Below are positions 1 to 64,000 of a stretch of DNA of 64,000 nucleotides, in pieces. Where the stretch lies: contig NZ_MDVX01000013.1 in assembly GCF_001719615.1 (NCBI RefSeq), forward strand, positions 62,001-126,000. The letters run 5' to 3'. How positions within the stretch are numbered: position 1 is the stretch's first letter; each line of letters begins with the position of its first letter. This stretch comes from Neptunicoccus sediminis (lineage in GTDB: Bacteria > Pseudomonadota > Alphaproteobacteria > Rhodobacterales > Rhodobacteraceae). The notes beneath the pieces were generated by a model. That model made no database searches. It was not told the DNA's origin and saw nothing but the letters and a program-made list of their open reading frames with translations. The position numbers were made by a program, and so were the translations under genes.

Positions 1-1
1 C

Positions 2-241
2 CCGACCATGTTCAGCTGGCAGACCAGCGGCGAAATCATGGTGTTCATCATCCTTGGCGGCACGGCGCGTCTGTTCGGCCCTGTCGCGGGTGCGGCGCTG
101 TTTATCATCCTTGAACATATCCTCGGCGGGCTGAGCGAGTTCTGGCATATCTACCTCGGCCTGTTGCTGTTGCTGGTGGTACTGTTTGCAAAAGGCGGCG
201 TGATCGGAACCCTTGCCGGACGGGAGAAAGCCCATGACTGA
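2..241 (+). CDS. Liv-type ABC transporter permease (LivM family), C-terminal fragment
   Basis: The frame is open from the left edge, so only about the last 79 residues are present. The visible part has the conserved LivM segment with GGTARLFGPVAGAALF (the TLxGPxxGA motif seen in the other LivM proteins of this window) followed by a hydrophobic helix and a short cytoplasmic tail ending in EKAHD. LivM proteins form the inner-membrane channel of high-affinity branched-chain amino acid/amide importers together with LivH. The stop overlaps the start of the next ATPase gene (ATGA type), so it is the upstream part of an operon with the two ATPases. Substrate cannot be told from this fragment. Confidence 0.85.
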   Translation, partial: PTMFSWQTSGEIMVFIILGGTARLFGPVAGAALFIILEHILGGLSEFWHIYLGLLLLLVVLFAKGGVIGTLAGREKAHD

Positions 242-992
242 CCCGCAGACCCCGATCCTTGAAACCCGCAACATCTGCAAAGCCTTTGGCGCGCTCAAAG
301 CCAGTCAGGACATCTCGCTTGACCTGCGGGCGGGCGAAATCCACGCGCTGATCGGGCCGAACGGGGCGGGAAAATCCACCCTGATCGCCCAGATTGCAGG
401 CGGTTTGAAACCCGATAGCGGCTCGGTCCATCTGAACGGGCGGGATGTCACTGCCCTGCCCACGGCAAAACGGGCGCAGCGGGGGCTTGGACGCACGTTT
501 CAGGTCTCGGCCCTTGCGATGGAAGACACGGTTCTGCAGAACGCCGTGCTCGGTGCGCTTGGCGCACAGGGCCGCCCCTTTCGCCTGTTCCAATCCGCCC
601 TAGGCAATGCCGGCCTGCGACAGGTGGCAGAACAGGCGCTGGAGCGTGTCGGCCTGCAGGATCACGCCCGCAGCCGCACCGCGGAGCTGTCCCACGGGCA
701 GCGCCGCCAGCTAGAGGTCGCAGTGGCCCTGACCCTCAACCCCAAAGCCTTTGTGATGGATGAGCCAATGGCCGGACTGGGCGCAAGCGGCTCCAAAGCC
801 CTGACAGGGTTTCTCGACAGCCTGCGTGAACAGGCCCCGATCCTGATGGTGGAACACGACATGGATGCAGTGTTTGCGCTGGCTGACCGGATCAGCGTGC
901 TGGTCTACGGCCAGATCATCGCCACGGGCAGTGTCGCGGAAATCCGCGCCCATCCCGAAGTCCGCCGCGCCTATCTGGGAGAAGACGCATGA
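234..992 (+). CDS. Liv-type ABC transporter ATPase (LivG family)
   Basis: 252-residue ATP-binding subunit of a branched-chain amino acid/amide-type importer, cytoplasmic face of the inner membrane. Walker A is GPNGAGKS (about residues 41-48), the ABC signature is LSHGQRRQLE, and Walker B with catalytic Glu is FVMDEP. The start at 234 is chosen because it gives MTDPQTPILE and overlaps the permease stop by four bases (ATGA); an in-frame ATG at 213 would lie inside the permease gene. The gene also overlaps the next ATPase gene by four bases, so permease, LivG and LivF are translationally coupled. The signature LSHGQ rather than LSGGQ is common in this subgroup. Substrate unknown; the binding protein and LivH must lie left of the window. 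Confidence 0.9.
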   Translation: MTDPQTPILETRNICKAFGALKASQDISLDLRAGEIHALIGPNGAGKSTLIAQIAGGLKPDSGSVHLNGRDVTALPTAKRAQRGLGRTFQVSALAMEDTVLQNAVLGALGAQGRPFRLFQSALGNAGLRQVAEQALERVGLQDHARSRTAELSHGQRRQLEVAVALTLNPKAFVMDEPMAGLGASGSKALTGFLDSLREQAPILMVEHDMDAVFALADRISVLVYGQIIATGSVAEIRAHPEVRRAYLGEDA

Positions 993-1678
993 GCCTGCTT
1001 TCGATCCAGAATGTTGCGGCCTCCTACGGCGCCACCCAAGCCCTGTTCGATGTCTCGCTAGAGATTGCAGAGGGCGAGGTTCTTGCCCTCATGGGGCGCA
1101 ACGGCATGGGCAAATCCACCACCGTCAAAACCATCTGCCGCCTGCTGCCAGCCAGCGCGGGGCAAATCACCTTTGACAAAACAGACCTGACCCGCCTGCC
1201 CGCCTTCAAAGCGGCGCGGCTCGGGCTGGGTCTGGTGCCTGAAGGCCGGCGCTGTTTTCCAAACCTCAGCGTTGAGGAGAACCTTACCGCTGCGGCCCGC
1301 GCGGGCCATTGGGATCTGACCCGCGTGGCAACCCTGTTTCCGCGCCTTAAAGAACGCCGCGACCAGTCTGCAGCCTCCCTGTCCGGGGGTGAGCAACAGA
1401 TGCTCGCGATCGGGCGCGCCCTGATGACCAACCCGCGCCTGTTGATCCTTGATGAAGCCACCGAAGGGCTCGCGCCGCTGGTCAGACAGGAAATCTGGAC
1501 CGCCATCGCCACGTTGAAACGGGATACAGGCCTGTCGATTCTGGTGGTGGATAAATCCCTTAAGGAACTGTCACAGGTGGCCGACCGCGCGACCATCCTT
1601 GAACGGGGCAGAACCGTCTGGACCGGTTCGATGGCAACGCTCAACGAAGACGTAACACAACAATTCCTCGGCGTCTGA
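989..1678 (+). CDS. Liv-type ABC transporter ATPase (LivF family)
   Basis: 229-residue second ATPase of the same importer. Walker A GRNGMGKS near residues 36-43, signature LSGGEQQ, Walker B LLILDEATEGLAP. The short overall length and the EGRRCFPNLSVEENL segment before the signature are typical of LivF. It starts four bases inside the end of the LivG gene and is followed 26 bases later by a Rid-family gene on the same strand, probably the last gene of the operon. The switch region reads VVDKS where most LivF proteins have VEQN, a small departure. Pairing with LivG as an ATPase heterodimer is inferred from family knowledge. Confidence 0.9.
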   Translation: MSLLSIQNVAASYGATQALFDVSLEIAEGEVLALMGRNGMGKSTTVKTICRLLPASAGQITFDKTDLTRLPAFKAARLGLGLVPEGRRCFPNLSVEENLTAAARAGHWDLTRVATLFPRLKERRDQSAASLSGGEQQMLAIGRALMTNPRLLILDEATEGLAPLVRQEIWTAIATLKRDTGLSILVVDKSLKELSQVADRATILERGRTVWTGSMATLNEDVTQQFLGV

Positions 1679-1704
1679 ACACGCCCTTTGCACGGAGAGA
1701 GACC

Positions 1705-2106
1705 ATGACACAGACAACAATCCAACCCGATGGATGGGCCCCCGCCAAAGGCTATGCCAACGGCGTTCTCGGGGCGGACGGCACGCTGTATATCGGCGGT
1801 CAGATCGGCTGGACTGCCGAGCAAAAGTTTGAGACCAACGATTTCATCGGCCAGATGGAACAGGCGCTGCGCAACATTGTCGATGTGATAGAGGCCGCCG
1901 GCGGCAAGACATCGGACATCACCCGCCTGACGTGGTTCATTCTGGACAAGACGGAATATCTCGCCCGTCAGTCCGAAGTCGGCGCGGTCTATCGCAAGGT
2001 GCTGGGCCGGCATTTCCCCGCCATGTCCATGCTGGTGGTCGCGGGGCTGATCGAAGACGAAGCGCTGCTGGAAATCGAAGCCACCGCCTATCTCGGTCCG
2101 CGCTAA
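1705..2106 (+). CDS. Rid-family (YjgF/YER057c/UK114) protein
   Basis: 133-residue small cytosolic protein of the Rid superfamily; members form trimers, and RidA itself hydrolyses reactive enamine/imine intermediates made by PLP enzymes. The sequence has the family core (ANGVLGADGTLYIGGQIG, then a helix around QALRNIVDVIEAAGG, and the terminal LLEIEATAYLG). The arginine that RidA places in the PxRS segment near residue 105 is not seen: the matching stretch here reads HFPAMSMLVV. So it probably belongs to another Rid subfamily and imine deaminase activity should not be assumed. A good ribosome site (GGAGAGA) precedes the ATG. It closes the Liv-type operon, so a role in catabolism of the imported compound is plausible but inferred. 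Confidence 0.85.
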   Translation: MTQTTIQPDGWAPAKGYANGVLGADGTLYIGGQIGWTAEQKFETNDFIGQMEQALRNIVDVIEAAGGKTSDITRLTWFILDKTEYLARQSEVGAVYRKVLGRHFPAMSMLVVAGLIEDEALLEIEATAYLGPR

Positions 2107-2122
2107 CAGGCGCTGTCAATAG

Positions 2123-2149
2123 AACCGGTGGCACCGACTGTCACCGGTT
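2123..2149 (+). terminator. Hairpin after the Rid gene, possible terminator
   Basis: Inverted repeat AACCGGTG / CACCGGTT (8-bp arms, 11-base loop) lying 17 bases after the Rid stop codon and followed by AATTT. The stem is strong but the T-tract is short, so termination is likely rather than certain. Confidence 0.45.
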
Positions 2150-2203
2150 AATTTGACATCCGGTCAATTCGCCCCAGTGAAATTCCGGCAAAACCGGCTT
2201 AAA

Positions 2204-2252
2204 TTGATCCCTATCAAAGAAACCTTTGCGCGTTCATGCTATCATGGACACG
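2204..2252 (+). promoter_or_regulatory. FNR/FnrL-type class II promoter of the universal stress gene
   Basis: TTGATCCCTATCAA at 2204-2217 matches the FNR consensus TTGAT-N4-ATCAA in every defined position. An extended -10 element (TGC then TATCAT, 2240-2245) lies downstream and predicts a start site near 2252. The centre of the FNR box (2210.5) is then 41.5 bp upstream, the standard class II activator position. The downstream gene begins at 2274 with its own ribosome site. Anaerobic or low-oxygen activation is inferred. Confidence 0.75.
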
Positions 2253-2273
2253 TCGCAAAAACGGGAGAAAATC

Positions 2274-2708
2274 ATGTTCACCACAATTGTCGCTGCTGTT
2301 GATGGGTCGGAACCATCCAAACACGCATTGAAAGCGGCTTGTGATATTGCCGGTCACTACGGCGCAGAACTGCATCTGGTCCACACCCCGCAAGTGGACA
2401 CCACAGCCGTTGCTGTCGGGGCGGGAACCTATGTGCTCGAAGCCTCATTCGAGCAGATCGCAGAAGCGGGCCGCGCCGTCATGACCGAGGCAAAAAATGC
2501 CTGCACAGGCTATGGCATCGAACCCAAAAGCACCTATATCGGCAGCGGAATCCCTGCCGACGAAGTCCTGTCTGTCGCCACCGCCAAAGACGCCGACCTG
2601 ATTGTCTGCGGCCGTCGCGGTCTTGGCAATCTCGCCGCCATTTTCCTTGGCAGCACCTCGTCCAAGATCACCCATGACGCCACCTGCGCGGTTCTGACGG
2701 TCAAATAA
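2274..2708 (+). CDS. Universal stress protein, ATP-binding UspA type
   Basis: 144-residue UspA-fold protein. The N-terminus MFTTIVAAVDGSEPSKHALK and the C-terminal nucleotide motif GRRGLGNLAAIFLGSTS (G-2x-G-9x-G-S/T) identify the ATP-binding class. I chose the ATG at 2274 because GGGAGAAAATC directly precedes it and the family starts at this methionine; an upstream in-frame ATG at 2226 would add 16 unrelated residues and overlap the promoter. It is monocistronic between hairpins. The FNR-type promoter upstream suggests induction when oxygen is low, as is known for some usp genes in other bacteria. Confidence 0.92.
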   Translation: MFTTIVAAVDGSEPSKHALKAACDIAGHYGAELHLVHTPQVDTTAVAVGAGTYVLEASFEQIAEAGRAVMTEAKNACTGYGIEPKSTYIGSGIPADEVLSVATAKDADLIVCGRRGLGNLAAIFLGSTSSKITHDATCAVLTVK

Positions 2709-2732
2709 CGGTTCTACCGCAGTAACACTGCC

Positions 2733-2761
2733 GGAAACCTGCTGACGCAGGGCAGGTTTCC
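2733..2761 (+). terminator. Hairpin after the universal stress gene
   Basis: GGAAACCTGC / GCAGGTTTCC inverted repeat (10-bp arms), with an alternative inner CCTGC-TGAC-GCAGG hairpin sharing the left arm. It starts 24 bases after the stop. There is no clear T-run afterwards, so it may act as a terminator or 3' stabiliser. Confidence 0.45.
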
Positions 2762-2837
2762 GACACTGTTAGGGCGCCAAATGACCATGCCTCCAGCCCC
2801 TGCGCGGACCGGCCGGATCACCACAGCCTCGCGCCTT

Positions 2838-2861
2838 GCTTCAATGTTCCAAAAATACTCA
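2838..2861 (-). repeat. Dispersed 3'-end motif, copy 1
   Basis: GCTTCAATGTTCC then AAAAATACTCA on the plus strand. Read on the minus strand it is TGAGTATTTT, one base, GGAACATTGAA. It sits 57 bases past the stop of the minus-strand LivF gene, directly after that operon's terminator hairpin. Three more copies occur at 21267, 45016 and 58040, each 3' of a minus-strand gene. Confidence 0.8.
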
Positions 2862-2868
2862 TAATGAA

Positions 2869-2891
2869 AGGGCGGCCCCGAAGACCGCCCT
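2869..2891 (-). terminator. Terminator of the 2.9-8.1 kb Liv operon
   Basis: AGGGCGG / CCGCCCT inverted repeat with a 9-base loop. On the minus strand it is followed by TTTCATT and then the dispersed motif with its TATTTTT run. It lies 27 bases downstream of the LivF stop codon. Confidence 0.6.
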
Positions 2892-2917
2892 GACAGTAAA
2901 AATGACCGCCGTTCCGC

Positions 2918-3658
2918 CTAGATCGCCAGATATTCGTGGCGCAGTTGTTCGTTATCCAGAACCTCTTTGGCAGTGCCGTCAAACACCACCTGCCCCGTAT
3001 CAAGGATCACCGCCCGATCCGCGAGGTTCAGCGCGGCGACCGCGTTCTGTTCTACGATGATCGTCGTCATCCCCTGTTCGCGAATGTGGTGCAGGGTCTT
3101 CTCGATCTCTTGCACAATCACCGGCGCCAGCCCCTCGTAGGGTTCATCCAGTAGCAACAGTTTTATGTCCCGCGCCAGCGCGCGTCCGATAGCCAGCATC
3201 TGCTGCTCACCGCCCGACAGGGTTGTACCCTCTTGCTTGCGCCGCTCCCCGAGACGGGGGAACAGGTCATAGATGCGGTCGATCGACCAGCCAATCGGCT
3301 TTTCGATCTGGGCCAACTGGATATTTTCCTCCACCGTCAGCCCCTGAATAATCCGCCGGTCCTCGGGCACCAGACCGATACCCGCCTGCGCCGCCTGCCA
3401 TGCTTTCATCTGGTGCAGGGGTTGGCGGTCCAGCCAGACTTCGCCGTGGGTCAGCATCGGATCATCCAGACGTGCCAGCGCCCGCAGGGTAGAGGTTTTC
3501 CCCGCCCCGTTGCGCCCCAGCAGCGCGAGGATTTCGCCTTCGTGGATATTCAGCGACACGCCCTGCACGATATAACTCTCACCGTAATAGGCGTGAATAT
3601 CATAGGCCGAGAAATAGGCCGGCGCGGTGGCAGCGTGATTTGCGTTCTTTTCCATCAT
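2918..3658 (-). CDS. Liv-type ABC transporter ATPase (LivF family)
   Basis: About 246 residues, last gene of a five-gene importer operon. Contains Walker A LLGRNGAGKTS, signature LSGGEQQMLAIGRAL, Walker B LLLLDEPYEGLAP and the VEQN switch typical of LivF. The start at 3658 is preferred because AAGGGG lies eight bases upstream; a GTG at 3667 and an ATG at 3655 in the same frame are alternatives. The gap to the LivG stop is only 12 bases. Together with the upstream LivG it would power import of the ligand bound by the Tat-exported binding protein at 6768-8126. Confidence 0.9.
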   Translation of the reverse strand: MMEKNANHAATAPAYFSAYDIHAYYGESYIVQGVSLNIHEGEILALLGRNGAGKTSTLRALARLDDPMLTHGEVWLDRQPLHQMKAWQAAQAGIGLVPEDRRIIQGLTVEENIQLAQIEKPIGWSIDRIYDLFPRLGERRKQEGTTLSGGEQQMLAIGRALARDIKLLLLDEPYEGLAPVIVQEIEKTLHHIREQGMTTIIVEQNAVAALNLADRAVILDTGQVVFDGTAKEVLDNEQLRHEYLAI

Positions 3659-3670
3659 GTCATGCACCCC

Positions 3671-4426
3671 TTAATGCGCCGTACCAAGATAGGCTTCCTG
3701 AACTTTCGGATGGCCTTTGATGTTTTCGGGCAGGTCTTCGACGATCACCGTCCCCTGTGCGAGCACCGAAATCTTCTGCGCCAGCGAGAAGACCACATGC
3801 ATATCATGCTCGATAACAGCCATCGTAATATGTCGTTTGTCCTGTATCTGGGCCAGCAGTTCGATGGTGTTGTTGGTATCCGCCCGCGCCATCCCCGCTG
3901 TGGGTTCATCAAGCAGCAGCAGCTTGGGGTCTTGCGCCAGACACATGGCCATTTCCAACCGCCGTTTGTCACCGCGCGACATGGATGAGGCGATCATGTC
4001 CCGCTTGTCGATCATATTCACGTCGATCAGCATCTGTTCGGCCTTGTCACGAATATCGCTCTGCCCCTGCACCCGCGCCAGTGCATTCAATTCAAACGCA
4101 CCGTCCCGTTTGGCAAAACAGGGGATCATCACGTTCTCAAACACGCTGAGATCGGCAAATATCTCCGGTGTCTGGAACACACGGCTAACGCCGATCTGGT
4201 TTATTTCATGGGGTTTCTTCCCCAACAGCGAATGCCCGTCGAAGGTCACAGCGCCGGTATCAGGCAGCAGTTTTCCAACAAAGCAGTTCAGCAGCGTGGA
4301 TTTCCCCGCCCCGTTCGGGCCGATAATTGCGTGAATGGTGCCTTCTTCCACGTTCAGGTTGACGTTTTGCAACGCTTTCAACCCGCCAAAAGACTTGTTC
4401 ACATTCTGGACTTCAAGGATTCCCAT
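3671..4426 (-). CDS. Liv-type ABC transporter ATPase (LivG family) with variant signature
   Basis: 251 residues. Walker A IIGPNGAGKSTLLN near residues 34-47 and Walker B LLLLDEPTAGM are canonical; the ABC signature reads MSRGDKRRLEMA instead of LSGGQ. This SRGDKRRLE variant is seen in some LivG-like ATPases, and the other catalytic elements (H-loop in VIEHDMHVV) are intact, so I expect it to be functional. It is followed by LivF after 12 bases and preceded by LivM after 14 bases. The gene product acts at the cytoplasmic side of the membrane with LivF. Confidence 0.9.
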   Translation of the reverse strand: MGILEVQNVNKSFGGLKALQNVNLNVEEGTIHAIIGPNGAGKSTLLNCFVGKLLPDTGAVTFDGHSLLGKKPHEINQIGVSRVFQTPEIFADLSVFENVMIPCFAKRDGAFELNALARVQGQSDIRDKAEQMLIDVNMIDKRDMIASSMSRGDKRRLEMAMCLAQDPKLLLLDEPTAGMARADTNNTIELLAQIQDKRHITMAVIEHDMHVVFSLAQKISVLAQGTVIVEDLPENIKGHPKVQEAYLGTAH

Positions 4427-4440
4427 TAATCCACCCTTCC

Positions 4441-5628
4441 CTATTCACCGGCCGGGGCATATTTGCCCTCGGTGTCTTTTTTGTTCTTGTCGCCACTGAA
4501 CCGGTCGCGAATGCGGGTCGCCCCTTCCATCAGGCCACCGGGCAGGAAGATCACAATCAGCATGAACAAAAGGCCCAGTGTCAGGTGCCAGCCGGAGCCG
4601 ACGAAATGCTCTGCCACCCAGATCAGACCGTTCTCGATCCCGTCCGGCAGAAAACCGAACCACCCGTGCAACACGCTTTCGTTGATCTTGGAAAAGATGT
4701 TCTCAAAGTATTTGATGAAACCCGCGCCCAGCAGCGGCCCCAGCAAGGTGCCCGCACCGCCAAGGATGGTCATCAGAACCACCTCGCCCGAAGCGGTCCA
4801 CTGCATCCGCTCTGCCCCGGCCAGCGGGTCCATAGAGGCCATAAGACCACCCGCAAGCCCTGCATACATCCCCGAGATCACAAAAGCGGCGAGCGTATAG
4901 GGGCGCGAGTTGAGACCTGTATAGTTCAGCCGTGTCTGGTTGGTCTTGATCGCCCGCAGCATCAGCCCGAACGGAGAGCGGAAAATCCGCATGGACAGGT
5001 AGAACGCCACCAGCATCAGCACCGCGCAGAAATAGTAGCCGACGTTAAAGGAAAACGACCAAGCGCCAAGGTCCAGCTCAAAGGTCGAACGCATCTCCAG
5101 CCCGAAGAAATGGGTGGCATCCGGCCCGTCCCCCTTGAGCCATTGCGGATCGTCGTTATAGACCTGCAAACCGGTTTCCCCGTTTGTCAGCGGTGTCAGG
5201 ACCGAATAGGCCATCGCAAAGGACATCTGCGCAAAGGCCAGTGTCAGGATCGAAAAGTAGATCCCCGACCGACGTAGGGAGATAAATCCGATAATCACCG
5301 AAAACAGCCCCGCCACAATCACCGACAGGATGATCGCCGGCACGATGTTATAGCTAAGCAGTTTGAACATCCAAACCGCCGCATAAGACCCTGCCCCCAA
5401 AAAGGCCGCATGACCAAAGGACAGGTATCCGGTCAGGCCGAACAGGATGTTAAAACCGATGGCAAAGATTCCGAAGATCACAAACCGCTGCATCAGGTCG
5501 GGATACCCCGCATTGAACTGCGCCATCGCACTGTCTGCGGGAAACGGGTTCATGATGAACGGGGCGAGTGCCGTAACACAGATCACGAAGATGAATAGGC
5601 CGGTGTCTTTTTTGTTCAGTCCAAGCAT
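4441..5628 (-). CDS. Liv-type ABC transporter permease (LivM family)
   Basis: 395 residues, hydrophobic with about 9-10 predicted membrane segments. It carries the LivM landmarks [19 protein letters not shown] near the N-terminus and [18 protein letters not shown] in the C-terminal third. The charged tail ([18 protein letters not shown]) would be cytoplasmic. A 60-residue periplasmic insertion around [20 protein letters not shown] makes it longer than E. coli LivM-type proteins but is common in alphaproteobacterial relatives. It begins four bases after the LivH stop and pairs with LivH as the channel. Confidence 0.9.
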
Positions 5629-5632
5629 GGGA

Positions 5633-6679
5633 TTATTCCTCCATCACGCCTCTGCGTCCCATCAGACCGCGCGGTCGGGTCAACAGAACGATAATTGCAA
5701 CTAGGTAGATGATGATCTGGTCAATGGAGGGCAGGTAGATCGCCTCAAAGAAGCTTTTGACCTCGTTCATTGCGGCAAAGCTTTCAAGGATACCCAGAAG
5801 GAACCCTGCCAGCACCGCACCAGGCAGGCTGCCCATGCCACCAACCACAACAACCACAAAGCTCAGCACCAGAAAATCCATACCCATGTGATAGTTCGGG
5901 CTGTTGATCGGCGTATACATCACCCCGGCCAGACCGGCCACGGCTGCCGCAATTCCGAATGTCAGTGTAAAGCGGCGGTCGATGTTGATACCAAGCAGAC
6001 CGACAGTCTCGCGGTCGGCCATGCCAGCGCGCACCACCATGCCGAAGGTCGTGAATTGCAGGAAGGCAAAGACCCCGCCGATGACCAATGCGGAAAATGC
6101 AAAATAAACCAGACGCCACAGCGGATAGATCACCGCGTTTGGATCAAAACCAAGCAGCACGCCGAAATCGAAAGAGCCGCGCAGCGCATCGGGTGCCGGT
6201 GTCGGGATCGGGTTCGCACCATAATAGTGTTTTACGATCTCTTGAATCACAATCGCCAGACCGAATGTCACAAGGATCTGATCCGCGTGGGGACGCTTGT
6301 AGAAGTGTTTGATCAACCCGCGTTCCATGATGTAGCCAACCGCCAGCATCACCGGAATCGCAAACAGGATGGCCAGCGGGACGGACCAGTTGATAATCAA
6401 CTGTCCGGTGGCCTCTCCGAACCAGGATTCCACATAAGGGGTCTTTACCTCCATCGGGTTGCCCAGAAAATCCTTCTTTTCCGGATCAATACTGACGGAG
6501 CTGATCGTGAGAATTTTTTGCAAGGTGACGGCGCAGAAGGCACCGATCATGAACAGCGCACCGTGGGCGAAGTTCACCACGCCCAGTGTGCCGAAAATCA
6601 ACGTCAGGCCAAGGGCGATCAACGCATAGGCGGAGCCTTTGTCCAGTCCGTTCAGAATTTGCAGGAGGATTGCGTCCAT
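5633..6679 (-). CDS. Liv-type ABC transporter permease (LivH family)
   Basis: 348 residues with the LivH signature near the N-terminus: [20 protein letters not shown] then [18 protein letters not shown]-terminal [17 protein letters not shown] segment corresponds to the LivH EAA-like loop. An unusual hydrophilic stretch of about 40 residues ([17 protein letters not shown] and following) separates the first membrane segments and would face the periplasm. It follows the binding-protein gene across an 88-base gap that holds a strong hairpin, a common way to set the binding protein in excess over the membrane parts. Confidence 0.9.
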
Positions 6680-6719
6680 AGTCCCGCCCTTCTTTTATGT
6701 CGAGGGATGTATTGTAAAA

Positions 6720-6746
6720 GACCACGGCAAGCGGCTTGCCGTGGTC
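6720..6746 (-). terminator. Intercistronic hairpin between binding protein and permease genes
   Basis: GACCACGGCAAG / CTTGCCGTGGTC, a perfect 12-bp stem with a three-base loop, followed on the minus strand by TTTTA. It lies between the stop of the binding-protein gene and the start of LivH, so it probably acts as a partial terminator and/or mRNA 3' stabiliser rather than a full stop. Confidence 0.7.
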
Positions 6747-6767
6747 CTGTTTTGCGTCAGGCTACAC

Positions 6768-8126
6768 TTACGCGCCCGGATTGCATTGACCCAGATCGCC
6801 ACCGGCAAACATCGGGTGATCGGGGGCGTATTCCACCTGCGCACGCGGGGTGACTTCGACCACTTCCAGAAGGTCGAACTCCGATGTGGGGTTGTCTTTC
6901 CCTTTCACAACCAGAACATCCTTAAAGCACTGGTGATCATCGGCGCGATATTCGGTCGGGCCGTTGCCCATGCCGTCAAACTGCAAGCCCTCGAGCACTT
7001 CAGCGATCCCACAAGGATTGAACGTACCTGCGGTTTCTGCTGCGTTGGCATAAAGCAGGGTCTGCACGTAACATGTGTGCGCAGCCTGGCTTGGCGGGAA
7101 GCCGTATTTGGTGCCAAAGGATTTAACAAACGCTTTGGAGGCTTCGTCCTGCAAGGACCAGTGCCAGTTGGTAGAGCCGAAGATGCCTTTCACGTTTTCA
7201 CCCGCACCCCGGGCCATAAGACGGGAATACAGCGGCACAACGATTTCAAAGTTCTTGCCGTTCACCTGCTTGTCGCGCAGACCGAACTGCACAGCAGACG
7301 TCAGCGAGTTCACCATGTTGCCGCCGTAGTGGTTCAGAACCAGCACATCCGCGCCAGAGTTCAGAACAGGTGCCACATAGGAAGAGAAATCCGTCGTCGC
7401 CAGCGGTGTCAGAACGTTCTTGACGGTCTCCCAGCCTTTGGCTTCGGTTGCAGCAGCGATGGATTCCTGTTGCGTCCAACCCCAAGTGTAATCGGCTGTC
7501 AGGTGATATGCCTTACGGTCCTTGCCGTACATTTTCTCAAGCACAGGTGCCAGCGCAGCGGCGGACATATAGCCGTTGAAGAAGTGACGGAAACCGTTGG
7601 CTTTCTTGTCTTTGCCAGTCGTATCGTTGGAGTGGGTCAGACCGGCCATAAAGATCACGCCGGCTTCCTGACACAGCCCCTGAACCGCAACAGCCACGCC
7701 CGAGGACGAACCGCCGGTGATCATGATTGCGCCGTCTTTTTCGATCATGGACTTGGCAGACGCCCGCGCCGCATCGGATTTGGTCTGTGTATCGCCGGTG
7801 ACAAATTCCACCTTTTTACCCAGAATACCGTTGCCCTTCAGCGCAGCCTTGCTGCCGTTTGCCATGAAGGTATTCATCATGCCACCGTCGCCTTCACCGT
7901 TCAGGTGCTCGACCGCCAGCTCGTAGGCGCGCAATTCGTCCGCGCCTTCATCCGCGTAAGGACCGGACTGGGGCACGTTAAAGCCCAGCGTTACCGAACT
8001 GCCTTGCGGTGCGTTACGATACCCGGCATGGCTCTCGGCGGTCAGGATCGTCGGCATCGCAATACCGGCCCCGGCCAAAGCGCCGGCCTGAATGACACCA
8101 CGCCGTGTTGGTTTAATCAGAGTCAT
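6768..8126 (-). CDS. Liv-type substrate-binding protein, Tat-exported
   Basis: 452 residues. The N-terminus MTLIKPTRRGVIQAGALAG followed by a hydrophobic stretch (AGIAMPTILTAESHA) has twin arginines, so export of a folded protein through Tat is likely. The rest is the periplasmic-binding type I fold of amino acid/amide ABC receptors (VTLGFNVPQSGPYADEGADE; GSSSGVAVAVQGLCQEAGV). The start is fixed by GGGAGGAAATCT immediately upstream; a longer frame to 8204 has no support. It is the first gene of the operon with LivH, LivM, LivG and LivF. The ligand is not evident; urea, amide and amino acid receptors all share this fold. Confidence 0.88.
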   Translation of the reverse strand: MTLIKPTRRGVIQAGALAGAGIAMPTILTAESHAGYRNAPQGSSVTLGFNVPQSGPYADEGADELRAYELAVEHLNGEGDGGMMNTFMANGSKAALKGNGILGKKVEFVTGDTQTKSDAARASAKSMIEKDGAIMITGGSSSGVAVAVQGLCQEAGVIFMAGLTHSNDTTGKDKKANGFRHFFNGYMSAAALAPVLEKMYGKDRKAYHLTADYTWGWTQQESIAAATEAKGWETVKNVLTPLATTDFSSYVAPVLNSGADVLVLNHYGGNMVNSLTSAVQFGLRDKQVNGKNFEIVVPLYSRLMARGAGENVKGIFGSTNWHWSLQDEASKAFVKSFGTKYGFPPSQAAHTCYVQTLLYANAAETAGTFNPCGIAEVLEGLQFDGMGNGPTEYRADDHQCFKDVLVVKGKDNPTSEFDLLEVVEVTPRAQVEYAPDHPMFAGGDLGQCNPGA

Positions 8127-8361
8127 AGATTTCCTCCCAATGAACTCAATTTTTTGACCGACCCGTGCATCCTCCCATGGACACGCGCCCGGACACGAAG
8201 TCAAATAATTGACATTGGCATCTTCCTGCCGATCCGTTAAAAAAACAATAAACAGTTGCTTTGGCTTGATTTTTTTGTAAACTTTTTCTCAATGCAGCGC
8301 AGCAATCTGTAAATTAAATTACCAGACTTCCCGCAACGTAAAGCAAACAAAGGAAAAACAT
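8127..8361. promoter_or_regulatory. Divergent AT-rich promoter region
   Basis: 235 bases between the binding-protein gene (minus) and the ScfR-like regulator gene (plus), clearly more AT-rich than the flanking genes. It must carry promoters for both directions. TTGCTT and TAAACT hexamers separated by 16 bases near 8244-8271 are a weak candidate for the plus strand. The region also contains TGTAAAC and TGTAAATT words but no operator that I can name. Confidence 0.35.
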
Positions 8362-9618
8362 CTGCCCCGAACTCTCATTGGAACCCGCATTCGGGAACGG
8401 CGCCAGACCCGCAAGCTGACCCAGACGGCACTGGCCCGTGCTGTCGGAATTTCCGCAAGCTATCTCAACCTGATCGAACACAACCGGCGGGGAATCGCGG
8501 GACGCACCTTGTTGTCCATTGCACGAGAGCTGGATTTACAGCCCTCCGAATTGACCGAAGGCGCGGATGCCTCGCTGATTAATGCGCTGACAGAAACCGC
8601 CAAGTCCCACAGCACCGCACGGCCCGAAGTGGACCGGATCGAAGAATTTGTCGGGCGCTATCCCGGTTGGGCAAAACTGCTGGGTGAACTGTCCCGCATC
8701 ACCCGCGAACAGCGCGAGACGCTGACGGCGATGACCGACCAGATGGCCCATGATCCGTTCATCTCGGAGACCATGCACCAGATCCTGTCCAACATCACCG
8801 CGATCCGCTCCACCGCCAGCATTCTGGCCACGGCGGGCGATATTCCGGCGGATATGCAGGCGCGGTTTCTGGCCAACCTGCACAGCGACAGCCAACGCCT
8901 GTCCGAAACCGCGCAGAAGATGGTGGATTTCTTTGACCATGACAATGAAACCGACACCAGCGGTCCGGCCACCGCTGCCGCCCATGAATTCTGGGCCAGC
9001 CACGACCATGTGCCGCCCCCCGATGCGCAACCGGCCCTCAAAAGCGGCCCCCATGATGCGCCGGTTCTTCACAGCACGCTGGAACGGTATCAATCCATCC
9101 AAAGCGCCCTTCCCGCCGAGACCTTTGCAGGCACCGCTGCCAGCCACGGGTTCGATCCCCTCAGTCTTGCGCGGCATTACGACACCAGCGTCATGGCGAT
9201 TCTGTTTCGCATGGCACAGATGCCCGCTGATATGGGGTTTCCGGTCTTTGGTTTGATCGAAGTGGATATGTCCGGCGCGGTTCTGATGCGTAAACCTACC
9301 CCCGAACTGGCGCTGCCGCTGTATTCTTCGGCCTGTCCGCTCTGGCCGATCTACCGCGCCTTTGCCCAGCCGGGGCAGGTTTTGCGGGCCACGCTGGAAA
9401 TGCCTTCGGGCGACCGTGTCCTGACCTATGCGCTTTCCGAACCCACCGGCGCGGGCAGTTACGATCTGCCTGCCCTGCTGCGGTCCACGATGATATTCAG
9501 TGCCGACAACAGGGTCATGTCACAGGCTTTGGCAACGCCGGTACTGGCGGGGCTACACTGTAGCGTTTGCCCGCGAAAACACTGTGAGGCACGGCGGGTC
9601 GATTACATCCTTGCCTAA
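8362..9618 (+). CDS. ScfR-like XRE-family regulator with a histidine-kinase-like hairpin
   Basis: 418 residues if translation starts at the CTG at 8362. The frame from the preceding stop (8278-8280) contains no ATG, GTG or TTG before the helix-turn-helix; AAAGGAAAAACAT lies just upstream of the CTG, giving MPRTLIGTRIRERRQTRKLT as expected for the family. An ATG at 8509 would delete most of the DNA-binding domain. Residues about 8-62: XRE helix-turn-helix (LTQTALARAVGISASYLNLI). Residues about 120-205: a helical hairpin closely resembling a histidine-kinase DHp domain, with His139 in MHQILSNITAIRSTASIL. Residues about 300-418: DUF2083-type ligand region (ACPLWPIYRAF; terminal CSVCPRKHC cysteines) of short-chain acyl-CoA regulators. 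I see no HExxH of the M78 domain often found between. Followed by a lone receiver and a symporter-kinase, so an acyl/acetate-sensing role is inferred. Confidence 0.8.
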   Translation: MPRTLIGTRIRERRQTRKLTQTALARAVGISASYLNLIEHNRRGIAGRTLLSIARELDLQPSELTEGADASLINALTETAKSHSTARPEVDRIEEFVGRYPGWAKLLGELSRITREQRETLTAMTDQMAHDPFISETMHQILSNITAIRSTASILATAGDIPADMQARFLANLHSDSQRLSETAQKMVDFFDHDNETDTSGPATAAAHEFWASHDHVPPPDAQPALKSGPHDAPVLHSTLERYQSIQSALPAETFAGTAASHGFDPLSLARHYDTSVMAILFRMAQMPADMGFPVFGLIEVDMSGAVLMRKPTPELALPLYSSACPLWPIYRAFAQPGQVLRATLEMPSGDRVLTYALSEPTGAGSYDLPALLRSTMIFSADNRVMSQALATPVLAGLHCSVCPRKHCEARRVDYILA

Positions 9619-9689
9619 AACCGCAGGCTTGCCGTAGTTTCTCCAAGCTGGCGGCCGGGAGGCAGCCTGCAATCAGTTGGGAGGCTGGA

Positions 9690-10055
9690 ATGCACGAACG
9701 GGTGTTATTGATCGAGGACGAACCCCATATAGTAGAGGCGCTGAGCTTTCTTCTTACGCGGGAAGGTTTGTCTGTCAGCACCCATTCCGATGGCAGCAAT
9801 GCTGCGGAAACCGCCGCGCGGCTGACGCCGGATCTGGTGATCCTTGATGTCATGCTGCCGGGCAAAAGCGGCTTTGACATCCTGAGCGAAATTCGCGGCA
9901 CCGAGGGCATGGCCGAAACGCCGGTGCTGATGCTGACCGCCAAGGGGCAATCCCGCGACCGTGCGGCCGCACAGGCTGCGGGTGCGTCCATGTTTATGAC
10001 CAAACCTTTTTCCAACCGCGAAATTGTCGCCAATATCAAGGCTTTGCTGGCATGA
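9690..10055 (+). CDS. Single-domain response regulator (CheY-like)
   Basis: 121 residues forming only a receiver: acidic pair Asp10/Glu11, phospho-acceptor Asp53 in LVILDVMLPG, Thr83 and Lys105 in TKPF. No output domain follows. The ATG is preceded by GGGAGGCTGGA. It lies 71 bases after the ScfR-like gene and 9 bases before the small membrane protein, in the same direction as the symporter-histidine kinase, which is the obvious phosphodonor. How the phosphorylated receiver acts is open; binding to the DHp-like hairpin of the regulator upstream is one possibility (inference). Confidence 0.92.
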   Translation: MHERVLLIEDEPHIVEALSFLLTREGLSVSTHSDGSNAAETAARLTPDLVILDVMLPGKSGFDILSEIRGTEGMAETPVLMLTAKGQSRDRAAAQAAGASMFMTKPFSNREIVANIKALLA

Positions 10056-10064
10056 TCCCGACCG

Positions 10065-10313
10065 ATGCCTGACCGGACCAAACGCCCCACCCTGCCCAGC
10101 CGTCCGGGTCGGCGGTTCCGAGATGCAGCCACCTTGCTGCCCGTTACGGGATTGTTGCTGCTGCTAACGCCATTGATGTCGATCTTTACCCGCGCCCAAA
10201 GCCTGTTCGGTCTGCCGGTTTCCTTCTTTTACGTGTTCAGCGTCTGGGCCGGACTGATCCTGCTGGCGTTTTTTCTGGCCCGCCGTGCGCTGCGCATCAA
10301 CGTTTCAAAATGA
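10065..10313 (+). CDS. Small two-TM membrane protein, putative symporter partner
   Basis: 82 residues with a basic N-terminus (RTKRPTLPSRPGRRFRD) and two hydrophobic segments, roughly residues 24-42 and 52-74. The ATG of the symporter-kinase gene overlaps its stop (ATGA), so the two are translationally coupled. Small two-TM proteins encoded just before a sodium:solute symporter have precedents (YjcH with ActP, YhdT with PanF); I infer the same type of partnership but do not recognise a named family from the sequence alone. Confidence 0.7.
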   Translation: MPDRTKRPTLPSRPGRRFRDAATLLPVTGLLLLLTPLMSIFTRAQSLFGLPVSFFYVFSVWAGLILLAFFLARRALRINVSK

Positions 10314-13000
10314 TCAGCTTCAATATTCTTGTCTCCATCTGCCTGCTGTATGTGCTGGGGCTGTTTGCGGTGGCCTATGCCGCCGAACGCTGGGCGGAAA
10401 CGGGGCGGTTTGCGATCCTGCGCTCTCCGCTGGTCTATACGCTGTCGATTTCGGTCTATTGCACCGCATGGACGTTTTATGGCGCTGTCGGCTCGGCGGC
10501 GCGGAACGGGCTGGAGTTTGTGGCGATCTACCTTGGCCCCACCCTTGTTTTTGTCGGCTGGTGGTGGCTGCTGCATAAACTGGTGCGGATCGGGCGGGTG
10601 CAGCGCATTACCTCCATCGCGGATCTTCTGTCCTCGCGCTATGGTAAAAGCGGCGGTCTGGCGGTGCTGGTCACGGTGCTGGCGGTGGTGGGCACCACGC
10701 CCTATATCGCGCTGCAACTGCAATCCATGACGCTCAGCTTTGCGGTGTTTACCACGGCCACAGGTGCGCCTGCGCCGTCCCCGACTGTAACCGCCTTTTA
10801 TGTAGCGGCGGGACTGGCGGTGTTCACTATCATTTTTGGCACCCGAAATCTGGATGCGAACGAGCGTCACCACGGCGTTGTCACAGCCATCGCGGTTGAG
10901 GCGGTGGTAAAGCTGGCCGCCCTGCTGTCGGTGGGGATTTTTGTTGTCTGGGGCGTGGCGAGCGGACCGGCAGATATATTCGCGCGGATGGACCCCGAGC
11001 TGCTGCAAAGCAGTCAGGTGTTCAATACCCGCTGGGTCATGCTCAACTTTCTGTCGGCCTGTGCCATCATCTGTCTGCCCCGCATGTTTCAGGTGATCGT
11101 GGTGGAGAACTCCAACGAACGACATCTGGCCACGGCAAGCTGGGCTTTCCCGCTCTACCTGTTTTTGATGAGCCTGTTCGTCTTGCCCATCGCCATAGCC
11201 GGACAGTCCATTCTGGCACCCGACGCCAATCCCGACCTTTTCGTTCTGACGGTGCCGCTGGATCAGGGCCAGCAAACGCTGGCTACTCTGGCGTTTCTGG
11301 GCGGGTTTTCCTCGGCCACTTCGATGGTCATCGTTGCCTCGATCGCGCTGTCTACGATGATGTCAAACCACATCGTCCTGCCGCTCTGGCTGCGTATGAA
11401 TGCCAGTCGCAACCCTGCAAGCGACGATGTGCGCGATCTATTGCTGCGCTCCCGCAGGGCAAGCATCGCGGTGGTTGTGGCCCTTGGCTATGTGTATTTC
11501 CAGTTTAACGGCGGCACGGGGGCGCTGGCCTCTATCGGCTTGATCGCCTTTCTTGGCGTCGCGCAGGTGCTGCCCGCGCTCTTGGGCGGATTGTTCTGGC
11601 ACAGCGCCACCCGCCCTGCCGCCATCGCCAGCATCTGCACCGGCTTTTTCATCTGGGCCTACACCCTGTTTGTCCCAAGCTTTAGTGGCGCGGCGCTGAT
11701 GGGGCCGGAAGCACTGGCATCCGGTCCGTTTGGCATTTCGTGGCTGGCACCGCAAAACCTGCTCGGGGTCGGCATCACCGACCCGCTGGTCCATGCGGTG
11801 TTTTGGTCCTTGGGGCTGAACACGGTGGTGTTCGTCGTCGTATCCCTGCTGACAACGCCCAGCGCCATCGAACGCCTGCAATCGGTCCAGTTCATCAATG
11901 TTTTCGGTCAGGTCTCCCCCCGTCGCGGCATCACCCGCAGCACCGCAATCGAAGACCTGCTGGTTCTGGCACAGCGCATTCTGGGGCGCGAAGAGGCAAT
12001 GGCCCTGTTCCGCGCACAGGCCCGGCATCAGGGCAAGGATTCCCCTCTGCCGGACGCCACAAACGAACTGATCGCCACATTAGAGCGCGAGATCGCCGGT
12101 TCGGTGGGGGCTGCCGCCGCCCATGCGATGATGGCACAGGTGACAGGCGGTTCGGAGATTTCCTTTGAAGACATGATCGCCGTGGCCGATGAAACGGCCC
12201 AGATTATGGAGTATTCCGCACGGCTTGAAACCCAGTCAAAAGAGCTGGAACAGGCCGCCGCACAACTACGTGATGCCAATGCGAAACTGACAGAGCTCGG
12301 GGCGCAGAAGGATACGTTTCTCAGTCAGGTCAGCCACGAGTTGCGCACGCCGATGACCTCTATCCGCACATTTTCGGAAATCCTGCAGGACGGCGACACG
12401 CTTGCGCCGGAACAGCTGAACCATTTTGCTACGATCATTCACAGCGAAAGCATCCGGTTGACGCGGCTGCTCGACGATATTCTGGATCTCAGCTTTATGG
12501 AAAACGGGCGGGTGCAGTTGAACCTTGAAACCGTGCCGGTCCAAAGCATCATCGACCGCGCCCTTGCCACCACGCAAGCACAAGCCAACGAGTTAGGCGC
12601 TGTGATCCGGCGCGACACCACCGCCGAACAGATCACGCTTTATACCGATGCGGACAGGCTGTCCCAAGTGCTGATCAATCTCGTGACAAACGCGCTGAAA
12701 CATTGCGGCACCACCCCGCCCGAGGTCAGCGTTCTCAGCGGACTGCATGATGGCAAGCTGCTTATAACGGTGGCAGATAACGGCAGGGGTATCAGCGAGG
12801 ATGACATCGACCTGATCTTTGAGAAATTCTCTAAACTGTCAAAGAAATTCACCTCCGGCAGTGCCGGACTGGGCCTGCCGATCAGCCGCGAAATTGTGAA
12901 AAACCTTGGCGGAACGCTGGTTTATGCGGGCAGCAGCATGGGGGCGGTGTTTCGGATCACCCTGCCGCTGCGTACCACTGAAACGCCTGAAAGCGCCTGA
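10310..13000 (+). CDS. Sodium:solute symporter fused to a histidine kinase (CbrA/CrbS type)
   Basis: 896 residues. Residues about 1-520 form a 12-13 segment SSS transporter-like domain (AWTFYGAVGSAARNGLEF; TSIADLLSSRYGKSGGL; GGFSSATSMVIVASIALSTM). A coiled linker (ETQSKELEQAAAQLRDANAK) leads into the DHp domain with phospho-acceptor His676 in SHELRTPMTS, then an HATPase domain with N-box LVTNALKH and G-boxes DNGRGI and GSAGLGLPIS. No receiver or recognisable PAS domain is attached. In CbrA/CrbS-type kinases the symporter part senses or carries a small carboxylate or amino acid and controls carbon use, acetate in the case of CrbS. The likely partner is the lone receiver encoded upstream. Confidence 0.9.
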   Translation: MISFNILVSICLLYVLGLFAVAYAAERWAETGRFAILRSPLVYTLSISVYCTAWTFYGAVGSAARNGLEFVAIYLGPTLVFVGWWWLLHKLVRIGRVQRITSIADLLSSRYGKSGGLAVLVTVLAVVGTTPYIALQLQSMTLSFAVFTTATGAPAPSPTVTAFYVAAGLAVFTIIFGTRNLDANERHHGVVTAIAVEAVVKLAALLSVGIFVVWGVASGPADIFARMDPELLQSSQVFNTRWVMLNFLSACAIICLPRMFQVIVVENSNERHLATASWAFPLYLFLMSLFVLPIAIAGQSILAPDANPDLFVLTVPLDQGQQTLATLAFLGGFSSATSMVIVASIALSTMMSNHIVLPLWLRMNASRNPASDDVRDLLLRSRRASIAVVVALGYVYFQFNGGTGALASIGLIAFLGVAQVLPALLGGLFWHSATRPAAIASICTGFFIWAYTLFVPSFSGAALMGPEALASGPFGISWLAPQNLLGVGITDPLVHAVFWSLGLNTVVFVVVSLLTTPSAIERLQSVQFINVFGQVSPRRGITRSTAIEDLLVLAQRILGREEAMALFRAQARHQGKDSPLPDATNELIATLEREIAGSVGAAAAHAMMAQVTGGSEISFEDMIAVADETAQIMEYSARLETQSKELEQAAAQLRDANAKLTELGAQKDTFLSQVSHELRTPMTSIRTFSEILQDGDTLAPEQLNHFATIIHSESIRLTRLLDDILDLSFMENGRVQLNLETVPVQSIIDRALATTQAQANELGAVIRRDTTAEQITLYTDADRLSQVLINLVTNALKHCGTTPPEVSVLSGLHDGKLLITVADNGRGISEDDIDLIFEKFSKLSKKFTSGSAGLGLPISREIVKNLGGTLVYAGSSMGAVFRITLPLRTTETPESA

Positions 13001-13020
13001 CACACCCTGCCACGGGCGCC

Positions 13021-14025
13021 CTAGTTCATCGTTTCTGCAAAGGCTTTGCGCGCCGCCTCGAACACAGGTACAATCGGTCGGGTCACGGCGTTGCGATCCG
13101 CCAGTATCCGTCCGTTGTCACACAGATGGATGGCAAGGCGCGGGTTGATCCCTACGTCATCGTAATGCAGCGCACGTTGCTCGCTGATCCAGCCCTTGCG
13201 CTTTACGCCGCGAAACACCTGCAAAATGCGGTTGATGGCCTGAAGCGTTGCGAAAACCTCCAGATAGCTGCGATAGGACTCCCAGCTTCGGGACTCGCCA
13301 CGGCCGTATTCCTGTTCGATCACCGACAACATTGTATCTGCGGGCAGCGGCCAGTTTTCATCCGCCACAAGCCATGCGAAATCCTCGGCTCCATGGCGCA
13401 ATCCGGCATATTCAAAGTCGAACCAGCGGATTTTTCCAGCCTCATCCGTTGCTGCGTTGCCAGCCCTGCAATCCCACTTGATAAAGCGCCGCTCGGGGGT
13501 TTTCACGATCTCGGCCAGTGCGTTCTTGTCATATTCCGGCACCGGTTGGCCCAGCTTTTTAGCCACCCGGCCGGGGTCATTCACAAACATCTTGATCCAC
13601 GCCGAGCGCATAAAACAGGATTTAAGATCTTGCGGCAGGCTTGACGCATTGCCTGCTACATGCACGTCAAACAGGGACCGCACGGTATTAACGGCCACAT
13701 CTTCCCAGTCAGAAGGATCTTGCAGGCGGATGTATTGCCCCAAACGGTGCTGCCCCACATCAGTCTGGAACATGACATCGCCGTCCATTGCCAGAAAACC
13801 CGCGCAAGACCCGGTATGTTGTGTCAGCTGTTCAAGGATATGCGCCTCTGCCTTGGTTTCCTCAAGACTGTCCCGCCGCGTGGCAATAATCGTTCTATCG
13901 GCAAAAACGATCCGGATGCTGCCGCGTTTGCGCCCGCCCGGTGCAATGACTTTCAGGACACGTTGGTCAAACAGGCGTTCCGCCCGCTGCGCAATGTCTA
14001 CCCCGTTCCAAATTTGCTCTACCAT
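13021..14025 (-). CDS. APH-fold kinase-like protein of unknown substrate
   Basis: 334 residues with the C-lobe of the aminoglycoside/choline kinase fold: catalytic loop KWDCRAGNA (Asp185, Asn190; the usual His before the Asp is Trp) and metal motif WFDFEYAGLRHGAEDFAWL (Asp203). The N-terminal lobe has GSIRIVFADRTIIATRRD with a Lys/Glu-containing helix ETKAEAHILEQL. It probably phosphorylates a small molecule or glycan, but the substrate cannot be inferred. It is convergent with the symporter-kinase gene and is transcribed alone; upstream is the AT-rich leader of the RTX gene. Confidence 0.65.
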   Translation of the reverse strand: MVEQIWNGVDIAQRAERLFDQRVLKVIAPGGRKRGSIRIVFADRTIIATRRDSLEETKAEAHILEQLTQHTGSCAGFLAMDGDVMFQTDVGQHRLGQYIRLQDPSDWEDVAVNTVRSLFDVHVAGNASSLPQDLKSCFMRSAWIKMFVNDPGRVAKKLGQPVPEYDKNALAEIVKTPERRFIKWDCRAGNAATDEAGKIRWFDFEYAGLRHGAEDFAWLVADENWPLPADTMLSVIEQEYGRGESRSWESYRSYLEVFATLQAINRILQVFRGVKRKGWISEQRALHYDDVGINPRLAIHLCDNGRILADRNAVTRPIVPVFEAARKAFAETMN

Positions 14026-14453
14026 GATGACTCTGTCGAATAAGTTTGTCCCGCGCTATATGCGCATGGTTTAAGTCGAAATTGTGGCAAATACCGCCAT
14101 AATTCGATGCAAAACGAGTCGGAAAAGGCGAATCGCACCATGCTTTTACGTTTTGCAATACCCTTATGCCCTTGGCTTTCCGCATTATTGTGCACGATTT
14201 AGGAACAAAGAACCGCCTTCCGGTCCAATGTCGCCAAAAAAGGCAAAAAATATCGAAATATGGCAAAATTTGTTCAAAATTGGGCAAAATTGGACGGTTT
14301 TCCTTGAATTTTGATCCCAGTGCTGTGTAACTACGAATGAGAATTTGCGTCACTTTGAGAGTCCATCGGTTCGGAATCGCTGCCGCAAATAGTTTAGTTT
14401 CAGTTTTCGCCGGGTTTGATCCGGTCGAACCAGCATGATGAGTGGAGTTTGTA
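14026..14453. promoter_or_regulatory. AT-rich regulatory region before the RTX gene, with phased A/T tracts
   Basis: 428 bases without a gene. From about 14234 to 14313 short A or T runs recur at nearly helical spacing (starts near 14236, 14245, 14256, 14265, 14276, 14286, 14298, 14307), including three copies of CAAAATT. Such phasing predicts intrinsically curved DNA. The region must hold the RTX promoter and the promoter of the divergent kinase gene; I cannot assign exact -35/-10 boxes. The ribosome site TGGAG lies just before the ATG at 14454. Confidence 0.5.
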
Positions 14454-17400
14454 ATGAGTGATGTAACGGGCGCAACCAGAGACGACACAGCATATTCGGC
14501 TGCTGGCACGGGCGGCACTGGAACTGGTGGAACCGGAACTGGTGGAACCGGAACTGGCGGAACAGGAACAGGTGGAACCGGAACTGGCGGCACTGGTACA
14601 GGTGGAACCGGAACTGGTGGCACTGGTACAGGCGGCACAGGAACAGGTGGAACCGGAACTGGTGGCACTGGTACAGGCGGCACAGGAACCGGTGGCACTG
14701 GAACTGGTGGAACCGGTACAGGTGGCACTGGCACAGGCGGCACTGGAACTGGTGGAACCGGAACTGGTGGCACTGGTACAGGCGGCACTGGAACTGGTGG
14801 AACCGGAACTGGCGGCACTGGTACAGGCGGAACAGGAACTGGTGGCACTGGTACAGGCGGCACTGGTACTGGCGGAACAGGAACAGGTGGCACTGGCACA
14901 GGCGGAACAGGAACTGGCGGAACCGGAACTGGCGGCACTGGCACAGGTACAGGTGGTACAGGCACTGGCGGTACTGGCACAGGCGCTGGCACTGGCGGTA
15001 CTGGCACGGGTGGAACGAAAACGGCGGCTCCGGTTGATGGCACCAGCGGTGATGACATCATGCTGCCCGGCTATGTTGACGAACAATGCGACACAATTGA
15101 CGGTGCGGATGGGGACAACGATGTAATCTACGCCTACGCAGGCGACGATTTCGTTGATGCCGGCAAAGGTGACGACACTGTTTTTGGCGGTCACGGCAAT
15201 GACATTCTGGCGGGTGGCACCGGAACCAACCTGCTCTACGGTGGCAAGGGCGACGATGTTTTTGTTGGCGGCTCCGGCAAGGATATTTTCGACGGCGGCC
15301 AGGGTCAGGACAACCTCGATTATTCCAGCAGCGGTTCGGCGGTTACGGTCGATCTGTCTACGAAATCCCTCTCTGGCGGTGACGCAGATAACGATTGCAT
15401 CATCGGCGGTATCGACGGTGCGATCGGCTCTGACTTTGACGACACGCTGATCGGCTTTGACCATGAGGGCAATTCTGCCGCGGATACTTTCACCAACGAG
15501 TTCTTTGGCGGCAAGGGTGACGACTACATCGAAGGCAAAGGCGGCGACGACCGTCTGTTTGGCGGCGATGACAACGACGAAATCCTCGGCGGCAGCGGTG
15601 CGGACATCATTGATGGCGGCGCAGGCAAGGACGAGATTTACGGCGGCGCGGATGCGGACCGCATCAACGTGATGAGCGCGGCTGACGGCATTGGTGACAT
15701 CGTGGACGGTGGCACTGACGGCGACGACAATGACGTTCTGGACCTGACAAATGCAGGCCCGTTCCGTGTCACAAACGAAACGGTTGATGCGGACGGAAAT
15801 TCCACCTCCGGCACGATCGAATTCCTTGACCCATCGGATATGTCGGTTCTCGGCACGATGGAATTCTCGGAAATCGAGACCATTCTGGGTGATCGGATGA
15901 CACCGGATGGCACAGTCCACGGCACAGCCGGTGACGATGTGATGAACCCGGGGTATGTGGATGCGCAGGGCGATACCATTGACGGCGCAGATGGCGACGA
16001 CGACATCATCGAAGCCGGTGACGGTGACGACGAAGTGCGCGCGGGCGAAGGCGACGATCTGGTCTATGCCGGTGCAGGCGACGACAGTGTTGACGGCGGC
16101 AACGGCGACGACACGCTTCACGGCGAAGACGGCGACGACATCCTGCGCGGCCGCGCTGGTAACGACACTCTCTTTGGTGGCGACGGCGACGACCAACTGT
16201 TTGGCGGCGGCGACGGCGACACGCTGTACGGTGGTGACGGTTCTGACACGGCAACCGGCAGTGCGGGCGATGACTACATCGACACGTCCGGTCCGGTTGA
16301 CGTTGCAAACGACATCGGCACACCGGATCGCGGTTATCCCGGACTCTATGATAGTGACGCCGATCCCACCAACGACATGGACACCGTCTATGGCGGTGGC
16401 GGTAACGACATCATCTACACCGGCGACGATGCGGACAGCATTTCGGGCGGCGATGGCGATGACTCCATCTACTCCGGCATTGACGATGACACTGTAGATG
16501 GCGGCAGAGGCGACGATCTGATCGTCGGCGGCGAAGGCAATGACATCATCGAAGCCGGCGCAGGCGACGATGTGGTCTACGGCGGTCTGGAAACAACCGA
16601 CATCCTTGATATTCCGGATGACATCGACCGGCGTCCCGACAACGGCATGGACACGATCTATGGCGGAGATGGCAATGACATCCTCTACGGTCGCGACGAT
16701 GACGACCTGATTTACGGCGGCGCAGATGACGACGAAATCTACGGCGGTATCGACGACGACATCATGCACGGTGACAGAGGCAACGACATCTTTGGCGGTG
16801 GCCACGGTAACGACACAGCATATGGCGGCGCGGATCGGGACACCTTCACCTATGACTCTGCCGAGGATGCGATTGGCGACCACGTAGACGGTGGCAGCGG
16901 CGGCGATGATTACGACACGCTCGACCTGTCGAACGTGGGTCACTACAAGATCATCAACGAAACTGTTGATCCGGATGGCGACTCCACCTCGGGGACCGTC
17001 CAGTTCATCGACCGTCCGGGCGGCTCTGTCACCGGTGAGATGACCTTCACCGAGATCGAGAATATTCTCGACACGACACCTCCGCCCTGCTTCACACCGG
17101 GCACGCTGATTGCAACCATGCAAGGCGAAAAGCCGGTTGAGATGCTTAAGGTCGGGGATCGGGTGATCACGCGGGACAACGGCGCACAGGAAATCCGCTG
17201 GATCGGTGCCAAGCCGATGACTGGGATGGAACTGCAAGCCAACCCACACCTGCAACCGGTTCTGATCCGCAAAGGCGCGCTTGGAAACGGTCTGCCGGAA
17301 CGGGACATGCTGGTCAGCCAGAACCACCGCCTGCTGGTAAACAACGCCGAAGTCGGCCTGCTGTTCAACGAACCGGAAGTACTGGTCGCCGCCAAGCATA

Positions 17401-17669
17401 TGGTGAATGACGACAAGAGCATTTCGCTGGTCAGTGCATCGCAAGCCACTTATGTGCACTTCATGTTCGACCACCACGAGGTCGTTCTGTCCGATGGCGC
17501 ATGGACCGAAAGCTTCCAGCCGGGTGATCAGGCTATGGCCAGCGTAACCGCAGAGCAACGCGACGAGATCACGGAACTTTTCCCTGAACTCGCCTGCGCA
17601 CAGGGCCGCGAAGCCTATACCTCTTCGCGCCTGTCGCTAAAGGCTTTTGAAGCCAAGATGTTCAAATAA
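14454..17669 (+). CDS. RTX repeat protein with GTGGT tandem repeats and C-terminal Hint domain
   Basis: 1071 residues. After 17 residues without an obvious signal peptide comes a block of about 34 GTGGT pentapeptides (residues 18-187). Residues about 195-870 are RTX/hemolysin-type calcium-binding nonapeptides (GGxGxDxx: GGKGDDVFVGG, GGAGKDEIYGG), arranged around two longer repeats that begin with GDDxMxPGYVDxQ and end in a beta-rich TxSGTxxFxD segment. Cys879 in PCFTPGTLIAT opens a Hint domain with the later SQNHRLLV and DHHEVVLSDG blocks, as in many roseobacter RTX proteins. ATG 14454 is chosen over GTG 14442 because TGGAGTTTGTA fits it. Expected to be exported by a type I system, which is not encoded here. 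Possible roles are adhesin or surface layer; Hint autoprocessing is possible but unproven. Confidence 0.88.
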   Translation: MSDVTGATRDDTAYSAAGTGGTGTGGTGTGGTGTGGTGTGGTGTGGTGTGGTGTGGTGTGGTGTGGTGTGGTGTGGTGTGGTGTGGTGTGGTGTGGTGTGGTGTGGTGTGGTGTGGTGTGGTGTGGTGTGGTGTGGTGTGGTGTGGTGTGGTGTGGTGTGGTGTGTGGTGTGGTGTGAGTGGTGTGGTKTAAPVDGTSGDDIMLPGYVDEQCDTIDGADGDNDVIYAYAGDDFVDAGKGDDTVFGGHGNDILAGGTGTNLLYGGKGDDVFVGGSGKDIFDGGQGQDNLDYSSSGSAVTVDLSTKSLSGGDADNDCIIGGIDGAIGSDFDDTLIGFDHEGNSAADTFTNEFFGGKGDDYIEGKGGDDRLFGGDDNDEILGGSGADIIDGGAGKDEIYGGADADRINVMSAADGIGDIVDGGTDGDDNDVLDLTNAGPFRVTNETVDADGNSTSGTIEFLDPSDMSVLGTMEFSEIETILGDRMTPDGTVHGTAGDDVMNPGYVDAQGDTIDGADGDDDIIEAGDGDDEVRAGEGDDLVYAGAGDDSVDGGNGDDTLHGEDGDDILRGRAGNDTLFGGDGDDQLFGGGDGDTLYGGDGSDTATGSAGDDYIDTSGPVDVANDIGTPDRGYPGLYDSDADPTNDMDTVYGGGGNDIIYTGDDADSISGGDGDDSIYSGIDDDTVDGGRGDDLIVGGEGNDIIEAGAGDDVVYGGLETTDILDIPDDIDRRPDNGMDTIYGGDGNDILYGRDDDDLIYGGADDDEIYGGIDDDIMHGDRGNDIFGGGHGNDTAYGGADRDTFTYDSAEDAIGDHVDGGSGGDDYDTLDLSNVGHYKIINETVDPDGDSTSGTVQFIDRPGGSVTGEMTFTEIENILDTTPPPCFTPGTLIATMQGEKPVEMLKVGDRVITRDNGAQEIRWIGAKPMTGMELQANPHLQPVLIRKGALGNGLPERDMLVSQNHRLLVNNAEVGLLFNEPEVLVAAKHMVNDDKSISLVSASQATYVHFMFDHHEVVLSDGAWTESFQPGDQAMASVTAEQRDEITELFPELACAQGREAYTSSRLSLKAFEAKMFK
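14505..15015 (+). repeat. 15-bp tandem repeat array encoding GTGGT units
   Basis: About 34 in-frame copies of a 15-base unit built from Gly (GGT/GGC/GGA) and Thr (ACT/ACA/ACC) codons. Third positions vary between neighbouring copies while larger blocks recur, which points to past unequal recombination or slippage under selection for the peptide. Near 14942 and 14987 the register is interrupted (GTGTG, GAGTG). Confidence 0.9.
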
Positions 17670-17679
17670 TCAGAGATCG

Positions 17680-17711
17680 CCCACCCTGCATGAAAATGCG
17701 GGGCGGGTTTT
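17680..17711 (+). terminator. Rho-independent terminator of the RTX gene
   Basis: CCCACCCTGCAT / ATGCGGGGCGGG (12-bp stem with two G-U pairs, GAAA loop) directly followed by TTTT, 11 bases after the stop codon. Confidence 0.85.
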
Positions 17712-17718
17712 AAGTGAC

Positions 17719-17749
17719 AAGCCGTTCCGGCCCACCGGAGCGGCTTATT
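17719..17749. terminator. Second hairpin between convergent genes
   Basis: AAGCCGTTCCGG / CCGGAGCGGCTT with a CCCA loop, flanked by short A/T runs. It lies between the RTX gene and the convergent enoyl-CoA hydratase gene and could stop transcription from either side. Confidence 0.65.
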
Positions 17750-17822
17750 TGACTCACTTACGCGTAGGCCCGCCCGGTTGATCCGTGCGGGCCGTCGGCA
17801 TTGTCAGAGACCGTCTGGGCGA

Positions 17823-18581
17823 TCAGGAATAATTGGGCGCACGCTTTTGCATGATCGCGGCCACCGTTTCGGCAAACTCGGGCGAGCGGAGCTGTTCGAC
17901 AAAAACCTTGCCCTCTGCCGCCATCTGCGCCGCGACCTGTTCCCGCTGGTTGCGGATCAGGGCTTTGGACCGTTTCAGCGCCACAGGTGCGCTTGCCGCG
18001 ATGTGTTGCGCAATCTTGCGGGTTTCCGCCATCAGATCACCGTCAGCAAACACACGGGATACCAGCCCGTAGTCATGGGCTTCCTGCGCGTCCAGCTTGC
18101 GCCCTGCCAGCAGGATGTCATTGGCCACCGCCATCCCGACCGAAGCCGACAGCAACATCGAAGACGCCGCCTCCGGCACCAGCCCGAGTTTGACAAAGGG
18201 CGCATCGAAAGTGGCTGATTGCGCCGCGTAGACCAGATCACAGTGCAACAGCATCGTGAGACCAACCCCGATGGCCGGCCCGTTCACTGCGGCGATCACC
18301 GGCTTGGGGCAGGTGGATATCCCGTTGAGGAACCGTCCAACCGGCGGAATGTCATCGGCGCGATCCGACATGGAGAAATCCTTAAGATCGTTTCCGGCGG
18401 TGAAATAATCCTCCGCGCCGGTCAGGATCAACGCCCGCGCCGTGTCCTGCGTGGCGTATTCTTCCAGCGCATCTGCAATTGCGCCGTACATGGCCTGCGT
18501 AATGGCATTGCGCTTGTCCGGCCGCGCGATGGTCACGGTGGTCACACGGTCCTCGGTGTGAACGGTGATATGGTCTGTCAT
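17823..18581 (-). CDS. Enoyl-CoA hydratase/isomerase family protein
   Basis: 252 residues of the crotonase fold. Oxyanion-hole motifs are present (AGNDLKDF near residue 63; NGPAIGVGLTMLLHCDLVYA near 100-119), and Glu in GLVPEAASSMLL is at the position of a catalytic Glu. It would hydrate or isomerise an acyl-CoA in the cytosol; chain length is not evident. It stands alone, convergent to the RTX gene and divergent from the HAD gene. Confidence 0.88.
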   Translation of the reverse strand: MTDHITVHTEDRVTTVTIARPDKRNAITQAMYGAIADALEEYATQDTARALILTGAEDYFTAGNDLKDFSMSDRADDIPPVGRFLNGISTCPKPVIAAVNGPAIGVGLTMLLHCDLVYAAQSATFDAPFVKLGLVPEAASSMLLSASVGMAVANDILLAGRKLDAQEAHDYGLVSRVFADGDLMAETRKIAQHIAASAPVALKRSKALIRNQREQVAAQMAAEGKVFVEQLRSPEFAETVAAIMQKRAPNYS

Positions 18582-18849
18582 GGCGTTATCCTGTCTTTAC
18601 GCGCCCTGAATAGGGCGGGAATGGCAACCGGCCACACCAGCGGGACAACCCCGCTGCTCTGGGCGCTGAAACCCTAGTCCGGTTCATTTTTTCCCACAAC
18701 CCGCCTGACTGCACGTCAATCCACGCTTCGGTGCAGTTTTTCTGCGAATTACTGGTCAATTTCTTGCGCAGCCCCCACATCTAGGGGGAATTGACCTTGC
18801 CAAGACTGACAATCTCGCAATGATCGCGCCAAACAGTGAAGAGGCTAAC
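18582..18849. other. Divergent intergenic region with small hairpins
   Basis: 268 bases between the enoyl-CoA hydratase and HAD genes. It contains CGCCCT-GAAT-AGGGCG (18602-18617) and CAGCGGG-N5-CCCGCTG (18638-18656), both in the leader of the hydratase gene, and no open frame I would support. Promoters for both genes must lie here but are not evident. Confidence 0.4.
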
Positions 18850-19728
18850 ATGACACGTATCATCGAAAATCTTTCGGAAATCTCCGCCAACTACGACGCG
18901 GTGTTTTGCGACCTTTGGGGGTGTCTGCACAACGGCCACCGCCCCTTTGCCGAGGCCGTACGTGCCCTTGAAACCTTTCGCGACGGCGGCGGCATAGTCT
19001 TGCTGCTCACCAATTCCCCCCGTCCCGCACCTGCGGTCGAAGTCCAGCTTGACGGGATCGGCGTGGCCCGCGATCTCTATCAGTCGGTCGCCACCAGCGG
19101 TGACAGCGCCCGCGCCGCGCTTGCCTCCGGGTATTACGGAACCAATGTGTTTCACATCGGACCGGAACGGGACCTGCCCTTCTTTGCCCCAGACCCGTCA
19201 ATTCCCGGTCTTGAAAACATAAACCGCGTGCCGCTCGATCAGGCCGAGGCCATCGTCTGCACCGGATTGTTCGACGACCAGACCGAAACACCGGACGATT
19301 ACGCCGCCATTTTTCTGGAAGCCAAAAACAACGGTCTGGACCTGCTCTGCGCCAACCCTGACATTGTGGTAGATCACGGCGACAAGCGGATCTACTGCGC
19401 AGGTGCGCTGGCGGCAGAATACACGGCACGGGGTGGCACCTCGCACTATTTCGGTAAACCCCACCCGCCGATCTATGATCTGGCCCGCCGCCGCCTGTCC
19501 GAAGTCGCAGGCCGCGAAATCGAAAACCGCCGCATTCTGTGCATCGGGGACGGTATCCACACGGATATTCTGGGTGCGATCAATGAAGATATGGACAGCC
19601 TGTTCATCTCCGGTGGGTTGGCCGCTGAAGAAACCGCGACCGCGCCCCAGCCTGACCCGCAAAAGCTTGAGGCATTCCTGTCTACCCACAGCCTGAGCCC
19701 GACTGCAAACATCGGCCACTTACGGTAA
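18850..19728 (+). CDS. HAD-IIA family hydrolase (TIGR01459-like)
   Basis: 292 residues. Motif I is FCDLWGCLHNGHRPF, the DxWGxxHxG variant of this subfamily in which Trp replaces the second Asp of DxD; motif II is LLTNSPRP; a conserved Lys occurs in YFGKPHPPIYD; motif IV is CIGDGIHTDILGA. The family is predicted to dephosphorylate small molecules in the cytosol; the substrate is unknown. GAGG precedes the ATG at 18850; an upstream ATG at 18820 has no ribosome site. Confidence 0.85.
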   Translation: MTRIIENLSEISANYDAVFCDLWGCLHNGHRPFAEAVRALETFRDGGGIVLLLTNSPRPAPAVEVQLDGIGVARDLYQSVATSGDSARAALASGYYGTNVFHIGPERDLPFFAPDPSIPGLENINRVPLDQAEAIVCTGLFDDQTETPDDYAAIFLEAKNNGLDLLCANPDIVVDHGDKRIYCAGALAAEYTARGGTSHYFGKPHPPIYDLARRRLSEVAGREIENRRILCIGDGIHTDILGAINEDMDSLFISGGLAAEETATAPQPDPQKLEAFLSTHSLSPTANIGHLR

Positions 19729-19746
19729 TTAAATTACAAGAACAGA

Positions 19747-19776
19747 CCGCTTGCGGAACATATATTGCGCAAGCGG
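19747..19776. promoter_or_regulatory. Inverted repeat overlapping the MaoC gene promoter
   Basis: CCGCTTGCG / CGCAAGCGG with a 12-base spacer. The right arm covers most of the -35 hexamer of the promoter at 19765-19794, so it could be an operator; it could equally be the terminator of the HAD gene upstream, although no T-run follows. Confidence 0.45.
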
Positions 19777-19794
19777 CTTGCCTGTCGCTATAAT
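19765..19794 (+). promoter_or_regulatory. Promoter of the MaoC-like gene
   Basis: TTGCGC and TATAAT separated by 18 bases, 41 bases upstream of the ATG. The -10 box is a perfect consensus. Confidence 0.6.
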
Positions 19795-19835
19795 CCGATC
19801 TAGTCAGACGAAACAGCGCGACAGGACAGGACGCC

Positions 19836-20291
19836 ATGCCAGACAGTATCCCCGTTGAACCCCAAATCGGAACCATCTTTTTGGAAGATATGGAGGTGGG
19901 CATGTCCCGCGCCATCTCTAAAACCATCGGCGACCGCGAGATTGAGATGTTTGCCGAACTCAGCACCGACCACAATCCGGTGCATCTGGATGACGCCTAT
20001 GCCAAGGACACGATGTTTAAGGGACGCATCGCACACGGCATGCTCTCGGCCTCGCTGATTTCTGCGGTGATCGGGGAACAACTGCCCGGACATGGCACGA
20101 TCTACATGAAGCAGGATCTGAAATTCACCGCCCCCGTGCGCCCGGATGCCAATGTGACCGCCACTGTTACTGTCGCGGCAATTGACGCTGCAAAACGGCG
20201 TGTGACCCTTGAATGTGTCTGCACAGTGGGCGATACGGTTGTCCTGAAAGGTGAAGCGCTGGTTCTCGCGCCGAGCCGTCACCAGACGTAA
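19836..20291 (+). CDS. MaoC-like (R)-specific enoyl-CoA hydratase
   Basis: 151 residues of the hotdog fold. The hydratase 2 motif is clear: STDHNPVHLDDAYAKDTMF then GRIAHGM, giving the catalytic Asp and His. PhaJ-type enzymes of this size convert trans-2-enoyl-CoA to (R)-3-hydroxyacyl-CoA, feeding polyhydroxyalkanoate synthesis; that pathway is not visible here. The ribF gene begins 26 bases downstream on the same strand, possibly co-transcribed. Confidence 0.88.
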   Translation: MPDSIPVEPQIGTIFLEDMEVGMSRAISKTIGDREIEMFAELSTDHNPVHLDDAYAKDTMFKGRIAHGMLSASLISAVIGEQLPGHGTIYMKQDLKFTAPVRPDANVTATVTVAAIDAAKRRVTLECVCTVGDTVVLKGEALVLAPSRHQT

Positions 20292-20316
20292 CGGGCAGAG
20301 GCCCGACACAGGGCCC

Positions 20317-21261
20317 ATGCAAAGACACCAAAGCTATCACAACCTGCCCGAAACCGCCAAAGGGGCCTCTGTTGCCATGGGCAATTTCGACGGGGTCCAC
20401 CTTGGCCACCAGTCGGTGCTGGCACTCGCCCGTGCCGCCGCTGCCGAACTTGGCGCGCCTTTGGGGGTTGTAACCTTTGAACCCCACCCCCGCCGCCTGT
20501 TTCAACCCGATGCTCCGGCCTTTCGCCTGATGTCCGCAGAAACCCGCGCCAACCGGTTTGAAAAACTGGGACTCGATCACCTGTATGAGATTCCGTTCAA
20601 CAAGGAACTGGCCGCCCTCTCCGCCGAAGTCTTCGTGAAAGACGTGCTGGTAAAGGGTCTCGGAATAAAACATCTGGTGGTTGGTGCCGACTTCCGTTTT
20701 GGAAAAGGGCGCAGCGGCGATGTGGACCTGCTGGCCGAAATGGGCAAAACCTATGGCTTTGGCACCACAATCGCACCACTGGTGAATGATGCGCAGGGGG
20801 ATTATTCCTCTACTGCCATCCGTGCCGCCCTCTCCGAAGGTCGCCCACAGGATGCCACGCGCATGCTGGGACACTGGCACCGCATCGAAGGCGTGGTGGA
20901 AAAAGGCTTCCAGCGGGGCCGCGACCTTGGCTTCCCGACAGCCAACATCCCGCTCACAGACCTGCATCTGCCCAAATACGGCGTCTATGCGGTGCTGGTG
21001 GATGTGCTCGACGGGCCGCACAAGGGCCACTACCACGGGGCGGCCTCGCTGGGCGACCGACCCACATTTGCCGACAATGACATCCCCAACCTCGAAGTCT
21101 ACCTGTTCGACTTCAAAGGCGACCTATATGGCGCGACCCTCTCCACCGCACTGGTGGACTTCCTGCGCCCCGAGCTCAAATTCGACAGCCTGGACGAACT
21201 GATCACCGCAATGCAGGCCGATTGTACCAAAGCCCGCGAAATTCTGGCTGCCCACAGCTGA
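20317..21261 (+). CDS. ribF: Bifunctional riboflavin kinase/FAD synthetase
   Basis: 314 residues, the standard length. N-terminal FAD synthetase module has GNFDGVHLGHQSV and the conserved SSTAIRAAL; the C-terminal riboflavin kinase module has GRDLGFPTANI and GDRPTF. It phosphorylates riboflavin to FMN and adenylylates FMN to FAD in the cytosol. The start at 20317 gives the usual N-terminus; an ATG at 20251 would overlap the MaoC gene by 41 bases. It ends only 33 bases from a convergent gene, and that gap is almost wholly the dispersed 3'-end motif. Confidence 0.95.
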   Translation: MQRHQSYHNLPETAKGASVAMGNFDGVHLGHQSVLALARAAAAELGAPLGVVTFEPHPRRLFQPDAPAFRLMSAETRANRFEKLGLDHLYEIPFNKELAALSAEVFVKDVLVKGLGIKHLVVGADFRFGKGRSGDVDLLAEMGKTYGFGTTIAPLVNDAQGDYSSTAIRAALSEGRPQDATRMLGHWHRIEGVVEKGFQRGRDLGFPTANIPLTDLHLPKYGVYAVLVDVLDGPHKGHYHGAASLGDRPTFADNDIPNLEVYLFDFKGDLYGATLSTALVDFLRPELKFDSLDELITAMQADCTKAREILAAHS

Positions 21262-21266
21262 ACGGT

Positions 21267-21288
21267 TTCAATGTTCCCAAAATACTCA
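21267..21288 (-). repeat. Dispersed 3'-end motif, copy 2
   Basis: TTCAATGTTCC, C, AAAATACTCA on the plus strand. It fills the 32-base gap between ribF and the convergent DUF2161 gene, five bases beyond the latter's stop. On the minus strand it reads TGAGTATTTT, G, GGAACATTGAA. Confidence 0.8.
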
Positions 21289-21293
21289 AATCC

Positions 21294-21968
21294 CTAGGCT
21301 TTCAGCAAAGCAACCACATCCGCATAAGTCTCCAGAGCCTCCACTCCATTTGGCCGCAGTGAATAGACCCCACGTTCTACCCGCTCAAACCAGCCGTAGT
21401 GATCCGATTGCAGGATCGCCGCAGCCTTGACCACGCCCAATTCCTTACGCGCCACCGCCGGTTTGACTGTTCCTGCCACAGACAGATGCAGCGCCAGACG
21501 CAGGGCATCCTGCCGGTATGCGGTGATAATCTTGCGCTTGCTCTGCCCGCCGGTGTTGGGATCCCCCACACGGTTCTGAAATTCTTTGAGCAGCAACTCC
21601 CGCCGCCGCTTCATTTTGCGCGGGGCATATGGTCCCGGGTCCACATGCACCAGAACCGCCCCGTTGCGAATGCTCATCAGCCCCAGCCCCAAACGCTGGC
21701 ACAACCGCACCGCATCTTTCACCTGCCCCCGCCAGCGGGCGGTTTTCCCCGCAGGCACTGCCACATATACCGCATCGGTGATCGCCTGCCGGTCCACCCC
21801 TTGCATTAACAGGGCAAGGGACAACTGCAATTTCAACTCTACCACCACAGGGTCTTCATCGCCGCGGACCGCCACTACATCGCAGTCCCGCACCTCGGCT
21901 TTCACCACATAGCCCTGCCCTTCCAGAAAGGCTTTAACTGGTTCGTAGAGATCGGTCTCCCGCATCAA
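21294..21968 (-). CDS. DUF2161-type predicted PD-(D/E)XK nuclease-like protein
   Basis: 224 residues. The N-terminal third has the restriction-endonuclease-like core: VRDCDVVAVRG followed by PVVVELKLQLS, i.e. Asp...Glu-x-Lys. The C-terminal part is basic and helix-rich (APRKMKRRRELLLKEF; KRKIITAYRQDALRLALHL) and ends with what looks like a winged-helix segment. The family is annotated as putative phosphodiesterase; the biological role is unknown. The gene stands alone between ribF and the YcgN-like gene. Confidence 0.75.
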   Translation of the reverse strand: MMRETDLYEPVKAFLEGQGYVVKAEVRDCDVVAVRGDEDPVVVELKLQLSLALLMQGVDRQAITDAVYVAVPAGKTARWRGQVKDAVRLCQRLGLGLMSIRNGAVLVHVDPGPYAPRKMKRRRELLLKEFQNRVGDPNTGGQSKRKIITAYRQDALRLALHLSVAGTVKPAVARKELGVVKAAAILQSDHYGWFERVERGVYSLRPNGVEALETYADVVALLKA

Positions 21969-22027
21969 CTGCTCCGTTTTTTCTGTTTACCCTAGACAAT
22001 CCGGCGCAACGGCTCAAGAACAGGGCT

Positions 22028-22498
22028 ATGAGCGAACACATCAAACGGGGCCAACTGGCCAAGAATTTCTGGCGCACCACCGATCTTGCCGACATGAGCA
22101 AGGCAGAGTGGGAAGCGCTGTGCGACGGCTGCGGCAAATGCTGCCTGCTGAAACTGGAAGACGAGGACAGCGGCGCACTGGCCTATACCAATATCGCCTG
22201 CCGCCTGTTCGACGACAAAACCTGTTCCTGCGGCAACTATCCCTTGCGGAAACAAATGGTGGCAGGCTGCGTTGTGCTGACCCCTGAAAACATCGAACGC
22301 AACGCCCACTGGATGCCAAGCACCTGCGCTTACCGCCTGCTGCATGAAGGCAAGCGCCTGCCCGCGTGGCACCCACTGCTGACAGGTGATCCGGACAGCA
22401 CGGCCCAAAGCGGCAATTCGGTTGCAGGCCAAACAGTGCCCGAATATGACGTAGAGGAAGAGGATTACGAAGACTATATCGTGGAAGGGTTCCAATAA
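22028..22498 (+). CDS. YcgN-family cysteine cluster protein
   Basis: 156 residues with CDGCGKCC near residues 32-39, then CRLFDDKTCSCGNYPLR, GCVVLT and WMPSTCAYRLLHEG: eight or so conserved cysteines in the pattern of the YcgN/YkgJ zinc- or iron-binding family. The acidic tail (DVEEEDYEDY) is also seen in relatives. Function unproven in the family. Its stop overlaps the next start (TAATG), so it is translationally coupled to the threonine aldolase gene. Confidence 0.85.
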   Translation: MSEHIKRGQLAKNFWRTTDLADMSKAEWEALCDGCGKCCLLKLEDEDSGALAYTNIACRLFDDKTCSCGNYPLRKQMVAGCVVLTPENIERNAHWMPSTCAYRLLHEGKRLPAWHPLLTGDPDSTAQSGNSVAGQTVPEYDVEEEDYEDYIVEGFQ

Positions 22499-23550
22499 TG
22501 TATTTCGCATCAGACAACGCCGCCCCCGCCGCCCCCGAAGTGATGGAAGCGCTGGCACAGGCCAACGAAGGCTATGCCAGTTCCTATGGCAATGACGAAA
22601 TCATGGACCGCGTTACCGCCCGCATCCGCGACATCTTCGAAGCACCGGAGGCCGCGGTTTATCTGGTCTCTACCGGCACCACTGCCAACGCCCTGTCCCT
22701 CTCGGTGCTGACCCAACCGTGGCAAACCGTCTTCTGCCACCGCCATTCCCATATCGAAGAGGACGAATGCGGCGCACCGGAGTTTTTCACCGGCGGCGCG
22801 AAACTGACACTGCTTGAAGGGGCTGACGCGAAAATTGACGCCGCCCAGTTCCGCAGCCGCGCCGAAAGCACCGGCGTTTTAGGCGTGCACAATATCCAGC
22901 GCGGCGCCCTGTCGATCACCAATGTCACCGAAATGGGCACGGTCTATACTGTAGATGAAATCACCCGCCTGTGCAGCACGGCAAAGGAACTGGGGATCGG
23001 CACCCATCTTGATGGCGCGCGCTTTACCAACGCCTTGGTTGCACTGGGCTGCACCCCTGCGGAAATGACATGGAAGGCCGGCATTGATGTGGTCTCCTTC
23101 GGGGGTACGAAAAACGGATTGATGGGCGTGGAGGCGGTGATCATTTTTGACCCTGCCAAGGCCTGGGAATTTGAGCTGCGTCGCAAACGGGGCGGCCACC
23201 TGTTTTCCAAGCACCGCTACCTGTCCGCCCAGATGGAGGCTTATCTGACAGATGACCTCTGGCTGAAACTCGCCAGACAAGCCAACGCTGCCGCTGCCCG
23301 GCTGGAGTCCGGTTTGACCCGCATCAACAGCTTTGAACTGCTTCACCCCCGTCAGGCCAACATGCTGTTCTGCGGCATGACCCGCGCCGCCCACGAACGG
23401 GCACAAGCCGGCGGCGCCATCTACCACCCATGGCCCGGCAACCACCCCGCAACCGGCCCGTCAGACGAAATCCTGACCTGCCGCCTTGTCTGTAGCTGGT
23501 CCACAACGGACGCCGAAATCGACAAATTCATCTCGCTGGTACAGGGCTAG
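22498..23550 (+). CDS. ltaE: Low-specificity L-threonine aldolase
   Basis: 350 residues, fold type I PLP enzyme. Family features: MYFASDNAAPAAPEVMEAL at the N-terminus, GTTANALSLS, HLDGARFTNALVALG (PLP-binding Asp), and the PLP lysine Lys205 in VSFGGTKNGLMG. It cleaves L-threonine or L-allo-threonine to glycine and acetaldehyde in the cytosol. The start overlaps the YcgN-like stop by one base. Confidence 0.92.
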   Translation: MYFASDNAAPAAPEVMEALAQANEGYASSYGNDEIMDRVTARIRDIFEAPEAAVYLVSTGTTANALSLSVLTQPWQTVFCHRHSHIEEDECGAPEFFTGGAKLTLLEGADAKIDAAQFRSRAESTGVLGVHNIQRGALSITNVTEMGTVYTVDEITRLCSTAKELGIGTHLDGARFTNALVALGCTPAEMTWKAGIDVVSFGGTKNGLMGVEAVIIFDPAKAWEFELRRKRGGHLFSKHRYLSAQMEAYLTDDLWLKLARQANAAAARLESGLTRINSFELLHPRQANMLFCGMTRAAHERAQAGGAIYHPWPGNHPATGPSDEILTCRLVCSWSTTDAEIDKFISLVQG

Positions 23551-23623
23551 ACCGACCCCAAGCTCTTTTTGGGGGAAATATCCGCGCCGCAGGCATTCCT
23601 CCCGTCAGGGAGGGACCGGTGCG

Positions 23624-24415
23624 TCACAAATCCCAGAACCCGCGCAGCCGCTTGGCACATTGCGCAGCATGGGTGATGGGCAGCATATGTCCTGCCCCCT
23701 CCAGCACGTCGAGTTCGCAGTCCGGCATCGTGTCAGAGATCACTTTGGTCACGGCTGTCATCACCTCGGGGCTGTCACCACCGCGTATCACCAGCGTGGG
23801 GCAGGCAACCTCTTCCAGTTCGTGCAACCGCATCCGTATATCGCTGTCGTCGATGATCGCCAGATGCTGCGCGGGTATCACCCACATGCGTTCGGACATC
23901 ACCTTGCGGGCGGCTTCGGGCAGGCGCTCCCATTCTCCGGGCAGGCCCCAGCGGGACAGGAACAGCTCTGCGGCTTTCATCATATCGCCCTGTGCAATCG
24001 CGGTGTTGAAAGCGCCTTCATCCGATTGCATGGAGTCATACACCGGATGGCCTGCATCCCGCAGCAGACCAAAATAGACCGGCTCGAACAACACCAGAGA
24101 GCGCACCAGATCAGGGCGCAGCGCCGCCAGCCGCAGGGCCACCGTCGCGCCAAAGGAATGCCCCACCAGATCCTGTGGCCCGCCGGATTGTTCGACCAGC
24201 GCGATACAGGCCTCTACGCATTGGGTCTGGTAGTCCCGCGCAGGATCGGGCATCGGGGATTTCCCCTGCCCGGGCAGGTCTACCGCCACCATCGTCATTT
24301 CGTCACTGAAATGCCCCATCAGGGGAAGCAAGCTTTTGCCTGAAGACAGCGAACAGTGAATGAACAGGGCCTTGCGCGGCCCCTGCCCTGCGGTTCTGGT
24401 GTAACAGTCCAACAC
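23624..24415 (-). CDS. Alpha/beta hydrolase
   Basis: 263 residues with the nucleophile elbow GHSFGATVAL (Ser near residue 95), an N-terminal LFIHCSLSSG oxyanion segment and a C-terminal catalytic His in EGAGHMLPITH. The substrate is not evident. It begins two bases after the DsbA-like isomerase gene, so the two form an operon; a shared role in aromatic or glutathione-conjugate metabolism is only a guess. Confidence 0.85.
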   Translation of the reverse strand: MLDCYTRTAGQGPRKALFIHCSLSSGKSLLPLMGHFSDEMTMVAVDLPGQGKSPMPDPARDYQTQCVEACIALVEQSGGPQDLVGHSFGATVALRLAALRPDLVRSLVLFEPVYFGLLRDAGHPVYDSMQSDEGAFNTAIAQGDMMKAAELFLSRWGLPGEWERLPEAARKVMSERMWVIPAQHLAIIDDSDIRMRLHELEEVACPTLVIRGGDSPEVMTAVTKVISDTMPDCELDVLEGAGHMLPITHAAQCAKRLRGFWDL

Positions 24416-24417
24416 GA

Positions 24418-25017
24418 TTATTTTCCTAATTCTGACAGGTAATCGTCGAGATAGCTCAGACGATCTTGGCCCCAGAACACTTGATCGCCCACAACGTAGC
24501 TGGGTGCACCAAAGACGTTGCGTTGCAAAGCCTCTTCGGTGTTCTTTTCAAAGGTCTGCGCCCCGGCCAGCAGGCCGCTGTCGGCCAGTTTCGGATCGAA
24601 CCCGTGTTGCGCCAGACAGTCACGCACGACCGCATCTTCTGCCACGTCCTTATCTTCGGCCCAGCACGCCCGCAGGAAGCTGTGGCATAGCGCCCCCAGA
24701 TCACCGCCGCCTGCATCCTGTGCCGCAATCAGCGCATAGCAGCTTGGCGCGGGGTTGGTGGGGAAATGGGCAGGCTTGAGGTTGATCGGCAGGTTGTTGC
24801 GCTTGGCGATTCGGGCCAGTTCCTGCATGCGGTAGGCCTGCCGTGCGGGATGGCGCTGCGCGGGCGGGGTGCCGCCGGTCTGTTCAAACACCTGCATCAG
24901 ATTGAACGGCTTGTAGCTGATCGTGGCCCCGTGTTTGTGCGCGACCTCTTCCAGTCCGGTCCCCGCGAGATAGGCAAAGGGGGAAAGCGTGATTGTAAAA
25001 TAGTCGATATGGGCCAT
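24418..25017 (-). CDS. DsbA-family 2-hydroxychromene-2-carboxylate isomerase-like protein
   Basis: 199 residues of the kappa-GST/DsbA fold. Features: IDYFTITLSPFAYLAG at the position of the thioredoxin active site but without CxxC, the NLPINLKPAHFPTNPAPS loop, and the C-terminal NVFGAPSYVVGDQVFWGQDRL. This set matches glutathione-dependent HCCA isomerases, which act in naphthalene-type aromatic degradation, but many alphaproteobacterial relatives have unknown substrates. The start at 25017 is preceded by AGGACGCATTAAA; an upstream ATG at 25074 is unsupported. Confidence 0.8.
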   Translation of the reverse strand: MAHIDYFTITLSPFAYLAGTGLEEVAHKHGATISYKPFNLMQVFEQTGGTPPAQRHPARQAYRMQELARIAKRNNLPINLKPAHFPTNPAPSCYALIAAQDAGGGDLGALCHSFLRACWAEDKDVAEDAVVRDCLAQHGFDPKLADSGLLAGAQTFEKNTEEALQRNVFGAPSYVVGDQVFWGQDRLSYLDDYLSELGK

Positions 25018-25164
25018 TTTAATGCGTCCTTTATGTGATTTAACCCTGATTAGCCTGCCGTAATCCCTATGCAAACCCCTGATGCTTTGCTATGGGCACG
25101 CCTAACAGAACTGTTACGCAACGCCTGTCTGTAACGTCCAATCCGCTGCTAGGGACCCTCTGCC

Positions 25165-26175
25165 ATGAAATCCATTATCGAGCCGAAACTGATCGCCGGC
25201 AATTCCAACAAAACTCTCTCGGAGTCGATTGCACGGCGTATGTCCATGCATCGCGGCAAGGCGGTCAAGCCGGTGGATGCCCGTATCGAGCGGTTCAACG
25301 ATCAGGAAATCTTTGTCGAAGTGTACGAAAACGTGCGCGGCGAGGACATGTTTATCATCCAGTCCACCTCTAATCCGGCCAATGACAACCTGATGGAGCT
25401 GTTGATCATCTCTGACGCGCTGCGCCGGTCTTCGGCGGATCGCATCACCGCGGTTATTCCCTATTTCGGCTATGCCCGTCAGGACCGCCGCACCAAGGCG
25501 CGCACACCGATTTCGGCCAAACTGGTGGCCAACCTGATTGCAGAGGCGGGGATCGAGCGGGTTTTGACGATGGATCTTCACGCGACGCAGATTCAGGGCT
25601 TCTTTGATATTCCTGTAGACAACCTCTACGCAGCGCCGGTTTTTGCGCTGGATGTGAAACACAATTTCGGTGATCTGTCCGATGTGATGGTGATTTCACC
25701 GGATGTGGGCGGTGTGGCTCGCGCCCGAGAACTGGCCAAACGGATCGGCGCGCCACTGGCGATCGTGGACAAACGCCGCAATGCACCGGGCGAGATAGCC
25801 GAAATGACCGTGATCGGGGATGTGACCGGCAAGAAATGTATCATCGTGGATGACATCTGCGACACGGCGGGAACCTTGTGCAAAGCCGCCGATACATTGA
25901 TCGAAATGGGCGCCAAGGAAGTCCACTCCTACATCACCCACGGCGTTCTCTCCGGTCCGGCGGTAGAGCGGATCACCAATTCGTCTATGGAGCGTCTGGT
26001 GATTACGGACAGCATCGAAGCAACCCCCGCCGTTGCCGCCTGTGAGAAAATCCGCATCGTGCCCACCGCACCGATGCTGGCACAGGCCATCATGAACATC
26101 TCCAATGGCACCAGTGTTTCCTCTTTGTTTGACGAAGACACGCTCGGCCCGATTTACGACGGCCACTATAAGTAA
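25165..26175 (+). CDS. prs: Ribose-phosphate pyrophosphokinase (PRPP synthetase)
   Basis: 336 residues. Family motifs: [40 protein letters not shown]-binding [10 protein letters not shown], the catalytic loop [13 protein letters not shown], and the PRPP-binding [11 protein letters not shown]. It makes PRPP from ribose 5-phosphate and ATP for nucleotide, histidine and NAD synthesis. Length is slightly above the 310-315 of E. coli, mainly from a longer N-terminus. Monocistronic, with a strong terminator after it. Confidence 0.95.
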
Positions 26176-26194
26176 GCTCGGTTCGAGCAAAACC

Positions 26195-26238
26195 AAAAGG
26201 GCCGGATTGCGGAGGTAAACGCAATCCGGCCCTTTTTC
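26195..26238 (+). terminator. Rho-independent terminator of prs
   Basis: AAAAGGGCCGGATTGCG / CGCAATCCGGCCCTTTTT, a perfect 17-bp stem with an eight-base loop and T-tail. The A-run on the left makes it usable in both directions, which suits the convergent DUF1127 gene ending at 26252. Confidence 0.92.
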
Positions 26239-26251
26239 GTTCATAGGTGCC

Positions 26252-26485
26252 CTAACTGCGCCAGAACGGTTTATTTGCTTCGAGGTAGACCTGTTCGAAA
26301 TTCAGCCCAATATCATCCAGCCGGTGGCTTTCCATCGTTCGCAGAATCGCCCGCGCCTGCTTTCGCTCCTTCCAGACCAGCACCAGATGCGCCAGCTTCA
26401 GGGCGAGCGTGGCTGTGACGGGGATGGTTGCGCGCGAACAGAGATCCTCTGCCAGCGCGATGTGACTTGCGTGTGCTTGTGGCAT
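26252..26485 (-). CDS. DUF1127 domain protein
   Basis: 77 residues. The C-terminal half (RAILRTMESHRLDDIGLNFEQVYLEANKPFW) is the short DUF1127/YjiS domain, common in alphaproteobacteria; short members bind RNA and influence phosphate or carbon metabolism in Agrobacterium and Rhodobacter, so a regulatory role is possible. ATG 26485 is chosen because GGAG lies six bases upstream; an ATG at 26497 and a longer frame to 26545 enter the operator region. Divergent from the MocR-type regulator, with which it shares a 93-base control region. Confidence 0.75.
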   Translation of the reverse strand: MPQAHASHIALAEDLCSRATIPVTATLALKLAHLVLVWKERKQARAILRTMESHRLDDIGLNFEQVYLEANKPFWRS

Positions 26486-26507
26486 ATCGCGCTCCATAAT
26501 TTGTGTT

Positions 26508-26589
26508 GATACAATTTGTACGTATGGTACAATATACCGATACAATCATGCGACAAGTAACGCTAGGGAAACATTGTAATGGGTACAAT
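26508..26589. promoter_or_regulatory. TACAAT repeat cluster, probable MocR-type operator
   Basis: TACAAT occurs at 26510, 26528 and 26541 and again inside the regulator's first codons at 26584; ATTGTA at 26573 forms an inverted pair with the last one across the ATG. The first copy is part of the perfect palindrome TACAATTTGTA (26510-26520). Spacings of 18 and 13 bases between direct copies resemble MocR-family operators, which bind direct repeats. Autoregulation and control of the DUF1127 gene are inferred. Confidence 0.6.
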
Positions 26590-27970
26590 TTGGCCACCAG
26601 ACCTTGATAACGCCAGCGGTCCCAAATACCTTGCAGTGGTTCATGCCCTGCGCGAAGCCATTGCCGCCGGAGAACTCGAACCCGGCTGCAAGTTACCCAC
26701 GGTTCGGGATCTCGCTTGGGATCTGAAAATCACACCGGGCACTGTTGCTCGTGCTTATCGACGGGCCACAGATGACGGGCTGCTGGATGCTGCCGTCGGT
26801 CGGGGCACTTATGTTGCACAAGCCCGCAACGCGGGACGTACCGCGCCACGGGATTCGCTACATCTCGGCACCCCGGCGGAAACGATGGACCTGCGGGGCA
26901 CCAAATCCCCCGAACTCGGGCAGGACGGGATCATCCGCGCGGCCTTGAAAAAGATTGCCATAAAGGGTGTTCACGATCTGGCCGATTACCCTGACCCGGA
27001 ACGTGCAGTCGGCGCTGCACAGGCTGTAACGGGTTGGCTGGCCCATGCCGGTGTTCACCCTGATGCCGCAGATGTCACGATCACCTATGGCGCACAAAAC
27101 GCGATGCTGATCGCGCTGCAAACCGTACTCTCCGGTCCCTCCCCCGTGATCGTCTGCGACGAACTGGTCTTTCCCGGCCTGCGGCACGCGGCTTATATGC
27201 TGCGCGCGGGCATTGTATCGGTCGAACGGGACGCAGAGGGCATCATACCAGAGGATTTGGAACAGACCTGCCGAAAACACGGGCCGCAGGTGCTGGTCAG
27301 TTCGTTTAACGTTCACAGTCCGACAACCCAGACCACAAGCTTAAAACGCCGCGTGGCCCTGTCCCGCATCGCTGCAAAATACGATATGAAGATCATCGAC
27401 GACGATGCCTTCGGCATTGCCACCACGGATATTCCAAGCATGTACAGCATCGCCCCCGAACGGGTCTGGCATATCGGTGCTTTGTCCAAATCCGTCGCGA
27501 CGGGACTGCGAATCGGTTATCTGGTGTCTCCCCCCGGTCAGGGAGAGGCCGCACGCGCCACGGTGCTGTCCAATTGTTACGGGGTATCGCAAATTATCTG
27601 CGACCTTGCGGAAGAGCTGATCACCAGCGGACAGGCCGCCCTGATCCGAACGCGGATGCTGCAATTTATTGAACGCCGCGCCCGAATGGCCGCGAATATT
27701 CTGGGCCACTGGCATCTGGACTGGAGCCCCATCGTCCCTTTCGTCTGGTTGAACATGCCTTCGGGCTGGCGGGCTTCATCCTTGCAACGGGCCTGCGAAA
27801 TGAAGAATATCCTGATCCGCCCTGCGGATGAGTTTGCCCTGTTCGACGGCAAAGCCCCGAATGCGGCGCGTATTACCTTCGGTGCGAAACTGACGGATAG
27901 GGAATTTCAAACTGCACTGGAAACCATCGATTCCATTCTGGAAACGCCACCTTCAATGAATATGGCCTGA
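26579..27970 (+). CDS. MocR-family transcriptional regulator (GntR-aminotransferase fusion)
   Basis: 463 residues. Residues about 15-80 are a GntR winged helix (ALREAIAAGELEPGCKLPTV; ITPGTVARAYRRATDDGLL). Residues about 110-460 resemble class I aminotransferases: TYGAQNAMLIALQTVL, the PLP-facing IIDDDAFGI and the Schiff-base lysine in GALSKSVATGLRIGY. Such regulators sense an amino compound through PLP. The likely target is itself and the divergent DUF1127 gene. The effector cannot be told from sequence. Confidence 0.9.
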   Translation: MGTIWPPDLDNASGPKYLAVVHALREAIAAGELEPGCKLPTVRDLAWDLKITPGTVARAYRRATDDGLLDAAVGRGTYVAQARNAGRTAPRDSLHLGTPAETMDLRGTKSPELGQDGIIRAALKKIAIKGVHDLADYPDPERAVGAAQAVTGWLAHAGVHPDAADVTITYGAQNAMLIALQTVLSGPSPVIVCDELVFPGLRHAAYMLRAGIVSVERDAEGIIPEDLEQTCRKHGPQVLVSSFNVHSPTTQTTSLKRRVALSRIAAKYDMKIIDDDAFGIATTDIPSMYSIAPERVWHIGALSKSVATGLRIGYLVSPPGQGEAARATVLSNCYGVSQIICDLAEELITSGQAALIRTRMLQFIERRARMAANILGHWHLDWSPIVPFVWLNMPSGWRASSLQRACEMKNILIRPADEFALFDGKAPNAARITFGAKLTDREFQTALETIDSILETPPSMNMA

Positions 27971-27989
27971 AGACCGCCAACCTGCCGCC

Positions 27990-28349
27990 CTAACTGCCAT
28001 AGTCGATGTCCCAGTCCTCATCGCCTTTGACCTCTCCGATGGCCATCCAGGCGGCTGTGGCCCGCGCTATGCGGGTGTCGCCCCATGTGCGCAGCACTGC
28101 GTCAAAGCCGGTCTGGGTGATGTTCTCGGCCACTGTGACGGTGCGATGGTTGGTCCCTGTGTGCAGGTCCAGCAGTTGCAAGGATATGAACACTGCGGGA
28201 ACGGTTTTGAACGGTTCGGAAAATTCGACAGGCATCCAGCGTTCCCGATCGCCCTGCCCGGACCACATCTCTCCACCGTCTTCAAAATCCGAGAAGAGCT
28301 GCACCGCCCCCTGATCTATACCTGTTACCGATGAATACAGTTTCTTCAT
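27990..28349 (-). CDS. H-type lectin domain protein
   Basis: 119 residues. The central region (SEPFKTVPAVFISLQLLDLH, then TVAENITQTGFDAVLRTWGDTRIARATAAWMAIGE) matches the H-type lectin fold of discoidin/Helix pomatia agglutinin type proteins that bind GalNAc; no signal peptide is visible. Similar small proteins occur in roseobacters with unknown function. It lies between the MocR-type gene (convergent, 19 bases away) and the ATP synthase terminator, and is transcribed in the same direction as the atp operon but past its terminator. Confidence 0.8.
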   Translation of the reverse strand: MKKLYSSVTGIDQGAVQLFSDFEDGGEMWSGQGDRERWMPVEFSEPFKTVPAVFISLQLLDLHTGTNHRTVTVAENITQTGFDAVLRTWGDTRIARATAAWMAIGEVKGDEDWDIDYGS

Positions 28350-28380
28350 ATCGCACTTTGCATCATTTTCATCGCAAAGC

Positions 28381-28430
28381 CTAAAACAACAAAACCCCGC
28401 GTCAAGGGCGGGGTTTAGCTATTGTTTTAG
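28381..28430 (-). terminator. Terminator of the atpHAGDC operon
   Basis: AAACCCCGC / GCGGGGTTT stem with a 7-base loop, extended outside by CTAAAACAA / TTGTTTTAG. It lies about 20 bases after the atpC stop; on the minus strand the T-rich arm follows the GC stem. It also separates atp from the lectin gene. Confidence 0.85.
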
Positions 28431-28448
28431 GCGAGAGTTTGTCAGGAT

Positions 28449-28838
28449 TTAGATCAAATCCAGCAAAGCCCGTGTATCAGAGATACGCTTGTTCGCCACA
28501 TCCAGATCAGAGCCGGACACGTTTTTCGCAGCAGCTTCGGCATCTGCGATCAGACCGTTTACAAACTCGGCAGACGCTTCGGCCTTGGGCACAGCCTGTT
28601 CCGCCAGCACGGACGTCGCTGTCGGAGACACTTCGACGAAACCACCTGTGACGATGTATTCGCTGACGTCCGAACCCGCTTTGACCTTCAATACGCCGGG
28701 GCGCAATGTGGTCAGCACAGGAGAGTGATCGGCCATGGCGGTGAAGTCACCTTCGGAACCAGGGATTTGAACCTCGGATGCTTCAAGCGAGGCCAGCTTG
28801 CGTTCTGGGGAAACCAGATCGAATTGCATGGTAGCCAT
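28449..28838 (-). CDS. atpC: ATP synthase F1 epsilon subunit
   Basis: 129 residues, cytosolic stalk subunit. N-terminal beta-sandwich (MQFDLVSPERKLASLEASEV; MADHSPVLTTLRPG; YIVTGGFVEVSP) and a short C-terminal helical arm. The arm is present but short compared with E. coli. Last gene of the F1 operon. Confidence 0.95.
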   Translation of the reverse strand: MATMQFDLVSPERKLASLEASEVQIPGSEGDFTAMADHSPVLTTLRPGVLKVKAGSDVSEYIVTGGFVEVSPTATSVLAEQAVPKAEASAEFVNGLIADAEAAAKNVSGSDLDVANKRISDTRALLDLI

Positions 28839-28905
28839 TTGGAACCAATCCTTTGTTTAAAGCGTCTGACCGGAGCTGTTCCGGTCAGACGGGTTTCGCA
28901 TAGCC

Positions 28906-31220
<2,315 letters not shown>

Positions 31221-31252
31221 CAAGCAAACTCCTTGTTCCTAAGGGCCAATGT

Positions 31253-32788
31253 TTAAGCGAAGTCTTTTGCAAAGGCTTCGACGGCGGCTTTTACTTTTTC
31301 TTCGGCTTCGCCTTTGATCTTCGGGTCTTCTTTCGCAATGAAGTCCAGAACATCTTTGGCAGTACCGCGCATGTGCGCCAGCAGACCGTCTTCAAAGCGG
31401 CTAACGTCGCTTACCGCAATATTGTCCAGATAGCCGTTTGTACCGGCATAAAGAACAACAACGGTTTCCGCGTTTGTCAGCGGCGAGTACTGAGGCTGTT
31501 TCAGCAGCTCGGTCAGACGGGCGCCACGGTTCAGCAGGGCCTGTGTGGATGCGTCCAGATCAGAGCCGAACTGCGCAAAGGCAGCCATTTCACGATACTG
31601 GGCCAGTTCCAGTTTGATCGAACCCGCAACAGATTTCATCGCGTTTGTTTGTGCGGAGGAACCAACACGGGAAACGGACAGACCTGTGTTCAGCGCAGGA
31701 CGGATACCTTGGTAGAACAGTTCGGTTTCAAGGAAGATCTGACCGTCTGTGATGGAGATCACGTTGGTCGGAATAAACGCAGAAACGTCGCCGCCCTGGG
31801 TTTCGATAACAGGCAGGGCTGTCAGGGAGCCGGAACCGTTTTCTTCGTTCATCTTCGCAGAGCGCTCCAGCAGACGGGAGTGCAGGTAGAAAACGTCACC
31901 CGGGTAAGCTTCACGCCCTGGTGGACGACGCAGAAGCAGGGACATCTGACGATAGGCCACAGCTTGCTTTGTAAGGTCATCATAGATCATCAGACCGTGC
32001 ATGCCGTTTTCACGGAAGTATTCACCCATGGACGTCGCGGCATAAGGCGCGAGGAACTGCATAGGCGCAGGGTCGGATGCAGTCGCTGCAACAACGATGG
32101 AGTATTCAATCGCGCCTGTCTCTTCCAGCTTTTTCACCAGCTGGGCAACAGTGGAACGCTTTTGACCGATCGCAACGTAGATACAGAACAGTTTTTCTGA
32201 ATCGTCTTTTGCAGCGTCGTTATAGGACTTCTGGTTCAGCATGGTATCAAGCGCGATGGCTGTCTTACCTGTCTGACGGTCCCCGATGATCAGCTCGCGC
32301 TGGCCACGGCCAACAGGGATCAGAGCGTCAACGGATTTCATACCTGTAAGCATCGGCTCGTGAACCGATTTACGCGGGATAATGCCCGGCGCTTTTACTT
32401 CGGCTTGTGCACGACGGGTCGCATTGATCGGACCCTTGCCGTCGATCGGGTTGCCCAGACCGTCTACAACGCGGCCCAGCAGCTCGGGACCAACAGGAAC
32501 GTCCACGATAGAGTTCGTCCGCTTAACAACGTCGCCCTCTTTAATGTCGCGGTCGGAACCGAAGATAACAACACCAACGTTGTCACTTTCCAGGTTCAGC
32601 GCCATCCCGCGGATACCGCCGGGGAATTCAACCATCTCACCAGCCTGAACATTGTCCAGCCCGTGTACACGCGCGATACCATCACCCACGGACAGAACAC
32701 GGCCAACTTCGGCCACTTCGGCTTCTTCGCCAAAGCTCTTGATCTGGTCCTTGAGGATCGCAGAGATTTCTGCAGCTTGGATACCCAT
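31253..32788 (-). CDS. atpA: ATP synthase F1 alpha subunit
   Basis: 511 residues, non-catalytic nucleotide-binding subunit: P-loop [28 protein letters not shown], and [15 protein letters not shown] with downstream EL(A/R) segments. Its ATG overlaps the atpH stop (TAATG), so expression is coupled to the delta subunit. Confidence 0.98.
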
Positions 32789-33348
32789 TATCCGACCTCT
32801 TTCATTGCATTTTGAAGATTGGAGAGCTTGGATTTGATCGACGAATCAATCATCTTCGAGCCCACTTTAACGATCAAACCGCCGATGAGACTCTCATCAA
32901 CGGTCACATTTACATTCACATCCTTGCCCACAGACGCCTTCAGCGTCTTGGTCAGTTTTTCTTCCTGTGCTTTGGTCAGCTTTCTGGCAGCTGTTACCTC
33001 TGCGCTGACTTCGCCTTTTTCGTCAGCGATCATACCTTTCACGGTATCAATCAACGCGGGCAGCACGAACAGGCGGCGCTTTTGCGCCATCAAGCCGAGC
33101 GTGTTCGCTACAGTTGAAGTCAGTTCCATTTTCTTGCCAATGGCGGCAACCGCAGCGGCCATCTCGTCACGTGTATAGACTGGGTTGGAGATCAGCTCGA
33201 CAAAATCGGTGCTTTCCTCCAACGCTGCTGTCAACGCATCAAGATCTTTTTCCAAAGCGGGGAGTTCATTGGCCTCTTTGGCCAGCTCAAAGACAGCAGT
33301 GGCATAGCGCACGGCGATCCCTGACGATATCGAACCTTTGTCAGACAC
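32788..33348 (-). CDS. atpH: ATP synthase delta subunit
   Basis: 186 residues, peripheral stalk connector. Conserved [14 protein letters not shown] near the N-terminus and [23 protein letters not shown] near the C-terminus. The start is a GTG at 33348, preceded by GGAAGG with a seven-base spacing; reading on to the ATG at 33405 adds 19 residues foreign to the family. First gene of the F1 operon; F0 genes are elsewhere, the normal alphaproteobacterial arrangement. Confidence 0.95.
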
Positions 33349-33408
33349 GAAAACCCTTCCGATTTTGTCTTGCCACCGCTCATCGGCGACATCAGATTTG
33401 CACAAGTC

Positions 33409-33432
33409 AGAGGCAAGCGAATGCCTGCCTCT
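33409..33432 (-). other. Hairpin in the atp leader
   Basis: AGAGGCA / TGCCTCT with a ten-base loop, about 60 bases before the atpH start in the untranslated leader. It could affect mRNA stability or translation; no more can be said. Confidence 0.4.
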
Positions 33433-33501
33433 TCAAATCAGCGCGGTGATAGCAAAGGTATCCCCGTCGCGCAACTAAGCATTACGCGGCGGCCCGCAGG
33501 G

Positions 33502-33530
33502 AATATGTAATAAGTTCAGCAACTTACCAA
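33502..33530 (-). promoter_or_regulatory. Candidate promoter of the atp operon
   Basis: On the minus strand TTGGTA and CATATT are separated by 17 bases, placing the start of transcription about 145 bases before the atpH GTG. The rest of the 430-base gap (33349-33778) holds the leader hairpin and the terminator of the neighbouring efflux gene; I see no other gene in it. Confidence 0.45.
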
Positions 33531-33712
33531 AAAACGCGACAATCTGCGCCCGTTTCGGCACTTTTTTTTGGTCGGGAAATGTCGATTCCGGACGAAATCC
33601 GTCTCAAATTTGTCGAATCCCGACGCGGTTTTCCCGTTTCAGGGCGATCCCCTGTCTCTAGCAGGGAAGCGATCCGCAGGATATGGGGCGTATTGAGGCG
33701 CTGTCAAACCGG

Positions 33713-33754
33713 CAAAAACACGCGGGGGCGGCCCGTTTCCGGTGCCGCCCCCGC
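33713..33754 (-). terminator. Terminator of the Bcr/CflA gene
   Basis: GCGGGGGCGGC / GCCGCCCCCGC, a perfect 11-bp GC stem, followed on the minus strand by GTGTTTTTGCC. It lies 25 bases after the efflux gene stop. Confidence 0.85.
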
Positions 33755-33778
33755 AAGGTCACAGACCGCCCGCCCCTG

Positions 33779-34963
33779 TCAGGACGGTGCAGGCATCCGT
33801 TGCGGGCGGATCATAGATACACTCACACCCAGCGCCAGCACACCGCAAAGCGCAATTGCCGCCACCATCGGCAGGGCGGTTCCGTCAAAGAACGGCCCGA
33901 CAAGTGTAACCATCAATCCGCCGGTCAGCATCTGCAACATGCCGCCAAGACTGGAAGCAAGGCCGGCAATCTCTCCGTGTTCTTCAAGCGCGAGCACCAT
34001 CGTGGTCGGAATCACCAGCCCGAGAAAGGCGTTGGCGCAGAACAGCAACCCGACGAGAACATAAAGGTTCACCAGTCCGGCCAGCCCGAGCGCGAGCAGG
34101 AACAGCGTCGTTCCGGCAAAACCCAGCACCGCCAGACGCACCACCCGCACCATGCCCAAACGCTCTCCAATCGGGGCGGCCATTTGCGAGGCACCGAAAA
34201 AGCCGACCGCGTTGATGGCAAAGGCGATGCTAAAGCCGATGGGCGACAGTCCGAACTGGCCGGTGTAGACGAAGGATCCGCTGGCAATAAAGACAAAGAA
34301 AGACGCCATGCCAAAAGCTCCGACCAGTGTCAGCGCCATGAAACCGCGATCTGTCAGCAGCGTCTTGCAACCACGCAACAGATTCGCTCCGTTGACCTTG
34401 ACCCGCTGATCCTGTGGCAAAGTCTCGGGCAGCGCAAACCGCGCCATCGCAAGGCTTGCACCGGCGGCCACTACAAAGACTGCGAACAGGGCGCGCCACT
34501 CTGTCACCAGCAGCAGCAGGCTACCCGCGAGGGGTGCCAGCATCGGGGACACGCTGATCACCAGCATGATCATCGCCATCAGCCGCGTACCATCATTGCC
34601 AGTGTAAAGGTCGCGCACAATGGCGCGGGGCAGCACCATGACGACCGCAGCACCCAGCCCCTGCACAAAGCGGAAGGCAGTCAGCCAGCCGATGGTCGGC
34701 GCCCAAAGACACCCGAGCGAGCCAAACACGAAAATAGCCAGCCCCGCATAGATCGGCAGCTTGCGCCCAACCTGATCGGACCACGGCCCGTAAATCAACT
34801 GGGACAGGCCAAAGGCCAGAAAGAAGGCGGTGATCGTGCCCTGAACCGCCGCAACAGAGGCGTTCAGGTCCTGCGCAATGCGCGGCAGGGCAGGCAGATA
34901 CATATCAATTGCAAAAGGGCCGACAGCCGACATCAGGCCGAGAATAAGTGCGACGCGAAACAT
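33779..34963 (-). CDS. Bcr/CflA-family drug efflux MFS transporter
   Basis: 394 residues with 12 predicted membrane segments. Family motif FAIDMYLPALPRIAQDL at TM1, then GPWSDQVGRKLPIYAGL (motif A loop) and RFVQGLGAAVVMVLPRAIVRDLY. It exports drugs or small metabolites at the inner membrane by proton antiport. ATG 34963 fits the family; a GTG at 34996 would add 11 residues (MGAFKQLRIET) without a good ribosome site. Monocistronic. Confidence 0.88.
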   Translation of the reverse strand: MFRVALILGLMSAVGPFAIDMYLPALPRIAQDLNASVAAVQGTITAFFLAFGLSQLIYGPWSDQVGRKLPIYAGLAIFVFGSLGCLWAPTIGWLTAFRFVQGLGAAVVMVLPRAIVRDLYTGNDGTRLMAMIMLVISVSPMLAPLAGSLLLLVTEWRALFAVFVVAAGASLAMARFALPETLPQDQRVKVNGANLLRGCKTLLTDRGFMALTLVGAFGMASFFVFIASGSFVYTGQFGLSPIGFSIAFAINAVGFFGASQMAAPIGERLGMVRVVRLAVLGFAGTTLFLLALGLAGLVNLYVLVGLLFCANAFLGLVIPTTMVLALEEHGEIAGLASSLGGMLQMLTGGLMVTLVGPFFDGTALPMVAAIALCGVLALGVSVSMIRPQRMPAPS

Positions 34964-35079
34964 TGTTTCAATCCGTAACTGTTTGAATGCCCCCACCTAC
35001 AGGGGCGGGGCGGGTCTTGCCAAGTCGTCGTCGCGGTCGATCGCCTGCCTGCTGACCAGTCCTGTCAGCAGCCGCGCCC

Positions 35080-35847
35080 CTAGCCGGCTGTCTCGCGGCC
35101 GCGCACCGGCTTGCCCACGGGTTTGGCGATCCCTTCCAATGCCTCAAGCGGGCGGCGCACAGCCTCGCCCAGCCCCGGACGGGTGGGGGCATGCACCTGT
35201 TTGGTCACTTCGATCATGACGGCACCGGCGGGCAGAATCCATGACAGCCTACTTCCGAAACGTTCAAACACCTGCGCCGAGCGCACCAGTGATGCACGGT
35301 GGCTGGGCGGCGGGAACAGGGCCGAAATCTGCCGCCCCGGAACAAACCCGTGCTTGCGCAACTGCGCTTCAAGCTGGCTAAAACTGTATGGCCGCCCGAA
35401 ACCGAACGGCGTTTTGTCCCGCCGCGCCCAAAGACCCGAGCGGTTCGGCACCACAAACAGCGCCCGCCCGCCGGGACCAAGCACGCGCCAGATCTCGTCC
35501 AGCAGGTCCGCCTGACGTTCGCAGGTTTCCAACCCGTGCAGCACGATCAGCCGGTCAATGACCCCCGTTCCCATCGGCCACTGGGTTTCCTCGATCATCA
35601 CGGAATGGTTGGGCAATCCGTCCGGCCAGGGCATCACCCCCTGTTGTCCGGGCATCAGGTTTAAGACACGGCGGCTGTCCGCCAGAAACGGGCGCAGCAT
35701 CGGCCCTGCGAAACCAAAGCCCGCCACCGTCTGCCCTTGGGTATTGGGCCAGAGCGCAACAATCCTTTCGCGCAGCGCACGTTGGGCAATCCGCCCCAAT
35801 TTGGTGCGGTAGTAGAAGGAATGGAGATCGACCACATCCAAGTGCAT
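35080..35847 (-). CDS. Class I SAM-dependent methyltransferase
   Basis: 255 residues. A Methyltransf_11-like core is visible ([17 protein letters not shown] in place of motif [39 protein letters not shown] as the motif III/post region). The glycine-rich motif is FGFAG rather than DxGxGxG, seen in this roseobacter family. The C-terminal tail (about 40 residues) is Pro/Lys-rich. It is divergent from gloB (starts 66 bases apart), an arrangement often seen in Rhodobacterales. ATG 35847 is used; a TTG at 35862 is an alternative. Substrate unknown. Confidence 0.8.
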
Positions 35848-35912
35848 TGCATCACCCTGCAAGTTCGGCCAGACTAAACCGAAAGTTAAACCATATAGAG
35901 GAACACAAAACT

Positions 35913-36680
35913 ATGCCCCTTGAGATCATTACAGTTCCTTGTTTGTCAGACAACTATGCCTTTGTCCTGCGCGAAACCGAAAGCGATCAGGTTGCGGTTG
36001 TAGATGTTCCCGAAGCGCAACCTATTCTCGATGTACTGAAGGAAAAGGGCTGGTCGCTGGACCACATCCTGCTGACCCACCACCACGACGATCATATCAT
36101 GGGTGTAGAGGAACTGCGCAAGGAAACCGGTGCCTCTGTTTCGGGGGGCGCGCCGGATGCCTACCGCCTGCCCCCTCTGGATACGCAACTGTCGGACGGG
36201 GATGTGTTCCAGCTTGGCGCGGAATCCTGTCGTGTGATGGATGTGTCGGGCCACACGCTCGGCCATATCGCGTTTATCTTTGACGAAGCTCTGGCCGCAT
36301 TCACCGCTGACAGTCTGATGGCATGGGGCTGCGGGCGGGTGTTTGAGGGCACGATGGAGCAGCAGTGGAATACCTTGCACAAGTTCCACACCCTGCCCCG
36401 CGCCATGACGATCTATTCCGGGCATGAATACACCACCAGTAACGGCAAATTCGCACTCACCATCGAGCCGGAGAACGAAAGCTACCACGCCCGTATGAAA
36501 GCGACCGAGGATGCCCGCGCCAAGGGGGAACCGACAGTGCCCTCCAATCTGGGGCTGGAACTGGCCACGAATCCCTTTTTGCGCGCCAATCACCCCAAGG
36601 TGAAGGCTGCCCTTGGCATGGAAAATGCCAGCGACGCAGAGGTTTTCGCGGAAATCCGCAGTCGTAAAGACAATTTTTGA
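35913..36680 (+). CDS. gloB: Hydroxyacylglutathione hydrolase (glyoxalase II)
   Basis: 255 residues, metallo-beta-lactamase fold. Metal motif THHHDDH at residues 55-61, then SGHTLGH, ADSLMAWGCGRVFEG and SGHEYT for the second metal and glutathione site. It hydrolyses S-lactoylglutathione to lactate and glutathione in methylglyoxal detoxification. ATG 35913 is the family start. The next gene begins 28 bases downstream, so they may be co-transcribed. Confidence 0.95.
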   Translation: MPLEIITVPCLSDNYAFVLRETESDQVAVVDVPEAQPILDVLKEKGWSLDHILLTHHHDDHIMGVEELRKETGASVSGGAPDAYRLPPLDTQLSDGDVFQLGAESCRVMDVSGHTLGHIAFIFDEALAAFTADSLMAWGCGRVFEGTMEQQWNTLHKFHTLPRAMTIYSGHEYTTSNGKFALTIEPENESYHARMKATEDARAKGEPTVPSNLGLELATNPFLRANHPKVKAALGMENASDAEVFAEIRSRKDNF

Positions 36681-36708
36681 CATCTGATTTAGCAAAGAGA
36701 CGAGAGAC

Positions 36709-37485
36709 TTGGCCCTCAAAGACTGGTTTGAACCTAAAGACACCCACCCTGCCCCGCGCTCCGGTCCGGTGCGTGTGGGCTGGCTGCTGAACGAAACACG
36801 TTCCGGTGTGGTCTACTACCCGCCCGAGCGCATCCGCTCTGCCGAGGTGAACCGCAAACATGCGAAATCCGCCTCGCGCTGCCCGGCCATCATCAATATG
36901 GAGAGCCGCTACTTTATGATCCGCGTGCCCTATGACCTGCACCTGCGGTTTGTACGGGACGACAAGGGCAAGCCGGGTCTGCGCAACATGAACGGCGATG
37001 CCAGTCCGGTACGGGGCAACATCCTGTCCAAAAAACTGCATCTGACAGCGGAACATGAATGGCGTTATGCGGACAGGCCGACGGTGCAGATTTCCCTGCC
37101 CTATACCTTCATCGCGGATGAGCCGGTCTATATGACCCAGCTTTCCGCCTTCATGCATTATACCAAGACGCCACTGCCCGGCACGATCTTTGGCGGGCGT
37201 TTTGCGATCAACAACTGGCCGCGTCCCTTGATGTGGGCGTTTGAATGGCATGACATCGCGCAGGACTTGATCCTGAAACGGGGACAGCCGTGGTTCTATG
37301 TGCAGTTTGAAACCAACCCGCAGGACCGATCGGTGTCTATGGTAGAGGCACAACTGACGCCGGAACTTGAAGGTTTTATTGACCATACCTCCGCGGCAGT
37401 GAATTATGTAAATCAGTCGTTCTCCCTGTTCAAAGACGCTGAACGGGTGCGACCGGAGACTTTGCTGGTGCCGGTCAAACGCTAG
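36709..37485 (+). CDS. Conserved hypothetical protein with TTG start
   Basis: 258 residues, not recognised. The start is the TTG at 36709 (GAGA upstream), giving MALKDWFEPKD; no ATG is available before residue about 64. It has no membrane segment, no signal peptide and is rich in Trp/Tyr/His in the middle (WRYADRP; FAINNWPRPLMWAFEWHD; RGQPWFYVQFET), which suggests a beta-rich globular fold. Placed 28 bases after gloB and 260 bases before clpA. I cannot offer a function. Confidence 0.75.
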   Translation: MALKDWFEPKDTHPAPRSGPVRVGWLLNETRSGVVYYPPERIRSAEVNRKHAKSASRCPAIINMESRYFMIRVPYDLHLRFVRDDKGKPGLRNMNGDASPVRGNILSKKLHLTAEHEWRYADRPTVQISLPYTFIADEPVYMTQLSAFMHYTKTPLPGTIFGGRFAINNWPRPLMWAFEWHDIAQDLILKRGQPWFYVQFETNPQDRSVSMVEAQLTPELEGFIDHTSAAVNYVNQSFSLFKDAERVRPETLLVPVKR

Positions 37486-37745
37486 GGCGGCACCAAAGAC
37501 AAGGGCGCTCACAGCAGCGTGTAGCCGCTTTGCCCTTGAAACCGGACCGGATCGGAACCATTTTCGTCTGGTCCCGTAAAGATGCCCAAGGCCAAGCCGG
37601 AACGCGGCGCAAATGACTCTCTTGGCGCATTTTTACGGTTAATTTATGAAAAAAACCCTTGAAGGTTTCTTAAACTCACCGAAGTCTAAGTTATGGGGTT
37701 AACCAGCGTTTTCGGGGAACGCTGCAAAAATGAAAGTCGAGATCT
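37486..37745 (+). promoter_or_regulatory. Leader region of clpA
   Basis: 260 bases with no gene. CCCTTGAAGG at about 37657 resembles the -35 element of alphaproteobacterial RpoH (CTTGAA), but no convincing -10 follows at the right distance. No clpS gene, which often precedes clpA, is present here. Confidence 0.3.
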
Positions 37746-40067
37746 ATGCCATCTTTTTCGAGCAGCTTGGAAAATGCAATTCACGCAGCCTTAGGGCACG
37801 CCAATGACCGCAAGCATGAACTTGCCACGTTGGAACACCTTTTGCTGTCTCTGATCGACGAGACCGATGCCGCGCAGGTGATGCGCGCCTGCGAAGTCGA
37901 TCTGGAAGGATTGCGCAGCACCCTTATCCAGTTCCTGGACACCGAACTTGACAGTCTGGTGTCTGAAATCGACGGGTCCGAAGCCGCGCCGACAACCGCC
38001 TTCCAGCGGGTGATCCAGCGTGCCGCGATCCATGTGCAGTCTTCGGGCCGCAACGAAGTCACCGGCGCCAATGTGCTGGTGGCGATCTTTGCGGAACGAG
38101 AAAGCCATGCGGCCTATTTCCTGCAGGAACAGGATATGACCCGCTATGATGCGGTGAATTACATCTCCCACGGCGTTGCCAAAGACCCGAGCTTTACCGA
38201 CACCCGCTCTGTCACCGGATCGGAAGACATCGAAGACCTGAACTTTGAGGCGGATGAAGGCAGCAAGGAAGAAACCGCGCTGCAAAAATACTGCGTTGAT
38301 CTGAACGCCAAAGCCGCCGCAGGGGATATTGACCCACTGATCGGGCGCGATCACGAAGTGGAACGCTGCATTCAGGTGCTCTGTCGCCGCCGCAAGAACA
38401 ACCCGATTCTGGTGGGCGATCCCGGTGTGGGCAAAACCGCCATCGCGGAAGGTCTGGCCAATAAGATCATCAAGGGTGAAACCCCCGAAATTCTGTCCGG
38501 CGCCACAATCTATTCCCTTGATATGGGCGCATTGCTGGCAGGCACCCGCTATCGCGGTGACTTTGAGGAACGCCTCAAAGCGGTGATGACCGAAATGGAG
38601 GAACATAAAGATGCGGTTCTATTCATCGACGAAATCCACACCGTGATCGGTGCCGGTGCCACTTCGGGTGGCGCGATGGATGCTTCCAATCTGCTGAAGC
38701 CTGCGCTGCAAGGCGGAAAGCTGCGCTGCATGGGATCCACAACCTATAAGGAATACCGCCAGCACTTTGAAAAGGACCGCGCCCTGTCGCGCCGGTTCCA
38801 GAAGATCGACGTGAACGAGCCTTCGGTAGAAGATGCGGTGAAAATCCTGCAAGGGTTGAAACCCCATTTTGAGGACCATCACCAAATCACATATACCCCC
38901 GAAGCGATCCGCACCGCGGTAGAACTGTCCGCCCGCTACATCCACGACCGCAAGCTGCCCGACAAGGCAATCGACGTGATCGACGAGGCGGGTGCGCATC
39001 AGCACATCATCCCCGAGGATAAGCGGACCAGTCAGATCGACGTGGCCGAGATTGAGGAAGTCGTGGCAAAAATCGCCCGCATCCCGCCGAAAACCGTCTC
39101 CAAGGACGATGCCGAAGTGCTGCGGGATCTGGAATCGAGCCTCAAGCGTGTGGTCTTTGGACAAGACCCTGCAATCGAGGCGCTGACCTCTGCGATCAAA
39201 CTGTCCCGTGCCGGTCTGCGCGAACCCGAAAAGCCAATCGGCAACTATCTGTTCGCCGGCCCGACAGGTGTAGGTAAAACCGAAGTGGCCAAGCAACTTG
39301 CCGATACGCTGGGTGTAGAATTGCTGCGCTTTGACATGTCGGAATACATGGAGAAACACGCGATCTCCCGTCTGATCGGTGCGCCTCCGGGTTATGTCGG
39401 TTTTGATCAGGGCGGTCTGCTGACGGACGGTGTGGACAAGACCCCGCATTGTGTCCTGCTGCTGGACGAGGTGGAGAAAGCCCACCCCGATGTGTTCAAC
39501 ATTCTGTTGCAGGTGATGGATCACGGCAAGCTGACAGACCATAACGGTCGGACAACCGACTTCCGCAATGTGGTGTTGATCATGACGTCCAACGCCGGTG
39601 CGGCTGATGCGGCGCGTGCGCCCATCGGCTTTGGTCGGGACCGCCGCGAAGGGGAAGACACTGCCGCGATTGAAAAGCTGTTCACGCCGGAATTCCGCAA
39701 CCGTCTGGATGCGATCATTTCCTTCGCACCGCTCGGCAAAAAGACCATCTCCAAAGTTGTGGACAAATTTATCCTGCAACTGGAAGCTCAGCTTATGGAC
39801 CGCAACGTGGTGTTCGAACTGACACCGGCGGCCTCTGCATGGCTTGGTGAGAAAGGCTATGACGATAAAATGGGGGCGCGGCCTCTGGCCCGTGTCATTC
39901 AGGAACACGTCAAAAAGCCGCTGGCCGAGGAACTGTTGTTTGGCAAACTGACCAAGGGTGGACTGGTGAAGGTCTCGGTCAAGGATGGCAAGCTGGAACT
40001 GAAGATGGAGCCACCGGAAAAGCGGCGCATCCCCAAATCCAAACCGCCTTTGCTAACGGCAGATTGA
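37746..40067 (+). CDS. clpA: ATP-dependent Clp protease ATP-binding subunit ClpA
   Basis: 773 residues. N-domain (residues 1-150, two ClpN repeats), first AAA+ module with Walker A GDPGVGKT near 225 and sensor region [22 protein letters not shown], second AAA+ module with Walker A GPTGVGKT near 506, Walker [13 protein letters not shown] and the ClpP-docking loop IGF in APIGFGRDR. Forms a hexamer that unfolds substrates into ClpP. The acidic segment between N-domain and D1 ([16 protein letters not shown]) is typical of alphaproteobacterial ClpA. Confidence 0.97.
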
Positions 40068-40147
40068 TCGCGCGGGAAAATTCCGTGAAAACACTGTGAA
40101 ATCCGCCGTGTTTCCAGCTTTTTAGCAAAAGTTGCTTGTACACTAAC

Positions 40148-40185
40148 TACCCTTACGTCAACATGACGTGAGGGTATTTTTTTTT
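40148..40185 (+). terminator. Rho-independent terminator of clpA
   Basis: TACCCTTACGTC / GACGTGAGGGTA (12-bp stem with one T-G pair, five-base loop) followed by nine T residues, 80 bases after the clpA stop. Confidence 0.92.
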
Positions 40186-40205
40186 CATGTATTAATGGTG
40201 ACAAA

Positions 40206-41441
40206 GTGGGCGATGCACTGAAATCGTTCCTGCTTGGCTGGATCTCTTTTGGCACGGAGAAATTCGAAGGACCGGCAAAGCGGCGGATTATTATGACCAA
40301 CATTCTTGTAATGTTGATCACAGCGCTTGCCATACCTCATGCCCTGCTCTTTGCGCTCTATGACGCAGAGGCTTTGTGGATACCGATCTGCCTGACCCTG
40401 TTCTGCGCCATCGCCTTTCAACTGACACCCTTGCTGCACGCCTCCAACCCTTATGCGGGGGGGCTTTACAATCTGTCGCTCTGGCTGGCCTTCGCCACTA
40501 CGATTGCATGGATGTTCTCTGCCCGCTCCGGTGTGCATTTTTACCTGCTGGCGGGCGCGACCACAGCGATCGCCATTTTCGGAATCCGGCAGAACCCGCT
40601 GTCGATCCTCTCGATCCTGCTGGGGCTGGCCTGTTTCATCATTGCAGACCGCAACTTTGTCCAGCCCGCCCCCTTTATTGTCGTCTCTGACGGGTTTCTC
40701 GATGTATTCTACTACCTTTCCATTCCCACGGCGATGCTGTTCATCTTTTGTATGGTCTTTTACGGCTTCAAACAGGCCAGTCTGGCCGAGGAAGCCTTGC
40801 AGAAGGAATATGAATACTCCGAGGCCCTGCTCGCCAATATGCTGCCCGGCCCGATTGCCGCGCAGCTAAAGCGCAATCCCGGCCGCACCATCGCGGACAG
40901 CCACGAAGAGGCGACGATCCTTTTTGCCGATATTGTCGGCTTCACCCCCCGCGCCTGCCACCAGAGCCCCGACCTGCTGGTAAAGTTCCTCAACCAGTTG
41001 TTCACCCGCTTTGACGAGTTGGCCAACCGCCACGGACTGGAAAAGATCAAAACCCTTGGCGATGCCTTTATGGTCGCAGGCGGCATGCCCGAACCCCAGC
41101 CCGACCACGCCGAACGGGTGGCCCGTATGGCGCTCGACATGATCGAAGAAACCCACAAGTTTTCCGTCGAGATGGGAGAGCAGATCGAACTGCGGATCGG
41201 CATTCACACAGGGCCGGTGGTGGCCGGTGTAATCGGCACGAAAAAGCCGTTTTACGATGTCTGGGGCGACACGGTGAACACCGCTGCGCGGCTGGAAACC
41301 TTCGGAACCAATGGCAAAATCCAGGTGACAGCAGAGACCAAGGCGATTCTGGAATCGCAATTCAATTTTGCCGAACGGGGCAAGGTCAGCATCAAGGGCA
41401 AGGGCGATCTGGATCTGTGGTATCTGGAGGGCCTGCGCTAG
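40206..41441 (+). CDS. Membrane-bound class III adenylate cyclase
   Basis: 411 residues, GTG start. Residues about 28-195 contain six hydrophobic segments; a short coiled linker (LAEEALQKEYEYSEALLANMLP) leads to the cyclase domain (about 235-410). Catalytic metal Asp in ATILFADIVGFTP, the purine-recognition Lys in KIKTLGDAF, YDVWGDTVNTAARLE for the second recognition Asp and the transition-state Asn/Arg. Lys and Asp favour ATP over GTP. Fits cAMP signalling of roseobacters. Stands alone between the clpA terminator and a convergent amidohydrolase gene. Confidence 0.9.
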   Translation: MGDALKSFLLGWISFGTEKFEGPAKRRIIMTNILVMLITALAIPHALLFALYDAEALWIPICLTLFCAIAFQLTPLLHASNPYAGGLYNLSLWLAFATTIAWMFSARSGVHFYLLAGATTAIAIFGIRQNPLSILSILLGLACFIIADRNFVQPAPFIVVSDGFLDVFYYLSIPTAMLFIFCMVFYGFKQASLAEEALQKEYEYSEALLANMLPGPIAAQLKRNPGRTIADSHEEATILFADIVGFTPRACHQSPDLLVKFLNQLFTRFDELANRHGLEKIKTLGDAFMVAGGMPEPQPDHAERVARMALDMIEETHKFSVEMGEQIELRIGIHTGPVVAGVIGTKKPFYDVWGDTVNTAARLETFGTNGKIQVTAETKAILESQFNFAERGKVSIKGKGDLDLWYLEGLR

Positions 41442-41456
41442 TCCTCCTCCGACGTG

Positions 41457-42317
41457 CTATTCGGCGGCCATCTGCATCGGCCAGCTGGTCATCTCGCAAA
41501 TCTGCGCCGCGACTTTACTCAGGCTTTTGCGCACATCATCAAACTGGTCGCTTTTCGTGACAGTCTTTTCGTTCAGGTACAACGAACGGTCGATCTCGAT
41601 CTGTAGACAATGCTGCCCCGAACTCGGCCGCCCGTAAGCCTGCGCGATATAGGCCCCCGCAAAAGGCGTGTTCCGCGCCACCCGAAAGCCTTCCTGTTTC
41701 AAAAAGCTTTCGATCTCTTCCACAAAGAGATTGTCACAGGAGGAGCCGAACCGATCTCCGAGCACAATATCCGGCGAGCGTCCGAACACCCCCGAGACAT
41801 TGGCCACGGCCTCATGGGGCATCGAATGGCAATCCACCAGCAGAACCTGTCCAAAGGCCGCACGGGCGGTGCGCAGCAGATCTGCAAGCTGGGCATGATA
41901 AGGGGTGTAGTACCGCTCCAGCCGCGTCTGAGCCTGCGCCATAGTGATCTTGCCGCTGATCAGGGCACGCCCTTCTGACACCACACGGGGAATCACCCCC
42001 AGCCCCGAGGCAACACGGGGATTACCCTTAGAGGCGCGGACGCCCTCAATCGCCGCAGCGTCCAGTTCTTCGATACCTCGATTTAGATCCACATAGGCCC
42101 GCGGCGCAGAGGCACAGAGCAGGGGCGCCCCGAAATCCGTCGCCGCCCTGAAAAGATCATCCACGAAAGCATCTTCCGAACTGCGAATCGCGACCGGATC
42201 CAGAACTGATTCTTCCAAAAACGCCGCCGGATAGTCCCGCCCGCTGTGCGGAGAGGAAAAAACCGTCCCGCAGGTAATGGTTTCGGGCAGATGCAGGTGG
42301 TATTCTACAGGGGTCAT
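41457..42317 (-). CDS. N-formylglutamate amidohydrolase family protein
   Basis: 286 residues. Family features: VFSSPHSGRDYP near the N-terminus, SEDAFVDDLF, APRAYVDLNRG, LVDCHSMPHEAVANV and the terminal LQIEIDRSLYLNE. HutG-type members hydrolyse N-formyl-L-glutamate in histidine degradation; no other hut genes are visible, so it may act on another N-acyl amino acid. ATG 42317 is used (GAGAGACC upstream) rather than 42338. Confidence 0.88.
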   Translation of the reverse strand: MTPVEYHLHLPETITCGTVFSSPHSGRDYPAAFLEESVLDPVAIRSSEDAFVDDLFRAATDFGAPLLCASAPRAYVDLNRGIEELDAAAIEGVRASKGNPRVASGLGVIPRVVSEGRALISGKITMAQAQTRLERYYTPYHAQLADLLRTARAAFGQVLLVDCHSMPHEAVANVSGVFGRSPDIVLGDRFGSSCDNLFVEEIESFLKQEGFRVARNTPFAGAYIAQAYGRPSSGQHCLQIEIDRSLYLNEKTVTKSDQFDDVRKSLSKVAAQICEMTSWPMQMAAE

Positions 42318-42373
42318 GGCGGTCTCTCTTGTTAACAACTGATACCATTACGCGAATTGAGATGCAAAACCTC

Positions 42374-42402
42374 TTGAACCCGTCCGCGAACCCGCCTATA
42401 GA
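42374..42402 (+). promoter_or_regulatory. Promoter of tRNA-Val
   Basis: TTGAAC and TATAGA separated by 17 bases; predicted start about 40 bases before the tRNA. Confidence 0.65.
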
Positions 42403-42446
42403 CCGCGAACACGAATTTCTGTCAGCTTCGACAGATGCTTGGATTC

Positions 42447-42521
42447 GGGCGTATAGCTCAGCGGGAGAGCACTTCGTTGACATCGAAGGGGTCACTGGTT
42501 CAATCCCAGTTACGCCCACCA
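42447..42521 (+). tRNA. tRNA-Val (anticodon GAC)
   Basis: 75 bases including an encoded CCA. Acceptor stem GGGCGTA / TACGCCC with discriminator A, D-arm AGCTCAGCGGGAGAGC, anticodon stem CTTCG / CGAAG with loop TTGACAT giving GAC, short variable loop and T-arm with GGTTCAATCC. Reads the GUC codon of valine. Confidence 0.95.
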
Positions 42522-42593
42522 TTCCCCCCTCGGGGTCTGGTATAACCGAAACAAAATGGCGCCTCCCCGCGCGCCGCGAAAAAGGAGAAGGCC

Positions 42594-42719
42594 ATGAAGG
42601 TCAAAAACTCGCTCCGCTCGCTCAAAGCGCGCCACCGGGATTGCCGTGTGGTTCGTCGTAAGGGCCGCGTATATGTGATCAACAAAACCCAGCGTCGCTT
42701 TAAAGCACGTCAGGGTTAA
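42594..42719 (+). CDS. rpmJ: 50S ribosomal protein L36
   Basis: 41 residues: [20 protein letters not shown] and [20 protein letters not shown], then Gly. This is the longer L36 form without the CxxC/CxxH zinc site (only one Cys remains), the type usual in alphaproteobacteria. The ribosome site AAAGGAGAAGGCC is strong. It lies 72 bases after tRNA-Val and is followed by a terminator, so it may be read from the tRNA promoter or from its own. Confidence 0.95.
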
Positions 42720-42739
42720 GTTTCTGACACACGTCATTC

Positions 42740-42775
42740 AAAAGGCCGCAGCACTCGCTGCGGCCTTTTGCTTTT
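42740..42775 (+). terminator. Rho-independent terminator of rpmJ
   Basis: AAAAGGCCGCAGC / GCTGCGGCCTTTT, 13-bp stem with a four-base ACTC loop, followed by GCTTTT. Confidence 0.92.
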
Positions 42776-42811
42776 GTGAAGATGGTCAGGCGTATCGCAG
42801 CCCCCTAGGGC

Positions 42812-43639
42812 CTACTGGCGATACCATACAAGCTGCGTACCGGTCGCCAGCACCTTACCGTCCGTAGACCAGAGCTGCATCTGCTGGTCGTGGAAATTCC
42901 CCTGAAACCGCATCGCATCCGCGACCCCCAGAACCGGCGCTGCGCCTTGCGCTTTTATATCCGCCTGATTCGCCAGAAAATGCGTGGTGATGGACACCGA
43001 TCCCATCGGCTGCATGGTGCCGCGCACGTGCAAAAGACGCAGGAAGAAACTGTCCGCAAGGGCCGCCAGCGACAGATAGTCAAGCGGGCGTGGCGGGTTG
43101 TCTCCGACCCAAACCTCGGTGCGGGTCTGGCCAAATTCCTCTTTCGGCTTGCCCGTCCAGTCCGGCAGGCCCTTCACAAAACCAAAGCGGTAGCGCTCCA
43201 GCCACTTCAAAGGCCCGCGCCCGTCGCTCATCCCGACAGACTCGGCTGTGGGAACATCCGGCATGGTCACAGGTTGATAGGCAAAGGTCTCTGCGCGCTG
43301 GCCGCAGACAACAGTTGCGGTGGCACAGATCCGCCCCTCCTGCAGCAGCTCAAGGCTCCAGTGCTGGGTGTATTTTCCGGTACGACAAAGCTTTGAAACG
43401 ATCTCAAAACCGCCTGTCCCCATCGCGGACAGCAGGTTGATGGTCATAGACACAGGATCACCCTGACAGCGGGTATCGCTTAGCACGGCGTTCAAGACCG
43501 TCGCCGTAGTTGCGCCGCCGAAAGAGCCGACCATATTGGCATAATCCGGCGCAGGCGCACCATTCCAGACGCCAGTGTCTGTGGCAGTCAAAGCGGTGGC
43601 GCGGTCAAAAGGGTGGGTATCCGGCATGGCAGTGTCCAT
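42812..43639 (-). CDS. TesB-like acyl-CoA thioesterase
   Basis: 275 residues with two hotdog halves. First half: GGATTATVLNAVLSD, QGDPVSMTINLLSAM, GGFEIVSKLCRTGKYTQHW. Second half: DNPPRPLDYLSLAALADSFF and GSVSITTHFLANQADIKAQG. This is the architecture of the 4HBT_3/TesB-like thioesterases that hydrolyse acyl-CoA esters. Start is 43639 or the ATG at 43627; neither has a strong ribosome site. It follows the PaaK-like ligase gene after 109 bases on the same strand, so it may belong to the CoA-ester pathway of that locus (inference). Confidence 0.75.
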   Translation of the reverse strand: MDTAMPDTHPFDRATALTATDTGVWNGAPAPDYANMVGSFGGATTATVLNAVLSDTRCQGDPVSMTINLLSAMGTGGFEIVSKLCRTGKYTQHWSLELLQEGRICATATVVCGQRAETFAYQPVTMPDVPTAESVGMSDGRGPLKWLERYRFGFVKGLPDWTGKPKEEFGQTRTEVWVGDNPPRPLDYLSLAALADSFFLRLLHVRGTMQPMGSVSITTHFLANQADIKAQGAAPVLGVADAMRFQGNFHDQQMQLWSTDGKVLATGTQLVWYRQ

Positions 43640-43748
43640 CTGTTGGGCAAGCGGAACCCCCCGCCTGCAACGTTTCTCCCTTCGCTATAACAACGGTCGG
43701 GACATCGGACAATTCGGACACCACGTCACCCTGAAGGGCGGTCAGGCG

Positions 43749-44975
43749 TCAGTCATAGCTGCGCTGGTCGTCGATCACCTTGCCATCGTTTGGCAGGCTG
43801 CCGGGCGCTTGTAACGCCACTCGCCCCCGCAGTTTGAGCACATCGCGCACCGAAGCCTCTATCTGTGCCGCATCCGCGCCGCTCTCCGCCTCGCAGAGCA
43901 CCGTCATACTGTCGGACTCCCCGTCACGGCCCACAACCACACGAACCTTGGAGACTTCGTCATGCCGTGCAACCAGATCGGCCACCTGTTCGGGGCGCAC
44001 AAACATCCCCTTGATCTTGGCCGTCTGGTCGGCACGGCCCATCCAGCCCTTGATGCGCCTATTGGTGCGCCCGCAGGGGGATTGCCCCGCCAGCACCGCG
44101 CTCATGTCGCCGGTGGCAAACCGGATCAGCGGGTAATCGGGGTTGAGCGTGGTCACAACCACCTCGCCCACCTCCCCTTCCGCCACAGGGTTGCCAGTGC
44201 CCGGCGTGACGATCTCTACGATCACGCCTTCGTCCACAATCATCCCTTCCATCGCCGGCGTCTCATAGGCGATAGACCCCAGATCCGCCGTGCCGTAGCC
44301 CTGCAAACAGGCGATGCCACGATCCGCATATTCGGCCCGCAGGCTCGGGAACAGGGCACCGCCACCGACCACGGCCTTTTTCAAACGGCTCAGGTCCACG
44401 CCCGTCTCAGCCGCTTTGTCGAGGATCACCTTCAAATAATCAGGTGTGCCGGTATAAGCCGTCACCCCCAGCGCCGCCGCAGCTTGTACCTGCAATTCGG
44501 TCTGGCCGGTGCCTGCGGGCAAAACAGTTGCGCCCACCGCCGCAGCCCCGTTTTCAAACATCATCCCCGCAGGGGTCAGATGGTAAGAAAAGCAGTTCTG
44601 CACCACATCCCCTTTGCCCACACCCGCCGCAAACAATCCGCGCCCCATGCGCCACCAGTCACGCCCGCGCATACCCGGTTCATAGATCGGACCGGGGGAT
44701 TGAAATACATGGTCAAACCCCGCAACGCCGTGCGCGGCATAGCCACCAAACGGCGGCCGCGATTTCTGCGCTGCCACCAGATCGGATTTGCGCAGAACTG
44801 GCAGTTTGGCCAGTGCAGCCATATCCACCACCTGCGCCGCATCCACATCCGCCAGCGCCGCGCCGTAGCCTTTGGCATTGGCCTGCGCCTGTGCGATCTG
44901 GCTCGGAAGGGCCTTGGCCAGATCCGATGCCCGCTGGTCTGCGCTGCGTGTTTCCAACTCGTCATAAAATGCCAT
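43749..44975 (-). CDS. PaaK-like (phenylacetate-CoA ligase family) AMP-forming ligase
   Basis: 408 residues of the adenylate-forming superfamily. PaaK-type features: AKLPVLRKSDLVAAQ near residue 60, GRGLFAAGVGKGDVVQNCFSY, YTGTPDYLKVIL, QGYGTADLGSIAYE and RFATGDMSAVL with the C-terminal KIKGMFVRPEQV. It would activate an aromatic or related carboxylic acid to its CoA ester. GGAAGAGGG precedes ATG 44975; a longer frame to 45038 reads into the dispersed motif and is rejected. Last gene of the transporter locus. Confidence 0.88.
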   Translation of the reverse strand: MAFYDELETRSADQRASDLAKALPSQIAQAQANAKGYGAALADVDAAQVVDMAALAKLPVLRKSDLVAAQKSRPPFGGYAAHGVAGFDHVFQSPGPIYEPGMRGRDWWRMGRGLFAAGVGKGDVVQNCFSYHLTPAGMMFENGAAAVGATVLPAGTGQTELQVQAAAALGVTAYTGTPDYLKVILDKAAETGVDLSRLKKAVVGGGALFPSLRAEYADRGIACLQGYGTADLGSIAYETPAMEGMIVDEGVIVEIVTPGTGNPVAEGEVGEVVVTTLNPDYPLIRFATGDMSAVLAGQSPCGRTNRRIKGWMGRADQTAKIKGMFVRPEQVADLVARHDEVSKVRVVVGRDGESDSMTVLCEAESGADAAQIEASVRDVLKLRGRVALQAPGSLPNDGKVIDDQRSYD

Positions 44976-45015
44976 CAGGCTGCCCTCTTCCACCCCGCGA
45001 CCCGAAAGGTGCGGC

Positions 45016-45037
45016 TTCAATGTTCCTAAAATACTCA
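45016..45037 (-). repeat. Dispersed 3'-end motif, copy 3
   Basis: TTCAATGTTCC, T, AAAATACTCA on the plus strand; 28 bases past the stop of the minus-strand LivF gene and 40 bases before the PaaK-like start. It shows that the motif can lie between two genes of one direction. Confidence 0.8.
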
Positions 45038-45065
45038 ATCCCCCGTCACGCCGCAGCGCGTCCGA

Positions 45066-45887
45066 TCAGCTGAGCCAGCGTTTGCGGCGGCGGTAGCTGC
45101 GTACATCGCGAAAGGATTTGCGTCCGTCATCCGACATACCGAGATAGAATTCCTTCACGTCCGGATTTTCCCGCAACTCGGCAGCAGGACCGTCCATCAC
45201 CACGCGACCGCTTTCCAGAATATACCCGTAATGGGCAAATCGCAGCGCGACGTTGGTATTCTGCTCTGCCAGCAGGAAGGACACGCCCTCTTGCTCGTTA
45301 AGGCTCTTCACAATACCGAAAATCTCTTCCACCAGTTGCGGCGCCAGCCCCATTGACGGCTCGTCCAGCAACACAGTTTCAGGCTTTGACATCAGGGCGC
45401 GGCCAATGGCCACCATTTGTTGCTCCCCGCCCGAAGTGTACCCCGCCTGCGACTTGCGCCGCTCTTTCAGACGCGGGAAATAGGTGTAGACCAGATCCAG
45501 ATCCTGCGCGAGCTGTGCGCGCGAAATATTACGGGTATAGCTGCCGGTCAGAAGGTTTTCCTCAACGGTCAGATGCTCGAAACAATGCCGCCCTTCCATC
45601 ACCTGAATAACACCACGCCGCACCAGTTCGGCAGGGGACAGATCAGCGACAGGGTCATCACGGTAGAGAATCGACCCTTTGGTCACTTCACCCCGCTCCG
45701 AATGCAGAAGGTTGGAAATCGCCTTGAGCGTCGTGGTCTTGCCCGCGCCATTCCCGCCAAGCAGCGCTGTGATCCCGCCTTTTGGTACGGACAGGCTCAC
45801 CCCTTTCAGGACAAGGATGACGTGATTGTAGATCACTTCGATGTTGTTGACCTCTAACAGGGTCTCGGTTTTGCCAGCGTCCAGCAT
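45066..45887 (-). CDS. Liv-type ABC transporter ATPase (LivF family)
   Basis: 273 residues: Walker A LLGGNGAGKTTTLK, signature TSGGEQQMVAIGRAL, Walker B VLLDEPSMGLAP, switch LAEQN. Longer than LivF elsewhere in the window because of a basic C-terminal extension (GRKSFRDVRSYRRRKRWLS). Separated from the binding-protein gene by 74 bases with a strong hairpin. The EGRHCFEHLTVEENL block and the extension match the LivF subtype that accompanies CoA-ligase genes. Confidence 0.9.
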   Translation of the reverse strand: MLDAGKTETLLEVNNIEVIYNHVILVLKGVSLSVPKGGITALLGGNGAGKTTTLKAISNLLHSERGEVTKGSILYRDDPVADLSPAELVRRGVIQVMEGRHCFEHLTVEENLLTGSYTRNISRAQLAQDLDLVYTYFPRLKERRKSQAGYTSGGEQQMVAIGRALMSKPETVLLDEPSMGLAPQLVEEIFGIVKSLNEQEGVSFLLAEQNTNVALRFAHYGYILESGRVVMDGPAAELRENPDVKEFYLGMSDDGRKSFRDVRSYRRRKRWLS

Positions 45888-45917
45888 CGTTCACTTCCAA
45901 GCTTTTGCATTTGGGTC

Positions 45918-45943
45918 CACCGGGCGGGACACTCCGCCCGGTG
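45918..45943 (-). terminator. Intercistronic hairpin after the second binding protein
   Basis: CACCGGGCGG / CCGCCCGGTG, 10-bp stem with a six-base loop, between the binding-protein stop (45962) and LivF start. No T-run, so it is more likely a stabiliser or partial terminator. Confidence 0.65.
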
Positions 45944-45961
45944 ATTGTTCTTCGTCCGGCC

Positions 45962-47248
45962 TTAGTTGCAGCGGGACTCGATGTTGTTTTCCTTGGCGTA
46001 GGCTTCGGAATCTTCCTTGATCAGCGCATCAATCACTTCGCCGTCTGTCGGTTTGAAGTCCGAAATCAGCGACCATGTTTTTGCTGTGGCATCCCACTGG
46101 GCAACACCCACAAGACCGTCACCGCCGTGGTTTTCACAGGTCACTTTGAACTCGGGGCCAAAACCGCCCAGACCAAGGCTTTCCATCCGCGCTTCGGTGA
46201 TTTCCAGACCTTCCATCGCATCGCGCAGATCGCCCGCTGTGATGTCGGATTTGCCAGTGGCCGCCTGTGCATCCTTGATCGCCTCTACAGCCAGCATCGC
46301 GGCATAAAGACCACGGTTATAGAGAACCGAACCAACTGTATCGCCAGACCCCGCAGCCTTGCCTGCATCAACAACATATTTCTGAATGTCGTCATAAACA
46401 GGGAAGTCGCTGCCAACACCGTGGAAGGTTACAGCTTTGTAGCCATCCGCAGCCGCACCGGCAGGCAGAACGTCATGATCCGCACCGGACCACCAGATGC
46501 CAATGAAGTTTTCCATCGGAAAGCGCACGTTGGCTGCTTCCTGAACCGCAACCTGATTCATCACGCCCCAGCCCCACATCAGAACATAGTCGGGCTTTTC
46601 GCGGCGAATTTGCAGCCACTGGGATTTCTGTTCCTGACCGGGGTGGTCAACAGGCAGAAGAGTCAGTTTGAAGCCGTGCTTCTTGCCCAGTTCTTCCAAC
46701 GTGCGAATCGGCTCCTTGCCGAAGGCAGAGTTGTGATAGACCAGCGCAATGGTTTTGCCGTTGATGTCATTGTTGTTGGTTTCCAGCAGATAGTTGATCA
46801 TGCCGGAAGCGCCATCCCAGTAGTTCGCAGGATAGTTGAACACATGGCTGAACACATCGCCGTTCTTGGCCGATGTACGACCGTACCCTAGCGTGTGAAC
46901 CGGAATGTCATCCGCAGTCGCTTTCGGGATCAGCTGGTAGGTGATACCTGTAGACAGCGGTTCATACACCAGCGCACCTTCGCCTTTTGTGGCCTCATAG
47001 CACTCGACACCTTTTTCGGTGTTATAGCCGGTTTCACATTCCGGCATGGTGATCTTCTCGCCACCGACACCGCCGTCACGCTCGTTGATCAGCGTCAGAT
47101 AATCCGCATATCCGTCTGCAAACGGAATGCCACCGGCAGCGTAAGGCCCGGTGCGGTAGCTCAGCGACGGGACCACCAGATCCGCCATCACCGGCGCCGC
47201 AGTAATGACAGCCGCCACGGCTGCTGCTGCAAGTTTCGTAAACTTCAT
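45962..47248 (-). CDS. Liv-type substrate-binding protein (Sec-exported)
   Basis: 428 residues. A classic Sec signal (MKFTKLAAAAVAAVITAAPV, cleavage near MADL) is followed by the type I periplasmic fold (VPSLSYRTGPYAAGGIPFAD; GKTIALVYHNSAFGKEPIRT; RREKPDYVLMWGWGVMNQVA). GGGAGGATAGAACAC lies before the ATG. It sits between LivM and LivF. The setting with two CoA ligases suggests a carboxylic acid ligand rather than an amino acid; that is inference. Confidence 0.9.
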   Translation of the reverse strand: MKFTKLAAAAVAAVITAAPVMADLVVPSLSYRTGPYAAGGIPFADGYADYLTLINERDGGVGGEKITMPECETGYNTEKGVECYEATKGEGALVYEPLSTGITYQLIPKATADDIPVHTLGYGRTSAKNGDVFSHVFNYPANYWDGASGMINYLLETNNNDINGKTIALVYHNSAFGKEPIRTLEELGKKHGFKLTLLPVDHPGQEQKSQWLQIRREKPDYVLMWGWGVMNQVAVQEAANVRFPMENFIGIWWSGADHDVLPAGAAADGYKAVTFHGVGSDFPVYDDIQKYVVDAGKAAGSGDTVGSVLYNRGLYAAMLAVEAIKDAQAATGKSDITAGDLRDAMEGLEITEARMESLGLGGFGPEFKVTCENHGGDGLVGVAQWDATAKTWSLISDFKPTDGEVIDALIKEDSEAYAKENNIESRCN

Positions 47249-47312
47249 GTGTTCTATCCTCCCAAGGTTTTGACACAGTGAACACCCCCTGAAGGGCGCA
47301 TTAAAATTGGCC

Positions 47313-48389
47313 TTAGTGCGGGAAAGGCCAAAGTCTCAGTTTCTCTTTGGCCAGACGCCACAATTGCGCCAGACCATGCGGTTCCAAAATAAGGAACACG
47401 ATGATCAGCCCGCCCACGATCACAAATTCGAAATGGGCCGCCAGATCGGTCGCCCAGCCAAGCTGTCCGACCATAACGTTTTTCAGCAGAACCGGCATCA
47501 GCACCATAAAGGCAGCGCCTGCGAAGGATCCGAAGATGGACCCGAGCCCGCCGATGATCACCATAAACAGGATGATAAAGGATTTACCGATCCCGAAAGC
47601 CTCACCCACTTCCACAGCGCCAAGGTAAAGCACGAAGAACATCGCCCCGCTGACCCCGACATAAAAGGAACTGATGGCAAAGGCGGACAGTTTTGCAGTC
47701 ATCGGGTTCACCCCGATGATCTCGGCGGCGATGTCCATATCGCGGATCGCCATCCATTTGCGCCCCAATGACCCGCGGGTCAGGTTGCGCGCAATCACCG
47801 CCAGCACCACAACAAAGATCAGCGCCACCAGATAAACCGCCCAAGCATGGGTTTCAGCGCCCGTCACCGCATAGCCAAAGACCGTCCGTTCCGGCGCGTT
47901 GATCTGGCCGGAGGCGGAATAGTTGTAGAACCACGGCACCTTGTTAAACAGCCAGACCAGAAAGAACTGCGCCGCCAGTGTCGCCACCGCCAGATAAAAG
48001 CCTTTGATCCGCAAGCTTGGCAGGCCGAACAGAATGCCGACCGCCGCCGTCACAAACCCTGACAGCAGGATAACAGAGAATATATCCATCCCCGGAAAAG
48101 AGGTCATGAACTTGTAGCAGGCATAGGCCCCCACCGCCATAAACCCGCCGCTGCCAAGGCTCACCTGTCCGCAGTACCCCGTCAGTATGTTCAGCCCGAT
48201 GGCCGCAACCGAATAGATCAGGAAGGGCAACACCACCGCATTCAGCCAGTAGTCGTTGATGATGAAGGGCACCACCAGAAAGGCAAAGGCCAGAACAGCC
48301 CAGTAGCGGTAGCGGTCGAACTTGATCGGGAACGTCTGGCTGTCGTCCGCATACGTCGTCTTGAAATCACCAGCTTCACGATAAAACAT
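47313..48389 (-). CDS. Liv-type ABC transporter permease (LivM family)
   Basis: 358 residues with about nine membrane segments; LivM landmarks NILTGYCGQVSLGSGGFMAVG and IIGGLGSIFGSFAGAAFM. The N-terminus (MFYREAGDFKTTYADDSQTF) is hydrophilic, unlike the LivM at 4441-5628. Pairs with the LivH upstream. Confidence 0.9.
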   Translation of the reverse strand: MFYREAGDFKTTYADDSQTFPIKFDRYRYWAVLAFAFLVVPFIINDYWLNAVVLPFLIYSVAAIGLNILTGYCGQVSLGSGGFMAVGAYACYKFMTSFPGMDIFSVILLSGFVTAAVGILFGLPSLRIKGFYLAVATLAAQFFLVWLFNKVPWFYNYSASGQINAPERTVFGYAVTGAETHAWAVYLVALIFVVVLAVIARNLTRGSLGRKWMAIRDMDIAAEIIGVNPMTAKLSAFAISSFYVGVSGAMFFVLYLGAVEVGEAFGIGKSFIILFMVIIGGLGSIFGSFAGAAFMVLMPVLLKNVMVGQLGWATDLAAHFEFVIVGGLIIVFLILEPHGLAQLWRLAKEKLRLWPFPH

Positions 48390-48424
48390 CAGCGCTGCCC
48401 CTTTTGTATTCTGCGACCACCGGT

Positions 48425-48463
48425 CTTCTTCTGTCTAAAAATATCCCCGCCGGAGGCTCCGGC
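48425..48463 (-). repeat. Hairpin plus ATATTTTT element, related 3'-end motif
   Basis: On the minus strand GCCGGAGCCTCCGGC (self-complementary) is followed by GGGGATATTTTTAGACAG and GAAG. It lies 21 bases past the LivH stop and before LivM. The T-run and following bases resemble the dispersed motif at 2838, 21267, 45016 and 58040. Confidence 0.6.
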
Positions 48464-48483
48464 ATTTGCGAAAAGCTGCATCG

Positions 48484-49482
48484 TCAAACCCTTTCGATGA
48501 TCTTGTCGCCGAACAGACCCTGTGGCCGGAAGACGAGAAAGACGAGGGCGAGCATATAGGCGAACCAGTTCTCGGTGGCGCCGCCAAGGAAAGGCGCACC
48601 GATCAGGAATTCGAACATCTTTTCCCCCACACCGATGATCAGACCACCGACAATCGCTCCGGGGATGGATGTGAACCCGCCCAGCATCAGCACCGGCAAC
48701 GCTTTGAGCGCGATCAGCGACAAAGAGAACTGCACCCCTGATTTGGAACCCCACATGATCCCCGCGACCAGCGCGATGAAACCAGCGATGGACCAGACCA
48801 CGACCCAGATGAACCGCAGGGAAATCCCGACCGAAAGTGCCGCCTGATGGTCATCCGCCACAGCCCGCAACGCGCGGCCGGTTTTGGTGTACTGAGAGAA
48901 CAACACCAGCGACAGAACCAGAAGCCCCGCAAAGACCGCAGCCACAATATCCAGACTGTCCAGATAGAAGCCGTAGAAATCATCGCCCCCCAGGAAGGCG
49001 GTGTTTTCCTCGATCCACAGGTTGCCGCCCTGCGGGATACCCACGTCCAGTTTCTTGATCTCGGAGCCCCACATCAGGTCCCCGAAACCTTCCATGAAAT
49101 AGGCCAGCCCGATGGTCGCCATGAACAGGATAATATCGGGCTGGTTCACAAGATGGCGCAGGATATATCGTTCCACCACAATGGCCAGGATCACCATCAC
49201 ACCCGCTGTCAGGAGGATTGCCAGCAGAGCCGGCAAATGCCAGCCGAAATGGTGGACCTGTGTGCCAAAGATCGAGTTGATCAGATGGGCGAAAGGCACC
49301 TGTCCATCTTGCAAGCCCACAAGGGTCAGCGCGGCGAACAGTGCCATAACCCCTTGGGCATAATTGAAAATTCCGGATGACTTGAAGATCAGCACAAACC
49401 CGAGCGCCACCAGCGAATAGAGCACGCCCGTCATCAACCCGTTGAGGAAAACCTCTGTCCCGTAATAAAAACCGGCGCTCAT
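48484..49482 (-). CDS. Liv-type ABC transporter permease (LivH family)
   Basis: 332 residues with about eight to nine membrane segments. LivH landmarks: GLMTGVLYSLVALGFVLIF and GIFNYAQGVMALFAAL near the N-terminus, and VLMLGGFTSIPGAIVGGLI in the C-terminal part. Follows LivG after 36 bases. Forms the channel with LivM. Confidence 0.9.
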   Translation of the reverse strand: MSAGFYYGTEVFLNGLMTGVLYSLVALGFVLIFKSSGIFNYAQGVMALFAALTLVGLQDGQVPFAHLINSIFGTQVHHFGWHLPALLAILLTAGVMVILAIVVERYILRHLVNQPDIILFMATIGLAYFMEGFGDLMWGSEIKKLDVGIPQGGNLWIEENTAFLGGDDFYGFYLDSLDIVAAVFAGLLVLSLVLFSQYTKTGRALRAVADDHQAALSVGISLRFIWVVVWSIAGFIALVAGIMWGSKSGVQFSLSLIALKALPVLMLGGFTSIPGAIVGGLIIGVGEKMFEFLIGAPFLGGATENWFAYMLALVFLVFRPQGLFGDKIIERV

Positions 49483-49518
49483 TGGATCGTCTCCGCTTTG
49501 TCTTTGCTTGTCGTATAA

Positions 49519-50334
49519 TCAGTCATGGGCCACCCCCAGATAGGCATCAATCACGTCCTGATTGTTGCGCACTTCATCAGGTGAACCGTCACCGATCTTC
49601 TTGCCGTAATCCATCACCACCACACGGTCAGCGATGTCCATCACCACGCCCATATCGTGTTCGATCAAGGCGATTGTGGTGCCAAATTCGTCGTTCACGT
49701 CCAGAATAAAGCGGCTCATGTCCTCTTTTTCCTCGACGTTCATCCCTGCCATCGGTTCATCCAGCAGCAGCAGTTTGGGCTCGGCGGCCAGCGCACGGCC
49801 CAGTTCCACCCGCTTTTGCAAACCATAGGGCAACCGGCCCACCGGCGTTTTGCGGATCGACTGGATTTCCAGAAAGTCGATCACCTTCTCCACCACTTCG
49901 CGGTTTTCGGTTTCTTCCTTCTCCGCCGGTCCCCACCACATCGCCTGTTTCAGAATGCCGGTTTTCATATGGGTCAGACGTCCGGTCATGATATTGTCGA
50001 GCGTGGACATGCCGCTGAACAGCGCGATGTTCTGGAAAGTTCGCGCGATGCCTTGCTTGGCAATCTGGTGCGGCTTCATCGGGCCGCGCTTCTTGCCATG
50101 GAACCAGACCTCGCCTTCTTGCGGGTGATAAAATCCGTTCATCACGTTCAGCATGGAAGATTTCCCCGCCCCGTTCGGGCCGATAATCGCGCGGATTTCA
50201 CCTTCGCGAATATCAAAAGAAATATCGGTGATCGCCTTCACGCCGCCAAACCGCAGGGTGATGTTCTTCATTTCCATGACCTGCCCGCCAATGGTGCGGC
50301 CGTCGGGTGTTTGGTATGTCTCTGCCATAGTCAT
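49519..50334 (-). CDS. Liv-type ABC transporter ATPase (LivG family)
   Basis: 271 residues. Walker A IIGPNGAGKSSMLN, signature LPYGLQKRVELGRAL (PYGLQ in place of LSGGQ), Walker B LLLLDEPMAGMN, H-loop LIEHDMGVVMD. Its ATG overlaps the stop of the acyl-CoA synthetase gene by four bases, so transporter and ligase are translated together. An ATG at 50328 is an alternative start. Confidence 0.9.
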   Translation of the reverse strand: MTMAETYQTPDGRTIGGQVMEMKNITLRFGGVKAITDISFDIREGEIRAIIGPNGAGKSSMLNVMNGFYHPQEGEVWFHGKKRGPMKPHQIAKQGIARTFQNIALFSGMSTLDNIMTGRLTHMKTGILKQAMWWGPAEKEETENREVVEKVIDFLEIQSIRKTPVGRLPYGLQKRVELGRALAAEPKLLLLDEPMAGMNVEEKEDMSRFILDVNDEFGTTIALIEHDMGVVMDIADRVVVMDYGKKIGDGSPDEVRNNQDVIDAYLGVAHD

Positions 50335-52298
50335 TCCGCTGCTATCCTTTGCGCAGCCGTCGGGAACACTTTTGCATCCCGCAGTTCCAGCGTTGCCTTG
50401 ATGGAGCCTTTGCGCCCGTCTTCATATGTCACTTCGGTCTCGGTGGAGATTTTCTCCGACCCGTCATAAAGCGCGTCGATGATGTCCTTGAACTTGTCCT
50501 CGATGATGCGGCGGCGCACTTTCTGGGTGCGGGTCAGCTCTCCGTCATCCGCATCCAGTTGCTTGTGCAGAATACAGAAGCGGTGGACCTGACAGCCCGA
50601 CAGCATTTCGTCTTCCGCAACCGATTTATTCACCGCCTCAACGTGTTCCTGCACCGTGGCCAGCACCTGCGGATGCCCTGCCAGTTCCTGATAGGAGGAA
50701 TAGGCAATGTTGTTCCGCTCGGCCCAGTTGCCGACCGATGACAGGTCGATATTGATGAAAGCACAGCACTTTTCGCGGTTGTTGCCAAAGACCACCGCTT
50801 CGAGAATATTGGGATAGAACTTCAGCTTGTTCTCAACATATTTCGGCGCGAACATGCTGCCGTCTGCCATTTTGCCCACGTCTTTGGCGCGGTCGATAAT
50901 GCGCAGATGGCCGCTGTCTTTCTCAATAAAGCCCGCGTCCCCTGTGGCTACCCAGCCTTCGGGGTCTTTGGTGTCAGCGGTGCTTTCAGGATTCTTGTAA
51001 TATTCCACAAAGGCACCGGGAGAGCGGTAGAACACCTCTCCGGTTTCGGAAATCTTCAGTTCTACACCCGGTGCAGGCACACCTACCGTATCGGCACGCA
51101 CCTCTCCGTCCGGCTGTACGGTCACAAAGACCGAAGCCTCTGTCTGGCCGTAAAGCTGTTTGAGGTTAATCCCGAGCGAGCGGTAAAAGTCGAAAATCTC
51201 CGGCCCGATAGCCTCCCCCGCGGTATAGCCCACCCGCGTGCGGCTGAGCCCGAGTGTGTTTTTCAGCGGGCCATAGACCAGAATATTGCCCAGCGCGTAT
51301 TTCATCCGCTCGCCAAAAGTCACGGGCTTGCCGTCCAGAAGTTTCGGACCGACCTCGCGGGCGAAATCCATGTATTTCTTGAACATGCGCTGCTTCATCG
51401 GTGACGCATCTTCCATACGGATCATCACATTGGTCAGCAGACCTTCGAAATAGCGCGGCGGCGCAAAGAAATAGGTCGGGCCGATTTCCCGCAGGTCCGC
51501 CTGCATTGTCTCGGGGCTTTCTGGACAGGCTACGCAAAAGCCGGTCCAATAGCCCTGCCCCACGGTAAAGATAAAATCCCCGACCCATGCCATCGGCAGA
51601 TAGGCCAGCACACGGTCATCCACGTTCAGATTGTCGAACTCCGACGCGGCCTGACCGGATTTCACGATATTGCGGTTGGACAGAACCACCCCTTTGGGGC
51701 GTCCGGTCGTTCCGGACGTATACAGCATCACGCAGGTGGTATCGAAATCCTGCGTCGCCAGACGGGCGTCCAGCTCTGCCTGCAGACCGCTTGCGCGGCC
51801 CTTGGCCTGTACTTCCTTGTAGTCGTGCAGCTTGGTGCGGTCGTATTTCCGCATCCCGCGCGGATCAAGATAGATGACCTGCTCCAGCATGTTCAGGCTT
51901 TCCTGCACTTCCAGAACCTTGTCCACCTGCTCCTGATCTTCCGCGATGACAAAGCGGGCGGAACAATGATCAAGCACATAAGCCATCTCTTCGGCCACGG
52001 CATCCCGATACAGCGGCACAGGCACCGCACCGCAGGACTGAACCGCAACCATCGCCCAATAGAAATAGGGACGGTTGCGCCCGATAATGGCCACGTGATC
52101 CCCCTCGGCCAGCCCCATATCCAGCAGGCCCAGCGCCAGAGCGTTGATTTCGTCGGCAACCTGTTTCCAGTTCCAGCTTTGCCAGATGCCAAATTCTTTT
52201 TCGCGGTAGGCGGGTTTGTCGCCGTAGACAGACGCATTTCGCGCCAGAAGGCGCGGAATCGTATTGAGCTCACCTGTCGGTGTCGGTCCAGATGTCAC
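50331..52298 (-). CDS. Long-chain acyl-CoA synthetase-like AMP-forming ligase
   Basis: 655 residues of the FAA/ACSL-like branch. Adenylation motifs: MLYTSGTTGRPKGVVLSN, YGQTEASVFVT, and WVATGDAGFIEKDSGHLRII with the catalytic-lysine region near the C-terminus (ADDGELTRTQKVRR). A carboxylic acid would be activated to its CoA ester at the membrane. GTG 52298 is chosen because GGGAGGACATTCT directly precedes it; ATG codons at 52364 and 52376 lack this. First gene of the minus-strand transporter locus and coupled to LivG. Confidence 0.88.
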   Translation of the reverse strand: MTSGPTPTGELNTIPRLLARNASVYGDKPAYREKEFGIWQSWNWKQVADEINALALGLLDMGLAEGDHVAIIGRNRPYFYWAMVAVQSCGAVPVPLYRDAVAEEMAYVLDHCSARFVIAEDQEQVDKVLEVQESLNMLEQVIYLDPRGMRKYDRTKLHDYKEVQAKGRASGLQAELDARLATQDFDTTCVMLYTSGTTGRPKGVVLSNRNIVKSGQAASEFDNLNVDDRVLAYLPMAWVGDFIFTVGQGYWTGFCVACPESPETMQADLREIGPTYFFAPPRYFEGLLTNVMIRMEDASPMKQRMFKKYMDFAREVGPKLLDGKPVTFGERMKYALGNILVYGPLKNTLGLSRTRVGYTAGEAIGPEIFDFYRSLGINLKQLYGQTEASVFVTVQPDGEVRADTVGVPAPGVELKISETGEVFYRSPGAFVEYYKNPESTADTKDPEGWVATGDAGFIEKDSGHLRIIDRAKDVGKMADGSMFAPKYVENKLKFYPNILEAVVFGNNREKCCAFINIDLSSVGNWAERNNIAYSSYQELAGHPQVLATVQEHVEAVNKSVAEDEMLSGCQVHRFCILHKQLDADDGELTRTQKVRRRIIEDKFKDIIDALYDGSEKISTETEVTYEDGRKGSIKATLELRDAKVFPTAAQRIAAE

Positions 52299-52498
52299 AG
52301 AATGTCCTCCCAGTTGCCCGTTCCACGGTTTCCCGAATGTGGCGAGCGTGTGCGCAGGGTCCATGATTCCCCGCACCTCATCATTGATTGCTCTATGCTT
52401 GCGGTCAAAATTATTCTCAAATTTTGCTAGATTGTATCAAATTGTAACAAGCCCATTCTTCGCTGGATTTCCGCGCTACGGCTCTGCTAGCGATAGGC
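52299..52498. promoter_or_regulatory. Divergent control region between ligase/transporter and sensor genes
   Basis: 200 bases, AT-rich toward the right. Holds an inverted repeat CAAAATT-N7-AATTTTG (52406-52426) and a 10-base direct repeat TTGTATCAAA / TTGTAACAAG (52432-52451). Either could be the binding site of the OmpR-type regulator encoded at 54427, whose family normally uses direct repeats. Promoters for both directions are expected here. Confidence 0.45.
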
Positions 52499-54430
52499 AT
52501 GACGGATCAAACCACCACACAGATGATGCGCTCGGGGCTGAACCTGATCGGACAGGCCCTGACAATCTACGACGCGGATCTGAAACTCGCGGTGTCAAAC
52601 CGCCGCTTTCAAGAGATGTTCGGCCTGCCCGACCATCTGGTAGAAACCGGCGCCCGCTTTCGCGAAACCATCGAATATCTCGCCTCCCGCGGGGAATATG
52701 GTCAGGTGGATAACGTGGCCGAATTTGTCCAGTTGCGGGTGGATCAGGCGCGGGATTTTGAACCCCATTATATGGAGCGCCAGCGGGCCAACGGGGACTG
52801 GATTTCGGTAGAGGGCAGTCCCTTGCGTACCGGCGGCTGGGTGACGGTCTATACCGATATTACCCAGATCAAGCGACAAGAGGCGATGTTGCGCTCTGAG
52901 GGCGAGAAGCTTTCGGCGGATCTGATCACGCGCTCCGAGGAACTGACCGAAACCAACCGCAGGCTGGCCGCAACCAACAGCGCACTGGAAGAGGCCAAGC
53001 GCGACCTGATGGACGCCGAGGCCCGCGCCCGCGTCACAGCGGAAATGACCCCCGCCCATATCGCCCACGTGGATCGCAACAAGATTTACACCTATTCCAA
53101 CCGCAAATTGTTCGAAGTGATCGGCGCCTCCCCCCGTGACATTATTGGGCTTAGCACCAAAGAAGCGTTGGGACCGGATGCCCACCGCCTGATCGACCCG
53201 ATGTTTGACAAAGCCCTGAGCGGCGAAGCCAATGTCAGTGAATTCGATCTTTTTGAAGGCACCCGCCGCGTGCGCGCTGCCTTTACCCCCGACATTGATC
53301 CAGACGGCCATATCGTTGGCGCTTATGTGCTGTCTATGGACATCACCGCCGAGGCACAGGCCCGTGCCGCGCTGCAACAAACCCGCAAACGGGAACTGGC
53401 CGCGCAACTGACCAGCGGGCTGGCCCATGATTTCGCCAATCTGCTGACCGTGATCCTCGGGCTTCAGGGACAGTTGGAACGTATGGGGAATTTGCCCCCC
53501 GCAGCCGCCGAAGCCATTGCCACCACCAAGGCGGCAGCCTTGCGGGGCGGGGCATTGCTGGACAAGCTTTCGGATGTGTCGGGCCGTCGTGCGCTGTCTG
53601 TTTCGGCTGTGCGGCTTGATGCGCTGTTTGACGATCTGTTCGCGCTTGCCAAGGCTGCGCTGCCGGAAACTATCACGCTAAGTTTGCAAAATGAGGGCAT
53701 CGACCGCCCTGTCATGCTGGATCGGGGGTTTATGCAGGACGGGTTGCTGAACCTTGTCCTGAATGCACGGGATGCAATTCTGGGCAGCGGTCGGAACAGC
53801 GGCGCGATCTCTATCGCCGCCCGGTTGCGCGGCACCACATGGATCGAATTTCAGGTCCGTGATACCGGACCCGGCTTTTCCGACGAAGGGTTAAACAATG
53901 CGCTCGATCCGTTCTTTACCTCCAAAGCCTCTGAAGGTTCCGGCCTGGGGCTGACAATGGTCTATGATTTCGCCCAGCTTTCCGGCGGGCGCGTGCGGAT
54001 CAGCAACCGCAGCCGCGGCGGTGCTGAAGTGACCGTGCAACTGCCGCTGCGCTTTGGTTCGCTGACCTCGGGTCTTGGCATGGTGCTACTGGTGGAAGAC
54101 AAGGAAGACTTGCGCATCCAGACCCGCGAAATGCTGCGCTCTATGGGGCATGTGGTGCTGGAAACCGACAATGCCGAAGAGGCCCTGTCGCTGTCTCAGG
54201 TGCAGGGCATCAGTCACGTTCTCTCGGACATCATGCTCGGAGCGGGGATGACAGGGCTCGACATGGCGCGGGCGCTGCTGGATACAGGGGTTAATGTTCC
54301 GGTTATCATGATGACGGGCCTTCCCGCCGACGATCCCGTCCGCCAACAGGCCGAAGCCCAGTTTCCGCTGGTCAACAAACCTTTTACTGCGGCGCAACTG
54401 GCCGAAAAATTTGACGAGGTTCAGGCATGA
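52499..54430 (+). CDS. PAS-containing hybrid histidine kinase
   Basis: 643 residues, no membrane segments, so cytosolic. Two PAS-like domains (about 12-125, with AVSNRRFQEMFGLPD; and about 180-285, with HVDRNKIYTYSNRKLFEVIG) joined by a coiled coil (SEELTETNRRLAATNSALEEAKRD). DHp with His310 in GLAHDFANLLTVILG, HATPase with NLVLNARDAI, DTGPGFSDEG and GSGLGLTMVY, and a C-terminal receiver (about 525-643; VLLVEDKEDL, LSDIML, NKPF). The family uses the HxFxNLL H-box of HWE/PDK-like kinases. Coupled to the following regulator by ATGA, and divergent from the transporter/ligase locus, whose substrate it may sense. Confidence 0.9.
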   Translation: MTDQTTTQMMRSGLNLIGQALTIYDADLKLAVSNRRFQEMFGLPDHLVETGARFRETIEYLASRGEYGQVDNVAEFVQLRVDQARDFEPHYMERQRANGDWISVEGSPLRTGGWVTVYTDITQIKRQEAMLRSEGEKLSADLITRSEELTETNRRLAATNSALEEAKRDLMDAEARARVTAEMTPAHIAHVDRNKIYTYSNRKLFEVIGASPRDIIGLSTKEALGPDAHRLIDPMFDKALSGEANVSEFDLFEGTRRVRAAFTPDIDPDGHIVGAYVLSMDITAEAQARAALQQTRKRELAAQLTSGLAHDFANLLTVILGLQGQLERMGNLPPAAAEAIATTKAAALRGGALLDKLSDVSGRRALSVSAVRLDALFDDLFALAKAALPETITLSLQNEGIDRPVMLDRGFMQDGLLNLVLNARDAILGSGRNSGAISIAARLRGTTWIEFQVRDTGPGFSDEGLNNALDPFFTSKASEGSGLGLTMVYDFAQLSGGRVRISNRSRGGAEVTVQLPLRFGSLTSGLGMVLLVEDKEDLRIQTREMLRSMGHVVLETDNAEEALSLSQVQGISHVLSDIMLGAGMTGLDMARALLDTGVNVPVIMMTGLPADDPVRQQAEAQFPLVNKPFTAAQLAEKFDEVQA

Positions 54431-55143
54431 GCACCCCCCCATCCGCCCCGCTGGTCACAATTCTGGACGATGAACCGCAAATCCGCCTGATGCTGGCCGA
54501 CGCCCTTGAAGCCGCCGGATTTCGCACCGCCGGTTTCGGACGGGCTACGGAATTTGAAGCGGCAATGGCCGGAATGAACCCGGACATCTGTCTGGTGGAT
54601 CTTGGCCTGCCGGATAAGGACGGGCTGGCGCTGGTGCATCGGTTGGCCACCAATCTGGGCGCCGCCATTATCATCATTTCGGGGCGCAACCAGGTGCAAG
54701 ACAAGATCACGGGGCTGGAGCTGGGGGCAGATGATTATATCATCAAACCCTTTGATCCCGCCGAGGTGGTCGCCCGCGCCCGCGCCCTAATGCGCCGCGG
54801 CCGCACAGCGCCCGCCGCCAAGTCCCGCATTGCCCGCTTTGCCGGCTGGTCCGCGGATTTCGACCAGTTTCTGCTCCAATCCGAAGACGGCGCGCCGACC
54901 CCTTTCAGCCATGCAGAAGGCGAAGTCCTGCGCCTGTTTCTTGAATCTCCGAACCGTCTGATCACCCGTGCGCAAATGCAGGAACTGCTGGGCGGCGAGG
55001 CCGGCGACAGCTTTGACCGCGCAATGGATGTGCGCGTCTCGCGCCTGCGCACCAAACTGCGGGACGATCCGAAAAATCCCAAGCTGATCAAGACGATCTA
55101 TGGCGCCGGATATATCTTTCTGGGCGATGTGCAGTGGCAGTAA
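54427..55143 (+). CDS. OmpR-family response regulator
   Basis: 238 residues. Receiver with acidic pair DDE near 14-16, phospho-acceptor Asp58 in CLVDLGLPD and Lys107 in IIKPFD; winged-helix DNA-binding domain about 140-235 (FSHAEGEVLRLFLESPNRLI; RAMDVRVSRLRTKLRDD; IKTIYGAGYIF). Overlaps the hybrid kinase gene by four bases and should be its output partner. Likely target: the divergent ligase/transporter promoter (inference). Confidence 0.92.
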   Translation: MSTPPSAPLVTILDDEPQIRLMLADALEAAGFRTAGFGRATEFEAAMAGMNPDICLVDLGLPDKDGLALVHRLATNLGAAIIIISGRNQVQDKITGLELGADDYIIKPFDPAEVVARARALMRRGRTAPAAKSRIARFAGWSADFDQFLLQSEDGAPTPFSHAEGEVLRLFLESPNRLITRAQMQELLGGEAGDSFDRAMDVRVSRLRTKLRDDPKNPKLIKTIYGAGYIFLGDVQWQ

Positions 55144-56040
55144 TTAGCCCCGCATCGCCAGCTCTCTGATCCGGGCCACCAGTTGATCAAGCAGGCAAGA
55201 CTGCGCCAGAACCGGACTGCGCCACAGGGTCAGGTTCAACGCAAGCGGCACCTTTACCGGCAGAACCGGTACCAGTTCGCCCCGCGCCAGCAAAGGCGCC
55301 ACCAGCGTCTGATGCCCCATCAAGACCCCGCCCCCGTTCACCGCTTCGCGCACAGCCACACTATAGAGCGAATAACTTGGCCCCGTACCGCTGTAGCTCT
55401 GATCCGGAAACGCTGCCTGCGCCCAGCGTGTCCAGTCATCCGGCCAGAACTGGTCCGAAATATGGGGCAGCGCCATCAGGTCATCAAATCCGGTCACATC
55501 CTGCGCCAGCGCCGGCGCACACACCGGCAGCAGATGATCCGGCCCCGCCAGCAGGATCGCGCCCTCGTCTTCTGCGGCCGCGCCGAAGAATATGCTCAGA
55601 TCAAACGGCTCTCGCGCCAGATTGGGCGGCGTCTCCATTGCAGTGACGGAAATCCGCGCATCAGGAATAGCGCGGCGCAGTTCCGGCATCCATTCCGCCA
55701 GCAACAGTTGCGCGACACTGGGCAGGGTCGCAATATTCAGGCTCTTGGGCGCTGCCAGACTGCGCAACCGCTGGCTTGCCGCACTGATCCCGTCAAAGGC
55801 GGCGGTAAACTCCGGCAGCACCTGCTGCCCCAGAGACGACAGGCTGACCCCTTTGGCATGCCGCACAAACAGCGCCCCGCCGCACCATCCTTCCAAAGCC
55901 TTAACATGCTGTGCCACCGCCCCCGCCGAGACATTCAACTCTGCCGCGGCCTGTTTGAATCCCCCAAGACGCGCGGCGGATTCAAACGCCCGCAATGCGT
56001 TCAACGAGGGCAGTGAAGGTCGGGGAGGATTGACAGCCAT
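55144..56040 (-). CDS. LysR-family regulator (GcvA-like)
   Basis: 298 residues. N-terminal winged helix (SLNALRAFESAARLGGFKQA; LNVSAGAVAQHVKALEGWCG) and a C-terminal ligand domain about 90-295. The sequence DALPHISDQFWPDDWTRWAQA resembles the GcvA group. Divergent from an SHMT-like gene 101 bases away, the usual LysR arrangement, so that gene is the likely target. The effector is unknown; convergent with the OmpR-type gene. Confidence 0.9.
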   Translation of the reverse strand: MAVNPPRPSLPSLNALRAFESAARLGGFKQAAAELNVSAGAVAQHVKALEGWCGGALFVRHAKGVSLSSLGQQVLPEFTAAFDGISAASQRLRSLAAPKSLNIATLPSVAQLLLAEWMPELRRAIPDARISVTAMETPPNLAREPFDLSIFFGAAAEDEGAILLAGPDHLLPVCAPALAQDVTGFDDLMALPHISDQFWPDDWTRWAQAAFPDQSYSGTGPSYSLYSVAVREAVNGGGVLMGHQTLVAPLLARGELVPVLPVKVPLALNLTLWRSPVLAQSCLLDQLVARIRELAMRG

Positions 56041-56141
56041 GATGCAGACCCAGTTTTTCTAGGCCTATCCCATAGCAATTCTGATTTGTAAAGGAAAGCA
56101 ACGGATCCCATTCTGGCGAAAATACGAAACAGGATAGCGCC

Positions 56142-57467
56142 ATGACCGCATTGACCAACAGGCACTGGGTGCCCGACCACTCTGACACGCTGGTACAAAA
56201 GATCGCCACCCGCACCGCCACGAGCACTTCGGGCGATATAGCTGCGCGACTGAACACGCTGGCGACGGACAACCGGACGATCCACGAAACCGACTGCTTT
56301 AACCTTAACCCCGCAACCAATGTGATCAACCCCCGCGCCGCCGCCCTGCTTGGCAGCGGCATTGGCGAACGTCCTTCGCTTGGCTATCCGGGCGACAAAT
56401 ACGAAATGGGGCTAGAGGCGATAGAGGAGATCGAAGTGATCTGCGCCGAACTCGCCGCCGAGATTTTTCGCGCGAAATTCGCTGAAATCCGCGTGCCGTC
56501 GGGGGCCATCGCCAATCTTTACGCCTTCATGGCCACCTGCAAACCCGGCGATACTATCATCGCCCCGCCTGCCAGTATCGGCGGCCATGTCACCCACCAC
56601 GCGGCGGGCTGTGCCGGGCTTTACGGATTGAACGTGCGCCACGCGCCGGTAGATGCGGATGGCTACACCGTGGATCTTGACGGGTTGCGCAAACTGGCGC
56701 AGGACTGCCGCCCCAAGCTGATCACCATCGGCTGTTCGTTGAACCTCTTTCCCCATCCGGTCGCAGAAATCCGCGCCATCGCGGATGAGGTCGGGGCTAA
56801 ACTGCTGTTCGATGCGGCCCATCAGTGCGGCATCATCGCGGGGCAGGCCTGGCCCGATCCGCTGGAAGAGGGCGCACATCTGATGACCATGAGCACCTAT
56901 AAATCCTTGGGCGGACCAGCGGGCGGCCTGATCGTCAGCAACGATCCCGAACTGGCGGAAAAACTCGATGCCATCGCCTTTCCCGGTATGACAGCCAACT
57001 TCGATGCGTCAAAATCCGCCGCGCTCGCCATGTCGCTGCTGGACTGGCGCGACCACGGCAAAGCCTATGCCGCCCAGATGATCGCAGTGGCGCAAGCGCT
57101 GGCAAAGGCCCTGTCTGATCGGGACATTCCGGTGTTTCAGGCAAACAAGGGCGCTACCCGATCCCATCAATTCGCCATAGAAGCCGCAACCTTTGGCGGA
57201 GGCCAGACCGCCGCCAAAAAACTCCGCAAGGCCGGATTTCTGACCTGCGGCATCGGCCTGCCGATCGCGGAACTGGAAGGCGACCTTAACGGCCTGCGCA
57301 TCGGCACCCCCGAGATCGTCCGCTGGGGCGTCACGCCACAAGACACGCCCGAACTGGCCGACCTGCTCGCCCGTGCGCTTCACTCAAACGCACCGGATAC
57401 ACTCGCCCCCGAAACCAGAGCCTTACGCGCCCGCTTCACAAAACTCCATTTCGTGAACGTATCGTAA
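56142..57467 (+). CDS. Serine hydroxymethyltransferase-like PLP enzyme
   Basis: 441 residues of fold type I. SHMT-like layout: GERPSLGYPGDKYEMGLEAI, HVTHHAAGCAGLYGL, LLFDAAHQCGIIAGQAWPDP (PLP Asp) and the PLP lysine Lys254 in MTMSTYKSLGGPAGG. True GlyA has TTTTHKTLRGPRGG; here HK is YK and RGPR is GGPA, so the substrate is likely different. Divergent relatives act as 2-methylserine hydroxymethyltransferase or beta-hydroxyamino acid aldolases. The adjacent LysR gene argues for a catabolic, inducible role. Confidence 0.8.
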   Translation: MTALTNRHWVPDHSDTLVQKIATRTATSTSGDIAARLNTLATDNRTIHETDCFNLNPATNVINPRAAALLGSGIGERPSLGYPGDKYEMGLEAIEEIEVICAELAAEIFRAKFAEIRVPSGAIANLYAFMATCKPGDTIIAPPASIGGHVTHHAAGCAGLYGLNVRHAPVDADGYTVDLDGLRKLAQDCRPKLITIGCSLNLFPHPVAEIRAIADEVGAKLLFDAAHQCGIIAGQAWPDPLEEGAHLMTMSTYKSLGGPAGGLIVSNDPELAEKLDAIAFPGMTANFDASKSAALAMSLLDWRDHGKAYAAQMIAVAQALAKALSDRDIPVFQANKGATRSHQFAIEAATFGGGQTAAKKLRKAGFLTCGIGLPIAELEGDLNGLRIGTPEIVRWGVTPQDTPELADLLARALHSNAPDTLAPETRALRARFTKLHFVNVS

Positions 57468-57488
57468 CGCTGTTTCGCATCACACAGA

Positions 57489-57514
57489 TGCCCTTGCAGA
57501 TGTCTGCAAGGGCA
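57489..57514. terminator. Hairpin between convergent genes
   Basis: TGCCCTTGCAGA / TCTGCAAGGGCA, 12-bp perfect stem with a two-base loop, 21 bases after the SHMT-like stop and 17 before the end of the convergent gene. No T-run. Confidence 0.55.
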
Positions 57515-57530
57515 TCCGATCTGTCAGTCA

Positions 57531-57950
57531 TCAACAATTTGAATAACCATCACCATCCGCCGGATCAATCCGCAGATGGGTCACTCGACCGGGCGTGCCG
57601 CAAATCTGGATAAGCCAGACCTGATCGTAACCCTGCCACCCGCGTCCAAGCAATTGTTTGAGGTATCGGTCCACGCCACCCGCACGCACCAGTTCGGGAA
57701 TACGGGCCCGCATCGCACGATCACCGAAATAGGGATCGTACTCATCCCCGGACTGCCGCACGCCAAAGCGGTGAAAATTGGCGCGATCCTGCTGGACGAC
57801 CGCCCCGACATCCCTAAGCGGGACACCACGCGAGTTATAGAAATCCACCCTCGCGATATTGGCATAATAAGCGGCAAGGAAGGGTTCAGCGGCAGCGACC
57901 TGCGGCATCGCCAAAGCCAGCGCCAGTAGGACATATCTAAACTTAATCAT
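57531..57950 (-). CDS. Small secreted hypothetical protein
   Basis: 139 residues. Sec signal peptide MIKFRYVLLALALAMPQVAA with cleavage near AEP. The mature part has DPYFGDRAMRARIPELVR and a C-terminal GTPGRVTHLRIDPADGDG with two Cys (ICGT and the terminal Cys) that could pair. No family recognised. ATG 57950 has AGGAG upstream and gives the signal; a longer frame to 57977 lacks this. Monocistronic, periplasmic or exported. Confidence 0.75.
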   Translation of the reverse strand: MIKFRYVLLALALAMPQVAAAEPFLAAYYANIARVDFYNSRGVPLRDVGAVVQQDRANFHRFGVRQSGDEYDPYFGDRAMRARIPELVRAGGVDRYLKQLLGRGWQGYDQVWLIQICGTPGRVTHLRIDPADGDGYSNC

Positions 57951-58039
57951 GATTAAACGCTCCTGTATAAAATACACAGAGCATAACCTATTTTCAGTTT
58001 TTAAGGAAATGCGCGGGGGACACTGGCCCGCCCCCCTGC

Positions 58040-58061
58040 TTCAATGTTCCAAAAATACTCA
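58040..58061 (-). repeat. Dispersed 3'-end motif, copy 4
   Basis: TTCAATGTTCC, A, AAAATACTCA on the plus strand, 21 bases past the stop of the minus-strand formate dehydrogenase gene. Identical to copy 1 in this segment. Confidence 0.8.
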
Positions 58062-58082
58062 ATCCAGCCGCCGCGCAGCAGA

Positions 58083-60863
58083 TCACTCCGCTGCGATGGC
58101 GTCTTCCGCTTTCTCCACCCGCACGGCCGAGAATTTGAACTCGGGAATTTTGCCATAGGGATCAAGCGCGGAGTTTGTCAGGATATTCGCCGCCGCCTCT
58201 ACATAGGCAAAGGGCAGGAACACCATATCCTCGGCCACAGCGCGGTCGGCGCGGGCCATTGTGACGATCGTGCCCCTTTTGGTGGTCAGACGGATCATGC
58301 CACCCGGCTCTACCCCCATTTTGCGCAGGGTTTTGGGATGCAGAGAGCAGTTCGCTTCCGGCTCCACCGCATCCAGAACCGATGCACGGCGGGTCATGGA
58401 ACCGGTGTGCCAGTGTTCCAACTGCCGGCCGGTGGTCAGGATCATCGGGTATTCCGCATCTGGCACATCATCGGGCGGAATGATGCTGGCAGGGGTAAAT
58501 TTCGCGCGACCTTCGGGGCGCGGGAAACCGTCGCCAAAAACAATCGCCTGCCCCGGATCGGTGGGGGACAGGGACGGATAGGTCACCGCCTCGTTCTCGA
58601 GACGCTCCCATGTGATGTTGTCGAGCGAGGCCATGCCCATCTTCATCTCGGCAAAAATCTCGCGCGGGTGGGTGTAGGTCCAGTCCAGCCCCAGCCGTTG
58701 CGCCAGTTCTGTGGTGATGGCCCAATCCTCGCGTGCTTCCCCGGGAAGCGGCAAAGCAGGCCGGCCCATCTGCACCTGACGATTGGTATTGGTTACTGTG
58801 CCGGTCTTTTCCGCAAAAGCACTGGCGGGCAGGATCACATCTGCATAGTTCGCGGTTTCGGTCAGGAAAATATCCTGCACCACCAGATGCTCCAGCTTGG
58901 CGAGCGCGTCGCGGGCATGTTCCACATCCGGATCGGACATGGCGGGGTTTTCCCCCAGAATATACATGCCGTGAATGTCACCGGCGTGGATCGCATCCAT
59001 GATTTCCACCACGGTCAGGCCCTTTTCAGCGCCGAAATCAACGTCAGAATTCCAGATTTCGTTAAAAGCAGAGCGCACGCCGTCCTCGCCAACGGGCTGG
59101 TAATCCGGCAGGAACATCGGAATCATCCCCGCGTCGGAGGCCCCTTGCACGTTGTTTTGCCCGCGCAGGGGATGCAGGCCGGAACCCGGCCGTCCCACCT
59201 GCCCTGTCATCAGCGCAAGCGAGATCAGGCAGCGGGAATTGTCCGTACCGTGTATATGCTGGGAAATCCCCATGCCCCAGAAAATCATCCCCGCTTTGGC
59301 ACCGGCAAACAGCCGCGCCACTTCTTTCAGTTCCTCGGCCTCTACGCCGCAGAGTTCTGCCATTTTCTCTGGTGGAAAGTCCTTGAGATGGGCCTTTTGC
59401 GCCTCCCAGTTCTCGGTATAGGCGGCGATATACTGTTTGTCGTAAAGCTCTTCCTCTACGATGGTGTGCATGATCGCGTTCAGCATGGCCACATCGGTGC
59501 CCGGACGGAATTTAAGCCGATGGGTCGCGTATTTGCCAAGCCCCACACCGCGCGGGTCCATCACGATCAGCTTGCCGCCCCGTTTGGTGAACTGTTTGAA
59601 ATAAGTGGCCGCTACGGGATGGTTTTCAATCGGGTTGGCCCCGATCACAATCGCCACATCTGCGTTCTCGATCTCGTTAAAGGTGGCCGATACCGCGCCA
59701 GACCCAACGTTTTCCATCAGCGCGGCCACACTGGAGGCATGACACAGCCGCGTACAGTGATCGACGTTGTTGTGGCCAAAGCCCTGACGGATCAGTTTCT
59801 GGAACAGATAGGCTTCCTCGTTTGAACATTTCGCAGAACCGAAACCGGCAATGGATTTGCCGCCTTTTTCGTCCCGCAGCTTTGCCAGCCCGCCCGCAGC
59901 GACGGTCATGGCTTCTTCCCATGTGGCCTCGCGGAAGAAATCGAACATGGAATCGGGATGCACGTTCAACCCCTTCGGCGGCGCATCCTCGCGCCGGATC
60001 AGGGGTTTGGTCAGACGGTGTTCGTGATGGATGTAATCAAACCCGAAACGCCCCTTCACACATAGCCGCCCTTCATTGGCAGGGCCGTCAATCCCGTCCA
60101 CCCAAGCGACCTTGTCGTCCTTGATTTTCAGACTGATCTGGCAGCCGACACCACAGAAGGGGCAGACCGATTTCACTTCACGATCAAAATCCTGACTGTC
60201 CCCGACCTGCTGCGCATCCACCGCCGTGGCGGGCATCAGCGCACCTGTCGGACAGGCTTGCACGCATTCCCCGCAGGCGACACAAGTGCTGTCCCCCATC
60301 GGATCGTTCATATCAAAAACGATCTGGCTGTCGTGACCGCGCCCCGCCATGCCGATCACATCGTTTACCTGCACTTCACGGCAGGCCCGCACACACAGGT
60401 TGCACTGGATGCAGGCGTCCAGATTGACCCGCATCGCAACATGGCTGTCGTCCAGCAGCGGAATCCGGTCCGGTTCAAGCGCGGGAAAGCGGCTCTCGCT
60501 GACGTTCTGAAGATCGGCCATATCCCAGAAATGGGAGGATTTGTCATGGGCTATCTCGCGCTCCGGCTGATCCGCCATCAGCATCTCGATCACCATTTTG
60601 CGGGCGGAACTGGCCCGCGCGGATTGGGATTTGACCACCATGCCTTCAGCGGGTTTGCGGATACAAGAGGCCACAAGCGTGCGTTCGCCATCCACTTCCA
60701 CCATACAGGCGCGGCAGTTGCCATCCGCGCGATAGCCTTTTTCACCGGAGTGACAGAGATGGGGGATCGTGGTCCCTTCCCGCTTTGCCACCTCCCAGAT
60801 TGTTTCATCCGGCGCAGCCAGAACCACCTGACCGTCAAGGGTGAATTCAATTGCATCTGCCAT
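58083..60863 (-). CDS. fdhA: Formate dehydrogenase alpha subunit (molybdopterin, stand-alone)
   Basis: 926 residues. N-terminal [2Fe-2S] domain (Cys37, Cys50, Cys53, Cys67). The next segment aligns with the His-Cys3 [4Fe-4S] site of FdsA/NuoG proteins, but here reads HDKSSHFW (106-113) with no cysteines. Two [4Fe-4S] sites follow (Cys151/154/157/161; Cys194/197/200/204), then the cluster next to the molybdenum site (Cys234/237/241/268) and the catalytic Cys374-His375 in HCTRLCHASSV, a cysteine rather than selenocysteine enzyme. No export signal, so cytosolic. FdsB, FdsG and FdsD, the NAD-linked partners, are not adjacent; the electron acceptor is unknown. GGAG precedes the ATG. Confidence 0.88.
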   Translation of the reverse strand: MADAIEFTLDGQVVLAAPDETIWEVAKREGTTIPHLCHSGEKGYRADGNCRACMVEVDGERTLVASCIRKPAEGMVVKSQSARASSARKMVIEMLMADQPEREIAHDKSSHFWDMADLQNVSESRFPALEPDRIPLLDDSHVAMRVNLDACIQCNLCVRACREVQVNDVIGMAGRGHDSQIVFDMNDPMGDSTCVACGECVQACPTGALMPATAVDAQQVGDSQDFDREVKSVCPFCGVGCQISLKIKDDKVAWVDGIDGPANEGRLCVKGRFGFDYIHHEHRLTKPLIRREDAPPKGLNVHPDSMFDFFREATWEEAMTVAAGGLAKLRDEKGGKSIAGFGSAKCSNEEAYLFQKLIRQGFGHNNVDHCTRLCHASSVAALMENVGSGAVSATFNEIENADVAIVIGANPIENHPVAATYFKQFTKRGGKLIVMDPRGVGLGKYATHRLKFRPGTDVAMLNAIMHTIVEEELYDKQYIAAYTENWEAQKAHLKDFPPEKMAELCGVEAEELKEVARLFAGAKAGMIFWGMGISQHIHGTDNSRCLISLALMTGQVGRPGSGLHPLRGQNNVQGASDAGMIPMFLPDYQPVGEDGVRSAFNEIWNSDVDFGAEKGLTVVEIMDAIHAGDIHGMYILGENPAMSDPDVEHARDALAKLEHLVVQDIFLTETANYADVILPASAFAEKTGTVTNTNRQVQMGRPALPLPGEAREDWAITTELAQRLGLDWTYTHPREIFAEMKMGMASLDNITWERLENEAVTYPSLSPTDPGQAIVFGDGFPRPEGRAKFTPASIIPPDDVPDAEYPMILTTGRQLEHWHTGSMTRRASVLDAVEPEANCSLHPKTLRKMGVEPGGMIRLTTKRGTIVTMARADRAVAEDMVFLPFAYVEAAANILTNSALDPYGKIPEFKFSAVRVEKAEDAIAAE

Positions 60864-61047
60864 GACAAAGACTCCGGGATATTATTCGTTTGACGCAGTT
60901 AGACCATAAGCCGCGAGAGTCGCAAAGTGTAGAACCGACCAATATTCTTCGGTTTACGCGCAAAATCCCGTTGCGGTTTGTGCTGGATGCCCTTGCGCAA
61001 ATGGGCCAGTCTCTGAAGATTGCATCAAAACAGGAAAGGCGCGTTTT
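60864..61047. other. Divergent intergenic region
   Basis: 184 bases between fdhA (minus) and the saccharopine-dehydrogenase-like gene (plus). Both promoters must lie here; I see no confident box and no FNR-type site. Confidence 0.4.
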
Positions 61048-62121
61048 ATGGTACATCTCTGGGTCCGCGCGGAACAACGCCCCGCCGAACAGCGGGTGGG
61101 CATCACCCCTGAAGGCGTCAGCGCCCTGTTGAATGCAGGTTTCAAAGTCACGGTCGAAGACTCCGCCGCCCGCGCCATCCCGATCAGCGCATACCAAACC
61201 ACCGGCTGTGACATTGCCGCCGCCGGAAGCTGGCAAACTGCGCCCGACGATGTAATCGTGTTCGGGCTGAAGGAACTGGACCCGAACGGGCCGGACCTGC
61301 GCCACCGGCATATCATGTTCGGCCATGCCTATAAGGGGCAGGCAGACGGGCCGGACCTGCTGCGCCGGTTCAAAAACGGTGGTGGGGCGCTTTATGATCT
61401 GGAGTATCTGACCGAGCCTTCGGGCCGGCGTGTTGCGGCCTTTGGCTATTGGGCCGGATTTGCAGGCGCTGCGGTCGGATTGAAGGTCTGGGCGGCGCAA
61501 CAGGCAGGCGCTGCCCCCGGACCTGATCGTATCGGGGTTTATGCGGGCCGCGATGCCCTGCTTGCGGAATTGCAACGGGAACTGGATCACGCAATGTCCG
61601 GCGGGGCCAGCCAGCCTGATATGATTGTTATTGGCGCGCTCGGACGGGTGGGCAGCGGTGCCTGTGATCTGGCGGCAGCCCTTGGCCTGCCTGTGACGAA
61701 ATGGGATATGGCGGAAACCGCCTCTGGCGGCCCTTTCCCCGAAATCCTTAACCATAGCCTGTTTGTAAACTGCATTCTTGCCAGTCCGGATGTTCCGGTA
61801 TTCGTCCCGAAAACCGCCCCTGATGAGCCGCGCAAGCTGAGTGTGATTGCCGATGTCAGTTGCGATCCGAGCTCGCCATACAATCCGATCCCGGTTTACA
61901 GTGAATCCTCTACGTTTGACGCGCCGGTTACACGGGTGACACAAGGCCCGCCGCCGCTGGATGTGACCGCAATCGACAACCTGCCGTCCATGCTGCCAGT
62001 GGAAAGCTCAACAGATTACGCCGCCCAGCTCTTGCCGTCGCTTCTAAGCCTTAACAGCACAGACAACGGCGTCTGGGCCCGCGCGAGGCAGCTGTTCGAC
62101 ACCCATGTCGCGCAGGTCTAA
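61048..62121 (+). CDS. Saccharopine dehydrogenase (lysine-forming)-like protein
   Basis: 357 residues. Start of the alanine dehydrogenase/saccharopine dehydrogenase fold: HLWVRAEQRPAEQRVGITPE, GGALYDLEYLTEPSGRRVAA, FGYWAGFAGAAVGLKVWAAQ and the Rossmann-type IVIGALGRVGSGACDLAAAL. Resembles fungal Lys1 and its bacterial relatives; roseobacters usually make lysine by the diaminopimelate route, so a degradative or other role is possible. Its stop overlaps the convergent SDR stop by four bases. Confidence 0.85.
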   Translation: MVHLWVRAEQRPAEQRVGITPEGVSALLNAGFKVTVEDSAARAIPISAYQTTGCDIAAAGSWQTAPDDVIVFGLKELDPNGPDLRHRHIMFGHAYKGQADGPDLLRRFKNGGGALYDLEYLTEPSGRRVAAFGYWAGFAGAAVGLKVWAAQQAGAAPGPDRIGVYAGRDALLAELQRELDHAMSGGASQPDMIVIGALGRVGSGACDLAAALGLPVTKWDMAETASGGPFPEILNHSLFVNCILASPDVPVFVPKTAPDEPRKLSVIADVSCDPSSPYNPIPVYSESSTFDAPVTRVTQGPPPLDVTAIDNLPSMLPVESSTDYAAQLLPSLLSLNSTDNGVWARARQLFDTHVAQV

Positions 62122-62852
62122 CCCTTGCCAAACAGCCGGTAATAAAGCGTTGCAGGCAGAAAGTTTGCGCCGCGAAACAGCCATGAAAACACCCTTGGAA
62201 AGTTGGTCTGGAACCGGCGCGACTGCATGGCCGCGACCACATGATCAGCGGCCTGTTCCGGTCCCATCACGAAGGGCATCTTAAAGTCGTTCTTGTCAGT
62301 CAGGCGCGTCTTGATAAAGCCCGGATTAACCAGTTGCACATGCACATTCGTCCTGACGGTCTCGGCGTGAATATCCTCTGCCAGATGCATCACAGCAGCC
62401 TTGCTTGCCCCGTAGCCGATGGCACCGGGAAGGCCGCGAAACCCCGACAGGCTGCCGATCAAGACCACATGGCCGCGATCCTGCGCGATCATCTGTGGCA
62501 CCACCGCCCCCATCACCCGCGCAGCCCCCGTGAAATTTATGTCACACATGGCCTCAACCGCTTCACTGTCCCACTCCGACGCCTCCATCGGCCAGTACAC
62601 GCCAGCCAGAAACACCACCCCGTCGAGCGGACCGATTTCACCTGCAACCCTGCGCACTTCGTCCAGATTGCGCACATCGAGCGGATGAACCGTAGACGGG
62701 GACGGCAAGCTGTCAGACAGGTCTCTCAGACGATCCTCGCTGCGGGCGCTCAGGGCCAGTTCAACGCCCAGCGCCGAGAGTTTCTGCGCCACAGCGCGGC
62801 CCAGACCTTCCGAAGCGCCAACCAGCCAGTACCGTTTTCCCGCCTCCATCAC
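62118..62852 (-). CDS. SDR-family oxidoreductase
   Basis: 244 residues. Rossmann motif VGASEGLGRAVAQKL near the N-terminus, NxG-like segment around VVFLAGVYW, catalytic Ser in LIGSLSGFRG and YGASKAA (YxxxK). Cytosolic NAD(P)-dependent dehydrogenase of unknown substrate. ATGA overlap with the DUF3833 gene; with the MFS gene it forms a three-gene operon. Confidence 0.9.
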   Translation of the reverse strand: MMEAGKRYWLVGASEGLGRAVAQKLSALGVELALSARSEDRLRDLSDSLPSPSTVHPLDVRNLDEVRRVAGEIGPLDGVVFLAGVYWPMEASEWDSEAVEAMCDINFTGAARVMGAVVPQMIAQDRGHVVLIGSLSGFRGLPGAIGYGASKAAVMHLAEDIHAETVRTNVHVQLVNPGFIKTRLTDKNDFKMPFVMGPEQAADHVVAAMQSRRFQTNFPRVFSWLFRGANFLPATLYYRLFGKG

Positions 62853-63409
62853 ACAGGCTCCGGCCGGATGGTGGCCACCAGCTCGGCCACCTTGATGCCA
62901 AACTTGCGCATCTGGCTGCGGTTCACCAGTGATCCATTGTCCAGCAGATAGATCCAGTCAGTCACATCCAGCACATGGCCACCGGCGCTCTCGGTCAGTT
63001 TTATGCGGTATTTCAACCGGATAGCAGAGCCCATCTGCACGCCCTCTCCGGTGCCGATCACGTCCGGTGCTGTCGCCTTGAAAGTGCCGTCATTGCCACT
63101 GGTCAAAGTCCATTCCCGCCGCTGTTTCATGCCGCTGTCATAACAGAAATCCTCAACCAACGTACCGCTATGACCCTCCCAACTTCCGTGCATCCGCGCG
63201 GTGAAACGGGACGACACGCGCCCCAGTGGACCGTATAGCACCCCGTCACAGTGCATAGGGCCGTTCAGATGGCGGCGGATGTCAAATTCCGGCCCCCCTT
63301 CCGCGTAATCCTGTGGCCGCTGCGCTGTAAATCCGGCAAAGCGCTGTTTCAGCCAGAACAGCCCCAGCACAGAGGCAGCGCCGAGGGCGAAAAGGACCAG
63401 ATCAGACAT
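62849..63409 (-). CDS. DUF3833 family protein
   Basis: 186 residues. One N-terminal membrane segment (LVLFALGAASVLGLFWL) and a lipocalin-like body: GPMHCDGVLYGPLGRVSSRF, GTLVEDFCYDSGMKQRREW, DWIYLLDNGSLVNRSQMRKFG. Family function unknown; relatives are linked to photo-oxidative stress and unusual fatty acid genes. Overlaps the MFS gene by eight bases and the SDR gene by four. Confidence 0.85.
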   Translation of the reverse strand: MSDLVLFALGAASVLGLFWLKQRFAGFTAQRPQDYAEGGPEFDIRRHLNGPMHCDGVLYGPLGRVSSRFTARMHGSWEGHSGTLVEDFCYDSGMKQRREWTLTSGNDGTFKATAPDVIGTGEGVQMGSAIRLKYRIKLTESAGGHVLDVTDWIYLLDNGSLVNRSQMRKFGIKVAELVATIRPEPV

Positions 63410-64000
63410 GACAATTCTCCTCTATCGGGGTCCAGTAGAGGACCACCAGAGCGATGGTTTTCAGAACAGACGGGACCACCGCATAGGTCAGGGTCAACAT
63501 CCAGAGCACCTGTGGCGGGTTCGGCTGGATGGTGGAAAAACCGGAATGGTCCAAGAGTGGCAGCACGGTGGCGGCCGCAATCGCGAGGGTCAGTTTGGCG
63601 CAGAAATTCCACAGACCAAAGGCTTGGCCTCCGGCGCCGTGGACCCGCTCTACCCGCGCGGAAAACAGGGCCGGCAGCAGCGTCATATCGGCGCCAAGCG
63701 CCGCGCCGGATGCCAGACACACCAGCGCAAACGGCCAGACATCCCCCTGCCCGAGCATGATGGCAAAGCTGAAAGCAACAATCGACAGACCCATACCCGC
63801 CAACAGCGTCCAACGCACCCCGCGCAGCGCAGCAATCCGCGCCCAAACGGGAACGGAAACAGCGGCAGCGAGAAAGAACACCAATAGCAGCGGTCCGGCA
63901 GCGGTTTCATGGCCAAGGCGGTATTCCACAAAGAACAGGAACAGGCTGGCGCTGACCGCAGCGGGTGCGGCATTCAACAGGCCCACCAGCAGCAACCGCC
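63402..64000 (-). CDS. MFS transporter, N-terminally truncated by the window edge
   Basis: The open frame runs to the right edge, so only about the last 199 residues are seen. Five to six hydrophobic segments, with the loop PVWARIAALRGVRWTLLAG (cytoplasmic motif A-like) and FALVCLASGAALGADMTLLPALFSARVE. Resembles the GPH/melibiose-type MFS_2 family. A TTG near 63995 is not the true start. Operon with DUF3833 and SDR. Confidence 0.8.
   Translation of the reverse strand, partial: RLLLVGLLNAAPAAVSASLFLFFVEYRLGHETAAGPLLLVFFLAAAVSVPVWARIAALRGVRWTLLAGMGLSIVAFSFAIMLGQGDVWPFALVCLASGAALGADMTLLPALFSARVERVHGAGGQAFGLWNFCAKLTLAIAAATVLPLLDHSGFSTIQPNPPQVLWMLTLTYAVVPSVLKTIALVVLYWTPIEENCHV

Follow-up and report, generated by a model that had tools for sequence, protein, structure and literature searches.

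Gene content of the locus

The window, meaning the whole 64,000-nucleotide stretch of Neptunicoccus sediminis DNA that was analysed, carries at 8362-13000 a set of four genes, all on the + strand, which encode a regulator, a lone receiver, a small protein with two transmembrane (TM) segments and a symporter-kinase. These are the four members of the cassette described in an earlier note on this DNA, and all of them were found. Upstream of the set lie an operator and a divergent transporter operon; the features are as follows:

2918..8204, - strand: divergent ABC transporter operon with two ATPases, two permeases and a TAT-type binding protein (binding protein and one permease called by Pfam, the ATPases by sequence)
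8276..8313, + strand: operator of two direct TGTAAA boxes (8276-8281 and 8308-8313), 32 bp apart, from intergenic comparison
8362..9618, + strand: DHp-bearing ScfR-type regulator (Pfam HTH_3, HisKA (weak) and ScfRs)
8389..8553, + strand: XRE-type helix-turn-helix, residues 9-63 (PF01381, HTH_3, E 7e-11)
8740..8940, + strand: captured DHp hairpin, residues 126-192 (conservation, profile, fold-search and tree evidence)
8776..8778, + strand: codon of the conserved phospho-acceptor His138
9217..9600, + strand: ScfRs C-terminal domain, residues 285-412 (PF09856, E 1.5e-16)
9690..10055, + strand: lone receiver, Asp53 at 9846-9848 (PF00072, E 3e-27)
10065..10313, + strand: small two-TM protein, resembling CbrX by its position and by the overlap of its gene with that of the kinase
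10310..13000, + strand: SLC5/STAC-type transporter-kinase, His676 at 12335-12337 (10ed_A match, HisKA, HATPase_c)

In the counts below, the family is Rhodobacteraceae, and outside rows are regulators or loci from beyond it. Gene order was counted in 200 family loci, some of them redundant; the alignment of family regulators has 192 rows and the Pfam domain scan 111, while the outside relatives comprise 20 rows, 10 of them scanned with Pfam. No relative was found in the viral contigs searched.

In the symporter-kinase an SLC5-STAC part is joined to HisKA and HATPase_c domains. Its residues 7-607 match 10ed_A (CbrA) with an E-value of 1.6e-73, 10ED being the CbrXA SLC5-STAC structure, and Pfam places HisKA at residues 666-733 (E 2e-17) and HATPase_c at residues 780-888 (E 9e-25); the Pfam SSF model gave no match to this protein at E <= 10. 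The transporter part occurs in 355 of 394 genomes of the family. The gene of the small protein, compared with cbrX by position only, overlaps the kinase gene by 4 bases (10310-10313), and the receiver has D10, D53 and K105 in all 200 rows.

Synteny of the four genes, named beforehand as a check, is kept: the order regulator, receiver, TM protein, kinase is found in 178/200 family loci, and the four genes stand together in 17/20 loci outside the family. The regulator is almost absent from genomes without the kinase, and one locus, L158, has the regulator with neither receiver nor kinase in its 13.2 kb. The kinase, the receiver, the CbrX-like protein and the regulator are a single conserved unit in Alphaproteobacteria. 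In Paracoccus denitrificans Pd1222, Pden_1785 is, judged by its description alone, a probable orthologue.

The regulator as a member of the ScfR group

The codon at 8362 is CTG, not ATG, GTG or TTG, and a CTG start is inferred for the regulator. The XRE helix-turn-helix recognised earlier is matched by HTH_3, and what had been called a DUF2083-like end is the ScfRs domain PF09856; both domains are present in 111/111 family rows. The ScfRs domain holds Cys324 and Cys399-X2-Cys402-X4-Cys407, and each of these four iron-sulphur cysteines is retained in 190 to 192 of 192 rows. A C-X2-C-X4-C motif together with a fourth Cys marks the ScfR/IsaR regulators (PMC6765138). PrpR is the best PDB match of the regulator; in Foldseek the whole-regulator model likewise returned PrpR first and then mostly XRE domains, with no kinase among the 50 matches listed.

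In a complete ScfR the IrrE/M78-like DIII domain forms half of the CoA pocket. The M78 domain is present in 9/10 outside relatives, in only 2/111 family rows at E <= 0.01, and has no Pfam match in the window regulator at E <= 10, so that the latter is best regarded as an incomplete, derived relative of the ScfRs. The acyl-CoA sensing proposed for it earlier is accordingly weaker than claimed: the iron-sulphur cysteines are retained, but no IrrE-like half of a CoA pocket can be recognised, and such sensing is uncertain. Pfam also gave no match to HATPase_c (at E <= 10) or to PRD in the regulator. Two other identities were rejected, a degenerate full kinase since no ATPase remnant was found, and a PRD regulator since the Pfam scan yielded no PRD match.

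A histidine-kinase hairpin inside the regulator

Between the XRE helix-turn-helix and the ScfRs domain the regulator has a hairpin that is a DHp of the HisKA type, with no ATPase domain attached; the DHp-like middle suspected in the earlier note is real. The direct domain match is weak in the window protein (residues 132-194, E 0.0046, 17.4 bits, below the curated Pfam cut-off of 26.9 bits for HisKA PF00512), and HisKA is reached at E 0.01 in only 7/111 family rows. Outside the family, 4/10 relatives exceed the cut-off (33.7, 38.7, 31.9 and 33.0 bits), the other 6/10 being below it or without a match. Profile-profile comparison of the hairpin with the DHp of the symporter-kinase gave a probability of 97.6 and an E-value of 3.2e-12 over 60 gap-free columns, confirming the pairing of the regulator histidine with His676 of the kinase. 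This histidine is His138 here and His139 in the earlier note, the numbering depending on whether the first residue is counted. Searched against the 30 HisKA kinases of the genome, the regulator DHp profile found the symporter-kinase of its own operon at E 5.4e-8, the second-best at 0.073, and no reversed or shuffled decoy better than 13; the likeness to a DHp is thus beyond chance. A chance coiled coil was rejected. In Foldseek the DHp-only model had histidine-kinase DHps as all of its top nine matches, with E-values >0.1, and a profile search of the PDB with the DHp alignment found no kinase.

That the hairpin is simply the normal ScfR linker helix, resembling a DHp by chance or convergence, is hardly credible. 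The HisKA scores are indeed weak in most family rows, and the canonical paralogue L002 can be aligned with the regulator over the whole length, hairpin stretch included; against this, the decoys, the tree and the fold search all indicate kinases, and outside the family the DHp stands ahead of the canonical ScfR linker helix and, in 9/10, ahead of the M78 domain. A remodelled linker helix was rejected. With four of the ten outside regulators over the HisKA cut-off, the DHp is a domain inserted into an ScfR of otherwise ordinary build.

The origin of the insertion is given by a tree of 84 DHp rows, in which the 30 regulator DHps form a single clade nested in the symporter-kinase DHps (100/99), indicating capture from the partner kinase. 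The regulator hairpin is a descendant of the DHp in the SLC5 transporter-kinase of the same operon.

Operator, ABC operon and acs

The binding-protein gene is divergent from the regulator in 151/151 loci holding both, and the pair of TGTAAA boxes at 32 bp is present in 110/152 regulator/ABC intergenic regions, compared with 0.005 per 152 in shuffles. The regulator probably acts on the ABC operon. Among the named loci, about half (32/61) have acs, encoding acetate-CoA ligase, after this divergent operon. Where acs is unlinked, a two-box site of 31-32 bp precedes it in 20/20 genomes with the regulator and in 0/10 without it; in an earlier genome set the corresponding figures were 10/12 and 0/18. 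Both regulator and operator are lost in genome G377, and the regulator-bearing genome G011 (L336) has one acs copy with neither ABC genes nor the site. Random windows of the loci behind the 20/20 and 0/10 comparison gave 32/400 hits at <=2 mismatches, a figure that includes true operators and is therefore not a clean background.

Within the genome of the window, a search with the correct spacer and <=3 mismatches returned 27 sites against 24 in the reversed control; the window site is exact, a site with one mismatch precedes a PotD-like gene and one with two mismatches precedes acs. Given these numbers, the acs site of this genome is not significant alone, and the comparative tests carry the claim. 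The two-box operator precedes the regulator, and also acs where no ABC operon stands ahead of acs; the acetate link of the earlier note is in this way independently supported, and the regulator is probably a gene switch for acetate use.

Proposed mechanism and its significance

The locus likely encodes a two-component system in which the part of the output is played by an ScfR transcription factor carrying a DHp captured from its own sensor kinase. The transporter-kinase would sense acetate or a related carbon substrate and phosphorylate the lone receiver at Asp53. The phosphorylated receiver would then dock on the regulator DHp through a contact face inherited from the kinase, which is the more likely because the hairpin is derived from the DHp of the very kinase that presumably serves the receiver, and would most likely hand its phosphoryl group to His138. 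This input would alter the oligomer state or DNA binding of the regulator, with possible further tuning by the [4Fe-4S] part, and would thereby set how the regulator gene and the ABC-transporter/acs operon are transcribed. Mean-field DCA of the regulator DHp against the receiver (176 loci, effective number 55) did not return the expected contacts even in its kinase-receiver positive control.

In its full form, which is quite possible, the scheme would be a relay with a reversed last step, from the kinase His to the Asp of the lone receiver and on to the DHp His in a DNA-binding protein. The receiver would be a shuttle between two homologous DHps, source and output, and one protein would read both the outside transporter-kinase and the inside [4Fe-4S]/acyl-CoA state to set alphaproteobacterial acetate activation.

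The residues around His138 bear on whether phosphate reaches it. The position after it is Glu or Asp in 169/192 family rows; the acid is missing from the remaining 23, including the window protein with Gln, and from 17/20 outside rows. Such losses would suit a DHp serving only as dimerisation element and docking pad, bound allosterically by the phosphorylated receiver while the His receives no phosphate. This is unlikely, since a mere pad would have no need of the His, which is retained in 191/192 family and 20/20 outside rows; the latter also have Ser, Thr or Asn four residues past it in 20/20. The L302 regulator still has HELRT.

The homology of the two DHps might also mean that they pair, or that the kinase ATPase domain phosphorylates the regulator directly, with the receiver as a side branch, for instance a phosphate sink. 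In the outside locus L296 regulator and kinase do adjoin with no receiver gene beside them; that genome, however, has a receiver relative (49% identity) at another place, and in L306 it is regulator and receiver that stand side by side, with the kinase on a different contig. As the receiver gene is present in 199/200 family loci, and receiver and kinase together in 76/80 loci chosen by regulator, a side branch is rather improbable, and transfer through the receiver is preferred.

Two-component systems usually end in an Asp-bearing response regulator. If the proposed scheme is true, a captured kinase DHp is a new route for a one-component regulator into a phosphorelay, the missing output of the lone receiver and transporter-kinase is identified, and the CrbS/R acetate switch has an alphaproteobacterial counterpart. 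A nutrient signal from outside the cell and a metabolic one from inside may converge on a single DNA-binding protein, and evolutionary intermediates of the capture, such as the L302 regulator, are still legible in living genomes.

Comparison with known systems

Spo0B and ChpT are phosphotransferases of the DHp type, not working kinases: their DHp passes phosphate to and from receivers. They have an ATPase-like domain and are not known to carry a DNA-binding part; here, in contrast, the DHp is part of a transcription factor, in which no ATPase-like domain was found. PRD-containing regulators are transcription factors controlled by His phosphorylation, with a different fold and phosphate donor. 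With the ScfR/IsaR regulators PrpR, RamB and PccR the window regulator shares the XRE helix-turn-helix, the ScfRs domain, the four iron-sulphur cysteines and the two-box operator; unlike them, it has a DHp and no detectable M78/IrrE-like part, and its operon includes a transporter-kinase and a receiver. The SLC5/STAC kinases CbrA and CrbS, the latter of which is reported to control acs, resemble the window system in the transporter-kinase and the small coupled gene ahead of it. Their partners CbrB and CrbR are response regulators with a DNA-binding domain of their own, whereas here the receiver is a protein of its own and the output falls to an ScfR bearing a captured DHp.

The four-gene operon

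The regulator gene is followed by three genes on the same strand and preceded by a pair of boxes:

8276 and 8308: TGTAAA boxes, in the regulator/ABC intergenic region
8362-9618, + strand: regulator; Pfam HTH_3, HisKA, ScfRs
9690-10055, + strand: receiver
10065-10313, + strand: small two-TM protein
10310-13000, + strand: transporter-kinase; Pfam HisKA and HATPase_c, residues 7-607 matching 10ed_A

In the regulator, Pfam recognizes HTH_3 at residues 9-63 (E 7e-11) and ScfRs (PF09856) at residues 285-412 (E 1.5e-16). The stretch separating these two domains gives a HisKA match at residues 132-194, with E 0.0046 and 17.4 bits, under the cut-off of 26.9; neither HATPase_c nor M78/IrrE was matched in this protein by Pfam. 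The PDB match of its C-terminal part is PrpR (E 2.4e-8). The likely start at 8362 is a CTG after a purine-rich stretch, with no ATG, GTG or TTG there, and a 90% identical relative (L157) has a CTG at the same position. The transporter-kinase contains both HisKA and HATPase_c according to Pfam, and its residues 7-607 match 10ed_A with an E-value of 1.6e-73, an entry given in the excerpt of PMC13022988 as the structure of CbrXA SLC5-STAC.

Elsewhere on the same contig, a second sub-threshold HisKA match (21.0 bits) lies at 53402-53581 in a 660-residue frame. At 14442-17669 a frame of 1075 residues opens on an extended run of Gly-Thr-Gly-Gly units; RTX-type repeats, acidic and rich in Gly and Asp, come next.

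The regulator hairpin

Sequence comparison indicates that the hairpin of the regulator is a DHp. A hairpin profile was run against 30 HisKA kinases encoded in the window's genome, plus reversed and shuffled versions of each; the best match was the operon's own kinase (E 5.4e-8), followed by the next kinase at 0.073 and the best decoy at 13. Profile-profile comparison aligned hairpin and kinase over 60 columns without gaps, at a probability of 97.6. In the alignment the His is kept in 191 of 192 regulator rows; the following residue is Glu or Asp in 169/192 and Gln in the window regulator. The AlphaFold model of the regulator (pLDDT 87.4) has helices at 131-155 and 162-199. When the DHp region was also folded alone (pLDDT 78) and compared with the PDB by Foldseek, the nine top matches were all histidine-kinase DHps, including HK853-RR468 complexes, with probabilities of 0.90-0.99 and E-values of 0.13-0.65, none reaching 0.001. 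Against this identity, just 7 of 111 family regulators reach E 0.01 with HisKA alone, and a PDB profile search with the hairpin recovered no kinase.

Origin of the DHp

Sequence comparison also indicates that the regulator captured its DHp from the kinase of the same operon. A tree was built from 84 DHps over 68 columns, with some long branches in the outgroup. The DHps of regulators and symporter-kinases separate in it from those of 27 further kinases encoded by the window's genome (97/98), and all 30 DHps of regulators form a single clade (100/99) nested within the symporter-kinases; the inner forks are unsure because of the 68 columns. The hairpin profile was scanned over 241 alphaproteobacterial genomes; in 29 from outside the Rhodobacteraceae it hit a frame of regulator size (484-599 residues) with E no higher than 1.7e-10. 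By hand count, every one of the 29 carries a further hit in a kinase-sized frame (894-1041 residues), usually about 4 kb away. Among 199 genomes of the same phylum outside the class, 15 gave one match apiece; these frames have 920-981 residues, and regulator-sized matches were absent.

In the 16 regulators inspected from outside the family, the DHp is followed by the canonical ScfR linker helix. Among ten searched with Pfam, ScfRs was found in 10/10 and M78 in 9/10; HisKA was above the cut-off in the same chain in four of these ten, and below it or absent in the other six. The His is present in 20/20, all of which also have Ser, Thr or Asn at the fourth position after it, and an acid follows the His in only 3/20. 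In one such locus, L302, the regulator retains HELRTFLTSIRSFSEIL, and the corresponding stretch of the kinase is HELRTPLTSVRSFGEIL.

Conservation of the unit

All four genes are present in 178 of 200 family loci (120 picked by kinase and 80 by regulator, some sharing a genome), with identical order and strand in 178/178; some of the remaining loci are cut by contig ends. The regulator occurs in 111/120 kinase-picked loci, the kinase in 76/80 regulator-picked loci, and the receiver in 199/200. Receiver residues D10, D53 and K105 are present in 200/200 rows, and the N, G1 and G2 boxes of the kinase are intact. Outside the family, 17/20 loci have all four genes; at L300 and L304 the regulator gene converges on the remaining three, and in genome G457 no receiver adjoins the other genes, the nearest relative being on another contig. 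By raw counts that ignore kinship, from lists matched by eye, about 332 of 355 family genomes with the kinase have the regulator at E < 1e-40, a threshold leaving 23 undecided, and of the 39 lacking a kinase match G325 (70% complete) alone has it.

A 54% identical regulator adjoins an ABC transporter at L158:5998-7221; its DHp still has the His, and neither receiver nor transporter-kinase was found in the 13.2-kb locus.

The two-box operator and acs

Between the regulator gene and the divergent gene for an ABC-transporter binding protein, the TGTAAA pair occurs at exactly 32 bp in 110 of 152 such regions, the window's among them, as compared with 0.005 per 152 in shuffles. Outside the family it precedes the regulator in 17/20 loci (at most 2 mismatches, 31 or 32 bp). 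The ABC transporter of the window (2918-8204) is of the urea/branched-chain amino-acid type, and roughly half of the named loci have such genes in front of acs. In L307, a 1-mismatch copy near 2790 (G000:C31:446289-446329) lies before a PotD-like binding-protein gene, accompanied by extra TTTACA/TGTAAA repeats.

The acs of the window's genome, an acetate--CoA ligase (TIGR02188, 1019 bits), has a 2-mismatch two-box site upstream. Of 61 named loci flanked by 5.9 kb or more, 32 carry a divergent acs behind the ABC genes, about 5.5 kb from the regulator. A first set comprised 30 acs loci, of which 12 lack ABC genes in front; the pair is present at no more than 1 mismatch in 10 of these (8 exact), and at up to 2 in none of the 18 preceded by ABC genes. 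The two exceptions among the 12 are L346, from a genome (G061) without kinase or clear regulator, and L336, from one (G011) that holds both. A second set comprised new acs upstream regions, fetched before scanning, from 20 regulator-bearing genomes whose listed acs is over 15 kb away or sits on a different contig, and from 10 genomes lacking kinase and clear regulator. At 31 or 32 bp the pair was exact in 12/20 and within 2 mismatches in 20/20; at 32 bp alone the numbers were 8 and 16. In the 10 genomes lacking kinase and clear regulator it was 0/10 (16/20 vs 0/10, Fisher p 3e-5).

G377 (L136, G377:C11) has lost the DHp-bearing regulator; its kinase and receiver genes are retained beside acs, with a putative decayed end of an ABC ATPase lying between, in front of acs. 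The best acs site there has 4 mismatches, i.e., the operator is lost, although the genome retains a canonical ScfR paralogue. No site within 2 mismatches occurs in G221, G023 or G367, three more genomes that lack a clear regulator. The operator thus tracks the regulator that bears the DHp rather than ScfRs at large.

Proposed mechanism and known systems

The DHp of a kinase contacts receivers on the surface beneath its His. Even when no functional ATPase part accompanies it, a DHp can trade phosphate with receivers, as in Spo0B and ChpT. A DHp from the partner kinase would have carried the receiver's docking face along into the regulator, and phosphate would pass from the kinase to the receiver and on to His138. 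This relay is the best reading, in which we infer docking and transfer. Together with acs, the parallel with CrbS/R (excerpts of PMC5715377 and PMC5436829) suggests acetate as the transporter substrate. Titles and abstract openings in mainly non-subscription literature describe no such architecture, be it on ScfRs and DHp/HisKA-bearing transcription factors, on DHp-like phosphotransferases and His-phosphorylated regulators, or on acs with ScfR, symporter and receiver.

The four iron-sulphur cysteines of the regulator match those of PrpR, namely Cys363 and C447-X2-C450-X4-C455 in the excerpt of PMC6765138, but the DIII half of the PrpR CoA pocket is not detectable in the window protein. Acyl-CoA sensing, proposed in the earlier note, is therefore uncertain for this protein, and the M78-bearing relatives are better candidates. 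Paracoccus RamB recognizes a pair of similar boxes separated by an 18-bp spacer, an arrangement described as common for ScfRs in the excerpt of PMC10370305. The small cbrX gene is translationally coupled to cbrA (PMC6591292, excerpt), and the small two-TM gene at 10065-10313, which precedes the transporter-kinase gene, is likely its counterpart.
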